DNA from: Hyperoplus lanceolatus
Taxonomy: Eukaryota > Chordata > Actinopteri > Uranoscopiformes > Ammodytidae
Direction: 5' to 3'
Assembly: GCA_026929865.2 (NCBI GenBank)
Contig: CM049410.1
Coordinates: 7,120,501 to 7,184,500, forward strand
DNA: 64,000 bases
This document shows positions 1 to 64,000 of this stretch, piece after piece (positions within the stretch are counted from its first letter, which is position 1; each line of letters begins with the position of its first letter). Made by a program: the position numbers and the translations under genes. Below the pieces are notes generated by a model that was not told the origin of the DNA, made no database searches, and was given only the letters and a program-made list of their open reading frames with translations.

Positions 1-112
1 AGTCTTTATCTATAGAGCACTTTTAAAACAAAATGCAAGTGCTTTCTGTGGGAAATTGAGGTAAAAACAATTCTGAACAATACAAATTAAATAGAATCAG
101 ACCACTACAAAT

Positions 113-116
<4 letters not shown>

Positions 117-152
<36 letters not shown>
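117..152. repeat. (AT)18 microsatellite
   Basis: An uninterrupted AT dinucleotide tract of 36 bases. The surrounding bases 1-664 are AT-rich and hold no convincing gene: reading frames are short and low-complexity. A G-run lies near 595-603. Confidence 0.95.
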
Positions 153-156
<4 letters not shown>

Positions 157-664
157 ACAGTCACTGTATTTTGACTTCTTTTCTCCTCATTGTATTTTGT
201 CTTTATTCTTTCATTATCAAAGCGCATAGTGAAAAAATTAAAACTTTCTCCTCTACTTTTTTCTCTGCTGACCCTAATACTCTTCTGTAAAGGTAATAAG
301 TGAGAGGCTTTTCTGGCTTGATCTCTTTGAATTTGTTGAAAAGCCTAGCATCTTTACCACACAACCTTTTTTTATAACCACAAAGCCACTTGCTCTTTGT
401 CTCTTACAATTTAAGAGAAATGTACGAGTCAAACCACCCATGCAGGTTCCTGCTCCAATATTCAGAAGGGAAGTATCTCTCTTTTTTAAACGTTTTCCCC
501 CCATTAATAATAGGCCTCTGACAGAACAGTTCATTTGTCATTTTCGTTTTCTAAAAAACAAAAGCTAAGAACATTTGTTTCAGATTTACATTTGGGGGGG
601 GGGGACACCTGAGCACCCTTACGCTGCTATACTTGTTGAGGGTACAACACGCCACGTGCACTGG

Positions 665-880
665 CCAATTGATCAAGGTTCAAGGTTTTTATTAAACGTC
701 CCACGAGGGCAAATTTGTTTACAGCATGAGTAGTGGTTAAAAACACACAACAAAACAAGACAAAAATGGACACAAAACACAACAGTATGCACACAAGCCT
801 GAGGAGACACAGAGTGCATAAAAATAAAGTGCCAGGATATAAAAATTTAAAATTAAAAAGAACCAACAAAACACAAAACA
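665..880 (-). repeat. LINE 3'-tail-like fragment
   Basis: Read on the minus strand this ends in a segment of the type found at the 3' ends of fish non-LTR retrotransposons: GCCCTCGTGGGACG, then AATAAAAACC and a short CCTTGAA-like tail near 670-690. No reverse transcriptase reading frame is attached, so only a 5'-truncated 3' UTR is proposed. It could instead be the 3' UTR of a host transcript. Confidence 0.4.
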
Positions 881-2150
881 ATTGATTGACGCCTAGAAAC
901 GTCCTGACGTAACACATTGAACCAAAACAAAGCAAATACAGCCTGGGGGGGGGGGGGCGGGGGGCTGTGCAGGTAAACACACCACTTTACATTAGTGAGG
1001 CAGAAGTGAGAATTGAGTCGAATTTTTAATGAAACAAAATTTGAATGAGCAAAAGACACACAGGCCCGAAATCCTTGTTTCTCCTGAGGGGATTCGTGTT
1101 CGATCCATAACTCTTTTGAAGTCAAAACTCAAAAAAGTATCAACCTTTCATTTACATCATATGTAACTTTCTTGTTGGTCCGAGTAAGTAATTGCTGGTT
1201 GGAGATGGTGTTAGGCCAGAAGGAACTGTCGCTGCTTAAAGTCCATATGACACACTTTTCTCTCTTTTAAAACATAATTCAGGACAAGGATCTAAATGTT
1301 GATTTTGAAAATTACATTCAACAATTTAGTGCTAATGAGGTTCCCGTGTTGTGCCAAAGTTACCCCCCCCCCCCCATGTATGTGTGTGCGTGTGCATATT
1401 TGTCAAGGAAAGAAGAAACCTGTGTGTAGACTATATTTTTCAAGGTTATTAGGAATGATCAGAATTAGGATATTTGTACAATAAAGCACTAGATGGTAGG
1501 ACAGACAGAGAGCATAGACGCAGCAGCGGGTACTCACTTCCTATTGTGGGTAAAGCTATCTTTTAAACCTGCCAAAATATTTATCTCCTCTCTATCATGG
1601 TATATGGCTGGTGGTAAGAGGAAGATGCCATAGAGCAGATGGGTAAACTGCACCATAGAAGGTTATGCTGCATGAGCTATTTGCACTTCCTGTTTATACT
1701 GTTCACATGGATCTAGAACTATCAGATGATGACTAAGGTCTAACATGGTAAGTTACAGTTGAATAAACACAGTGAGTAGAGTTTGCAGAAAGCAAGGAAA
1801 AATGCATTAAGTCATAAAGAAAGAACGATGTAATTGAATGTAATCTGCAATTTTGTAGAAATTTTGTAGAGCAATGTTCTTGTCTGGCCTGTATGGATGA
1901 AGAGCAGCACATGTTGCTGAAAGGCCTTTACATATCGACAAACAGAGGGACCCGTACTTTTTACAGAAGGGTTTCAGAGAGGCAGTCGGCTTCCAAACGG
2001 CTACTCGACAACCATACATGGTAAAAGGAAGGGCTACATCAATTTCAAGAAACATGAAGTACACCGCAGCAGAAACCCTTTTAACAGAAAAGAGAACAAC
2101 AAAAACAGTAGTCTGTAAAGGAAGTATTTTTTTTTCACAAAACATGTAAA
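881..2150. other. intergenic, no gene seen
   Basis: Holds a G-rich run (about 943-962), a C-run near 1363-1374 and generic AT-rich sequence. The longest open frame (minus strand, 1807-2337) begins at a TTG, not an ATG, has no recognisable domain and crosses into a repeat; it is not called as a gene. Confidence 0.6.
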
Positions 2151-3589
2151 GTTTGCATAATAAAAATAAGAGTTTGGTGACTACTGTACTTTTAGTCTGG
2201 CATGACCACTTCCGCCAGCGTCTATTCGCTTGCGTCGAAAAGCAACGCAGCCCTGACGCAGCCCCCTCCTTTTCCGGTTGCTGGCTTTCCCCTATTGTGA
2301 TCCCCCTCAAATTCGGAAACAATTCGCTCACAGTCAACCCGTGTGCTTATGTGCAGCGCTCTCTCACACACACACACACACAGGGTGTGAGAAGTCACAT
2401 TACTGTAGACGGAAATAAAGTGTGGCTATACTTCGGGATAATAATATTGGCGGCGGCGGTCCGGGACGCAGCCTAGTTTAGCCTAGCCTAGCTGTCCAAC
2501 TTCATTGTACAACTACCCCCGGGCAGAAATACCCTCATAAACTCTGGAAAATGAAGCGTGGGGGTTTGAATTGAGCACCGGACCTTATAACCAGCTAGAT
2601 TAAGATCCGCCGTTCCCTTTCTTTGGTGAGGGACTAAGCAGCGGTGTTTTAGCGACTCCAACGGCTTCCACTATCACCTAGCAACTCTTACGGCTACTTA
2701 CTGCAGTTGGTGTAGCGCTCACAACGTCAAAACCCTGTTCTGCCTGTAAACAGACGGACTACGGCTCTGACTACAGCGATAGGAGGTGGTGACATAAGTT
2801 CTCGAATGCTAAAAATTCTACTCGACCGCCGTAGCCGTCCTCTCAACCGCCGATGATAATGTTACCAGAGATAACACTACGTGGCTAGTTAACTCCGGTT
2901 AAGTTATCCCGTGAGCTCCTCGGGGGCTAAAGTGTATGGTGTCTTGACATGCTGGTTAGAAAGCAACACACTATGTATATTCCTTTTGTCTTTAATAGTT
3001 TTTGTGTGGCGTTTGCGGGTTTAGCCATTTCTCTGACGTCTGGACGTGAAGACGTTCCATCAAAATAAGTCCCCCCCCCCCGGCACTATTGTGCAGGACA
3101 CCGCTGCTGCTTCCCGGGGTTAGCCCCGCCCTAGATGATTGTGATTGGTTTAAACAAATACAAACAGGCTAGTCCAGTTTCCCCCGGTTTCCCCACCCGA
3201 ATAGACGGCTCTAAACAGAGTGCTTCCAGACCATACTACGTGCTGTAGTTTGGTCTGGCTTTGCGAGACTACTGTACTTTTAGATGCCACAGAGAATAAA
3301 CTGCATTTATTATCTACTGTACGGACGGGACTCGTATCTTTCTGCCACTTTGCTGACATGAGGCACATTGTACCTCTACGTGTGTGTGAGAAGGGGGGCA
3401 TTAAAGCTGGGTGGATGATTTGGGGAGAAAATGCCTCAAATACCTCAACCGCTCCACAAAGTTGTGCCAAAGTGAATGGACAGTCCCAATAGCCAATAAG
3501 AACAGAGAATCGGAGCCTCGCTCTGATTAGTCAAACTAATCAGAAATCACATACACCAGTTTTAATGGGCAGAATAACACCACCAGATT
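2151..3589. other. CpG-richer repeat-like stretch, no gene
   Basis: CpG density rises here (2210-2290, 2440-2560, 2700-2900, 3040-3130). The 17-mer GACTACTGTACTTTTAG occurs twice, at 2179-2195 and 3267-3283, with related TTCCAGACC/GGTCTGG text near 3225-3260. This suggests one or two decayed inverted-repeat elements. No splice-supported reading frame was found, and no TATA-type promoter with a gene behind it. Confidence 0.5.
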
Positions 3590-3664
3590 ATTATTTTTTT
3601 CACAGCATAGAGATAAACTCACACTGCAAATTAGAATTTCACAGCATATTTACTGACAGCAGAT

Positions 3665-4862
3665 ATGTGGTCGTCCATGAACATGGAGGCATATCTGGGT
3701 GTCACATGCCATTACATCACAAAGGAAGACACTCTTAATACGGCCATGCTAGGAGTGGAATATTTTCCTTTGTGTCACACGGTTGACAACTTAGCCCTGG
3801 CACAGGCTAAGATTCTGGATGACTGGGGGATCAAGGGTAAGGTGAGCTGCTTGGTCACAGATGCTGCAGCAAACATGAAAGCCTCTGCAAGGACACTGCA
3901 GGTCACGCACAGCATCTGGGTCGCTCATGCACTCAATTTGTGCGCAAGTCCTTTGACCAGGTCCCCATGCTTACAGACTTACGTGAAAAGTCCAGGAAGA
4001 TTGTGACCTACTTCCGGACCAGCACTGAAGCTAAAGAGCATTTATGCCAAATGCAAGCACCAATGGGCAGGTCAACACACAAACTGTTGATAGAGGTATA
4101 AACCAAATAGCACCTCTTTAATGTTAGAACGGCTGTTTAAACAGCGTGAAGCTGTGGGTGCAGCCCTGGCTTCGCTTCACACGGAGCTTCTCCCACTCAC
4201 CATATTTGAAAATGAAGCAATTGAGGAAGTGACAAAGGTGTTAGGCCCATTTCAGCGGGCCACAGTGGAACTCTCTGAGGAGAAACGTGTCTCTGGGTCA
4301 AAGGTTATACCTCTGATGAAGATGATCCACCACACAATTCAGTGTGAGACTGCACATTTAAAAACTGACCCTGCAAAACACCTAGCTGACAACCTCATCC
4401 ATCGCCTGAACATATGGCAAATTTGGAGTCTGTGAGTGTTATGACACTGGCAACATTGCTGTACCGGTTTCACAGCCCACTAAAAGCAAATGGGGGGGTG
4501 AAACGACTGAAAATGGAATGTGCACGTGAAATGCAAGTCGTTGCTCCACAGACGCCTCCAACTGCCACCTGTGATGCTGCTGCACCAGCGGCTTCAACAT
4601 CATCCACATCCAGCTCAGGTACAGGAAGTGTTCCTATGAATACACCTATATTATAAATGTTTAATGACCTACTGGTGTGTATTCTTTGTGTAGGTGGTAG
4701 TAACCTGTGGCAGCTGCTGGACACGACAGTGACTCAGAGGCGTGGAGTGTCCAATGCAGAGGCCGAGGCTAATTGTGGAAGTTCAGCGGTACCTGGGAGA
4801 ACATAACCTTCCACGACAAGAGGATCCACTGCTGTACTGGCACAATCACAAGCACCTTTATC
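3665..4862 (+). pseudogene. hAT transposase, ZBED-like, 5' and central part, decayed
   Basis: The translation carries hAT transposase text in order. First comes the catalytic-core start around MWSSMNMEAYLGVTCHYI, then GIKGKVSCLVTDAAANM and a degenerate WVAHALNL. Next is MLERLFKQREAVGAALASLH followed by a helical stretch ending DPAKHLADNLIHRL, and finally LWQLLDTTVTQRRGVSNAEA leading into DPLLYWHNHKHLYP of the C-terminal dimerisation region. These pieces lie in different frames with in-frame stops near 4099-4112, so the gene is dead. The N-terminal BED finger is not visible. The gene is cut at 4862 by a 10.3-kb element and resumes at 15154. This is a DNA transposon gene, not a host gene; similarity to vertebrate ZBED1/ZBED4-type proteins reflects their hAT origin. 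Confidence 0.85.
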
Positions 4863-5041
4863 CAGGGGCGGATCTAGAAAAATATTCATGGGGTGGCAAG
4901 AGGGTGGCAGGAGATTTTAAGGGGTGGCAACCTGTGGCGGATGTATACAGTATGCCAATTTAATTAAAGCCATATAAATAAATATTTACTTGGGAAAGCC
5001 CCCACATTTAGATATGTTGACTAAATAACATAATACTTAAT

Positions 5042-5166
5042 GGGCCAGTTTCACAGACATGGATTAAGCCTAGTCCTGGACTAAATGGAATTTTGAATGG
5101 AGATTGTCCATTGAAAGTACAATTTAGTCCAGAACTAGGCTTAATCCATGTCTGCGAAACCGGCCC
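5042..5166. mobile_element. palindromic MITE, GGGCCGGTTTCACAGAC type
   Basis: A 125-bp element made almost wholly of two inverted arms. The left arm starts GGGCCAGTTTCACAGACATG and the right arm ends as its near reverse complement. AAT flanks both sides (5039-5041, 5167-5169), a possible 3-bp target duplication. A diverged relative lies at 30454-30574. Family assignment is uncertain; 3-bp duplications are known for PIF/Harbinger. Confidence 0.75.
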
Positions 5167-5244
5167 AATGTATTGTAGCACGAGTGAAGCCTTACATTTA
5201 AACATAAAAGGTGTCAGACAAAATGTTAAAGATTATTATTACTG

Positions 5245-5432
5245 GGGGCGCCTTTAGCTCAGTTGGTAAGGCGTCCCCCTCCCGGGCTGGGCCCAGCAGC
5301 AGACCCGGGTTTGATTTCCACCCGCGGTCGTTCTCTGCATGTCACTCCCCTCTCTGCCCCATTTCACCTCTGTCTCTCTGCACTATCAATAAAGCATAAA
5401 AATGCCCAAAAAATATCTTAAAAAAAAAAAAA
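5245..5432 (+). mobile_element. tRNA-derived SINE (copy 1)
   Basis: The tRNA-like head has an A box (TAGCTCAGTTGG) and a degenerate B box (GGGTTTGATTTCC), then a body with TTCTCTGCATGTCA and CCATTTCACCTCTGTCTCTC, then a poly(A) tail. A 16-bp target duplication with one mismatch flanks it (5229-5244 and 5433-5448, AAGATTATTATTACTG type). This supports LINE-mediated insertion. Three relatives lie at 34363, 38291 and 39394. Confidence 0.93.
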
Positions 5433-5448
5433 AAGATTACTATTACTG

Positions 5449-6339
5449 AATAATTACTACATTACCTGCCTCACAACAAACACCTGCACTAATACACCAG
5501 CATGGGGCTCAAAATCTATGCAAATAGGGCTGCAATAAGTAATTAGTTAACAGTGAGTCTTTGGTATTTGTCTGTGTTAATATGAGATACTCCCATCAGA
5601 TCTCAATCATCAGTCTAACTTGAGTTTAAATATCAAGTTATTCAAATACTCTAGTAATTTACATACAATACAGATAAAATCATTCATATAAATATTGTGT
5701 GGCATGTTCCTATGTTTGGTCACAAACAGTGACCTGTTAAACACACTGTAAATGGGAAGAGGTTCAGTAATGTCCAACACAGAAATAGGCCTACTGGTTA
5801 TTATGAGCAATTGATAAGCACGACCTAAGACCTTAATTTAAAATAGTGTGATACAAATTAGGAAGTATCCTTATACAAAGGCCTATAGATACAATTAAAC
5901 AAAATAATTGATGAATTTCAAGGGTGTAGGTTATGATTAAACCTTGGTTTAGGATACTTTTTAAATGGGAGGTCTGGGGGTGTCCCCCCAGAAATTTTTG
6001 AGCATTCATCACTTCATTTCCTGCATTCTGGTGAATTTGTTTGCATCAAGTTTATGTAAAGTAATTGACAACATTTAGGTTCCCAGTGACAAAAATAGAA
6101 TAAAATAAAATGCAGTAATATCATGCATTCTGTATTGCTTTCAAATATTGATTCTCCTCTATTGTTAAAAAAAATGGTTTAGATAGTAAAACAATAAGAA
6201 GTGATTATTCACGTCTATCATTGAGAATGTAGTGGCTGGTGGTATTTTACTTGCCTGCAATCTTCAAATATTCAAAAATAACAAAGTGCAAAATGAGGTT
6301 TTAATCCTCATGTACTTCCTTTAAGATACGAGTGACTAA
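5449..6339. other. no gene seen
   Basis: AT-rich filler of the enclosing hAT-type element. A TAGGGCTGCAATAAGTAATT segment near 5524 resembles the end of a common fish repeat, and a short hairpin CTGGGGG/CCCCCAG lies near 5974-5991. Nothing coding is supported. Confidence 0.6.
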
Positions 6340-6460
6340 GGGTGTATTCACACATGCCGTGTTTAGTTCGGTTGAAACGAACTCAGATGCACTTCCGCCT
6401 TTGGTGCGCATCTTTCAGACATGTGTGAATACCAAGCCCCAACCTCAGCGATTTTTACCA

Positions 6461-8234
6461 GTATCCAATAAGGAAGTGACTACAACTGTAATAACCCGGA
6501 AGTGCCACTGGGGGCTGTATGCAGAAGAGAGCCATCTCACATTGACTCCAATGTTAAACATGCCGTTTTCACAGCATTATTAAACCTATTTCAGGCCTGG
6601 ATTGAAAAACCATTCTAGTCTGTATGTTTAGTTCATATCTCCATGACAACTCTGAGGGGGCTGAATTTTTTTCTAGCAGACTAGTTTTTATTCTATTGGA
6701 AGTTAAAATATATGAATTTTAGGGGCGTGGCCTCTTGATTGACAGCTAGCCTCTGTCCCTCACTCAACCCCGAAGGCTAGTTGTAAGGGTTAGCATGCTA
6801 ACTCAGTAGACAGCAGTGTGTTCATTCCTCCATCCCGTGTGCTGTTTGGGGCTGTACCAACGATGGATTAAGGACTGTGGTTTACAGTTTTTTCGGTGAG
6901 TAACACTGTATTTACAATTATTATTGTTATGTTACAACTGTACACTGTAGCCTATAGAACCAATTAAAAGCTGTTAGTTTCGCGAGTGTCCAGTGACAGT
7001 GTTAGCTCTGTTATGCCAGCTAAATAAATAGCTAGTAGCCACTACCATGACTTGAGGCCCGAGGTTTTTTCAAGGCTCCATGCCGCTAACGACTGTTTAT
7101 GGTCAGATGGGCACGTAATGGAATCGGTTCAGAAACAAAAGTTGGGCTGAGCGGTCCAGTTAAACCTTTTACTATCTATGGGTTAAACATATGGCATAGG
7201 AACACTTTTGTGACAAAATATATGCTCACAAGTTTGCGCTCAATAATGTTTATAGATGAAGGGGCTATGTGCATCCGTAAAACCGGCTCCGTTCCACGGT
7301 TACTACGATGGTTATTTTTTTTATAACAGTCGTATAAACTCAAATTAAATATACAATTGTGGCTGTGTTTCCGCATCTGTGTTATCCGTGGATATTATGA
7401 CGGTTATCGTACTGCATTAACTCAAAAATAAATATACAATTTTTGTTGTTTCTTCCTTTATTCCAAACGCTATTTTTCTGAAAAAAATTATTGATTGCCT
7501 AGTGCATTACTTTTATCTGACTCTTTCTGTATTGTTTGACTCAGTGGTTGTCTCTTTGTCCTCTTCCAGGTTAACATGGAGGAATGAATGTGTGCCTCTG
7601 GTCTCCCTGATCTCTACGTGAAAGAGCGACGGTGTGGCCCTTCATCTGGCAGCAACTGAAGTCAACCTACATTCACACTATCCTCGTCTTATCTGCTTGT
7701 GATTATTGTCATTGATTGTGATATTTTGTGATATATCTTGTTCTGCACTGTCCGTCTTTGTAGAAGTATTCCTGCTCTGTAGAAAATCTTTCAAGTTTTT
7801 TTTGTGGGATTTTTTCCTAACTTAAGTAAAGTGTTTTACAACATTACATAGCCCTGATTAGGCCTATATAAAAAAAACATAATTTTATTAATTGATAACT
7901 TAACAGCCCCAAATGTATTATCTTTTGACTATTTTTGTGCAATTTTTAATGAAAATATGCCGAGAATGTTTCATATAGCTTCTCCTGTTAAAATTTCAAT
8001 GCAAAACGTTTACTTGTAACAGAGTAATTTAACAGTTTGGTATTTGTACTTTTAATTCATTAAAGGATGTGAATATTTCCTTCTACACTGTTTAATCTTT
8101 ACCTGGGTCATCTTTGAGTCTTACATACAAGCAAAATCATTTTCATAAGTACTTTTAATATAACATAATGTTCTACTTTTACTCAAGTGATATTGTAATT
8201 GGTGACTTGTAAAAGAGTCAATTCTCTGATATGA
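6461..8234 (+). other. repeat segment with a possible two-exon non-coding transcript
   Basis: A candidate splice donor (CGGTGAGT, GT at 6896) follows a short segment with ATGGATTAAGG, and a candidate acceptor (CTCTTTGTCCTCTTCCAG, AG at 7568) precedes AACATGGAGGAATGA. Open frames on either side are only a few codons, so any transcript would be non-coding. The segment begins with text near 6463-6560 that does not continue the surrounding Harbinger-like sequence and is probably a separate insertion. The rest (7700-8234) is AT-rich with nothing recognised. Confidence 0.35.
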
Positions 8235-8605
8235 TGATGAAGATACTTTTAATGACCACACAGCCAGGCTGGTGGAATTTGTTTTCAGTACAGCTCCTTG
8301 GTACAGGTTCCAACTTTACATTGAACATTAGACATACAGACAGGCACATTACATAATACAACAGGGCCATGCTTAATCGTCAGCGTTCAGATTTCAGATT
8401 GTTGGAAGGCATAGTGTGCAGGGTGAGTGGGATCAGAGATGTGTAGTGTCAGTTTGCGGGATAGTAATTCAAGGGATGGTAGGGTGTGCCAATAATTTTG
8501 GATGCTGTTGATGCACTCTAATTTCTTCCGGGAGAGTGAGTCAAGGCTGGCAAATCAGACTGATGGATGAGGTGAGGATGCTTTCAACGATGGCTGTATA
8601 GAAGC
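8235..8605 (-). mobile_element. LINE 3' fragment: end of reverse transcriptase ORF plus 3' UTR
   Basis: Minus-strand translation gives FYTAIVESILTSSISL, then SLSRKKLECINSIQNYW, then a tail with SDPTHPAHYAF ending at a stop at 8387-8389. FY..IVESILT..IS is the familiar segment just after the reverse transcriptase domain in fish LINEs. About 150 bases of 3' UTR follow, with ATTAAAAGT and an ATCATCAT-like tail. The copy is 5'-truncated to a few hundred bases and at least one stop lies in the frame, so it is inactive. Confidence 0.8.
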
Positions 8606-10329
8606 GATAGAAAGTGTATTTAATCATTTAATTCAACTGTTGCACCTTAACATAAAACCCTGCTCTAAATATTTTATATAATATATGTATATTCAAAATC
8701 ATAGGCTATTAAATTAGTGTTCTCATCTGTTTATAGATTGAATGTGTCCTCCCTTATCATGTATTATTACTGTTAATAACATTTTCAGTCTGGAGACCAA
8801 AATACAATTAATATTATTACAAATACATTGAGATCAGCTTGTTCAGCCCTTAGTCAACACTAGGAGACATTTGTTTCAGCTACGAGCTTTTTAATGCCCT
8901 CTCTCATGTGCTCGGAGGTGATATTGAGAATATGTTCAGCTCTGTTGGAGTTGTTGGACCAAACTGGAGGCAGGGTATTACGTGACTGAGGCTGAGCTCG
9001 TCTACCGGTAGGCTAACAAGTAGAGCGAGTGCTGTTAGCGTAGCTCCTGGCTCGAGCTAATGTTGCTAACTTGGTGCACGTCACAGTACTTCGGCTAGAT
9101 GGGACTATCTCCCTCCCCCCAACGTCGCTACATGCCCTTTTTTGGTACGAGGAAGTGAGGCGGAGTCAAACTCTGGCAAGATGGCGGCGCGCACACGCCA
9201 AGAAAGAAGGGATACTCCTCGGTGAACTGAGGTCGGCCATGATGCTTTATCCATTATATTATACTATCTATGGTGAATACAGCAATCGCACTCGGGGGCG
9301 GAACAAACAAACGATCCGAGACCCAGCTGAAGAGGTGGTCTCTATGCGGTTCCATACGCACTCTGCTGCAGTTCGTTTGTGGTGTGAATTTGTCCGGACT
9401 CGATCCGACCCAATTGCAGGAAGCACTGTGATTTTTCTTTTTTAATAAATCACCGTCAGCTTCACATTATGGGAAAGTGTTGCCTTTGTTGGGAAGATTA
9501 GTTGTGGTTTGACCGGGAGCCCCGAGCAAATATATTACATTTGATAGACAGGAAGCGTAAACATGCTGATGTGTTCAGCGATCAGATGAAGGAGAGGGGA
9601 GCGTCCCCCGCACAGTGCCAACAGGTTCACGCTACGCTTTGTATGAAGTGCGTGTTTTTATTTTGCTTCCCATGTTACGGGACCGTCAATACTATCCCCG
9701 TGTCAGTTTGGAGCTGAGCTGCGCCGAACTCACCCCCAGCTGACACACGGTAGCTGGGGGTGAACATTATTTTTCAGATTTTTCTTTAACAGGCAGCACA
9801 CTTTACTCTGCAACTGCAAAAACAGTAGATTGGTCTGCAGACCCATGTTATATGATTGAGAGACCCATTTCAACAGATAAAGGGTGGATAGCTACTTTTT
9901 ATGAACAGTATAGAATTTACACATAGAAAGTGTATTCCTCTATGTGTGTGGGCCTTAGAGGCCCCTCATGAAGCCCCTAAGACATAGCTAATAATGCTGT
10001 TGCTTTACAATTGCTTTTGTATTTCTCCCCTACTAGTTGAGGGGCCCATGATGATGTATTTCCTTATATTTAGGCTATTCCTTTTTGGAACCTTTTATTG
10101 ACATGAGTGACTGAGCTCTTTGACTATAAGACATGTAAAGATACTATCAGTATCTCTGGCTTTGGGCCCCCTTGAGCCCTTGTGCCCCTTGGCCTGGTAG
10201 CATGCACAAGCATTATTTATTTAAATAATAATAATAAAAAATTAAATTGAAACGGTTGAAACATAGTTAAGGCCATTACTGCATTATCATTTTGGTTGTG
10301 TGACATTGACAGTAAATCTGGCTGAACAG

Positions 10330-10331
<2 letters not shown>
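8606..10331. other. CpG-rich repeat stretch, no gene
   Basis: 8930-9450 is CpG-rich and contains AAGATGGCGGCGCGCAC at 9178-9194, the kind of text seen around start codons. The frame from that ATG is short and there is no splice support. 9280-9420 looks like a continuation of the Harbinger-like left end. A hairpin CACCCCCAGCT (9731-9741) / AGCTGGGGGTG (9752-9762) has a 10-base loop. Nothing else is recognised. Confidence 0.45.

Positions 10332-10398
<67 letters not shown>
10332..10398. repeat. (TG)n microsatellite
   Basis: About 67 bases of pure TG. Minus-strand poly-TH or HT frames through it are artefacts of the repeat. Confidence 0.97.
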
Positions 10399-10401
<3 letters not shown>

Positions 10402-10640
10402 AAGGGATGGGGGGATGTTCATGTGTACCTGTGTGTACGATGTGGCTCTTTGGAGTAACACAGTAAAAAATGTGGCTGTTAGTGTCTGACTGATTGGCCA
10501 CCCCTGATTTACAGTTTCAAAGTATCATGTCAGTTTTGTTTTTGAATTTGTTTACAACAACTATAATTTCTCTCTCAAGAACAGGATTGAGGTACATTGA
10601 GCTGTTGTGTATCATAATATGAGGATTATCAATATAGTAC

Positions 10641-11746
10641 AGATTTGAAGAGTCCAGATGCAGTGGTTTTCAATCAGGACCAGTTCTAATGCGGCCTGGA
10701 CCCCTAAAAACCATTAAAATGTGCATTCTTTGCATTTTCACAAATAGAAAAAAAGTTTCACAAATCAGAAACTATGTTTTCTATAATCTATAGCCTCTCT
10801 GTGATATTCTAGTCCAGATTTGAAGAGTCTAGGTGCAGTGGTTTTCAATCAGGACCAGTTCTAATGCGGCCTGGACCCCTAAAAGGCATTAAGATGTGCA
10901 TTATTTGCATTTTCCCAAATAGAATAAATGTTTCACAAATCAGAAACTATGTTTCCTACAATGTATAGCCTCTCTGTGATATTCTAGTCCAGATTTGAAG
11001 AGTCTAGGTGCAGTGGTTTTCAATCAGGACCAGTTCTAATGTGGTCTAGACCCCAAAAAAGCGTTTACATGTGCCTTTATTTCATTTTCACAAATAGAAT
11101 AAATGTTTCACAAATCACAAACTATGTTTCCTACAATGTATAGCCTCTCTGTGATATTCTAGTCCAGATTTGAAGAGTCTAGGTGCAGTGGTTTTCAATC
11201 AGGACCAGTTCTAATGCAGTCTGGACCCCAAAAAAACCTTGAAATGTATCTTTATTGCATTTTCACAAATAGAATAAAAGTTTCACAAATCAGAAACTAT
11301 GTTTCCTACAATGTATAGCCTCTCTGTGATATTCTAGTCCAGATTTGAAGAGTCTAGGTGCAGTGGTTTTCAATCAGGACCAGTTCTAATGCGGTCTAGA
11401 CCCCTAAAAGGCATTAAGATGTGCATTATTTGCATTTTCACAAATAGAATAAATGTTTCACAAATCAGAAACTATGTTTCCTATAATGTATAGCCTCACT
11501 GTGATATTCTAGTCCAGATTTGAAGAGTCTAGGTGCAGTGGTTTTCAATCAGGACCAGTTCTAATGCGGCCTAGACCCTTAAAAACCATCAAAATGTGCA
11601 ATCTTTCATTTTCACAAATAGAATAAATTTCACAAATCAGAAACTATGTTTCTATAATGTATAGCCTCTCTGTGATATTCTAGTCCAGATTTGAAGAGTC
11701 TAGATGCAGTGGTTTTAAATCAGGACCAGTTCTAATGTGGTCCAGA
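10641..11746 (+). repeat. 175-bp-period satellite, about 6.4 copies
   Basis: The word AGATTTGAAGAGTC recurs at 10641, 10816, 10991, 11166, 11341, 11516 and 11687, a period of 175, 175, 175, 175, 175 and 171 bases. Each unit carries GCAGTGGTTTTCAATCAGGACC and ends CCTCTCTGTGATATTCT. The regular spacing and close similarity indicate recent unequal exchange. The last copy is truncated at about 11746. No reading frame persists across units. Confidence 0.95.
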
Positions 11747-12224
11747 TGCAAAAAACAAAATCTCCCTTCCTTTTAAACAAACTTAATAAAGGTTAAATCA
11801 ATTTTAAACAGTTTTTAAATAATGGTTATACTCTCTTAGATAATCTAGACTAATTAATGTGGCTTTACCGCGGCGATTTAGGAGGTTAAACAACGGAGAA
11901 TCAGTCGCTCCGCAGCTCCTTAAGAATCCCTTAACTTTTCCTTAACTGCCGAATCGGCTGCTGCGAATCAGCTGCCAACTTCAGCGTCGTCTGGACCAAA
12001 GCAAGTGAACTAGCGGACCTTCCCAGTGTGAATACACCCTAAGTGTGCAGTGGACAAAGGGAAGAAGAGATTGCTTTATTTTATAATTTAGCTTTTTGAT
12101 TTGAGAGTGATCCTCGTTGACTTTAGACCGCCCTGACGTCCACAACTGTCTGCTCCATGAGGCTGGAGCCTTACAAAAAAACCAAAAGTATAAAGGACCC
12201 GGTCAGTACTGTATCTGAACATGC
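11747..12224. other. no gene; Harbinger-like right end
   Basis: 11870-12039 is the subterminal part of the Harbinger-like right end, and 12043-12224 is generic sequence. No feature beyond the inverted repeat is supported. Confidence 0.5.
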
Positions 12225-13500
12225 TGTCCAACACGGAGAGCTGTGAACATTTAGATGTTAAGACCTCATCTTCCTATCTCAACAAGGAGCACCCACCTTG
12301 CTAAAGCCTGTAAACTCTTGCCTTTGGGTCATATTGGTGAAGCCTTTATTCCTCATGCTACATCACTGAGCTGTGATGAGGTGGAGAAGATGTCTGCAGG
12401 ACAGGTGGCTCAAAGTATTTCAAATGAAAACCTGAAGAGAATTTCGAAGTATACATGTTGTTACATTATTATTAACTCTAAGGTACATGGTCAAAAGCTT
12501 TAAAATGGAAATTTGATAGGATTAAACTCCTCTACATTAAACCTGATATGTAGTCATTATGTCATCTATATAGATGAAGACAATGACAGTAACTACCTGG
12601 AGAGCTATAGGCCTAGGTAAGGTACAATCAAACGGAGAACACTCCGGGCGCGTTTTATTAAATCAGAATCAAGCCTTCTGATGATATCTCATGGCTTTAT
12701 GTATAGCGACTTTGATTTACCTTGTGTTGAAAAGTGCCTCACAAATAAACTTGACTTGCCTTAGGTATGCAATATTAACAGTTATTATACTGTGCACTTT
12801 TAACACTGACGTAAACTAACACAATAAACCCAAGGTTGACAACCATTAATTATAGTGGAAAAGGAATAGCTTACTAATAAACATTAGCAAACAGTGCAAA
12901 CTTTGGCAAATTATGAGGGGATGTAGGCTACATGAAAAAACTTTCTAAATGCCTCTGATGAATTTAAGCTGGGAGTAACGTTACCCATCTTCCAAAAGTA
13001 AGCTAGGAAGTTAACACACTGCTCCTACATGGTGCTAAAACAATGCAGCACACTATTCATTCATCACATTAACGTCACTGTAAGCCTACCTCTGGCTTTG
13101 TCACCGCTTTTCCTCCTCTTCTTTTCTGTTCAATCTTCCCTTGGCACGAAAGGCTTTTGTCTTTTGACATGGTGTGCGCTCTTTCCTTCCGGTAATCCGA
13201 CCGGTGAATGGGTTCCGGTTAATTCAGATACCTGGCTGGTCGCTAGAAATCTGGAAGAGTCTATCGGAGGAGAGGGGGCGCTTATTTATTTTTTTATAGT
13301 TTGTCTATCCTCAGTAGTTGTCATATTTTAAGCTTAACTCATATTTTAAAATTATAGTATTAACAGTATTAGTAAAAAAACCAAACATAAAGGCTAAATT
13401 TGGGGAACCCATTTCTTTTTTTTTACGTAGCGAAGCACCGGTGGTTATGCCTGCCCTATAGGCTATTTACGCCATATACGGCCTATCAAGCCCAGGGAAT
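12225..13500 (-). mobile_element. hAT-family element, copy A (fragment with first exons)
   Basis: It is the opposite-orientation counterpart of 28385-29820. On the minus strand an ATG at 13170 opens a short basic first exon (MSKDKSLSCQGKIEQKRRGG) that ends at a GTAGGC donor after 13090. About 660 bases further on, ATTCTCTTCAG precedes a second exon at 12431. Basic N-termini rich in K and R with an early intron are usual for ZMYM1-like hAT transposases, but too little remains to prove the subfamily. A LINE-like 3' tail (ATAAACTTGACTTGCC) sits inside both copies near 12750, so it predates their separation. The left terminus is eroded near 13450-13500; the 3' part is missing. Confidence 0.65.
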
Positions 13501-14001
13501 GTAGGCTCTTGCCTTTACTTTCTACTGCCCTGACAATGCTGCTGTCTGCTTCGGGAGGGTGCTGCCTTTCTGCTTGTGATCAATTTCCAAGTCGGAGATG
13601 AAAAGCTGATCTTAAGGCTATCCTGTTCCGTGCACTTGGCTGTTACTTAAGGTGGGGCAACCAAATATTAACTGAATAAATATTGTACTTTAGTGTAACA
13701 CAAGTAATGAGTTGGAATTTGGATCAGTAGCCTACAGTAGTGCACAATCGTCGATTATGTGAACGATCTATTGTGGAGTTTTTCACGAAGCATTCACAAG
13801 TTCTTACGTTATTATTAACCTCTAGGGCTGGGGATCATCTCAGCAAAAAAGCAGGGATAATAAGTTTATAGGAAAACTACCACTACATTAGCCCTGCTCT
13901 TTTGGGCTCATTATTGTCATTTCTTTATAGATAGACAATTGATCACCGTAATACCTGGAGAGTGTAGTCTCCTCCTGGGTGCTTGCTTCGTTAGTCTAGA
14001 G
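13501..14001. other. no gene seen
   Basis: Generic AT-rich sequence. The octamer GTCTAGAG at 13994-14001 is the left target duplication of the next element. Confidence 0.6.
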
Positions 14002-14855
14002 CAGTGGTTTTCAAACTGTGGGGGGGGGGGGGCGGGGTTATGGCAGGGGGGGCGTGGATGAATATGTGAAGAAAAAAAAATTATTATTATTATTATTATT
14101 ATTTTTTGAGTTTGTGTTTTTATATTAAGATCACGGCATAGCTGGACAAGAGTTCTTCTGCTTCGTTCCTCTTACTGCATTTAAATGCATTCATTATATT
14201 ACAGAGAAATAGGTCTTGTTAAAGAAAAAGACCGCCAAGCTCAACCCAGAGGACCCTGCACAATCTTTTTAAATTTCCTTCTTCAATAGCTTCTAATTAA
14301 TCAGACCCAGTGTCTCCAAAGTATTTGTTCTCACACAATTCCTCATATTTAGCCTCTTAATTTTCCTCTCAAAGTGCACCAGATTCATGCATTTCACTTT
14401 AAAAAGGTGAAAAAAAATCTCTCCTGGGGGGCATACCCCCGGACCCCGCTAGGAGGGTCTGGTTCTCCACTGGCTACTATTTTCCTCCAGCGGGACATTG
14501 GAGGCACTAGCGAAAAAACACTGGATGTGTGAATGACATTTAACTAGTCAATAATTTGGGCAAGTCTGTCTGTCTATCTTTCTCACTCCGCTGCGCACTC
14601 AGTCACTACTATCCATGCTTAAAGGAAGCAGGATTAAAACACTGGATTTAGATGTTAAAATGTATTAAAAAATGTGCTTAAAAACGCACAAAAATGTTTA
14701 GAATGTTTCAAAAAAATTTAAATTTGTAAAATAATTAAAAGATCTTTCAAAACACAGGGATTTAGAAAAAAAAATGGGGGGGGGGGGGCTCCGCTGAAAT
14801 TTGTTCTCTGAGGTGGGGGGGGGGGGCTCACTCTCTCCCACTTTGAAAACCCCTG
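14002..14855. mobile_element. hAT MITE
   Basis: The ends CAGTGGTTTTCAAA and TTTGAAAACCCCTG are inverted repeats, and an exact 8-bp duplication GTCTAGAG flanks both sides (13994-14001, 14856-14863). The interior includes G-runs, a TTA microsatellite (14083-14106) and the segment GGGGGGCATACCCCCGG. That segment and the neighbouring GTGCACCAGATTCATGCATT recur at 24055-24165 and 57640-57700. No transposase frame is present. Confidence 0.92.
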
Positions 14856-15145
14856 GTCTAGAGGTTTGGATCCGTCTCTCGCGCGCCTTCCTTGTATTCA
14901 AAATCAGTGCCGTTGGGAGGGGTTAGGAGTCTCAGGAGTGGGTCGGGGGGGATCAGGTTTGGGCAATATCACCTGGCTGCATTCACTTGCAGTCGGACAT
15001 TTGAAACTCGCGCTCGTAAATGTCTCTTAACAGCCAGAAATAAATGTTTAATTGGGCGCTGCCAACTGGGGTGGCAGCTGGGGTGGCAAGGCTTTTTTTA
15101 GGGTGGCAGTTGCCACCCCATGCCACCCCGGTAGATCCGCCCCTG
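14856..15145. other. right subterminal part of the 10.3-kb hAT-type insertion
   Basis: Contains the GGGGTGGCA repeats and TTGCCACCCCATGCCACCCC leading to the terminal TAGATCCGCCCCTG. No gene is present. Confidence 0.7.
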
Positions 15146-15153
15146 CCTTTACC

Positions 15154-15292
15154 CTAGTGTTTGTGTATCCCTGCCTCTTCAGTCCCCTGTGAACGGGTAT
15201 TTTCAAAGGCTGTGGAAGTTGTGTCAAAAAGAAGGAATCGCCTGAGCCCCAACACTGTCAAAAAGATCTTGTTCCTGAATAAAAATCAATGA
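15154..15292 (+). pseudogene. hAT transposase, 3' end of the split gene
   Basis: The frame reads CIPASSVPCERVFSKAVEVV, then SKRRNRLSPNTVKKILFLNK, then NQ and a stop at 15290-15292. This is the conserved C-terminal hAT dimerisation motif (CIPASS..ERVFS.A......RR.RL.P..V....FL..N). It continues the reading that stops at 4862, so the two parts are one gene separated by the insertion. Confidence 0.92.
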
Positions 15293-15852
15293 AAACACCT
15301 CCCCATCCCCCAGCCAACTTCCCCAATCCCAATTATAACCCAGTCACACAAGCACTTCATATGGTTATTTATCCATAAAAAACTCCACTCATCCAACACT
15401 CTATATAAACAACACTCATCCAACACTATTTATTATATTATATGTGTCAATATATCACAACTGACCAATTTGTATTTTTATATACGATCAATATTACTTT
15501 ATCAACATACCAGGATCAGGACAGATTAGGTTTTTCTTCTGGCTTTAAAATACCTCTAATAGAGATTTTGACATACTGGAAAAATAAGAGAGCCACTACT
15601 GTAACATACCAGCAGATGTCAGTATTCCTAAATGAGCTGTTAAATGGGGCTTTGTCGATCAGGCTTTTTGGTGAAGCATTTGGACAGAAAGATTCACATT
15701 ATTCACGGGGCCTCATCACACCATCACTACAGGGAACACACAGGACAAGCCCTCACCAACGACCACACGACAAACCATAATGCAAAGACAAAGAGCAAAG
15801 GCCTGACAAGGGGTATATATACCAAACACAACGAGGAACAGATGAAACACAT
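15293..15852 (+). other. 3' flank of the split hAT gene and unassigned repeat
   Basis: CACTCATCCAACACT is repeated near 15385-15430. From about 15700 the sequence becomes A- and C-rich (repeated ACAAACC/ACAAGAC words) and appears to resume at 17132-17290 beyond the next element, so the two belong together. No coding potential is seen. Confidence 0.45.
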
Positions 15853-17131
15853 CTGGGGCCTGTTTCAGGTAGCTGGTTTTACATACTCTGGGTTTAACCC
15901 TGCGCTCTGAGTTGGTAAACTCAGAGCGCAGGGTTGATAAGCAACTCTGGGTTTTCGGTTTCAGAACAGTGGATCAGCGTTGGGTTTATCAACTCTGAGC
16001 GTGTTCACTCTGGGTGGAGCGTGTGCATAAAAGCCATCGTCAATGGATCGCTGATAACATGATTCACCATGGAAACAGAAGAAACAAATGATTGATCCTC
16101 CCACTTCTCCACTTCTCAAAAAAGAAAAAAAGAAATCTCCGCTCCTCCCACTAGAGCTAGAAATATTAACGAATGAGTTTATGGTAGCCTATGGAGAAGA
16201 ATTAACGGGATATTGTCTCATAACTCTGATCTAATCTCCTCGGCAATTCAGAAAAAAAACAGAGCAAACATTTTTTGTCAAGATAATCATTTCGCTTCCG
16301 TATGAGAAGCCATAGTCTATTTTAAAAAGTTACGCATATCAGCTGTAAAGTAATAAAGCTGGCACAGCACAGCATTGCTGACAGTGCCTAAAGCCTACTG
16401 TGCAGTAAACAGAACAGACTGTCGCTTCTTTTAAATGGGGAGTGAAATACATGAACGTCAAGACACATTAGGTGACAGTTTCCATTGAAGAGCCTGATTG
16501 ATTTATTACCAGATCCATTTTCCTCAAGTGATCACAGTTTAAATTATTATATCATTTTTATATTCATATTAGGCTATTTAACGAGGCTTGTCTGTGACTT
16601 TAGGATCGCACAAGTGAACTACAACGATCGCGTGCAGCCGCAGCGTTACATGAATCCACCTGACAAAAATCTGTTCAGTGGCACAGACGTTAAAAAGCAT
16701 ACAATACAAATAGGTTTATTAATCTGATTGTAGAGCATGTCACGATGTGTAAGGTGGCCGCCTATATGAACAAGGCTATGAGAACAAGGCTACTGATCAG
16801 ATAAATGATTGGTCAAACGTAAAATCATCAGGAAATGATAAAAACATCCCGATGGAGATTTCTATAGAGTGATTTTGCTTCAAACTGTACAGGGACGCGT
16901 GTGACAGTGACACTCTTTCTTCAGTCGGAGCTGCAGCGTAAAGTGAAAACAAACTCAGGGTAGGTCTAACCACCTATCCAGCAGGTTAGACCCACGGCGT
17001 ATGTTGCCGCAGTAACTGACTCTCGGTTGCACTGAACCTGCTACCTGAAACGGAAAACCCAGAGTTTCCACCAACTCAGAGCGAACAAACTCTGGGTTGC
17101 CTCAAAACCAGCTACCTGAAACAGGCCCCAG
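15853..17131. mobile_element. inverted-repeat DNA element, CTGGGGCCTGTTTCAG ends
   Basis: The left end CTGGGGCCTGTTTCAGGTAG and right end CTACCTGAAACAGGCCCCAG are perfect inverted repeats, continuing imperfectly through CTGGTTTTA and CTCTGGG. The 1.28-kb interior has no transposase. A perfect hairpin, arms 15896-15913 and 15918-15935 around GGTA, sits just inside the left end. No clear target duplication was found; the end type is common in fish genomes. Confidence 0.8.
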
Positions 17132-18352
17132 GACGGGGCCAGTAATCAAACAGGAGGGAAACTTGACAGGACATGGGGAGAAACAAGACAGACATACCAA
17201 ACTAAAACAGGAAACACAGGGACACCACCAAAACAAGACAAGACACAGACAGACCATGACAAAGAGCAGGTAGCAGAGAAAAGGGATAGATAGGATATTG
17301 TTCCCAACAGAGTTCGAGAGCTAATGGCTGTACTTCTCCATAACAAATATCCTGATGGCTTGACTTACAAGCAGCGGTTTGTTATCAAAAAAAGAGCACA
17401 GACCTTCAGGATTAAGGTTAAGGATGCATGCCATTTGGCCTTAAGAAAATGAGCTTCTCTAATACAATTCAATGAATCGAATAGTATAACATTAGCATTC
17501 TAGATGGAGAGTTGCACTATATTTGCAGGTGCAGAAAAAGCTCTGAGCACCTGGCAAAGGTTGTTTGCAGAGGAGGTGAATGCACTCTTTATAGAGTTTC
17601 ATTGCAGTCCCGTAATGCTGGGGTCACATTATACGACTTCTCAAGCGATTTGACAGTTGCAGACTAATTGACAATGTCGGACTGAAATCACGAGAGTATT
17701 GCTGGAGTTGTGGCGCGTGCCCCTATTCTCAGTCGTTTGGTGTGAGGTGGCCATCCAACCCGATTTCAGTCAGTCTTCTTCCCGTCTTGACGTTCTGACA
17801 TTATCAAATATTTTGATATTATCGTTAGTCTTGAGGGTTGGCTTGTGCAAATAGGTAAGTTAAATGACGTATACACTGTCAACAACCAACGGCCAAACAC
17901 AATGCAGGAGGAGCAGCATTAGTCGTGACCAGGCTGACAACTGCGTAACCTTAACACTTTACAGAGATCAGGACATAAACACGGCCAAATAACTACAGGA
18001 TGTCCCCCGCTCGGAATATGAAATTAGCTTTTTTAATCAAACAATCACAATCGCGTTTGCAGTTAACGTGATCAGCCATGACATTTAGCCTATGTGAAAA
18101 GGGAAAATAGTTGTTTATATTCGCTTGATATTAGAGTCCACCCAGTCCATTTTACCTGCTAAAAAATAACTTTCTTTTAACTGAAATCACTTGTAATCCC
18201 CAGCAGCAGGATTGGAAATATTATTCAAAAGAAATCTAGTTGTAGTTTTGCAATATGAGACCCCATGTCTGTGACAAAACACTCAGAATGAATGACTCAT
18301 TGTCTTCAGGTGTGAGTTGATTGTGTTTAGATGTGAGAGGGTGTCAGCATGA
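17132..18352. other. no gene seen
   Basis: 17132-17290 continues the A/C-rich repeat of 15700-15852. 17618-17760 (GGGTCACATTATACGACTTC) looks like the end of another DNA element, but its partner end was not found. The rest is unremarkable. Confidence 0.45.
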
Positions 18353-18716
18353 GTTGACACTGTGGAAGGGAAAAGACCCACAGGGATTATTAAGCAAATA
18401 CTGAATAGGAGATGGCAAAAACAGTGGGAGGAAGAGCGGAAAGGAAGATGGTTCTACAGAGTGCAAAGGAAAGTGGGAGAAATGAGATGTGGAGGTAAGA
18501 GCAGAAGAGAGGAGTCGGTTCTATCAAGACTGAGGTTTGGGCACACAGGTCTGAACAGTACACTGTTTTTAATAGGAAAACACGAAACAGGCAGATGTGA
18601 ATGTGGGCAAGAGGAGACCGTAGAACATGTTATAATGCAGTGTGAGAGATATGAGGAAGACAGAAGGCAGATGAGGGGAAAATTCAGAAAATAAAAGGTA
18701 AGTTTTGATTTAAAGG
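18353..18716 (+). mobile_element. LINE C-terminal fragment with zinc-knuckle motif
   Basis: Translation gives RRWQKQWEEERKGRWFYRVQ, then EESVLSRLRFGHTGLNSTLF, then CECGQEETVEHVIMQC. The C-x-C-x(8)-H-x(4)-C pattern after RLR.GH..LN is the typical C-terminal domain of I/Nimb/R1-type non-LTR retrotransposons. One stop (18692-18694) interrupts the frame, which continues as VSFDLKVLLA to about 18725. The copy starts abruptly at 18353, so it is 5'-truncated and inactive. Its likely 3' tail is at 19325-19450, separated by an insertion. Confidence 0.8.
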
Positions 18717-19324
18717 TGCTGTTAGCGGAATGGTTCTTTTAGCTAACTTCCTGTCAGTTACTGCAGTTAGCAGTCCCCTCGCTCGTGCCTACGTCACCAC
18801 ATTAATGCACTGTGGTCTTCAAGCAGCAAGTTATCTAGCATCATCTCAGATCCATAAGTGTGATAAAACATGATTAAAAACCATCAACCATTACCTGCTC
18901 CGCCATTGTAGGCGCACAAACATTCACCCATGTGTCGCTCTGGCGTGCACCGGCAGTGAGACCATGAGTGAGACGGGTGCGGACCGGTGTCGGTTTGTAG
19001 CGTTCTCTCTTGTAATTGGATAAAATTTTGGGATATTACATAAAGTTTAATTGCTTATTACATGCAGAGCAGCTGACGAAGAGATTGGCTTTATGAGACG
19101 CGCACATCGTGTAAGTGATTACTGTATAAATGAATAAAGAGCGATTTAACACTTATATTAATATAAATAAACTGCTTACTTCACCTTTTAATAGACATTT
19201 TACAAAATAATTCCAATAAGTGTCATCAAATTCTATTTCATTTTCTTAGGGTAACTAATTTGTTTTTGAAAATATAGGTTCTAAAGTATTTGAATTATTA
19301 TAATTTTTATTTTATTTATTTTTT
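18717..19324. other. probable insertion between LINE ORF end and LINE tail
   Basis: About 600 bases that do not continue the LINE. There are two CpG-containing segments (18770-18800, 18900-19010) and AT-rich ends. No inverted termini could be fixed with confidence and no gene is seen. Confidence 0.4.
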
Positions 19325-19450
19325 TGAAGCGAGGTTGTTATTTATGGCACACTCCATACCAGTAGATGGTGGTAATGCATCTTTAAGTTGTTTGCCAACC
19401 ACCAAAAAACAATACACAAGAAGAAGAAGAAGAAGAAGAAGAAGAAGAAA
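19325..19450 (+). repeat. LINE 3' tail with (GAA)n
   Basis: The text ACTCCATACCAGTAGATGGT, GGTAATGCATC and TTTGCCAACCACC followed by (GAA)n at about 19420-19449 is the recurrent 3' end of I/Nimb-type LINEs in fish. It fits as the tail of the fragment at 18353-18716. Confidence 0.6.
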
Positions 19451-19454
19451 AGAC

Positions 19455-20312
19455 CCAGGTCCAATCCGAATAGTCCAATCTCCTAACCTATAAGCCTCCT
19501 TTCCTATACCTTAACCCCTAAACGTCATCGGGGTTAAGGAGAGATGAAAGGTGCTTCCTATCGAACATAGGAAAAGACAGCACTGTTTCAAAAGAATTCG
19601 ACTCCACTTTTCCTAACCAACGTCATTGCGCGACGGCGAGTATTGCTGACGTGAGTCACTAGCGTGAAACTACACTGTAGCCTATTCGCCGAAAATGGAC
19701 TACAACAAGCGCTCGTTTGATCCATGCGTTGTTTTCATATTGATTTTAATCAGGTTGTCGCCAACAGAGTGAGAATCACTCCCATATATCCCAATTCACA
19801 TGTGGAATAAAAAGAGGCTACACTTATGTTGATGTTGAAATTAACTGCCCCCAGTAACTTCATTAAATGTGAAGTTGGTATTTTATTTTCTTATGGTGTA
19901 AATTATGTGCTACGAAAACAACTATTATGATGTTGGTCTTTTGTGAGTTCTTTATTATTTATGGGGGAGGGGGGGGGTATTTTGTTTTAGCCGAGTTAAA
20001 TCTTCCTCTCTTCTCCTCTCCTCTCTTCTGTTTTACCTCTCGCTCGTATTCGTGTAGAGTCGGTAAACTCCGGCGGTGGTCTGTTGCTTTAAATCTTGCC
20101 GCCGTAAAGGATTATGGGATACGACTATCTCCTTTCCTTTCGCATAGGTTGGTCCGGAGTAACCTATGCTAAAGGAGGGTTAAAGGATGAATCGAGGCTC
20201 CTTTCCTAAGCATTTTGAGAATTCGGATCACCTATCTGCCGAGTACTTCCGGGTCATCTCGATAGGAAAGGAAATTTCCTATGCAAAAAAGACTTTTCGG
20301 ATAGGCCCCAGT
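19455..20312. mobile_element. inverted-repeat DNA element (MITE)
   Basis: The left end CAGGTCCAATCCGAATAGTC is an imperfect inverted match of the right end GACTTTTCGGATAGGCCCCA. Both sides continue with TTTCCTA and TAGGAAAGG words. The interior has a G-run and CpG-containing sequence but no transposase frame. The family is not assigned. Confidence 0.55.
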
Positions 20313-20344
20313 GCTCTGTGCTGCTCATTATCTCACCTTTAGAG

Positions 20345-21518
20345 GTAGTGAGGCAGGGTCACAGAGCCACTCGAACTAGTTGGGATTGACCTATTGGGTA
20401 AACTAACTCAAACAGATGGTGGCAACCAGTTCATTTGTATCATGGCTGATTATTTCACTAAATGGGCAGAGGACTACCTATTAAACAGCAAAACAGCAGA
20501 TGGTGACCAATTGTATTCTCAATTTCTTTTAAACATTTGGTGCACCATAAACTGCAAACAGACCAAGGTTCTGAATTTCGGAACAAGGTAAAGTAATCCT
20601 GCATTATGAATCCCAATATGCAACTGTTGCTGTGCTGCCACCCCCCAGACCAATGGCCTTGTGGAAAAGCTAAATGCCACCATACAAAGGTAGGACTATA
20701 TTTATTTTGAATGCATGCCAACACTTTGGTGTTAATAAGGTAATGGTGATGATTTCCACTTACTTTCAAAACAAGAAATTCAGAAATGTGTTCTTTATGG
20801 TGTCGGACAACCTGCATTCTCACGTCTGTTCTGAAATTCTGCAATTCTGCATTTTTCAGATCCCTCAACAAACTGGGACACATTTCTCCAGGCCACCATG
20901 TTCGGCCTCCGGACAAAAAAAAAAGTGGACAACAAAGAACAGCCAGTATTTTCTGAGAGGGAGGGAGGCCAGGATTGTCAAATGTTCTCATCCTTTTTTT
21001 TTTATAAACTGTTAATATGGCTCATATGGTACCTCTTTTATGTTCTATGTAAATGTGATGTATGACAGGTCAGCGACGACATTGTCTCTAACCTGGTCAT
21101 CAATGAGGAGATCTCAGAGGATCTTAAACTGCAAGAAACAACTTACAGTAGTCAAGGCAAATATGATCAAAAGGGTGAGGAAGAGGAGAGGGGCCAGGAG
21201 GACAATTTCCGACTTGGGGATATGGTCCTGCGCCAAAATAAGAGGCAGGAGGCAGGGAAACCGCGCAAGATGGAGGCGGACATGCTAAGGCCCTACATTA
21301 TAACGAACATCCAAGGAAAGAGTGTCGACCTTGTGTCAGAGAAAGGGGAGATGATATTTAAGATAAATATTGACCAACTCACTCATTATTTCCAGCCAGA
21401 GGAAAGGATCCCTGCAAAACTAATAAAAATGCACGATCATTCTCCTCTGGATGGGCCATCGGACACAAATGCATGCACAACTGAACCACTGGAGCCACTT
21501 GCAAAAGAAGAGACATAA
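20345..21518 (+). mobile_element. gypsy-type integrase fossil (Ty3/gypsy or Ginger)
   Basis: Discontinuous pieces of an integrase-like protein are recognisable. An N-terminal core part contains NQFICIMADYFTKWAE. A later part contains GDMVLRQNKRQE, MEADMLRPYIITNIQGKSVD and INIDQLTHYFQPEERIPAKL, resembling the C-terminal domain of gypsy-type integrases. No LTRs, reverse transcriptase or terminal inverted repeats were found around it, so a Ty3/gypsy retroelement and a Ginger-type DNA element remain equally possible. The copy is broken in several places and looks old. Confidence 0.65.
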
Positions 21519-22905
21519 GTTAATTGACAGTAGTACGCATTGTGAAAAATTACTGACAAATAACATTGTTTACTTTTACAGTAATACGAAACATATGGGT
21601 TGGAAGAAGAAAGTACTTTGCATCAATTATTTGATTTATTTTTAATATTCAACTCATAGTTTGCCTTTCAACTGTCCAAGAAATTGAGTGAAAATTCAGC
21701 TTTAATTTGTGATGCACACTTCTTTATTTTGGACACCATTTATTGAGTAACATTTTCATTACTATATTCATTTGGCTGACATACGTTTGGTATTGATTGA
21801 ACATCGCCTTAACTTTTCTTGGATTGAAAGCTCCAACATGGGCTAATGTTAACTCAAATGTTCAATCTATACCCTTTTTAGAGCACTGGTCAGACAGAAA
21901 TGTCTGCAGCTCTTTTTAAAAAAAATATGCCATTGTGAGATTAGCTGAACATTAGCATAGTACAATAAATTATCTGAAAGTTTTTTTCAGCAAACAATTA
22001 AAGACAAACGTATTAGGGACCACTAAGACCATATAATATGGTGTATAATAGTACCGAAAAGTATATAATATGGGAGCTTTAAGCCTAGTCCGAGATATTA
22101 GATGGATGCATTTAAATTGAAGTTGTATTCAGCATAATAAAATGAGTGTCTAAAACAATTCTGTTTTCAAATGTGGTTGTTGTGATTTAAGATACTGACA
22201 CACATGAATGACAAACCACAACATGAACACCTTTTTATTTTCTACTTATATCTTCACTGTAATTAGTAATTACAATTGTCGCAGTACTGTATCTTGTTTG
22301 AATCATAGCTCTCTCTTCCAACTTCATGTCCAATTCCACCTGTAGAATTTTCATGTCATACTTCCTTCAGATATTGCATTTTCTGTTCATGGAATTCTCG
22401 GGCTAACTTTCATGCAACGTCATCTTTCTTGTCCTTTGTTGAAAGGTTGTGGCAAGCTCTTCTTTAAAGCGAGATTCGGGTTTTTCCAGAGTCTATCAGT
22501 GCAGATATCATTAAATATAATGTCAAAATAATAAATGAGAAAGATGTGATATACCGATAATAATGAAGATAACCTGAAGTTGGTGTATTGTTCTCTTAGT
22601 AACATTTTCATTAGAATTGCATTTGTTGCATATTGCGGCCCAACTATTTATTTGCTCAGTCCCAGCAGTATGGCTTTTAGATTCAATAACCGGATGGTTT
22701 CAAACTATTCTTTTTGAAGAGATTTTTTTCAGATTCATTAAAGTTTATTGACAGGATTTTTTAGCCTCTGCCATTGTTTTTGTCTCACAAGCAATGGTTT
22801 TTCTGCTCCACTACGAGGTTTTTATGATCACCGTTGGACCAGCAGCATGTGCTCATGGGCAGGTGTTTACAATCAGGCTTACTTGCCTTACTCCAGGATT
22901 TCATA
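21519..22905. other. AT-rich, no gene seen
   Basis: No repeat ends, splice-supported frames or RNA genes recognised in this stretch. Confidence 0.6.
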
Positions 22906-23490
22906 AGCTGTATCCCATTACAGAGACCGCCTCCTTGGTAGGACGCGGTCTCGCGGTCTATGAAGGCTATAGCCTATGAAGGCCGATTCGAGGGCCGAAC
23001 GAGCGTTGTTAAATGGGACGGTCTCCGCAGGTCTCCGTTTACGAGCATTTCCGGTTTGCGTAACAAGCCGTTACCTTGCGTGACGACTCGCCGCTCCTGT
23101 GCTGCCTAGCAACCCTGATAGCTGCCAACGGAAACAGCCTTGTCAACAGAGGAAAAAAGAAAAAGAAGTTGCCTACCAGACGAAAAGAAAAAAAAGTACA
23201 AGAAAAAAAGAAAGGAAGATAAAAGTTAAGAAGATGGAGCAACACGTTGCTGTTTTGTTATTTTTAATTTTATTGTATGCCATCTCTGAAAAAACGCAAT
23301 GAATCATGGGATATGTTGGGCTGCGAAGGATACATCTGATGCAGCCTTCAAAACCGTGAAACGAAGGCTGCATTTCTCGGCCGCATATGAGGAGCCTTGC
23401 AAATGGAACAATCTATGCGCGCCGCTATGACGCAATCGGTCTTCAAATGCAGCCTTCGTAGACCGGAACCCCTGAATCGAGATACAGCCA
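22906..23490. mobile_element. inverted-repeat MITE
   Basis: The left end AGCTGTATCCCATTACAGAG and the right end (reverse complement GGCTGTATCTCGATTCAGGG) match imperfectly, continuing into GACCG and CTACGAAGGC-type words on both sides. The interior is CpG-rich with an A-rich tract (about 23150-23225). No transposase is present. A P-element-like or hAT-like origin is possible but not shown. Confidence 0.6.
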
Positions 23491-24011
23491 TAGTCTCAGA
23501 CTAAGGCCGAATCCCAAATGACTCCCTAAGCACTCCCACTCCGTGAGCGAGTGTCACTCGCTGTGGAGTCACCCTCGCGGCTGTGAAGTGCCACGCGATC
23601 ATTAAGGGCGAGGGTATAACAACGGTGCGGCTTTGGCAAGCCCTCGCCATTGTCAGACGGAAACAGGAAGAAACCTTGAGACATTAGTTTGTTAAGTCTT
23701 TATTTCTTACCCTAAAATAAATTTACACCACATTTATATTTGACCTGAAACACTCTTTACATTCATATATAGGCTACGCATGTGAGAGTAAAATGTAGTA
23801 TTGAATAAAAGCAAACTCACTCCCATGCTTTTTTGGCTGCATAATTTATTTGTTGTTAAACATTTTCTAACTGCATATTCTAAATTTTACCAGCTCAGTC
23901 TGTAGTGGAGAAAATGGGTGGGTGTTTGATCCGCTGTTTAATTTTCCTTTTAGTTTACATGCACAGCAGAATACAAAACCAGGGAAAAGAACAATAGTCT
24001 GCTAAAGCATG
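23491..24011. other. partial repeat, no gene
   Basis: 23507-23660 begins AAGGCCGAATCCCAAATGAC and is CpG-rich, like the end of another DNA element; no partner end was seen. The rest is AT-rich. Confidence 0.4.
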
Positions 24012-25010
24012 CAGTGTTTCCCGCAGGATTTTTTTCAGCAGCGGTGCTGTGGTCCCCGAACCCTCTAGGGGTGTCCGGGGGCATGCCCCCCCGACCGATT
24101 TTTTTTGTACCCTTTACATTGAAATGCACGAATCTGGTGCACTTTGAGAGGAGAATATGCACTTAAATCCTATTCACACAGTCCTGTGTATTACTGTAGA
24201 TAGGATTATTGGTGTTGTAACTTTGCCTTTTGTGTCTTCATTTACAGATTTTGACATTTTTGTATAGAAATTAATATTTAAACAAAATGCCACAACGCAA
24301 AAATAATTTGCACAATTTATTTACAGATTTTTGCCTAATGCTTAAACACTAAACGTGGTTGCTATGCCCAAAGCATCACAACCTCTGACTTTGGTGACCA
24401 TGCCCTAAACAAAAGCACCAACCCTACAAACACAATAAGTGCTTTGCACTGTGTTTGAAATTCTCCAACACGCTTCTTTCAAAACACTACACACAGTTTT
24501 TTACATAAGACACATTGGTCAAAAAGGAAATCTCCTGCTAAAATGGGCAAAACACAACTTTTTAAATTACAAACCACAACTAAAATTTGAAAAGAACACA
24601 GACTCGCACACATGAAAAATAAAAAATAAAGCTAATTGAATACCAATCAGTGTGAGCCTTAGCACTACAAATAGACCTCAGGTGAGCTGAGCTCCTTTGT
24701 GAGACAGTGAGACCCTGTTTCCACCTGGCATTAATATGTGGTTTTTAGGATCCGATCGCGCTAACTACAGGTGGAAACACGCTCAATGCGCATTGAATGC
24801 GCATTGAGATTATCCACATTCGGAGGTGGTTTGAGACCACATATCCACATACCCATTAACAGTGGAAACACGTATGCGTATCTCATACACATTAGGCCCC
24901 GCCCACTCAACTGCGGCGAGTGACTGGGCGGAAAGGCGTACTCATTCACGCGACAATTCACGTCATAAAAGCGCACCGTTGCAGGTAAATAATAAAGTCT
25001 ATGTGTGGAA

Positions 25011-25620
25011 CAACTGTGGTCAAGCCAGCGGTCTCTTGTTTTTGCATGGTCAAACCAGCCGCTTCTTTATTTATTCCCCCCGTGTTGTTGTGAGCACAGA
25101 GACGGCTCGGTGCAACTGATAGAGACAGTGAGCGAACAGCTCTGGCTGCGGCAGCTTCGTGACATCGTAGCAGTGGGACACAGTGTAGCCAACTGATTCA
25201 TTTAATGACGAGGAAAAACACCACACAATAAACAGTGCCGCGCTCACATTTTCGCCAAAACACACTGACTCTCTTCACTCTAGCCGAGGTGACTACACAA
25301 GGCGGAAATGATTCTTTCGACCAACTGTGGTCAAGCCAGCGGTCTCTCGTTTTTGCTCGGTCAAACCAGCCGCTTTTTTATTTATTCCCCCCGTGTTGTT
25401 GTGAGCGTGTATTTAGCCTACTACTATCTATGGCGTAAACACACAGAGACGGCTCGGTGCAACTCATAATAGAGACAGTGAGCGAACAGTGCTGGCTGCG
25501 GCAGCTACGCAGTGGGACACAGTGTAACCAAGTGATTAATTTATTGACGAGGAAAACACCACACAATAAACAGTGCTGTGCTCACATTTTCACCAAAACA
25601 CAAGACTCTTGCCGAGGTGA
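25011..25620 (+). repeat. 311-bp tandem duplication
   Basis: CAACTGTGGTCAAGCCAGCG starts at 25011 and again at 25322, and the copies stay similar to GCCGAGGTGA. The second copy has an extra block at about 25407-25444 containing CTACTACTATCTATGG and lacks a short part of the first (near 25160). The duplication lies wholly inside the element at 24710-25932. Confidence 0.9.
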
Positions 25621-25658
25621 CCATAGACATTATAAAGGGATTTATAATGTCTATGGTC
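25619..25658. repeat. 40-bp perfect hairpin, CATAGACATTATA arms
   Basis: Arms 25619-25636 and 25641-25658 are perfect 18-base inverted repeats around GGGA. The other tandem copy lacks the palindrome at the corresponding place (after GCCGAGGTGA), so it is a discrete insertion. Its ends match the 29-bp palindrome at 28660-28688. Confidence 0.9.
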
Positions 25659-25932
25659 GTGGATGGTCAACACTTCTTCTTCTTCTTCTTTTATTTCCGG
25701 CAGACTAGGCAAGGGCGGGGCACTGCTGCCCCCGCCGATTAAAAACAACAGTAGCCTATAAGCGGAAATGATGTACGAGCTGATTTCCATACAGCGCGGG
25801 GAATTCGAATCCGGATCGCAAACGCGCATAGAAGACGCATTGTTAAGGCCAGGTGTGAACAAGCATATTACATTTACATATAACGATCGGATTCCTCAGA
25901 ACCACATATTAATGCCAGGTGGAAACAGGGTC

Positions 25933-27029
25933 TGAGAGTCAGGGGAAGAGAACAAGATAGAGTTGCAGGAGGATGAGGACAAAGAAGACAACAGACGGAG
26001 AACTGTGAAGTTTTTGCTCATCCACAAAGGCTACATCCAGCCTGGGAGCATTTAATTCTCCTTGTCCCTCTCCTTGTTCAGGATCTACCACTGCACCCTC
26101 TCTCTCTTGTTCTCCTTGCTTCTCTCTCACTTCTCTTTCCTCCCTTACTTGGTCTACCTGTATTTTCTGTAATAAACTTGAACACTTAAACAACAAGTAA
26201 GAAATGCTAGAAATCTTATTTGTTTCCTTCAAATTACCCTATATACATGTATTTGTAATGTTCAAATAATGTCACCTAGCATTATGCATTCAAATCCAAA
26301 AGAAAATTCTCATTAGCTTGAAAGTTTGCTTCCCTAATTTGCTTTACTAACCTCAGCTCCTCCATTGTCCCCGTCTGCCTTTCTTTTTCTAAACACCCAG
26401 CTTTTTAGACTCATCTGCAAATGTAATATATATTATTTAACTATGTATATATACATTGTGCACAGTGCATCCCTTAAGAGCTTGTACCAGCCTTTTAACC
26501 TCTGAGCCCTTAGCCATTTTTGAGATGTTCTGGTTTACCTGGATTTATTCTCTTATTAAGATTGCATTCATCACCCCTATAATGCATAGCTGTCAAGCTA
26601 TCATTTATTTGGGTCACAACCTGGACTATCAGAATATGTGTGCTGCAGTGATGTCGTTTGAATGTAGGAAATTATCAATAACACAGTAAAAAAGCAAAAA
26701 ATATCTCACAATTATTTATTGATATGACATAAAAAGGCAAATTGATTGAGCTTGTTATTGCTTAAACACTTCTTCTTTGTCTTGGGAGTCAATAAATGAT
26801 GCGAAAATTATAAAATAAATATAAGTTATACATAATAGAAACTATTCATGCTCTTTTAAAAAGTCCATAGGCTTTTTCCCTTTCCCTGCATTCATGCTAA
26901 TGATCACATGCTTACAGGCGATTAGCATAAATCCCTAACTAAAATACGCGATGAAAACAGATTTTATATGGCAATAAAGAACAACATCGGATCTAACAGT
27001 ATGGATTAATTTTTCAAAGTTCCCGAAAA
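25933..27029. other. no gene seen
   Basis: A purine-rich or pyrimidine-rich stretch (26090-26160), then AT-rich DNA. Nothing is recognised. Confidence 0.55.
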
Positions 27030-27062
27030 TACACACACGCACGCACGCACACACACACACAC

Positions 27063-27108
<46 letters not shown>

Positions 27109-27238
27109 ACTCTGTAGTCTACTAGAGGAAAAACGGCACGGTTGCGGTTTATAGCCTAGATAAAATAAAATAAAATTACGATAGGGCTGAGGGTTTTTAA
27201 CACTGGTGGTCATGTAGCGACACATTTTAGCAACTTAC

Positions 27239-27275
<37 letters not shown>

Positions 27276-27276
27276 T
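27030..27276. repeat. (CA)n and (TC)n microsatellites
   Basis: CA repeat with CG interruptions at 27030-27110, and a TC/TCTG tract at about 27238-27276. Confidence 0.93.
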
Positions 27277-27514
27277 TCCTTCTTTCTTCGCTCTTCCGCT
27301 TCACTCGCTGCTAGAATCAATGTAACTTTGCAACTGTGTAGGCTACTACTGCCAACAACTGTCACACTCGCTGTTCTTTGATGTTGGCTACGTGATTATG
27401 TGCCGCATGCTGCGCAATTTACGTTACGCGCTGCCCATTTTCTAAAAGGAGCTACGTACCAAAAAAAAAAAAAATAGAAAATGCGGAGGAGAAGGATTTT
27501 TATAGCAGCGGCGC

Positions 27515-27557
27515 ACGTTCATTCAGCAGCGGCGCTGCGCCGCTGCTGAATGAACGT
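27515..27557. repeat. 43-bp perfect palindrome
   Basis: Arms 27515-27535 and 27537-27557 (ACGTTCATTCAGCAGCGGCG plus C) are perfectly complementary around a single T. It lies just inside the right end of the hAT-like element. Perfect GC-rich arms this long could form a cruciform. Confidence 0.95.
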
Positions 27558-27570
27558 GGGGGAAACACTG

Positions 27571-28384
27571 GCATGTATTCCACTCGTCATGATACGTTAA
27601 TCTGCCATTACGACCGGCGAATCGCGGCAGTTAATTAGCGTGCATAAATTATAATGCACTGCAAGGGAGGGTGGCCATAAATAAGAAAAGTCATGCGCTC
27701 CAGCTGACTGACGTCACCGCCGCTATTACTACCCCTCAACGGCTTTAACAGAAACACAAATCTTACTAACAATTTAAGGAAATAATAATCACTGTCCCTC
27801 ATTAACTTGTGGGCATTTTCCTCATCTGCTTTGTTTTATCCTTTATCCACGCCTTGAAAATACACTTACGGTCGACAAGTGGCATAATCAAATCAACAAG
27901 TGTAAAACAACATGTTTGTTCCGATATTGTAGACTACCCTCCAGTTCCGTCATTTAGGGCTATGCATACAAATAATGTATGCATAGCATGTATGTTTGAG
28001 GTAGGAGTAGGCCTACGTTTCATTTATAATTCGGGAAACAAACTCCATGGAACTCTGTAAGTTAGCTCCTCCATTCCGTACATAATTGATTGGCAGACAC
28101 CTGTGTCAAACGTAGGGCTGAGCCAACATCGATGCAGACTCGGTGATCGAGGGCTTTATAACCCACTCACACTCGAGGCTCGATGGTTTGGGACGACACT
28201 CAATATGGCGGGCAATGGAGGATCTGGAAAATTGGGGGGGTGGCGAAGGGGGGGCAATAGGTCTTGGCAGGGGGGCATGGCAGGACGGTAGCGGGAATCC
28301 CCATATATATTATATTGATCATCATTTCTGATAAAATAAGACATTTGTAGCCTATATCTTGAGCCTACATAGCTTACCCTATAC
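27571..28384. other. no gene seen
   Basis: A short direct repeat of TATGCATA-type words near 27960-27990 and a G-rich tract at 28220-28260. Reading frames here are short and unsupported. Confidence 0.5.
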
Positions 28385-29820
28385 CAGGCCCGGCCCTGGG
28401 CATAGGCAGTACAGGCAAACGCTAGGGGCGCATCCATCTGCAGGGGGCGCCGCTACAAAAAAAAAAAAAAAGAAATGGGCTACCAAAACTTTATTTAAAT
28501 TTGTTTTACTAATACTGTTAATACTGTAATTTCAAAATATGAGTTAAGCTTAACATATGACAACTACTGAGGATAGACAAACTATAAAAAAAATGGAAGC
28601 GCCCCCCTCTCCTCCAATAGACTCTTCCAGATTTCTGGCGATCAGCCAGGTATCTGAACCATAGACATAATAATTTATTATGTCTATGATCTGAACGGTA
28701 ACTTCACCGGTCGGAACCGGAAGGAAAGAGCGCACACCATGTCAAAATGACAAAAACTCTCTCGTGCCATGGGAAGACTGAGAAGGAAAAGAAGAGGAGG
28801 AAAAACGTGACAAAGACAGAGGTAGGCCTACAGTGACGTTAATGTGATGAATGAATAGTGTGCTGCATTGTTTTAGCCGTTGTAGGAGCAGTGTGTTAAC
28901 TTGCTAGCTTACTTTTGGAGGATGGGTAACGTTACTCCCAGCTTAAATTCATCAGAGGCATTTAGAAAGATTTTTTATGTAGCCTACATCCCCTGTCATA
29001 ATTTGCCAAAGTTTGCACTGCTTGTAATGGTTATTAGAAAGCTATTCCTTTTCCACTATAATTAATGGTTGTCAACCTTGGGTTTATTGTGTTGGTTTAC
29101 ATCAGTGTTAAAAGTGCACAGTATAATAACTGTTAATATTGCATACTTGAGGCAAGTCAAGTTTATTTGTGAGGCACTTTTCAACACAAGGTAAATCAAA
29201 GTGCTATACATAAAGCCATGAGATATCATCAGAAGGCTTGATTCTGATTTAATAAAAAGCAGGAGCAAACTTTTCCGTTTGATTGTACCTTACCTAGGCC
29301 TATAGCTTTCCATTAGTTACTGCTTCTCTTCACTCTGGTTGGATGCTAAACTGCATTTCATTTTAATGACAAGAGTTTAATCTTATCTAATTTCCATTTT
29401 AAAGCTTTTCACCATGTATTAATATAAATAATGTAACAACATGTATACTTCTCTTTTCTCTTCAGGTTTTCATTTGGAATACTTTGAGCCACCTGTCCTG
29501 CAGACATCTTCTCCACCTTAGCACAGCCCAGTGATGCAGCATGAGGAATAAAGGCTTCACCAACAGACCCAAAGTCAAGAGTAGTCAGGCTGTAGCAAGG
29601 TGAGGTGAGCTTGTTGAGATATGAAGATGAGGTCTTAACATCTAAATGTAGACAGCTCTCTGTTGGAATCAAGTTAAATAGCAGTACAGACCAGAGGTCT
29701 CTGTCATTTAATGTTGTAATATAGCTTTTGTGTGGAATTATATTCAATGCGCTGTGCCTCAGAAACAGCAACTCTCTCTCTCGAAACGGCGACCCACTGT
29801 TAAATTGTATGGATCCGAAC
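28385..29820 (+). mobile_element. hAT-family element, copy B (5' half)
   Basis: The left end CAGGCCCGGCCCTGGGCATA matches the type of right end seen at 58205-58232 (GGGCCCGGCTCTG). An ATG at 28739 opens a basic first exon that ends at a GTAGGC donor after 28821. CTTTTCTCTTCAG (29453-29465) precedes a second exon with EYFEPPVLQTSSPP-type text. Stops interrupt both exons, so the copy is dead. It is an inverted counterpart of 12225-13500, alike over more than 1 kb. The right end is missing. The LINE-like tail near 29160-29250 is shared with copy A. Confidence 0.7.
28660..28688. mobile_element. 29-bp palindromic micro-insertion with 8-bp target duplication
   Basis: CATAGACATAATAA (28660-28673), a single T, then its exact reverse complement (28675-28688). 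ATCTGAAC flanks it on both sides (28652-28659, 28689-28696). The equivalent site in copy A (13222-13229 reversed, ATCTGAAT) is single and empty, so this is an insertion that duplicated 8 bases. Confidence 0.85.
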
Positions 29821-30169
29821 ATGCAAGTTTATGTTTCTAATATTTTTATCAAGCTCTTGCCTGTACTACAATAGGCCTATTAATACAAGGGCAATATGAT
29901 CCTACAAGTCACAAGCGAGTGATTTCCCTTTTGGCCAACGATTAATGGGTGTGCTCTTATTGATGAATTAGCTACTTTTACATTGCATTACATTCATTAC
30001 AATTTAACTTTAAGTTAAATTGGTGCGTTTAAAATTCACAGGGGTAAACTGACTTCACCTTCAGATGCTCGGCGCAGGTCAGTTACTCTTCGCCGGGCTG
30101 CATGGCACAGCAGCGCGCTGACTCGCTGTGTGTGACAAACTGTGTGATCGCCGATATGCGCATATGATG
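29821..30169. other. no gene seen
   Basis: AT-rich to 30040, then a CpG-containing stretch with no recognisable feature. Confidence 0.5.
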
Positions 30170-30402
30170 CAGGGCCGTGGCTAAGTATTTGAGGGGCAGG
30201 GCATAAGATTAGATTCAAAATTATCTACTTTTGTTGAATTTATTGTTTGTTTCAATTATTTGAGTGGCTTGTTGACATAGTGGCGGTTTGTTCTTAAGTA
30301 AATTTTTGAGAATGCAAAAGTTAGGGGGGCAGCTGGGGGTCAAGGCTCTTCAGTGGGGGGGGGGGACGCTGCCCCCCTTGCCCTCCTGTAGAACCGCCCC
30401 TG
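30170..30402. mobile_element. short hAT-like element
   Basis: The ends CAGGGCCGTGGCTAAG and CTGTAGAACCGCCCCTG are imperfect inverted repeats, and the right end resembles that of the 10.3-kb element (TAGATCCGCCCCTG). 233 bp, G-rich inside, non-coding. A target duplication is not evident. Confidence 0.55.
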
Positions 30403-30453
30403 ATGGCGGGCCCGCGAGTGGATAGGGATAGGGTGTAGGGGGTGGATCTAGAT

Positions 30454-30574
30454 TGGGCCTAACTAAGCCAAATTTAAGCCATATCCATGAAAGTGACTTA
30501 AACGTCCCAGTTTAACAAATCCACAATAAGGCCTACTCCTGGCTTAATCTAGGCCCTGTCTGTGAAACCGGCCC
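30454..30574. mobile_element. diverged MITE, GGGCCGGTTTCACAGAC type
   Basis: The right end CTGTCTGTGAAACCGGCCCA and left TGGGCCTAACTAAGCC give an imperfect foldback related to 5042-5166, with GGCTTAATC words in both. Confidence 0.6.
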
Positions 30575-31569
30575 ATAGTGTGAACAGGGCGTAAGAGAGG
30601 CTGCAGTCCCTGAATTAGTCATTCTTGATTAGACAAGGCTGAACTGTGTTAGTGGAATGACTTGAGGATTAATTGGGAGATGACGCTCATTTCAGCTTCG
30701 CTTTTTCAGGTGAGTTTGGTTTTCTTTTAGCTATTCTGATGGAATATCTCCCTGTTACAATTAGAAAAACAAATCATTAGAAACAAATACTGTAACTACA
30801 AAAATACAATAAGTGGCAGTCAGTGGTGTAGATGAGTGGATGTGGTGAGGTGTGCGTAAAATAAAGAAAGCTAAACAAATGTGTGGGAATGTGTCTGGAA
30901 AGGGAAAGCACTGGTGAGGCATTGATCTGTAGCCAGCTGCCCTGATTGCCATAAATAAAATATAATTCAGGTTCCACGTGTAGAATTGTTTAGAAACGGC
31001 TTTCGGCTGTCACTCCAATCGGAAATCAAGGTGTTTAACAGTTAGTCCATAAGCTGTGTATTGCTTAATGTTTAAGTAGCACATAGAGGACTACATTGTC
31101 ATTTAGTTAAGTAGTCCTACTTCTTTTTTATTTAACCTGAACCATTTATAATTAAATTAATTATAATATAATTAGATATAATATAATGTATAATACATTT
31201 TATCATTTTGTCTTGTGTGGTTCACAATGTAATTTTGGTTTACAAAACATTTAAGATTGTTATTTCATAGATATATTTCTGCATATTTTGGGAAGAACAT
31301 ATTTACTCCTCAAATCTGCAGACCTGTTGCAGTACCCACTAGCAGCCAATAGATGCCATTGCAGAACAAGTTTTTATAAAGGAGTCCTTCCACTCTGCCA
31401 CATAGTTTTGGTTGCAGTGGCTGTATTAACCCCACATGTGTTTATTGTGTTTAATTCACCTGCATATTTAGTCCTGAGTGCTGTTGTGATTTCCAGAGAT
31501 TAGCTTCAAGTAAAAGCATGCTTCTTTAATGTCAATGTATTCCTGCTTTTGATCTCTTACTAAACACAG
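30575..31569. other. mostly unique-looking sequence, no gene called
   Basis: AT-rich, no transposon ends. This is the likely 5' intronic flank of the exon candidate that follows. Confidence 0.4.
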
Positions 31570-31663
31570 ATCAAATCTTGCCTGTCCCAAACAAGCTAGA
31601 AATGATGATCTGCCTGTGTATGGGAAGGAGAAACACAATACAATCGAAGCTTTTAAGGAAGAG
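31570..31663 (+). CDS. candidate internal exon of an unrecognised gene
   Basis: Ninety-four bases preceded by CTCTTACTAAACACAG and followed by GTAAGC, both plausible splice sites. In the frame that leaves one base for the preceding codon it is open throughout and reads SNLACPKQARNDDLPVYGKE then KHNTIEAFKEE, a varied, hydrophilic, non-repetitive sequence unlike chance frames nearby. It is not recognised. No partner exon was identified within the window, so both neighbours would have to be distant. A chance open frame of this length is quite possible; confidence rests on the two splice sites plus the composition. Confidence 0.35.
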
Positions 31664-32101
31664 GTAAGCGCGTAACTGAAGCGACACTGACAACTCGCTG
31701 AGGCTCATCGCGTGAGAAGGCTGAGGAAGTGAATGGTGTGAGAACACTGCCACCGCAGCCCTGTGGCAACTCAGCCAGAAGCCTGCGGGTTGTCTCGATT
31801 CACCCTCTCGTCCTCTGAGCCCCACACATCCACCTGCTTTCAACTTCCACTGCACTTGTCATCGCACTAAGACGCTTTCATGCCTCTCCATTTCTACAGA
31901 AGTGACGCAAACAGTGCACAGATCATAGGAAAACATGTTGCCTCAAGCTGTTTCTCTACTATAGGCCTAAATGTAATAATTAATACATGTTGAAATGTAA
32001 CCTCGGTTTTGTTTGTTTGTTCACTGAAAAATGGCTGCTTTTGTCAAATAAAAACAAAATGACCCTGACTCACACATTTGGCTGGATCAGTTATAAAAAT
32101 T
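31664..32101. other. no gene seen
   Basis: Sequence following the exon candidate; no repeat ends are recognised. Confidence 0.45.
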
Positions 32102-32957
32102 AGGGCTGTCAAACGATTAACATTCTTAATCAGATTAATCACAGGATTCTGTGGATTAATCACGATTAATTTTACCATTCGAAATATGCCTGAAAAATTT
32201 GAATTTTCTCTGTATATTGTTGTATGAACAGAAAGACAAAGGACAGGAGGTGGATATGTACTTTTAAAATGAGTATTTTTATTAATTGAAAATCCAAATG
32301 ATGGTTTCAAAACTGAAAATAAATTTAAATCAAACTAAAATATATAGGTCTACCTACCAAACCATAATTCAATTGGTCTGTCTCTTTACTATGTCTTTGG
32401 ACAAATATAGGATAGGCTATAGAATGGCATTTATTTGTTGAATCTTTAGGTTGTGCATTCTTGAATACAACTTGATTACAGTCCGCGGTGTGTGTGCGCG
32501 TGCGTCTGTACGCGCGACCACGTCCTAGGGGACTGCTCATGTGTGCCAGGAAGCCGACGTTATGTTGATGTCTGATCACACAAAACTGCAGACGTGTGTG
32601 TCCTCGCGGGCTCTGAACAGAGCGGACAATGTTTTTCCTCCAGTTTCCTGGCAGTTGCTTCGACAGCAACTGCCAGCCGCGGCAGTTGATTTTATATACT
32701 ATTTATGCCCCCGACACAGACGTGGCCGTTAGCAATTTAAAACTTTAAAACATGGCACTTACTAACGTGCTGCTATGTTTGGTTGCGCGCAGCTACTGAT
32801 CCTGGGTCAGCCACAACGTTAGAGCGACTGTGGTACAGAGCCGGTAGGATGTACAGGGCGGATCATTCTGCAAATGCGTTAAATGCGTTAAAAAATTAAC
32901 TCCGATAATACCAGAAATGAATCACCCTGCGTTAATGCGTTAATTTTGACAGCCCTA
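32102..32957. mobile_element. DNA element, AGGGCTGTCAAACGATTAA ends
   Basis: Left AGGGCTGTCAAACGATTAA and right TTAATTTTGACAGCCCTA are inverted and belong to a repeat very common in fish. 856 bp with two CpG-rich patches (32480-32620, 32640-32720). No transposase frame is present. The superfamily is not certain from the ends alone. Confidence 0.8.
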
Positions 32958-33118
32958 ATAAAAATACAAAAAAAATTTACTGTGGTAATGGTTAAATTAT
33001 TCTTTGCCATGGTTTGGTTTGGCTGAACTTAACATACAAATAAACTGCTCTAGAGAAGTCCACTTGGTCAGAACAGGCAGTTTACACAGTTGTACCAGGA
33101 AGTACCAGCCTGTGCTCC

Positions 33119-33952
33119 GAATATGCAGCAGCTGTGTCTGCATTCATAATCGCTTTTCTTGGAGTTTTGCCTTCAGTTTAGTCAGTACTGGGTGTAGCAG
33201 CGCATTTCCCAGATTCTCCGGGGGAATAATGTTCTCTACTCAATCAGTTCTAATGGAGCGACTGGCTGCAGACCCAAATATGATCAAGTTTCAGTTGAAT
33301 GCTGCGTTCCTTTATACTCGGAAGAAGGAGATTTCCGACTTGGTAGTTCCGAGTTCCGACCTGTCTGTGTTCCAGTGCATCTGCTCGCGAAAGTATGGAC
33401 GCCTAAAACCTTTCTCGTCCAAATAACTAAACGTTAGGCTCTAACAAGTTACTGTTGCCAGGTACCGGTAGATTCATAGACTACAATATGTAGTGAAGTC
33501 GGAAATTTCCGAGTTCCCTGTCCAACTGGAAGGCACCATCAAAAGCCGGCTCATGACACACGTGATGACCAAACGTGATGCGATTGGTTGGCTAATCCAG
33601 AGTGGCACTGGGCAGATCCAATAGTTTTAAACTTCGACAGACACCCGCCTCCAAGTGAGTTAACGTTTGCCAATTACAGCACTTCCAGACCATCTGTACA
33701 AATGAAATGAAGTACGGTGGTCTGGTTGGACCAGGCTAAGGAAGTACTACGTAATGCTATGAATATGCAGCAGCTGTGTCTGCATTCATAATCGCTTTTC
33801 TTGGGAGTTTTGCTGGCCAGTGTTGGTAAGTACTACATTTAGCTGATTACTGTACTGGAGTACAATGCTGGGGTAATAATGTTCTCTACTCAAGTATTTC
33901 TATTGTATGCGACTATTCTTCCACTCCTTTCCAGACCCAAATATGATCATAT
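33119..33952 (+). repeat. dispersed direct duplication, about 645-bp offset
   Basis: 33119-33170 and 33761-33813 share GAATATGCAGCAGCTGTGTC and what follows. 33222-33285 and 33872-33952 share AATAATGTTCTCTACTCAA and GACCCAAATATGATCA. The second pair includes the left part of the hAT MITE at 33818, so the duplication happened after that MITE inserted. The spacer 33290-33750 holds repeat-like text (TTCCGACTTGGTAGTTCCGA and inverted relatives). Confidence 0.75.
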
Positions 33953-34138
33953 ATTATTGTATTGAGTTTGAATCCATTATATTAATTTGATATCTTGAAG
34001 TTCCTAGTTGCCAAATTACGCATATAAAACAATATGTGCAATAATGCTTTATTATTATAGGTTAAGACAAGACTTACAAGACAGCAAGTCAGTTCAATTT
34101 GCGCTATCTTTACCGACCATAACATTGAAATGACAACA

Positions 34139-34706
34139 GTAACACTTTACAATAAGGGTGACAAAAAGTGAGTAGTTACTGGGGAAGGAATGAGGAAAGA
34201 ATGGTTAGTTAAAGGAATACTTCACCCATACGGAACCAGCGTTCTATCATTATAAAATCGCTATTATAATATAATGAGTGAGGTTTTTCTTCCCTCAGTC
34301 TTCCCTTGGCCTAGCTGTCCTGTCAATCCTAACCCTTCATTTTTACTAGTGTGATGTCACACTGATAGTGCAGAGAGACAGAGGTGAAATGGGGCAGAGA
34401 GGGGAGTGACATGCAGAGAACGACCGTGGGTGGGAATCGAACCCAGGTCTGCTGCTGGGCCCGGCCCGGGAGGGGGACGCCTTACCAACTGAGCTAAAGG
34501 CGCCCCCTGTTTGTGTACCTTTAAGTACAAATGCTTACTTGACCATTAATGTACTGTTAGTGAATCAGTACCTACTCATTAACCTACTATTACCTAATGC
34601 TTCAGTAATACAGTATCTCCCAGTCTGTTTACAGCAACTTATCACTGGTGCTTGAATCACATTCTCTCAGTACCTACTTTTTGTGACCCTTATTGTAAAT
34701 TGTTAC
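34139..34706. mobile_element. nested DNA element with GTAACACTTTACAATAAGG ends
   Basis: Left GTAACACTTTACAATAAGGG and right CCCTTATTGTAAATTGTTAC are inverted over about 29 bases with few mismatches. AATGACAACA flanks both sides (34129-34138, 34707-34716), a direct repeat of 10 bases that probably includes an 8- or 9-bp target duplication. No protein. A SINE sits inside. Confidence 0.88.
34363..34507 (-). mobile_element. tRNA-derived SINE (copy 2)
   Basis: Reverse complement of the 5245 family: GCGCCTTTAGCTCAGTTGGT head, B-box region GGGTTCGATTCCC, then TTCTCTGCATGTCACTCC and CCCCATTTCACCTCTG. The tail is short and no target duplication was found. It is nested in the element 34139-34706. Confidence 0.88.
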
Positions 34707-34811
34707 AATGACAACAAATCAATAAAGTTACAGTGCTAATGCTTTTCCATGGCCTTTTATTGTAAAAGAGTATTCTTTACGTAAAAGATTTGAGTACCTC
34801 TTCCACCACTG

Positions 34812-35159
34812 ATGCTTTTCGTTATATTTGTACTGTGAGGAGATTGACCTGGAGTTCCTCCTGTATAACATCTTGCTTGAACTGTGAGTGCACTAGTGGC
34901 ATGTGAAGGAGCGTAATGCTCACTGACCAATATCTGCTGCTGGACCTCTATTACACGCAGACACCCAAATACACGGCCATGTGCTGAGAGGATTTGAGGT
35001 ATAGGCCTACATTTAGGTTTTGGTAACATGGTAGTGCTTTTATTTGACATGTACAGAGCAGGAGGCTGCCAATAAAGGTTACCAAATGTCGATTGTGTTT
35101 CAGTTCAGCGGAAGAAACACAGGAAGAAATTTGAGGTGCAAGGATGGCAGCATAGTGTG

Positions 35160-35202
<43 letters not shown>

Positions 35203-36148
35203 TTTGTGCGTGTGTGTGTGAAAAACATGCATCTTGTGCAAAACAGACAGCCCATGAGACAGAGACGGGGCATGTGCATGTTTTGAAGGTGATTAAGAGG
35301 CAGCAATGGCAAAATCACTTCTTAAAACACATTTTTTATAGACTTGCTTTTACGTGATGCCGTCTTTTTAGTCTCTTCATTCTTTTGACTCTTTTTGTTC
35401 TCTTCCTCAATGTCTTTTTTACCCTTATTGATCTCGTTTGGTTTATTGTTTGTATTTTAGTATGTTTATCTTTCTAATTGTATATGTGTTTTTTGATTGA
35501 TATGTATTTATTTGATTTGCACTTGCTCCTATGTATTGTATGTAAAGCACTTTGTAAACCACTGTTTTTAAAGGTGCTATATAAATAAAGAAAGATATAA
35601 AGTAGGAAAAGACAGAGATTCCTTCATTTAGCTTTACGGCACTGGGGCTGAAACACACACACACATACACACACACACACACACACACAGATTGCCCAAC
35701 AACCGAATGTAATACTGGCCGACAGCTAGCCTTCACGCTCTGACGAACCTCGCCTCCCAAAATGGATGCAGAAGGACCGTTTTACACACGCATGCACATA
35801 CACACAAACCCCCTTACACAAAAACGCACACACACATACACACACACATACATTCTAAAAGGGCTTTCTGTCCAGAGCAGCTGAAAACCCAAAACATTAA
35901 GTGGAGGAGGACGAGAAGGTGGGGATGAATAGTTGGGAGGGGGGTATCAAAAGATTGGATGATCAGGGCGAGTTTATGCCAACCCACAGAGATCAGACAC
36001 AAACTAAGGTGGATGGGCGCATTTATACAAATTTATAAATTGCTAAACAAGGCTGTTAGACCGGCAGTTGGTACGCAGGAATGTGTCAACAAGGTACACT
36101 CGCCTTATTTACTGACACTTTCCTCCAGAACTATAGAAAACACCTTAC
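34812..36148. other. microsatellites and a LINE-like 3' tail
   Basis: TG repeat at about 35162-35199 and CA repeats at about 35646-35690 and 35775-35850. 35515-35590 reads TGTAAAGCACTTTGTAAACC, then AAGGTGCTATATAAATAAAG, the 3' end type of L2-like LINEs or a poly(A) signal region. No protein-coding gene is supported. Confidence 0.6.
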
Positions 36149-36236
36149 GCCTTTAGCTAGATCCAAATGCCTTTAGCTAGATCTAGATCCAAATGCCTTT
36201 AGCTAGATCCAAATGCCTTTAGCTAGATCCAAATGC
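36149..36236. repeat. 20-bp tandem repeat, four units
   Basis: Units of GCCTTTAGCTAGATCCAAAT; the second carries an extra AGATCT. Near-identical units imply recent expansion. Confidence 0.92.
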
Positions 36237-38290
36237 AGCAGTTGAAAAAGAACAGTTTCGTAAAGCAGCTCATACTAGTGAGACAACCCCAGATGTCTTT
36301 GTTTTTACACACAATTAAAAGGGAATTCAAACAATTTAGCATTGCAATTCCATAACGTTAGGGTACGTGTGTCTCCAGAGGGAGCTCTGTGTAGTGATGA
36401 ATGTCCTCCAGTTCCTAGAGTCTGCGTCCATAACTAAAAGTTTGTGCACCTCACTTGGCTATAGCGGCTTGAGGCTACATACATCCCGTGACTAGTATAC
36501 AACACTGAAATCTTTGATAAGGAGGAATTCTGAATATTTATTTTAGAATGTCCATCATGAGTCCAACAATATTATAGGAGGGCAATGTTCAATTAGCAGA
36601 GTAGCAACACTTTCAATAGAATATTCCACCCGTTAACAACAGAGATTCCCGATCCACCAATCATTTGCACATTGTGTGATAAGTATATTACCCCCTTGCA
36701 TCAAATCCAAACCGATTAAAGCACTAAGGCCTTGTACTGGTTGACCTTATATGATTTGAAGATAAGCATACTTGACACGTTGAATTCTGTTTTTATATTT
36801 GTTCTTTATTTAAACACTTCTGGGGTTGCAGCTGAAGGAAAAATACAAAAGTGTCTTAAATGCCATAATACATCTATACACAATACATTCATTGAATAGA
36901 ATACACAACTTGTTATTGTAGTCAGATCTGCTTAAGAGGTAGTGATATTGATAAACCTTTTCACCTAGTTGTCGGCATTTCTTCCTGCTCTTGTTTCTTT
37001 TAGCCTGGATTATGCAGTATGTTTAAATTCTTCATATTGGTAGCTTGCTCATCTTGTGTACATTTGTGTTACTGCTGTGCTGAACTTGTTCGTGATCGTT
37101 CAACAGCTTGATCGTCTGACCCACATGTTCTGGCCTCTTCTATCGCCATCCGGCATAAACCCTGCCTTCCAATATACGTTTTTGATTTTGATTTCACAGC
37201 TACTCAGGCAGATTACAATTTTTTCCTATACCCTTCACATCCAGTTAAATTGGTGTCCCTGATTGGGTTATATTGAATTTCAACTTTTTTGATAAACTAA
37301 AGAAGGAAGAATTTTTTTCTGGTTTCTAGGCTCCTACACCTGAAGATAAATAAAAAATTAAATCGAATTGATATTTTCTGCATCAAGCCACTTGAAAGAC
37401 TCTAAATGCCTCCAATCCGATCTCTTACAATACGTTGCCATCAAATCCTTCACAGTGTCACGGAACCATCATTGTCAAACACAGGACCTGTTTTTGAACC
37501 TGCAATGAAGAGAGAAAAGTTAGGAAGGTGTTTATGACAAATGGAGAAAAGGAGGATCAGAGAAGTAGAGGATAAAAAGAATCTCGAGGGGAGAAGTGAT
37601 TTAGAGAGCTGTTTAGGTATGTAATGGAGACAGGAAGGTGTGATTTAAGGCCCGGGAGGAAAATGGAGGAGTGGGAGCACGTTCTTGGCAAAGATCGAGT
37701 GTCATTTAATGCGGGAGTGAGTGGAGAAATTATTGCACGGCTGCTACACTAGCCGACTATAGATGTGACACATCGCTCATGCCGGCGCTATCCCAGCTGA
37801 ATGGGAATTACCCTATTAACGCAAGCTGAATGCTTACTGCTACGGCCACATATTGGGCTGGCAGGAAAGAGCTGAGCTGGCTAATGACTGTATGTCACTT
37901 TAATGGTGTGTCTCTATCAAGTGGCTCAGCCTCTGCGGGACGCTTACAGACGCTCTTCATCGCTCTGCCAGGCCTCCACTCTTCTTCCTCCTGCCGCTGG
38001 ATGACCTTCCCACTGCAGCCTTAAGACGTTTCTCACATAACACAATCTAAACTGCATCACACGCGTCATTTTATGTTTCCCGCTTTTAGGTTACCTCACT
38101 TGTGAACAGATGGGTTGTCTCGGTCGATGTAAAGAAAGATTCTGATTACCCCTGGCACCAACCTATACTCTAGAACAATTCAGTGTAATGATCCATGTGC
38201 CAGGTCCCATATAGAAGGCAATTCCCCCTAGGCATCCTTCACTGGAATGTCTAAAAAGCTAGCACTGTATAGGAACATACTGTAGATGTG
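36237..38290. other. low-repeat stretch, no gene called
   Basis: No transposon ends recognised. 37690-38030 is less AT-rich than its surroundings and contains TTTAATGCGGGAGTGAGTGG and GCTGGCTAATGACTGTATG, with several TAAT cores. It may be regulatory or conserved non-coding DNA, but that cannot be judged from one sequence. Confidence 0.4.
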
Positions 38291-38445
38291 TACGGGGTGC
38301 TGCTTGGCATAGTGGATAGAGCGTGTACCACATAGGCTCAGTCCTTGTCACAGCAGATCTGGGTTCGAATCCAACCTACGGCTGTTTACTGCACGTCATC
38401 CCCTTCTTTCAACTGTTAAACAAAAGGTTAGAATATTGTTAAAAA
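38291..38445 (+). mobile_element. tRNA-derived SINE (copy 3, diverged)
   Basis: A box TGGCATAGTGGATAGAG, B box GGGTTCGAATCC, then TTTACTGCACGTCATCC matching the body of the other SINE copies. The tail is degraded, so it is older or of another subfamily. Confidence 0.75.
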
Positions 38446-39393
38446 TAAAAGTACCGTAGATAAGTTTATATTTTGGGTTCAGCATCCATACGATGTTCTA
38501 AAGATGGATTTTTACTTAGTGTGTAGCAGCATTTGATTCCGCCCACTTCAGTTTGATCTTGATTGGGGTCATTTTTGCAGGGTCACCATACCCAGGAGGA
38601 AGCCTTCACACTGGCAATCACCACTGGCCCCCTTCTTGAATGACTATGTGTGAAAAGGGATCTCAAATTCAGAATGTGAAACACAGTGCCCTTGATGGCA
38701 GTTGCTGGGGAGAGACTTTAGGGCCCCAAGATGTAAGAGCGTGCCTCAGCCTTGGCACGCTAAACAGGCATGACACTAACTATGGTGTGTCCCCTATTGT
38801 TAACATACCCTTAGTTTACATACCCATTAACAGAGCCTAGGCTGTGTATAACCAACAATTCACGATCTCTCCCAAGGCATAACCAAGTATTCATTATTCT
38901 CAACATGTCTACAAAAATACACCCCCCTTTCTCCCTGTGTTTCCTGTCTGTCTCTTAGCTGTCAAAATCTACAATAAATGTAGACAACCTTGAAAAATAT
39001 TACGTGAAAGTAAAGTAATAAATGTGAGGAATATTCCAACTGTGCTTTGTTTTAGAAGGCACAGATAAATGATTTTGTCCGGTTCAATGGTGTATTTGAT
39101 AAAAAATGCCTGTATGTGTGTCTGAGGACACAGAACGCAGTGCAAGAGCTTTGTTTTCGCTGCAGGACATTCACGCCCAACTGTACACATTGTGAAAGAA
39201 TCGGGTATAAGTACTTCTGCTTTCTGACGTGACCGGAAAACCCATCATACTGTATGAATGGGCAGCATATATCATCCTTATATTTTTCAGGTTGTTACTT
39301 CAAGGAAAAAAGCACTTGACGTTACAGGTGCACTGTTTCGCTTGTCAAATACTGGGCTATGGTTCGGATTCATTTTTAAAAGAAAAGCAAATC
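38446..39393. other. no gene seen
   Basis: Short phrases such as CAGAGCCTAGGCTGTG (38831-38846) recur at 45114-45129, hinting at one more dispersed repeat. Otherwise unremarkable. Confidence 0.45.
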
Positions 39394-39562
39394 GGGGGCA
39401 ATCGTGGTGTAGTGGTTAGAGCGCCCTTCCCCCCATGAGGCTCAGGTCTCGCAGCAGACCCGGGTTCAAATCTGACTCGTGGTCGGTTCTCTGCATGTCA
39501 TTCTGCCCCATTTCACCTCTGTCTCTCTGCACTCTTGAAAATGCAGAAAAAAAATCTTAAAA
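39394..39562 (+). mobile_element. tRNA-derived SINE (copy 4)
   Basis: A box TGGTGTAGTGGTTAGAG, B box GGGTTCAAATC, body TTCTCTGCATGTCATT and CCATTTCACCTCTGTCTCTC, A-rich tail. An exact 16-bp target duplication AAAAGAAAAGCAAATC flanks it (39378-39393 and 39563-39578), showing a relatively young insertion. Confidence 0.95.
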
Positions 39563-40653
39563 AAAAGAAAAGCAAATCCCTAATGAAGGTGAACATTTAG
39601 ATACTTGTTTTGCAACAGTTGCATTAAAGCAACGATACGTAACTTTTCCACCTCAATAAAACATTTGTGTAAACGTACATTGACTTTGTATGTAATCTTG
39701 CTGCATTCATCATGTGCAGTATGAAGGCACCTTAAGGGCGGTGCACACCTCATAGTTCGCTTCCTTGGTCGCACCAGTTGGGAGTATGATACATTGGATG
39801 ACTTTTCAACAGGTTTGGTTCTCTTTTACACCAAACTGCATCCTCCTCTGGTTCGACGACTTGGTGAAGCGAACCAAAATGCAGTTCAGATTGAGTTCGT
39901 TTCGATCATCCCAAACCGACGGGTGTGAAAATGTCATCAACCTAAAAAGATAATTATGGAATGTCTTGGAAAATGGCCATCAGTCATGCTGTTAATTTGA
40001 AGTTATTTTAAATGTATATCACATGCAAAAGTAATTAAACAAAGCTTTTATTACTGTGGAAACCTGCTATTTGCTCTCCCTGGTTGGTTTGCTATGCAAG
40101 CTCTTGTGTTACACACGTGCAAGGGCGTGTCTTGGTACTTGGCTGTATATTTTACTTCACCTTCATCTTTATACCTAATCACAATAAAGATGGATCCTTT
40201 GGGTATTCTTGCTATATTCAGCGGGACTGGACTTCCTAGTTTTTCCCCTGAGACTATATCTATTCTTGATATAGAGCACGAATCTGAAAGCAGTAGACTA
40301 TCTGTCATTCATGCTATTAGTTCATGGTTATCATCAGCGGTGGCCAAGGCCATTAGCCCAAAGACATTAGCAGCAGTCATCAGCAAAGCCATTAACTCTT
40401 CTCCCTGCTAAAAGGCTACTGTCCCTCACATAGACTCATTAAGGAGAGGTAAGGAGTGATTGGCACGAAGGCAGACAAAGAGATGGAGGGAAGAGGATAT
40501 AAAGAGGAGGGCAGAGGTGGACCAGAAAAAGTAATGCATAAGGACAGACGGAGAGAGAGAGCGCAATAATGGGAGGAATGGAAGACTTGGATCATTTTAA
40601 TTGTTCCATAAGTAATTCACCTGCACTCTCAATTTGCAGTTGGTGTGGGTTGT

Positions 40654-40722
<69 letters not shown>

Positions 40723-42214
40723 GTAACTTCAGTGTTTTTACATCAAAATAGGTAAAGCTTAGTCTAGCTTCGTTCCTGCTGCTATCACTGAGTTAAACAA
40801 AAGGTAGCGATTTTGCACATAAACAATGTTGTTTATTTTTAATTTTTTTAGCAATATTTATTTGCAGATGTTATTTTTGTGCGTGTTTCTAGACATCCTA
40901 TTTATATAGATATTTATTTGTCCCCTTATTTTGTGATGGGAGGAACATTGAGTACTCTTTATCATGTTATAGCAGGTTTTAATTTGTGCTGTTTGATGTT
41001 GTAGTTTGTTTTGTGATTGGATGCGACGAACAATGTAATATAATTATCTTGCTACCCTCGGGTATAAATAAAGTGAAACTAGTTGGAGATACAAGATTGC
41101 GAGAGAATATGCGAATTGGCGACAATTGTCACTTGCAGTCAAACTGAATTGGTACGTGCATGTTGTTTGCGATTGTTGCACGAGCCTCCACCGAAATATG
41201 ATCATAATTCACCGGGAGTTTGCATACATATCGCCTGCTGTTCGGGTGAGCATCGTCAGACGTTTTCCCAATGTTTAGCAAAATAATGCTGCCTACTTTT
41301 TCCTATGATAAATATGTAATGAGTGTTTCAATACCTTTGAGTAATGGGGCAAACGCTGGTTATGAGGAACATAAAGAACAACTATCTATTCAAGCAAAGA
41401 GTACTTCAGCCTAAGCATGCATGAAAGAGAGTGTGAGAGAGAGAGAAAGAGAGAGAGAGAGAAAGATGTAGGAGATGGGATTCACAGTAGTGATGGAAGA
41501 CAAAAGGGGAAGGGAAAAAAGGCTGGTGCAGTGAAAGAGAGAAATATGCAGGAGTTGAGTTTACCCTTTGACCCAACGTTCCATTCTGTCCCAGAATACT
41601 TTGGGGCCCCCTGACAGACGCTTAATGCCCCACATGGACGCACATGAATGTACATGAGCCTGTGTGCACACACGCACACTCCAGCAGACCATCTCTGATG
41701 TGCTAATGGGGGGTGGTTGATTTCATTAGCCAAGAGATCAGTGTGCTTAACCATTAGCTCTCATCACTGCCGCTCTGCACCTCTTCTTCTCGTGCTCTTT
41801 CCAAGTGTGCAGGCTGACTCAAAGGGATGAACTGATGCACTTTTGCGTGCGCACACAAAAGCAAACACCCAGCGAGCTTGAAGCCGTTTGTTTTGGAGCC
41901 AGGATCAGGTGGTTCACTATGTAGGTCAGAGGGAGAATAAAAGAAGATGGAAGCCATGTGTCAGTATCCTCAATAATTAATCAATCCTTTTTCCTTCCCT
42001 GCTCCTTCTCACTGACTGGCACGGAACTAAGAATGAATAGATAGTCAGGCATACTAATGCGGGAAGAAAAAGATACAGATAGTCATCTCACGCTTGAATC
42101 GGTGGACTTTATTTGTCCTCAGGGAGCCTTTAGTTTGGATAACTAGGATCGTGACAAATTTCAGCAAACATGTTCGCGTAGTCCTATTTTTTAATTTGGA
42201 GGTTTTTGGGGTGT
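39563..42214. other. low-repeat stretch with microsatellites
   Basis: (CA)33 at 40655-40720 and a GA tract at about 41433-41464. 39740-39930 has GGTTCG/CGAACC words like a Harbinger-type element. 41690-41770 carries several TAAT/ATTA cores (GCTAATGG, CATTAGCC, CCATTAGC). A 72-codon frame from ATG 40191 has no splice or domain support. Nothing is called as a gene. Confidence 0.45.
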
Positions 42215-42350
42215 ATGGTGTTTTGTGCCCCCAACAGAGCCTAGCAGCGCTGCCTGGAAGGCACTGTTGGGGGCACAACAGTTAGGATTAGGGTTAGGGC
42301 CTTCCATCTAGTGCTGCCTTGAAGGCTCCGTTGGGGGCACAAAACACCAT
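42215..42350. mobile_element. palindromic MITE, GGTGTTTTGTGCCCCCAAC arms
   Basis: ATGGTGTTTTGTGCCCCCAA at the left and its reverse complement at the right, each continuing through AGCCT and a GCTGCCT segment. 136 bp. The loop contains GGGTTAGGG, two telomere-like hexamers. Confidence 0.85.
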
Positions 42351-42518
42351 TGAGCTTGTTTTCGGTGCGAAAGGTTGCACGTTCGCTTTTGAGGAACGAT
42401 ATTGTGTCCTAGTGATTTGATCTCCAGCATCCGCATGTGATCGCAGAGAAAAAGGGGAACCCACAAGGCTGGCAGATTTCAAGAGAAGGGTGTAGTGCTG
42501 CCGAATGACTGACGTCCA

Positions 42519-42545
42519 CACACACACACACACACGCATGCACGC

Positions 42546-42588
<43 letters not shown>
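42519..42588. repeat. (CA)n microsatellite
   Basis: CA tract with GCATGCACG interruptions. Frames of poly-CV on the minus strand come from the repeat. Confidence 0.95.
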
Positions 42589-42589
<1 letters not shown>

Positions 42590-43227
42590 CAGGCTGGTGA
42601 CACAGGATATCCTGCTGTAGGCGTCAGCCAATGGAAGAAGAGGAAGTGCACTCTGCAGAGGTTCACGGAGAAAGACATCAGTCTGTATTTCCTCGCTACA
42701 AGACAATAACGAGCGTGCACGGAGATGCCACAAGCAAAACAATTAGAACAGAGGAACACATAAGATAAAAAAAAAAAATTGGAATGAGTGAAGAGCTGTA
42801 ACAACCAACCATCATTGAAACAGGGAAAGCATAGGTGTAAGTGATAACATTAATGGCAGATCGGTTACAGTGTTTTCCAGAGAGCAACACCAATGACCCA
42901 GCAAATTAATCGAGCCTGAATAGCAAAACTACATGTGCTCAACGGAATAATAATAATAACAATATTAATATTATATTTTGGGAAATAAGCGTATTGATAT
43001 TTATCGCCAAGACTTAGATGAGAATATTGACACCACTCACATATTGCTATGTTCAATAGAAATAGAGATTTTGTTTGTCTAACACATACTATAATTAACT
43101 CTTAGTTGATTCCAATGGCAAATAAATATTGTGGCACATAACCCCCATAAATGCCACAGCGTGTTGTGTTGCACTAGTGTTGTATTTATTAGCAAGCTTT
43201 AGAGGTGCCGGTAGGGGAATGTGTCGA
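42589..43227. other. no gene seen
   Basis: AT-rich, with an ATT-rich run near 42944-42975. No features. Confidence 0.5.
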
Positions 43228-43450
43228 CACTCACTGGCCACTTTATAAGTACACCTTGCTAGTACCGGATTGGACCTTCTTTGACCTTCCAAACTGGCAT
43301 TCTTCTTCATGGCATACTTTCGACAATCTCTCTCTCTCTCTCTCGTTCCATCACACATCCCAAAGGGGCTCTATCGGGTTGAGATCAGGTGACTGTGCAG
43401 TCCATTGGAATACAGTGAACTTATTGTCACGTTCCAGAAACCTGTTTTAG
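43228..43450 (-). mobile_element. Tc1/mariner transposase 3' remnant
   Basis: Minus-strand reading gives FTVFQWTAQSPDLNPIEPLW, the block around the last catalytic acid of Tc1/mariner transposases (SPDLNPIE). A TC microsatellite (43327-43346) then replaces part of the C-terminus, and the frame ends near MP..RMPVWKVKEGP. The right end is ACACTCACTGGCCACTTTAT, the terminal repeat of a widespread fish element. The N-terminal part and left end are missing. Confidence 0.85.
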
Positions 43451-43501
43451 AGGATTTGAGCTTTGTGACATGGTGTGAATGTTTGGATTGGCTTTTAACC
43501 A

Positions 43502-44390
43502 CAGTCCCCTACAAAAGTTTTGGAACAGTGAGGCCAATTCCTTTATTTTTGCTGTAGACTGAAAACATTTGGGTTTGACACCAAAAGATGAATATGAGAC
43601 GAGAGATCAACATTTCAGCTTTCATTTCCAGGTATTTACATTTGGATCTGATTCACAACTGAGAAGATAGCATTATTTGTAAAGGAACACCACATTTTTA
43701 GGAGAGCAAAAGTATTGTAACATATAGACATAAAATAAATTAAAGTGAATCAAACTTTATATTTTGTTCCAAATTCTTCTCTTGCAATAACTGCATCAAG
43801 CCTGTGACCCATTGACATCACCAAACTTTTGCATTCTTCTTTTGTGATGCAGCCTCATTCAGTTGCTGTTTGTTTTGGGGGGTTACTCTTCTTTAGCAAT
43901 CCAATAGAAAACCTATGTGGTGACATCAAAAATGCTGTTTTTGAGGCTAAACCAAGAAATGCAGAGCAATTGTTGAATATAGTCCAATCGTCATGGGCTG
44001 AAACACCTGTTCACAGGTGCCATAAGTTGGTCGACTCCATGCAACACAGATGTGAAGCAGTTCTCAGAAACAGAGGTTATACAATTAAACATTAGTTCAG
44101 TGATTCATAGGAAAGCTAAATCTTCATGCATTTTTCAGTTGATACAGTAAATGTTTGAATTGTAAAGAAAAATGCAGACACTGCTATTTTTTTGAACAGT
44201 CTAATATTCCTTTTTCTTCACTTTCTGTTAAAATGAAGAAACATTTGACAAATGTTTCTTCATATTTGGATTTGGAATAGAATGTGCAATGTCCCCAATG
44301 CATTTGCGTGTTTGGAAATAAAAGCTATGATAAGGATTTTGATCTTGCCTCACTTTTTTAAACACACTGCTATTATTTTGAATACAACTG
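43502..44390 (+). mobile_element. Tc1-like element, internally deleted
   Basis: The left end CAGTCCCCTACAAAAGTTTT and the right end (reverse complement CAGTTGTATTCAAAATAATA) are related but not identical. About 43898-44092 encodes the transposase C-terminus: NPIENLCGDIKNAVFEAKPR, then NAEQLLNIVQSSWAETPVHR, then VDSMQHRCEAVLRNRGY and a stop. The DNA-binding and most of the catalytic parts are absent. The conserved NPIENL..D motif marks the family. Confidence 0.85.
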
Positions 44391-45444
44391 TATATATTGG
44401 GAGCAGTTATATTCGGACTTTCAAAGCATCTCGCTGGCAATTGAACAAGCTGTTAACACGAAACGGTCATATTATCACACCACAATGCTGATATGGCCAA
44501 AGAGTTAGCAAAACAGTTGCGACATCCAGCAGACACATGGCAACATTGAAATTCATTTTGGAAGTGTGACCAAAAACAGTTTTATATATTAAAAAAATGT
44601 AGAGAAAGTACAATCATTTTAAACTAAAGACTTTGATGGAAACTCTTTGTGGGTTCCAAAAGTGCTTTGCAAGATTGTTTTGGAATTTGCCACTATAGGA
44701 AGTCTTGGAAGGAACAGAAGTTATGAAGCAAGGCAGGGGGCAAGGGAAGTAAAGGGAGTGAGCACGGAGGGAGGGGAAGCTCGATGGGCGAATAAAACAA
44801 TGGGGGAGCTGTGACATGATGGGATTCCCCTACATTCCCCTGTTTAGTTGGAGCAGAGGGGCCAGCAGTGTATTGACCCACAGTGTGCTCGTCCTGTGCA
44901 AGAACAAGTAGCAAGGGGCACAACTGTTACTGTATAGAGGGTTTCTTTTTAAAGGAAGTGTATGAATCAATTGTCAAAATCAGGGAATACTTCTTCGCAA
45001 TCCGTTGACTGTAGATACTCTGTGCAATGGAAAATAAATCCAGTGTTAATACTTTGGCTTTATAAAAGTGCATGTTGCTAGCTACGGTGGGCCACCTATA
45101 CATACCAGTTTACAGAGCCTAGGCTGTGCAACAACTCCAGATTTATTTCGAGCGCACCCAGTACTGTCAGGTAGTGGATTGTAAGGAAACATTTACTATT
45201 TTAACTAAAAGAGATTTTGGAAAACAAAAGCTTTCCAGAATCGCTGAAATCTCTTGCGAGGAGTAATATAGCAGCATGACCTTTGTCCTGGATTAAAAAT
45301 GCAGAAGAAATTCCTCACTTTTGTGGTTTTAAACTGCAATGAGCGACTGCAGTTACAAACACATTGTGTGACTAGTGCAGAGCTATCTGACCCTACACAC
45401 CAGCCCCAATTCTCCCGCAGTCAAACATACGCACACTCACCCAG
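44391..45444. other. no gene seen
   Basis: AT-rich, no repeat ends recognised apart from the shared CAGAGCCTAGGCTGTG near 45114. Confidence 0.5.
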
Positions 45445-46389
45445 GCGAAAAAAAAGTATACTTTAACATACTAAATTTAAGCACACTTAGTGTACTTCAT
45501 AAGCACAAAATTATTGTACTAAAAATTGTGTTATTTTCAAGTACTAAAAACGTACTTAGTATACTAATGATATATCATTATTGCTACTTAAGATATACTA
45601 AAATACATCTTAGTGTACTTGACTATACTATTTTGGGAGACACTTAAGATTAACTTAAATATACTTAAGTACACTTTTCTCTACTAATACTGTACTTATT
45701 TATAATGTTCTTTAGCTCGATTTAAATTATACTTAAATCCACTTTTCAGATTACTATTAAAACATTTAGAATATACTGGAAATGTATTTCTAATTTAATC
45801 TTTATGTATTGCCATTGTATTTTAAATATATTTACAAAACATAAATAAAAATTAAAAGTTCTACTTAAGCATATTATAGTTCATCTTAATGTTTCTCAAA
45901 ATAGTACAGATAAGTACACTAAATTGTACTTTAGTATGTCTAAAGTAGCACTCAGGATATATCATTAGTATACTAAGTATATTGTTAGCACATTGAAAAT
46001 AATATACTGTGAGTACACTAATTATGTGTGCAGAAAGTATACTAGATGTATTTCATTAAAGTACACTTCAACAGTACACAGAAGTACATTTTTTCTATAA
46101 TTAATTTGAATTTCAAATTACTTTTAAGTAAACATAAAACATATTTAGAACATACTTGAGGTAGAAAAAAGTTTATTTTTAACATGCACGGCATTACAGG
46201 GAAAATGTGCATAATAAAGTACATTTAAATACATCTTTAACAACTTCTTAAACAACATCTTCAAACAGTTTCTCTTCATCGTAACATTTTTATTCAAATT
46301 TGGATCATCTGACCCCAGAGAATTCTTTTAGTCATATTCTTTAACAAGTTAACTAAAAAACAATAATGAAAAGGAAATAGAAATTAAAC

Positions 46390-46690
46390 TTGAAATGGGG
46401 GAATGAACCAATGTTTCTGAATTGGGGTGGTAGTCACCGTGGAGGTGAGACGGGTGGAGTGGACAGACGGTGTTTAGAGGAAGATGATCTGAGAAATGGG
46501 AGCCAGTGGGAATCTGGAGGAGATCAGACAAATATGGGGATGGCCTTGTATGTATTCAGTAGGATTTTGAATTGGATAGGGATCTGGACCGGGGCCAGTG
46601 ATGTGGTGATGGAGGGGTTGAGTTATGATAATGGCAACTGAATTCTGAACCGTTGAAGTTTATGGAGGATTTGTGAGGTAGTCCGAGGAG
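46390..46690 (-). mobile_element. L2-like LINE fragment
   Basis: Reverse complement contains AACCCCTCCATCACCACATC, then CCAATTCAAAATCCTACTGA and GTCTGATCTCCTCC. This parallels the segment coding ITPVL..LHWLP...RIDFKIL..TYKA...YLSDLL in fish L2-type LINEs. Frames are disrupted. It lies inside the AT-rich element. Confidence 0.65.
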
Positions 46691-46929
46691 GGATTGCAGT
46701 GTGGCGGGTAAGGGAGGGGTGGAGCAAGAGTACAAAGCAAGTACAGTATTATATCTTGACCAAAATTAAATGCAAATATTCTGGTATGGCAGAGCATATT
46801 TAAAGAAGCAAAATGAACAGAAATTAATATCCCATTATATAAAGCACAACAAGATGCTCCGCATTGAAATGTCCTGCACAATAATAAAATGCTTTTTTCG
46901 CAAACTAAAACACAAACTGAAATTAAACA

Positions 46930-47597
46930 TTACATTCTCCCATCTTCATCTTTCCAGTGGAGTGGTTTCCTTTGAGTAGGCCTGGTCAGCAAATTCTTCT
47001 GCAAATGAGGGCTTGCACTTCCGGCAGTGTTGTTTGGAAACTTCTTCATCGCGGTGTCTTTGAAAGGGACAAAAATTAAATATTGTTAGCAAAAAAGGCT
47101 TTAATTGTCATCTTTTCGGTTTCCATTTTGATCCTCTTGTTCATCCATGCTATATAGCTAAACCTGTAAAAACCTATGGTTAACTGTAATGTGCATGATT
47201 AAATATGCACTCACTATTTAAAAACCTAATTTTTTTCTTACTAGAATATAATGGAAAGTTGTGGATGAATTGAGAATTTGTTATTTCAGTGATGAATGTA
47301 TTCTAACATGTTGTTACTGGGTTATTTCACAATGTGGACATGTGTGCCTGCCTTGCTAGCTGAGCTTAGACATTTAGTATGCTATAACGTTGTTGCTAAC
47401 GGTTAGAATTCCACACCAACATTATCCAGCTTGCAAAATATTTTATAAACTCATGGGATGCCCATATAATAGTAGATTAACCAACTGTGTTGTCTGCCGA
47501 AAAACTTACCTTCAAGAAGAAGTAGTTTGGCTGGCAGTATTTTTGTTTTTCCATGTCGGATTCGGCCATGACTGGCCCTCTTCACGGTGAAGTTCAT
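46930..47597 (-). CDS. candidate two-exon small gene, unrecognised
   Basis: Exon 1 (47597-47510) starts at an ATG and reads MNFTVKRASHGRIRHGKTKI then LPAKLLLLE, ending at a consensus donor (GAAG, then GTAAGT). A 452-base intron ends TTTTTGTCCCTTTCAAAG. Exon 2 (47057-46930) continues in phase as DTAMKKFPNNTAGSASPHLQ, then KNLLTRPTQRKPLHWKDEDG, RM and stop: 71 aa in all, basic, without a known domain. A second frame is also open over both segments (exon 1 MAESDMEKQKYCQPNYFFLK; exon 2 RHRDEEVSKQHCRKCKPSFA, with a C-x-x-C), but it is not in phase across this splice. Which is real cannot be settled here. It lies between the inverted arms of a DNA element and 100-200 bases downstream of promoter-like sequence. 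It could be the element's own gene or captured host DNA. Confidence 0.4.
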
Positions 47598-47689
47598 CAC
47601 GGTTGCTGAACAGAGCTGACTGATATTCCGTTCTTCTTTGTTCCCCTTTTATTATTTCTGAGCAGTCCACCTGCCGATGTCCGAAGCAT

Positions 47690-47800
47690 AAAGCAAAGCA
47701 AACCTTGTGTGTCACGTGACTCGGTGACTGGCCCCCGATTGGCCAGTATGCACATTTGATTCGGAAACGTGGACTGTGATTGGTCGAATTAAATGCACTG
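47690..47800 (-). promoter_or_regulatory. promoter-like block upstream of the two-exon frame
   Basis: Holds two ATTGG (inverted CCAAT) boxes, GATTGGCC at about 47737 and TGATTGGTC at about 47778, and an E-box CACGTGAC at 47713-47720, in a locally CpG-containing stretch of otherwise AT-rich DNA. Position and spacing suit transcription toward 47597. No TATA box is seen. Confidence 0.4.
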
Positions 47801-48935
47801 CGATGACTGGCTGTTTTTTTGGTTCGGTGAGGTGAAGACTCACCATGTCACCTGTGGAAGTGCACCGCTGCTATTCGTTCAGAACAGAACCTACATGTAA
47901 AGCTGAAGCCATTTAAAACAATGTTTACACGTTAGATTAAAGGGGTACGTTGCCTATTTTTAATTGCCTATTTGGTATAGTGTTGTAATGAACTATTGAG
48001 ATTTTTTTGTTGTTGTTGTAATAAGTAGGCCTACACTATAATTTACATTGCTACATAATATACATTTTATAAGTACAAAAAAATCAGAATTTTTTTATTA
48101 AAAGTTACATTAGTATAGTCTGAGATGTATAATATTTATATATATATATATTTACATTTATAAAATAGGAGTGCACTTTGTGAAACTACACCTGCTCGGA
48201 TTATACCTACAGTATAGTATAATGAAGTTTAAATGAATTAATATGCTTTAATAAAAATATACTTAAAATATATAAGAAAAATATGCTTCAAAAATCCCAC
48301 TTCTGATAAGAAGACTGAAGCACTTGTGCATTAATCAAAGACTTTCAAAAGATTAATTTTTCTGTAAAGCAGCAAAGCAAATTTCCTGTTATCTACACAT
48401 CTTAATATGTTCATAAGTCTAATATGTTTTCTGATTGCTGTCAAATGTAAGTGAAACAATCCAAGCTTTAGAATACTTTCCATGTGATGATAAGAAATAC
48501 ACAAGGTTGTACTGTTTTTTTATTAGAAATACTGGTGACTACTGCATTAAATAAAAGCACATGGTCAATTGAAAGGTGCTCTGTTGTTGCTGTTCAGATT
48601 AAATTAGAAATACATTTCCAGTATATTCTAAATGTATTAATAGTAATCTGAAAAGTGGATTTAAGTATACTTTAAATCGAACTTAAGAACATTATAAATA
48701 AGTACAGTATTAGTAGAGAAAAGTGTAATTAAGTATATTTAAGTTAATCTTAATGGTGTCTCAAAATAGTACAGTCAAGTACACTAAGATATATTTTAGT
48801 ATATCTTAAGTAGCAATAATGATATATCATTAGTATACTAAGTACGTTTGTAGTACTCGAAAATAACACACTTTGAGTACAATAATGTTGTGCTTATGAA
48901 GTACACTAAGTGTGCTTAAATTTAGTATGTTAAAG

Positions 48936-49857
48936 CGGCTACGAGTAACATTTAAATATCTTTTAAACAGCCTCATGTTTCCTCTGATAATCATAATTAC
49001 CCTTAACAGCAAACGAGACCATCAGTGCAAAGAAAGACGTTTTTAAATAGTTTTTAATACTGCTTTTGGCTGGTCGCACACCCAGTCCGATTTTCGGTTC
49101 GCTCGTGCAAGCTCTATGGTCACATATCCGTATTGGTCGCAGATTTCAGTGTGGCGCAGCAACGTGAATTGAGAAGCCTATCCCTCCAGGTGAGGGAAGG
49201 GGAGCGGGGCCTTGTTTGATACAGTTATTTGTGTCATAATGACTGATAACGGGGCTGAACCATCAAAGAAAAAAGAAAATGCAATGAAGAAAAGCTAAAA
49301 GGGAGAGTGATATAGGCTATGGGGACGAGGGCGTTGCCAAGCAACTTGTATACAATTTCACGAGAGCGAAACTAGACTGCGTGTTTACTCCTAAATGAAT
49401 GAGCGGTTGGTACTAACACAAAGTTTGCTTTGCTTCACCATCATCAGATAACCATTATCTGAAATAGTAATTATTTACAACAACATAAACACATTACCTC
49501 ATCGTGATCCATACTAACTGCCGTCTATCGTTCATTCGCTTTCTGTGAGGAGTCGGACACGTAATCTTTCAGCTCCGTGAGAGAGAGTAGTTAGGTGAAA
49601 CTGCTGCATCAACTCATTGCAATCAGGTGCGTGTGGCAGTGACTGGCATTAGTTCATGCAGTGTCAAAACCACTCTCACGGAGCCGAAAAGAGTCCTCAC
49701 ACTTTCAACACATGGACATGCACTATATTGCTCCCTTCTCAGTTCACACTCACGCGCCTGGCACGAGCTAGAAAACAGCTTTGCGACAGCGGGCGTCGTA
49801 AAAATACTACCGCTTTTGTCCAAAGGGGACGCCAACGTGCCATGTTACTCGTAGTGG
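48936..49857. mobile_element. DNA element nested in the right arm of the AT-rich element
   Basis: CGGCTACGAGTAACAT at the left and ATGTTACTCGTAGTGG at the right form imperfect inverted ends. The host arm sequence (GTATGTTAAAG / AAAGTATACTTTT) is continuous once it is skipped, with TGTTAAAG and CTTCAAAG (5 of 8 identical) as a decayed possible 8-bp target duplication. The interior is CpG-containing with no transposase found. Confidence 0.75.
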
Positions 49858-49890
49858 CTTCAAAGTATACTTTTTTTTCGCGGATGGCTA

Positions 49891-50806
49891 CCCAGGTAAA
49901 AAAGTAATATACTTTAAAGTACTAAAAATGTACTTAATTTTTTGAAAGTACATTTCTAGCACATTTTCACTTTATGTGTTAAAATAAAGTAAACCAAAAA
50001 TATATTATAAATGTATTAATTACAAATATATTATTTCCTCAGTAGTACTTTAGTTTACTTAGATAAAGTACACTATTTATTAATTCATATGAAGTATATT
50101 CATATAAAATATACTAACACTGAAATATATATAAGTGTTTGATTAGTATATTTATTTAAAATGTACTTCGAATGTGTTAAATATAAGTTTAATGTCAGTG
50201 TATTTGCATCTACTTTTATCAAGTGCACTTTTAGCACCCTTTCAATAAGTTCACTTTTATAACACTTTTTTCATATTATTGTTAGCACAGCAGTGTTAAA
50301 GTGCACTTATAATAAGTATATTAATAATTGAATACTACTTCAGTGGTAAATTAGTGTATTCTTCATAAGTACACTATAAACCAGAACAAATTCATCAGTA
50401 TGTATACATATGTATGCACTTTAACACTGCTGTGCTAACAATAATATGAAAAAGTGTTATAAAAGTGAACTTATTGAAAGGGGCTAAAAGTGCACTTGAT
50501 AAAAGTAGATGCAAATACACTGACATTAAACTTATATTTAACACATTCAGTACATTTTAAATAAATATACTAATCAAACACTTATATATATTTCAGTGTT
50601 AGTATATTTTATATGAATAACTTCATATGAATTAATAAATAGTGTACTTTATCTAAGTAAACTAAGTACTACTGAGGAAATAATAATTTGTAATTAATAC
50701 TTTATAATATATTTTTGGTTTACTTTATTTTAACACATAAAGGAAAATGGCAGAAAGACTTTCAAAAATAGTACATTTTTAGCTTTAAAGATATCTTTTT
50801 CCTGGG
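49891..50806. mobile_element. foldback element, about 400-bp arms
   Basis: The ends CCCAGG and CCTGGG lead into arms 49891-50309 and about 50410-50806 that mirror each other (for example TTAGCACAGCAGTGTTAAAG at about 50283 against CTTTAACACTGCTGTGCTAA at about 50420), with a spacer near 100 bp. Arms use the same AGTACTTT/AGTATATT vocabulary as the neighbour at 45445. It is non-coding. A single-stranded form would fold into one long hairpin. Confidence 0.9.
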
Positions 50807-51744
50807 CAGGCATGTTTTTCCCCCACATTACTCCCACTGTAGTAACGGGGTTATGGAGAGCTGGCTGGGAGCTGAGTTACTCTCCTCTGTCTGTTTGCCC
50901 TCAGGCACAAGGATCTCTCTTCCTTTTTATGTAGCCTCAGGAGTCTCAGTGTTTGCTACACCAAAACTTCATTTTGTTTGGTTTATCCTCCTTTGTGTTT
51001 TCTTTTTCCTGTTCTTCATCTACTACCCTGGTCTTACATCCACATGTACTGAAGTGCATTTTTTTAAACTTTAACAGTGGTATGCATCCTCATTTTCCAT
51101 CCACTACAGTTGTGTGAATATCAATAGATCACGGCACGTCTCCATCAAGGTAGAAAGTGGTCGCTAAATGACTGGAGGCACACATTGAGGGAAACATGTA
51201 ACCACATGAATTGAAAGTTACGTTTTGACTGTTCGCTCTGACTGGCTTTCCAACGCGAGTGTACTGCATCACAGTAACTGGCCTTAACCAGTTTATCCTA
51301 TGTAGGCATGAGAGTCAGCCTGAGTCTTGTTCTAATATTGCCCAACAGGCTTCATGAGTAGAGTGGAGTGATGAATCATTTTCTGGAGCAATAGCAGTTG
51401 TTTTTGACTTGGATACATGTTCTGATTATTAGGTTCTTTAAAAAAAACTGTAGACATTGATTTGTAGTCCTTCCCCACAGCTGACAATAATAGTTGGCTG
51501 AAACTTGAACACTATAGGCAAAAGCAACTATTGTTTTCCAGGGAATCATGTCAAGCACATACACACACAATTCTGCAGGATTTTGGGTCTTTACTGTGTG
51601 TGTGTGTCTGTGAGAGTGTGTGTGTGTGTGTCTGTGAGAGTGTGTGTGTGTGTGTGCGTGTGTGCATGTACCTTCATACAGCATTCGTCATGTTTAACTA
51701 CTAAATTCAGCTTGATCTGTTATTCTGCTCCAGTCACGCGAGGG

Positions 51745-51788
<44 letters not shown>

Positions 51789-52600
51789 ACACAGCAAAGA
51801 AATGAAGAGGAGAGGCTTAATCAAAAGTCATCGTTAAATGCAATGCATAGAACAGCTTTGTTGTAGCTTGTTCAATTAACATGAAAAACACACACTAAAA
51901 AACACTGATTGAGTGCTAAATGAGCCAAGAAATGATTATCACACGTTTGTTTTTCCCCAAAATCTCTTCATGTTATTTTGTTTGTGTTGTGTATGCATAT
52001 CTGTGTTTTACATGTCCCTGTCCATCTGCCCAGTAGAGGATTGTAACCTCTATTGTGTTATATCACTATGTGGTTTCAATAAAGCAAGAAGAAAAAAACA
52101 TACTGTATATACACACACACACGAAAAACACACATATACATTCATTCATGTCAATTAAACTTTAAAGTCCAGTTGTTTCCCTGTGTTGTACATTGCACTT
52201 TGCATCTGCTTCTTACTGACCTGAAAATAATGACAGCAAAGGGCTACCAGCAGGGCGGAACACACACACACACACCAGAGGAGAATCATCTTGTGCTAAA
52301 TATAAATAGCACCATCCCGCTGGCCATGACATGCACATAACATACAATATACGTATACATGTGAACTGGATGCCCTCATGTTTGTTTGCAGCACTACAGT
52401 AAGAGTTGATTCTTTAGTATAAAACAACTTTAGTGCACTGATAAATGAAACTCAGAAGAGACACGTATTCGTGTGCTTGTGGCTGTTAATAAAAAAACAC
52501 TGAACTGTTGGTGTTGCGAAGAGCTGCATAATTAATAAATGTGGAAAAAGTGAGGAGCTGAGAATACTTTCCGTTACCATTTGTTTACTGGTTTTAGTTA
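50807..52600. other. microsatellites, no gene
   Basis: TG/TCTGTGAGAG tract 51594-51664, CA tracts 51749-51792, 52110-52123 and 52261-52275. 52055-52095 has TATCACTATGTGGTTTCAAT followed by AAAGCAAG, a LINE-tail-like or poly(A)-signal sequence. 52592-52600 is the left target duplication of the next element. Confidence 0.6.
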
Positions 52601-53121
52601 GCCTGGCATTTCCAGACCTGCCACTAGGCGCTGGCAAATTAAATGTACTCTGCCTGTTGGTGTGGGCACTCTCTATTGAAGCTCATTAAATATGTCATGA
52701 AATCCTGAGCTACCAATCAAATCGTTCTATCTGATATGGGCGGGCGAGAGCCCTTTGTATGGTGCTCTGGGGCGGACGTAACCGGATGACGACAGTGACA
52801 TGCATGCGCCGTCGAAGCCATGATAGTAGACATCAAAGATGGCTGCGGATATGTTGTTCGAGTTTGAGACGGGTTGTTTTCCGATTTGGAAGACAGCACT
52901 CAAATCTTTCATTAGCAAGTAAGTGGAGTGTTCTGTTTTGCCGACCGACCACAGCAAAAGTTTAATTTAACAGTTAAACCACTGTTCGCTAAACGAACGG
53001 GGCTTAATACGTGCAGTGGCATTTGGAATGCACGAGTAGGGGCCGCCCCTTGAGTTGGAAATTACTATTGATCGTGGCCAGACCCTCTACCGTTCAAGAT
53101 ATCAGGGTCTGGATTTCCAGG
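52601..53121. mobile_element. DNA element with 9-bp target duplication
   Basis: The ends GCCTGGCATTTCCAGACC and GGTCTGGATTTCCAGG are imperfect inverted repeats. TTTTAGTTA flanks both sides (52592-52600, 53122-53130), and the match extends by GG. Nine-base duplications suggest a MuDR/MULE-like element, though 8 bp plus chance would fit hAT. The 521-bp interior is unusually CpG-rich (52735-52830) and carries a first-exon-like frame. Confidence 0.85.
52839..52918 (+). CDS. first-exon-like frame inside the 52601-53121 element
   Basis: AAAGATGGCTG gives a good start context (A at -3, G at +4). The frame reads MAADMLFEFETGCFPIWKTA then LKSFIS and reaches AA|GTAAGT, a consensus donor at 52919. Only this exon exists in the element; nothing downstream continues it. 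It is probably the 5' end of an autonomous relative's gene retained with its promoter, so transcripts could start here and splice into neighbouring sequence. The protein was not identified. Confidence 0.45.
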
Positions 53122-53130
53122 TTTTAGTTA

Positions 53131-53426
53131 TATTCTTAAGTAATATTTTGATAGTCCAACTAACAAAATATCAATATAGCCTACTGAAATAGGCCTAGGC
53201 TATTATAAATAAACTTAAAATAAATAAACTTGATAAAACTTAAATAAACTAGGCCTAATATAAAAAAAAAATATTTTATAGCTTCACGGCCTGTACAATT
53301 CAGGACTGAATACATAGCTGGGACAGACAGGGGGCAAAAAAACATGAGTTGGTACACGAGATGGAGTCGGTGTGTGGGGGAAAAAAAAAAAAAATAAACA
53401 CAACAAAACACCCACCCCCCCCCAAA

Positions 53427-53457
<31 letters not shown>

Positions 53458-54173
53458 GAATAATAATAAAAAAATACATGTTGATAGCCTACATAGACAA
53501 ACTATATACTGACCATTTAATAATTATTTCTTCATGATTAGTTATAATAGTTAACCAATACAACACATTTGTGAAATATCAATATAAAGTTGTTTAGTCC
53601 TATACAAATATGTTAGGTTTGTTGTTTTTTTGTATGCTGTTACTGTAAGTTGTTCATTAAAACTTAGTGAAGACGATGATATTTAAGAATATGTGAAAGC
53701 AGGATTTTATATGTTGAAACTGTAGTATGACACTCCTTCATTTAAAGTTTAAATGCATTTGTGTTTGGATGTTGTTGTTTCAAACAATAAAGCCACACCA
53801 TTTGGGTCAGGGTTAGGGTCACCAAGAAGCTTTTGAGAGTTAATTGGTTATGTTACAAACAAATAAGCCTACAGTAAGAATTGTGGTTCATGATTGTAAC
53901 GAATAATGATTGTTTTGATGATGCAAGTGGATTTCACAAGAAATAACAAGCTGCAAAAGAACAAACTGTTTTCTTTGTTTTCTACACAGAAGTGAAATTC
54001 AAGTGAAAGTGACTTCAGTCTGAGGTATACTGTATGTTGACAGTAAATGACAAGAGATGTAGGCAGACATTTGAATTTGAATATTTTTATTGAACTGTTG
54101 TTGTTATTGAAGCTTTTAGTTTTTTTTAATGACACCTAATAGTTTGGTTCTTATTGCTATAATATGTAACCCG
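53131..54173. other. AT-rich; AC microsatellite; poly(A) signal for the minus-strand gene
   Basis: AC tract 53429-53457 after C- and A-runs. On the minus strand AATAAA lies at 54086-54091, about 770 bases past the stop of the gene at 54858, and could end its transcript. Confidence 0.5.
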
Positions 54174-54880
54174 GTGTCCCCCACCCGAACCCAAGTCCTG
54201 CCTGACGATGAAATGAGATGATAGATGTGACAAATTCTTATTAATAAAACCAATAGCTAGTGTCTAATTGCTGTGTGGTTTTAGGGAAACCGGAGCACCC
54301 GGAGTAAAACCCTATGATGGCAGAAGCCAGCAGATGAGAAAATAGATTAGATAGAGGCAGGACTTGAGCTCTGCATTGTATTCATTCTGGAAAAAAGAAA
54401 ATTGATTATCAAAACATTTCCCCCAAAATGAATGCTACATTTCACCGAATACCTAATTCTACATTTGAAAGCTGCAGTAAAGGGCATGCAGATGATTTTG
54501 CCCTAAAAGGAGGAGAATCTAAAGATTGCACAATCATTATTTTGATGGTGTCCCCCTGCAACTCATGTCAGATGAAGATGACATGAGATGAGATGATACA
54601 TGTTACAAGTTCTTATTAATGAAACCAATAGCTAGTGTCTAACTGCTGTGTGGTTTTTGGAAACCGGAGCACCCGGAGATAACCCTATGATGTCACACTG
54701 AGGTGGCCCTATGAACCCAAGTCCTGCCAAACATTATGGTAAGAACAGAGGAGCAGATAGATGACTTGGACTTGAGGCAGGACTTGACATCTCTATTGTA
54801 TTCATTTTGAAAGAAAAAACTAAAAAAATTTCCTTCAAGATGAATGCTACATTTCACCTAATACCTATTTCTAGTAAAGG
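54174..54880. repeat. tandem duplication of the gene's 3' end
   Basis: 54174-54484 and 54547-54880 share, in order, GGTGTCCCCC, CCAATAGCTAGTGTCTAA, TGCTGTGTGGTTTT, GAAACCGGAGCACCCGGAG, ACCCTATGATG, GGCAGGACTTGA, AATGAATGCTACATTTCACC and TAAAGGGC. The second copy includes the stop codon region of the minus-strand gene; the first is its duplicate further downstream. GAAACCGGAGCACCCGGAG also resembles a widespread fish repeat phrase. Confidence 0.88.
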
Positions 54881-57062
54881 GCTTTGACATGACTCTGAGA
54901 GTAGCTGAAAGGAACCTGCGGATGAGGCCATGCTTTGTTGGTGGTACAATCAAGTAATACCCGAAAAATGAGGCAATGCATTTTTCAAGTTCTGGTTCCC
55001 CTAGATACATTGACACCAGAACCATCTCTGCACAGCCCCACTTTTTGCACAGGTCCTTCATAATTACCTTGTCTAGTTTCTTAAATGTTTTTATGGATGT
55101 GTTAAAATCTGTTCCCTCAACTTCTGCCCATGTGTTTTCAAAGATACGCTGGATGATGACCTCTATGTTACCAATCGTCCAGCTAATTTTAGCCTCGCTG
55201 AGTGTACGTGAAACCAGTTTCTCAACAAAAACCCTGACAAACATCTTACGTTTTTCTTCCTGCGGGTTTACATCCATCTGTTCATTTTCATCTATCTGTT
55301 TGTTAACATCTATCTGTTCGTTAATATCCATCTGTTCGTTAACATCTATCTGTTCGTTAACATCTATCTGTTCGTTAATATCTATCTGTTCGTTTCCATC
55401 TATCTGTTTGTTTCCATCTATCTGCAGGTTTCCATCTATCTGTTCATTTCCATCTATCTGTTCCTTAACATCAATCTGTTCGTTTCCATCTATCTGTTTG
55501 TTTCCATCTATCGGCAGGTTTCCATCTATCTGTTCGTGTCCATCTATCTGCAGGTGTCCATCTATCTGTGCCTTTTCATCTATAGCAACTACATTTGGCA
55601 AAGGGTCACTCACCTCCACGGCGGTGACCTCCAGCAACTGTGCTGGTGGCCCAGCCTCCATTAAGGCCTGTGCCACCCTTCTACTGTGGCGGAGGACCTG
55701 GGTATTAACCCACCAGCCCATCAGTGCCACAAAACCCCACACTTTGGTCTTAATTGTCGCATACATGTCGACCTGTGATGGAGGAACAGACACACTCCTG
55801 CAGGTTGCCCTTCCACTAATTGTTTCTGAGATGATCTCTGGTGTCATCCCATCCGTAATGTGACTGTAGAGGAGATCCGATAGTCCTTGAGTAAATACCA
55901 GCATTTTATCGCTGGAAACATTTTTAAATTTACGGAAGACATGAACCTCCTTTCCACTCTCTTGTTCACCCTCCTCTGTCACAAGCAGAGAGTTAACACT
56001 ATCTATTAGTGACTCCATTGACTTTGTACTTTCAACTTTTGGGTCAAGGTTGAGTCTAGTTTTAAGCTGTGTCACTATGTGATAGATAGTAGCTTTGGCA
56101 AAGCGCTTTGCAAGGAAGTTCCTCACCTTGCATCCAACACCTTTCATGGCTGGCCTGCCCTTCAGTGTGGATTCTGATTCTGGACTTGCATCTTTTGCTT
56201 CTGCCTCCTCTGAACTCTTTTCAATTATGACCTGAGCAATGTCATCTGCTGCAAAATCAATCTCCATGGAGGTTTCTTTGTGCAGCAGCTCATAGTCAGA
56301 GTCCAAAACATCCTCCAAAAGAGGTTCCATCATGTCATTGACCTCCTTTCTAATCAGCTCCTGGACAGCCTTTGTGGTTGCTGTCACCAAGCTGTCGTGT
56401 GAGGAAACTTTATCCGGGGTCGGTGTTCTTACAGCTCCGACTGTTGACTGAGAGCAGTCATCAGTGACTACCAATTCCTGCTTCTCTTCACTGTTCCTCT
56501 GTCTCAGTGGTTGCGGAGAGCACAACACCTTCAGCTTCCCTCCGAATGCCTGTACCATTTTACAGGCATTATTGACCATGGCGTTGAGTTTGCGTGGGGG
56601 AGTGACACGCTGACTAATAATAGGCTCCGCCCTGCCCAGACTGATGGAGATGGCAGAGTTTACACTATCTGCTATCTCCTGACCCATCATGTCCGTGAGC
56701 CGCTTTGAGCTGTCACTCACAACCTGGTCCGTTACTCCGAGAATCTCGGCGAAGCACTGAGGGAGTTTGTGTGCCAGATTAGTAACTACAAACTTCTCAG
56801 ACACAATAGCATTGATGCCCCTGAGAGCCATCACCAGTTCCTTCACAACTGCTGCTATAACATCTAACAGCAGGTCGGCCAACAATATCTTAGTGGCCTC
56901 CTCAGGGGTACCGGACCTTAAAAGGGTCCACTGTTCCTCTGTCATATGATCAAAAAAGTTTTGTATGAGTGGACGAACCCCTTCCACTGTAAACTGTGGC
57001 AGCTCCTCTGTCAGAACTGGTACTGCTCCAATTATGGGGACAACTTCTGTATTTTGATCCAT
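54858..57062 (-). CDS. unrecognised 734-aa protein with QIDGNE hexapeptide repeats
   Basis: The main intact gene of the window. The first ATG in frame is 57062 (context ACAAAATGG, strong); the frame is open for 38 more codons upstream without an ATG. A possible splice acceptor (GGTCTTCTTTGCAG, exon from 57145) suggests a 5' UTR intron. Residues 1-140 are helical and hydrophobic-rich (TEEQWTLLRSGTPEEATKIL, LLLDVIAAVVKELVMALRG). About 143-210 has GRAEPIISQRVTPPRKLNAM then CKMVQAFGGKLKVLCSPQ. About 235-330 is acidic (VLDSDYELLHKETSMEIDFA). Residues 499-600 are 17 hexamers: QIDGNE, QIDGNK, QIDGNL, QIDVNE and variants. The last 134 residues are basic and helical (VFVEKLVSRTLSEAKISWTI, LCKKWGCAEMVLVSMYLGEP, ending SKPFTRNRY). 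No signal peptide or clear membrane span is seen. No catalytic motif was recognised. The function is unknown; it is most likely an intracellular host protein. No stop or frameshift in 2.2 kb argues for selection. Confidence 0.88.
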   Translation of the reverse strand: MDQNTEVVPIIGAVPVLTEELPQFTVEGVRPLIQNFFDHMTEEQWTLLRSGTPEEATKILLADLLLDVIAAVVKELVMALRGINAIVSEKFVVTNLAHKLPQCFAEILGVTDQVVSDSSKRLTDMMGQEIADSVNSAISISLGRAEPIISQRVTPPRKLNAMVNNACKMVQAFGGKLKVLCSPQPLRQRNSEEKQELVVTDDCSQSTVGAVRTPTPDKVSSHDSLVTATTKAVQELIRKEVNDMMEPLLEDVLDSDYELLHKETSMEIDFAADDIAQVIIEKSSEEAEAKDASPESESTLKGRPAMKGVGCKVRNFLAKRFAKATIYHIVTQLKTRLNLDPKVESTKSMESLIDSVNSLLVTEEGEQESGKEVHVFRKFKNVSSDKMLVFTQGLSDLLYSHITDGMTPEIISETISGRATCRSVSVPPSQVDMYATIKTKVWGFVALMGWWVNTQVLRHSRRVAQALMEAGPPAQLLEVTAVEVSDPLPNVVAIDEKAQIDGHLQIDGHEQIDGNLPIDGNKQIDGNEQIDVKEQIDGNEQIDGNLQIDGNKQIDGNEQIDINEQIDVNEQIDVNEQMDINEQIDVNKQIDENEQMDVNPQEEKRKMFVRVFVEKLVSRTLSEAKISWTIGNIEVIIQRIFENTWAEVEGTDFNTSIKTFKKLDKVIMKDLCKKWGCAEMVLVSMYLGEPELEKCIASFFGYYLIVPPTKHGLIRRFLSATLRVMSKPFTRNRY

Positions 57063-57199
57063 TTTGTTTGATGCGTTTTGGTTTTTCTTTTCTAAACTCC
57101 TTGTTTTTTTAGTTTTCACGAACTGTTTGGTTAGTATGCGACCAGCTGCAAAGAAGACCAAGAATGTTTTGACCAAAGGAATTCCCTAGAATTGAAAGT

Positions 57200-57400
57200 C
57201 AAATGTTCAGGTGACATCATCACAACCTGAGATCAAAGGATCTTCAGAAATTAAAGGAATAATGTACCTGAAGCTCCGCCCCTCAAACCAGCCAGCTCAG
57301 AGATCAAAGGATTCTGTTCCAGAAGCTCCGCCCCTCAAATCAGTGACACAAAAAACAAAAAAGGCTGCAGCCTAGCAACAGTTGCTAGGCTGCAGCTCTT
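57200..57400 (-). promoter_or_regulatory. promoter-like region of the 734-aa gene
   Basis: Contains GGTGACATCATCAC (57210-57223, CRE/AP-1-like), two TCF/LEF-like AGATCAAAGG sites (57230-57239, 57301-57310) and two identical GC-box motifs CTCCGCCCCTC (57274-57284, 57326-57336), arranged as a partial direct repeat. A 33-bp perfect palindrome at 57364-57396 has arms GCTGCAGCCTAGCAAC around one A; its inner CTAGCAAC/GTTGCTAG halves resemble RFX half-sites in everted order. No TATA box was identified. The regulatory roles are inferred from motif shape only. Confidence 0.5.
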
Positions 57401-58991
57401 TTTTTCATCTCAATTTTCCTTGGAGTTCGATGGAAACATTAAAGTAGGCCTATGAGTTTATTAGCCCCAGTGATAGCTGTCATTTAAACAGACCTGCAAA
57501 CTCGGTCGGGCTGTCCAAATTATTGACTATTGTTAAATATCATTCACACAACCAGAGATTTCCACTATTGCCTGCAATGTCCAGCTGGGTGAAAATAGTA
57601 GCCAGCTGAGATCCCAACCCACCTAGGGTGGTCCGGGGGGGGATTATTTTTTTTACTTTTTAAAGTGAAATGCATGAATCTGGTGCACTTTGAGAGGAAT
57701 ATTAAGAGGCTAAATCTGAGGAATTTTGTGTTAACAAGTCATTTGGAGACACTGGGTCGGAGGAATTAGAAGCTATTGAAGAAAGACACATGGATTTTCC
57801 ATAAAAATATTAGTTTAAAATAAAATATTATGCAGGGTCATATTTCTCTGTAATATATAGATACATTTATTTGCAGTGAGAGGAACGAAGCAGAATAACT
57901 CTGTTGTCCAGCTATCTTTTTTTCCACAGACGAGGCTGAAATAGGCTATACAGTAGGCCTACATGGGCATCTGAGGGCAGCCCCATTTCCAAATGTTTTT
58001 AAATACACTCAATACACACTGTGTATGGACGTGAACGTGATGTGATCAATTAAACTCGGATTACCCCCCAGATTAACTGATTAAATTATTGGGCTATTAA
58101 CTATCTACAACAAAACATTGCATTAATTTGTTGTATGATATAATAATATGATGTTAATATCAAACGCACAAACTAATAAAAAAAAAAAAATAAAAAATTT
58201 GGGGGCCTTATGCCTCGGGCCCGGCTCTGATTGTGAGCGCACTGCAGGCGCTTAATTTCCGCAATGTGCGCTCATTAAAATGTCAGCTTTACTTAAGAGT
58301 CCTGTGTGGGTCAAAAGTGCAGTGCAAAATATGCAGCATAACGTTATAACATTAGTCTACGACCGTGATGTTAAATCACCTTCACACAAAGCCTCCGCCC
58401 GAGCAAAGCAGCGAGTCGATCGTTGTGACGGTGAAAATCACCGGGAGACCCCGCCAGTGTGAGCGAGTGAGCCGCCTCTCAGAAAAAAACTCTGTGGTTT
58501 GATGGATAAAATGATAGTCGGGGATATCCTGCCCATTAACGGCTTCTGCGATCTGTTTGTGTGTCTCGAGTATGGAGTCGAAATACACAGAGCCATGTCG
58601 GCAAACTGACAGTGCGACTAAATAAAGGGACTGTAGGCCTACAGTGCGTCCCTCTGTTAGTTTCTGTTTTCAGCCGAGTAAGTTGCATTCACCTCCGTCG
58701 CATTGACAGCGTTTAATCAAAGCCTCTAATAATTTTTTTTAATTATCAAAAAGGCTTTGATAGAGACTTTTAGCCAATTCTAAAGTCTGAACACACACAG
58801 CGTCAGCAGAGATGCTTTACGGTGCCCGATCTTAATGCTGATTGGACAATACTCATGACGTCTACCAAATATGTTTTATTGCCAAGATAACGATATCCCC
58901 TTGACTCACACTATGGTAACTCGCCCACACAGTCCAGTCTGGGAAGTGCTGACTGACTTCTCTGGCAGCTCAATCAAAATTGAGCCCAGGT
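57401..58991. other. hAT debris, no gene
   Basis: 57615-57800 matches the interior of the hAT MITE at 14002 in reverse (GGTCCGGGGGGG, GTGAAATGCATGAATCTGGT, GACACTGGGTCGGAGGAATT). 58205-58232 (GGCCTTATGCCTCGGGCCCG then GCTCTG) looks like the right end of the hAT family whose left end starts at 28385. 58233-58700 is CpG-containing without a supported frame. Confidence 0.55.
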
Positions 58992-60891
58992 GCATTCTGT
59001 TTCCACTGATCATCCTTAAGATGTTTTTACAGCTTAATTGGAGTCCACCTGTGGTAAATTCAGTTGATTGGACGTGAAATCAAAAGGCACACACCTGTCT
59101 ATATAAGGTCCTACAGGTAACAGTGCATGTCAGACCACAAAACAAGCGTGAAGTCGAAGGAATTGTGCGTAGACCTCAGACTGGGGCGACGATTCATTTT
59201 TCAACAGGACAACGACCCCAAGCACACAGCCAAGATATCGAAGGAGGAGCTTCAGGACAACTCTGCAAGGTTTTTCCTGCATTCAAAAAATTTTGCCGCC
59301 CGCCAAAGGAATTTTAGCGCCCCCCAAAGGAAAATCCTCAGCGCCAAAGTGTTTTTTTTTTTATATATAGATAAATAAATAAAAATCTACTTAAAACAGC
59401 TCCAAATGTGTTTCCATTTCCGCGCCATTCCAGTCATGTTACTTGCAATCTCAGTTGTAAAAAAAGAAATCAGGTCGGGGATAATCGTTATTAAACTATC
59501 ATTGGCATGCAGGCTTATAAATGCAGCAAACCCTTTCAGCCGTGAGCTCCGCTCGGCCCCTCCCTCACCTGATAGTTTCGCTAACGGCTAGTCCAGAGAG
59601 TACGAGGGAGATGTTGCGCATTGCCGGGTGTTTTGAAAAACTTCTAGATGACGAGAATAAAGGTAAAACTAATTGTGTTGTCTGAAAACACTTCAGACTC
59701 ACAACAAACTAAAAAAATGTGCAAGATTTGTCACGCGCGGACACGCGAGTAACATGACATACGCGACCGAGAGACAGAGAGAGAAAGAAAAGTGATATAC
59801 GACCTGATCTGCACCTTTAAACATCCCGACCAATTTGTTTATTCACTTTAAGTCGAGTCATAGTGGTCTATGACCAAGCAATCAATGAATAAAAACACAG
59901 GAAGTTTAAAGCTCCTGCCACCACAACTGTCAACACCACAATGCAATGCCTATCCAGCCAGCTCCATGACATAAATAAATCATGCCCTTACATTCAATGC
60001 TAGCAAAAGACGTGCCCTATCAACACCATTTACAACTGGTTATTTTTATTTTGACATATTTTTATTAAATTATTAAAAATATGTTTCACTTATTTAGCCT
60101 ATTTCTATTCTCCCTGTTTTCAGTTCAATTAGGCCTTTGCTTAAAGTCCAAAGTCATGGTGTTTTCAGAAAAAAAACCTTGTTAAAAGTAAAATAAATGC
60201 ATAATGTTCTTAAATCAATGATTAACTGTCTTTAATAATCGTGATAACACAATGTGATTACTCAAAATAATCATGATTATGATTTTTTCATAATCGAGCA
60301 GCCCTACCTTCTTCCATGGTTTAGATCAATTAAAGTATTAAACAGGTAGGCCTAGTCATTATTAGTATTTTGACTTCATATCTACAGGTTGTTTATTGTG
60401 ATTTCATAAGCGTCAGTGAGCTCCATGGTAACGCAGTGATTGACAGGCTGACTGAAATGCTCTTGAGCTGGACAGAAACTCCCCTCTCCCAACCCAACAC
60501 CCCTCTTAAAATACACAAACCGTTTGCCTTTACTGTCGCGACCCCAAAAAAAGTCGGTCGCGTACTGACCCCCCAAAGGCCCATTCTGAGCCAGGAAAAA
60601 CCCTGCTCTGTGAATGTCCTAGAGCCAGAGGCTTTAATTGCTGCCAAAGGTGCCACAACAAAGTGTTGTGCAAAGGCTGTGAATACTTATGTACATATTA
60701 TATTTTCCTTCTTTATTTCTAATGAATTTGCAAACATATAAATAAAAAAATGTTTTTGTGACGTTGTCATTATGGGGTATTGTGTGTAGAATTTGGAAGA
60801 AAAAAATGTATTGAATCCAGCCTTATTCCAGGTTGTAACATAACAAAATGTGGAAGAAGTGAAGCGCTGTGAATACCTTCTGTATGCACTG
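58992..60891 (+). mobile_element. Tc1 element with its middle replaced
   Basis: 58992-59262 is the Tc1 5' part: TGTTTCCACTGATCATCCTT, the promoter-like CTATATAAGGTCC, and a start near 59127 reading MSDHKTSVKSKELCVDLR. It joins by internal deletion to FQQDNDPKHTAKISKEEL, the block around the second catalytic acid. 60609-60891 is the 3' part: transposase end (EALIAAKGATTK), poly(A)-type AATAAA, and the right terminal repeat GTGAAGCGCTGTGAATACCT...ATGCACTG. The left terminal repeat is missing. Residues between are foreign or deleted, so the copy is inactive. Confidence 0.85.
59263..60608. other. foreign sequence inside the Tc1 element
   Basis: Bears no Tc1 text. CGCCCGCCAAAGGAATTTTA and CGCCCCCCAAAGGAAAAT are near-duplicates at about 59298-59335. 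AATCGAGCAGCCCTA at 60293-60307 is the end of a common fish DNA element. No gene is called; frames are under 125 codons and lack support. Confidence 0.45.
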
Positions 60892-61397
60892 AACACACCT
60901 GAGGCTACGAGGATTAACAATAGCTCAGTATCTTTAACCAATTTATATTTAGTTGTGCTAGCTTGTTGTCTGATATTAAGCTAGCATTGGTGTTATTTGA
61001 GTTTAGCAGAACCTTAGTTTTTTTTGGAGATGATTTAGGATTTTCCTGTTTCCTGTTCACACGTGAACTTGAACATATCCATGGAGAATCTGACCAGGGG
61101 AATGTGCAGATCTATCCTTTCACACATGCAGCACACTTCAGGAGATTGTCCTGAAGTGTGGAACGTATGCAAATATGCTAGAAACAGTCCGGGTAATTTG
61201 GGAGATGGGCGGTGCCTGGACTTGCTGAATGTTTGTGGACCTCTTCGTCCTTAATACTTGCGCAGCGTAACCCACAGCTGAGCTCACCTGGTAAACTCCA
61301 GCTAATTACCAAAGTTCAGTGCATGTGTGAAAGAGATTAAAGTTACCTTACCTTGTTTATTTATATTCCTCAATAAAATCAATGACTTGCTTTCTCC
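60892..61397. other. no gene seen
   Basis: An inverted pair CACTTCAGGA/TCCTGAAGTG lies at 61135-61159. Otherwise unremarkable. Confidence 0.5.
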
Positions 61398-61960
61398 CTG
61401 TAGTGTGTAACAGTCAGTTTTCTAACATGTAGTGCCACTAGGTGTCGCCTCCTTTTGTTTTCTGTCCGCTTATATATCTAGCTTGTATATCAGTACGCTG
61501 AGCAGTATTTCATGCCCTGTGAATATAATGGCTAACTATCAACTGAGCAGTAATGTATTGCGAAACGTTTAGTTTAGTTTGGTTGCTTCTTCTGCTGTGT
61601 ACGGCTGAGGACAGCCGTATTATAAACAGGGGGGAATATGTAACAGTTGGTTATATACATGTAGCGCCACTAGGTGGCACCTCCCTTTGTTTGTTGTGGA
61701 ATCTAATGTTGAACATGAAGAAGAACGCATGTGCTTCTCCGCTCTGCTAAAAGTAACTATGCAGTCTACGAGTCAAGTCTCCATTTATATTCTTTATTTT
61801 GTAATGATTTGGTGTTGGTAGGAATCTCGGACTATGTTCCTGAACGCATATGCTTAATATATATAGTACTGTAGAGACCTGGCTTGATATGGTCAATGTG
61901 TAATAAAAGTACCGTGAGGAGAATCCCACAATTGCCTACCGAGTCTTCATGCTAACCGGA
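61398..61960 (+). mobile_element. LTR-retrotransposon-like fossil fragments
   Basis: Two related stretches begin TGTAACAG (61406 and about 61639) and share a CACTAGGTG..GCCTCC/GCACCTCC segment. The second is preceded by a purine-rich tract ACAGGGGGGAATA like a polypurine tract. This suggests remnants of two LTRs of a small element of unknown family. No gag, pol or integrase text accompanies them. It is old and incomplete; the call is tentative. Confidence 0.35.
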
Positions 61961-62217
61961 GCTATTGCTATCAGACCAGAACCATAACCTGCACTAGGGT
62001 TGGGCGATATGGAACACATCTTATATCACGATATAGGTAATTGAATATCACGATATGGATATATATCACGGTATAGTATTTTTCCTTTAAATTCAATGGA
62101 TTACAATAACCGTACTGAACTTGAATCACATTAGATTAGAGCCCCCGTGTGGCGCGGCGTTGTAACTGCAGTGTAACTGTAGGGACTCGGAGGGACAGCT
62201 GCCTCCAGCTTTATCTA

Positions 62218-63083
62218 CACTCAACAAAAATATAAACGCAACACTTTTGTTTTTGCTCCCATTTTTCATGAGATGGACTTAAAGATCTAAAATTCATTCC
62301 AGATACACAATTGTACCATTTCTCTCAAACATTGTTCACAAATCTGTCTAAATGTGTGATAGTGAGCACTTCTGCTTTGCTGAGATAATCCATCCCACCT
62401 CACAGGTGTGCCACATCAAGATGCTGATCTGACATCATGATTAGTGCACAGGTGTGCCTTAGACTGTCCACAATAAAAGGCCACTCTGAAATGTGAATTT
62501 TTTTGCTTTATTGGGGGTCTGGGGACTCAGAACCAGTCAGTATCTGGTGTGACCACCATTTGCCTCATGCAGTGCAACACATCTTCTTCGCATAGAGTTT
62601 ATCAGATTGTCAATTGTGGCCTGTGGAATGTTGGTCCACTCCTCTTCAATGGCTGTGCGAAGTTGCTGGAGACGGCTTATGGTGGAGAAATGAACATTCA
62701 ATGCACGAGCAACAGATCTAGTTGACATTCCTGCTGTCAGCATGCCAATTGCACGCTCCCTCAATGCTTGTGGCCTCTGTGGCATTTTGCTGTGAGACAA
62801 AACTGCACATTTCAGGGTGGCCTTTTATTGTGGACAGTCTAAGGCACACCTGTGCACTAATCATGATGTCAGATCAGCATCTTGATGTGGCACACCTGTG
62901 AGGTGGGATGGATTATCTCAGCAAAGCAGAAGTGCTCACTATCACACATTTAGACAGATTTGTGAACAATGTTTGAGAGAAATGGTACAATTGTGTATCT
63001 GGAATGAATTTTAGATCTTTAAGTCCATCTCATGAAAAATGGGAGCAAAAACAAAAGTGTTGCGTTTATATTTTTGTTGAGTG
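62218..63083 (-). mobile_element. young Tc1-type element with 278-bp terminal inverted repeats
   Basis: The left terminal repeat 62218-62495 and right terminal repeat 62806-63083 start CACTCAACAAAAATATAAAC and differ, by eye, at a single position (CCACTCTG against CCACCCTG reversed). TA flanks both sides (62216-62217, 63084-63085). The central 310 bases hold an internally deleted transposase gene. It inserted into the hAT element at 61995-63203. Confidence 0.97.
62537..62785 (-). CDS. internally deleted Tc1-like transposase
   Basis: Starts at ATG 62785 and encodes 82 aa. Residues 1 to about 36 (MPQRPQALRERAIGMLTAGM, then STRSVARALNVHFSTISRLQ) are the N-terminal helix-turn-helix that binds terminal repeats. 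About 37-82 (QLRTAIEEEWTNIPQATIDN, then LINSMRRRCVALHEANGGHT, RY, stop) are the extreme C-terminus. The DDE catalytic core between them is gone, and the two ends join in frame. The product cannot catalyse transposition; it would keep only the DNA-binding part and might compete for ends if expressed. The deletion preserves the frame, but that may be chance. Confidence 0.92.
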   Translation of the reverse strand: MPQRPQALRERAIGMLTAGMSTRSVARALNVHFSTISRLQQLRTAIEEEWTNIPQATIDNLINSMRRRCVALHEANGGHTRY

Positions 63084-63203
63084 TATCTATGCTCCCGCCA
63101 CATGAACTTTTTTTCTCCGCGGTATAAACGGTATGGCCAAATCTCTCCCGGTAGACACTTTCATATCGTCCACGATATGATATCGTCATATCGCCCAGCC
63201 CTA

Positions 63204-63394
63204 ACCTGCACCATTCACCGTTACAAGTGCTTGAGTCCATCTGGACATTATAAAGCATCAAATTCAACTAATTCCAGAAATTCCATTGGAATAATCTGTA
63301 TGATGGCATCAACTGTTCTCTGCAACATTTTGCACCTCCCTGCAGGGCTCAGCCATATGCAGATACAAAGCAAAGCACGGAAGATGGCAAATGG
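63204..63394. other. no gene seen
   Basis: Short unique-looking interval starting with the right hAT target duplication. Confidence 0.5.
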
Positions 63395-63849
63395 GCAGAG
63401 GTGGAAAGAGTACAAAAATATTCTACTCAAGTAAAAGTATGATTACTTGGATGAAATTTTACTTAAAGCTGCAGTTGATACTTTCAGCCGTTGGGATCCC
63501 AACGGCTGTTTTCCCAACGCTCTACCTGCTGTAGCTCCTCCCTCTGAACGACAGCTACGCGCGTTCATGTGAATTCAGTTACATTGACAAGAGACAAACA
63601 CCATGTCCGATTCCGAGGTGATTAAACATTAGTAATGATAACTACATACGTACATATTGAGCATACATTTTAATCACAGACATACCATGTATGTTAGCTT
63701 AAAATCATTGTAAGTGTGCTGGTAGGCCTAACAAAAGTAGCTGTAACAGCCAGGCAAGATAGCAAACTAATTGTAACAGAGCCGAGAGGTGTGTGTGTAT
63801 CTCCTACTATCTATGCTGCTCTGACCGCAGCTGGGAGGGGCTGCTCGGG
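63395..63849. other. partial DNA-element ends
   Basis: 63395-63450 (GGCAGAGGTGGAAAGAGTAC, CTACTCAAGTAAAAGTA) is the left end of the hAT-like repeat family seen at 33818-34811. From 63466 another element begins (AAAGCTGCAGTTGATACTTT). A 24-bp perfect palindrome CAGCCGTTGGGA/TCCCAACGGCTG lies at 63485-63508. Right ends lie outside or are missing. Confidence 0.5.
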
Positions 63850-64000
63850 CAGTGTTGCCAACTTAGCGATTTTGTCGCTATATTTAGCTACTTTTCAGCC
63901 CCCCTGGTGACTTTTTTTTCAAAACAGCGACAAGCGACAAATCTAGCTTTTTTTCTGGTGTAATTGGTTACTTTTTCGCCGAAGCAAATATCACTTTTAA
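63850..64000 (+). mobile_element. hAT left end, cut by the window edge
   Basis: CAGTGTTGCCAACTTAGCGA, then GCGACAAGCGACAAATCTAG, the characteristic start of a common fish hAT family. It continues past the window. Confidence 0.7.

Follow-up and report, generated by a model that had tools for sequence, protein, structure and literature searches.

The zinc-finger array of PRDM9 is an example of a coding minisatellite. Genes of this kind share in-frame units and an internal higher-order duplication with the locus described here, a reading frame at 54858-57062 of a 64,000-nucleotide window (the whole stretch of DNA analysed) from Hyperoplus lanceolatus. In contrast to PRDM9, its units are acidic hexapeptides and not zinc fingers, and the array is known here from a single sequence. 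Similarity to Bactofilin (PF04519) and to the LED repeat (PF20854) is weak, confined to the array and below the cut-off in both cases, and a curated profile match to the left-handed beta-helix hexapeptide proteins is absent over the array. The predicted amphipathic helices of the protein may fit the RII-binding pattern of A-kinase anchoring proteins, whereas no profile of these proteins matches. A further point of comparison is provided by the orphan and conserved teleost-specific genes, many of which have a single exon, and among which the zebrafish orphan genes show a general bias to the reproductive system (PMC3599513). The present locus likewise has a long uninterrupted frame and no known family; it differs from these lineage-restricted fish genes in the length of its 734-aa product and in carrying a minisatellite.

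The reading frame and its hexapeptide array

The open reading frame lies on the minus strand, from an ATG at 57062 to a stop at 54858-54860, and runs through 734 codons without interruption inside a stop-to-stop opening of 775 codons. When the window was shuffled 60 times under a first-order Markov model, the longest open run reached 190 codons, and the base composition of the 631 non-repeat codons would lead one to expect about 36 stops among them (probability of none about 5e-17). The plus-strand frames over the same interval contain 21, 16 and 57 stops. Base composition at the codon positions is coding-like, with 34.7% G and 13.9% T at the first and 32.5% T at the second. When three-base periodicity was scanned in 317 segments of 402 bp, the nine that lie wholly within the frame ranked between 1 and 21. 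Three of these (ranks 1, 2 and 11) take in part of the array, whose 18-bp period inflates their scores; the other six rank 4, 5, 8, 9, 19 and 21, and one of them touches the array over 13 bp. Because its length is far above chance and its codon periodicity strong, 54858-57062 is taken as a protein-coding frame. The ATG has an A at -3 and a G at +4, a favourable start by the Kozak rule. The 2.2-kb uninterrupted frame and the strong ATG context described in an earlier, sequence-only reading, which gave no strand, were both borne out. One long uninterrupted coding frame is also what characterises a single-exon gene. On the plus strand, a stop-free frame of 301 codons (54958-55863) runs antisense across the array and is read as the shadow of the stop-poor 18-bp repeat.

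The array occupies 55263-55568 (minus strand, residues 499-600) and consists of 17 full hexapeptide units with the consensus QIDGNE, encoded by an 18-bp minisatellite of which Tandem Repeats Finder counts 17.7 copies at 55266-55583. The exact consensus is found in only three of the 17 units. Position 3 is an invariant D (17/17), Q is present in 16 units and I or M in all 17, while positions 4 and 6 are the most variable. The count of 17 QIDGNE-type hexamers and the series of units 3-7 and 8-12 had been read correctly from the sequence, and the 90-bp higher-order duplication proposed from that series is supported by 6-7 differences in 90 bases and permutation p values of 0.0065-0.013. As adjacent five-unit blocks, units 3-7 and 8-12 differ at seven of 90 bases (p 0.0065); the best register lies one unit off, between units 2-6 and 7-11, which differ at six (p 0.009 and 0.013 in two permutation tests). 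The array thus combines in-frame tandem units with an internal duplication, as coding minisatellites do, and the lengths of unit and duplication, 18 and 90 bp, are both multiples of three. Given the internal 90-bp duplication in this single sequence, it is plausible that copy number varies between individuals. The fixed Q, I and D could reflect constraint. Selection on the array is not demonstrated, since four of 15 distinct base states are synonymous and show no excess over a neutral draw (p 0.39); a cruder count, which takes inherited changes many times, gives 13 synonymous changes for 3 such sites in each unit and 27 non-synonymous changes for 15.

The array separates two regions of different charge. 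Residues 1-497 (55572-57062, minus strand) have a pI of 5.06 and an amphipathic helical periodicity (z 3.0 at 100 degrees), residues 498-600 a pI of 4.05 and a charge of about -24, and the C-terminal 134 residues (601-734; 54861-55262, minus strand) are basic, with a pI of 9.54 and a charge of +7.8. In the C-terminal part alone the helical moment is not significant (z 1.3). No duplication between the N- and C-terminal parts was found at the protein level (nothing better than E 2.7). Helical regions at both ends had been proposed, and helices without strands do appear there in single-sequence structure models, but both models fall below usable confidence (mean pLDDT 35.8 for the full length and 43.0 for the C part), which leaves the helical fold of the two regions a prediction of very low confidence.

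Searches for relatives and the surrounding DNA

In the family profile searches, neither the whole protein nor its N part, C part or array, taken separately, brought any family to its curated cut-off. The N and C parts had no Pfam match at all, hence none to a transposase, reverse transcriptase, integrase or capsid domain, nor the clear match to a transposon protein that the sequence-only reading had named as contrary evidence. The full-length protein gave four Pfam matches and the array alone nine weak profile matches, all below cut-off; the four overlap the array, and the nine include Bactofilin and no hexapeptide-transferase family. LED_rpt (E 0.0061 at full length and 0.00046 on the array alone; 20.5 bits against a cut-off of 59) and Bactofilin (E 0.0097 on the array alone; 16.6 bits against 27.9) probably reflect composition, and RAP80_UIM (E 0.077) also stayed below its cut-off. 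An NCBIfam match at E 0.13 was taken as noise, as were matches at E 0.01, 0.034 and 0.28 in PHROGs, which has no cut-offs. In PDB, the N part had no match, and 2ltu_A (E 0.71 for the full length, 0.092 for the C part) and 24yw_M (E 1.4, C part) were considered noise; 9e5c_0q reached E 1.5e-11 against the array alone with no single stretch passing the threshold and was attributed to composition. A resemblance of the array to calcium-binding loops was dropped because no EF-hand profile was among the matches listed. Outside the array, none of Pfam, NCBIfam, PHROGs and PDB gave a meaningful match, in agreement with the earlier impression that the protein belongs to no recognisable family.

A phage protein search returned 11 records at 44 places, none covering 80% of the query. 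For each record, the best place listed falls on the array or close beside it (residues 481-604; lowest E 8e-3), and these matches were put down to low complexity. Pattern-based scans, which detect close relatives only, found no relative among IMG/VR viral contigs (four scans) or prokaryotic contigs (two scans). A tblastn search with the N and C parts found no second copy of the gene in the window, where the next matches had E values of only 2.1 and 0.68. The QIDGNE peptide had no match in the literature searched, and the titles and opening lines of abstracts covered contain nothing about this gene. Similar C-termini may occur in unnamed fish proteins, a vague resemblance that was given no weight. 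The original interpretation of the locus stands in part, as far as frame, periodicity and profile searches reach, for the coding frame, the in-frame minisatellite and the missing family. Beyond these, that reading proposed a fast-evolving gene of the fish lineage, possibly one of several paralogues.

Among the 20 pairs of inverted repeats in 53500-58500, none has the look of terminal repeats belonging to an element that encloses the frame; the pairs that bracket it are 14-18 nt long and either A/T-rich or share the array unit. The claim that there are no transposon ends therefore holds for inverted repeats. Downstream, a diverged tandem duplication detected by blastn reaches into the gene: its second copy (54579-54882) overlaps the 3' end of the frame, its first copy lies at about 54203-54485, and the two are 71.6% identical over a 306-column core that ends at 54873. 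The last four codons are covered by this core and seven by matching bases beyond it. The first copy was considered as a degraded copy of the gene and rejected, nothing being shared beyond the common end (score 16 against a shuffled mean of 17.9). Polyadenylation-like hexamers occur 728 and 767 bp beyond the stop.

The window contains several further repeats. A dispersed repeat at 57512-57915 has an inverted copy at 14138-14562. An element of about 870 bp (62216-63085) with 287-bp inverted arms (62216-62502 and 62799-63085) is probably a young insertion, because its arms are 99% identical. A minus-strand frame between them, which extends 26 bp into the right arm (62537-62824), shows weak matches to helix-turn-helix domains of the Tc1/Sleeping Beauty type, all below cut-off and the only such frame among ten other frames scanned; it had no PDB match at E 0.001. 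In addition, there is a tandem array of a 175-bp unit at 10635-11737 (6.3 copies, 92% matches), and there are inverted pairs at 12201-13424 and 28463-29692 (1.2 kb, 87% identical), at 45461-45801 and 48596-48935 (95% identical over 341 columns) and at 5241-5388 and 34363-34510 (a short dispersed repeat whose copies share 96% identity over 148 bp). No Rfam family reached its gathering score over 1-64000.

The upstream region

Promoter-like sites lie 210-340 bp upstream of the ATG. A 52-bp direct repeat (57244-57343, 1.9 copies) holds two minus-strand GC-box-like GGGGCGGAG sites, at 57274 and 57326; they are the sole two in the window against 0.07 expected, for a pattern picked after inspection of the sequence, and the shorter GGGCGG core occurs 24 times. 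Next to it, a palindrome with 23-nt arms, 91% complementary around a 1-nt spacer (57357-57403), contains two back-to-back X-box-like sites at 57367 (plus) and 57381 (minus), some 305-331 bp ahead of the ATG, and has no further copy in the window at E 1e-3. Both sites fit the relaxed consensus only, which has six matches in the window where 1.2 would be expected; the three strict matches all lie elsewhere than upstream of the frame. The 200-bp bins around these sites are low in CpG (observed/expected 0.2-0.4), and neither TATA nor CCAAT occurs between 57062 and 57800. The case for a promoter here is weak, because relaxed X-boxes are abundant, GGGCGG is common, CpG is low and TATA and CCAAT are missing.

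A simple pattern search also identified a candidate splice acceptor on the minus strand, 84 bp upstream of the ATG (57146-57163; 12 of 15 pyrimidines followed by CAG), and a second, weaker acceptor-like site at 57186. Since the frame stays open through the candidate acceptor, an upstream coding exon joined at 57146 is possible.

Nature of the gene and its product

Taken together, 54858-57062 is most likely a real but undescribed host gene, and probably one of many such genes. It would be lineage-restricted, as far as the family libraries tell, and its product is tentatively seen, at clearly less than even confidence, as a helical scaffold or adaptor whose acidic spacer can vary in length.

Other explanations deserve consideration. 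The protein might belong to germ cells or cilia, driven by RFX through the palindromic X-box pair, its helical N part anchoring a kinase or other partners like the scaffolds of the sperm tail. In its favour are the back-to-back X-box-like sites and the two GC boxes upstream of the ATG, X-boxes of human RFX targets being found mostly less than 500 bp from start sites (PMC5838959), and the reproductive bias of zebrafish orphan genes (PMC3599513) lends some prior weight. The N and C parts together contain seven matches to the RII-anchoring helix pattern, where shuffles give 1.9 (p 0.0075), a count that any amphipathic helix would raise; moreover, five of the seven matches fall in residues 61-100, four of them mutually overlapping, and the other two overlap each other. 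Neither the full protein nor its N and C parts match a profile of the A-kinase anchoring family, and none of the three strict X-box matches lies upstream of the frame; this explanation is considered unlikely. A bolder version, in which an undescribed vertebrate family is expressed in the germ line under RFX and the array is a length-variable ruler that joins a helical scaffold at the N-terminus to a basic binding domain at the C-terminus, with alleles tuning its reach, is a long shot. The six-residue period, the invariant D, the near-invariant I and the V or I that often follows two residues later would suit an array folded as a beta-solenoid, forming a rigid rod or a polymerising element, as would the weak Bactofilin match. 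That match stays below the curated cut-off, no hexapeptide-transferase family is among the nine weak matches, and the low-confidence structure model is free of strands; such a fold is considered improbable.

Two further explanations concern the origin and the fate of the gene, and both are given slightly less credence still. An uninterrupted frame with no family match in a repeat-rich window might have been captured from a DNA virus or an unusual mobile element and now stand isolated in the genome. The absence of a close relative in the four IMG/VR scans, the restriction of the best places of the 11 phage records to the array region and the absence of convincing terminal repeats flanking the frame argue against it. 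Alternatively, the gene may be recently dead or untranscribed, with a frame that has yet to decay, and the diverged 3' duplication does suggest local rearrangement. All 734 codons are intact, however, whereas random sequence of the same composition would carry some 36 stops over the non-repeat part, and this excludes long decay but not recent death.

Under the preferred reading of a genuine host gene, one long coding exon would be expressed from the GC-box/X-box region and yield a scaffold or adaptor that is soluble and for the most part helical. Binding would fall to its N-terminal region of 497 aa, predicted to be helical, and to its basic C-terminal region, and the acidic hexapeptide array between them would act as a spacer that sets reach or valency. 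The charge contrast makes a fold-back contact possible, in which the array may bend electrostatically onto the basic C-terminus. Slippage or unequal exchange may change the length of the spacer in steps of 18 and 90 bp with the frame intact. If the gene is expressed, the organism would possess an uncharacterised protein with a repeat whose length can change in frame, and would offer a way of testing whether protein function is tuned by coding minisatellites.
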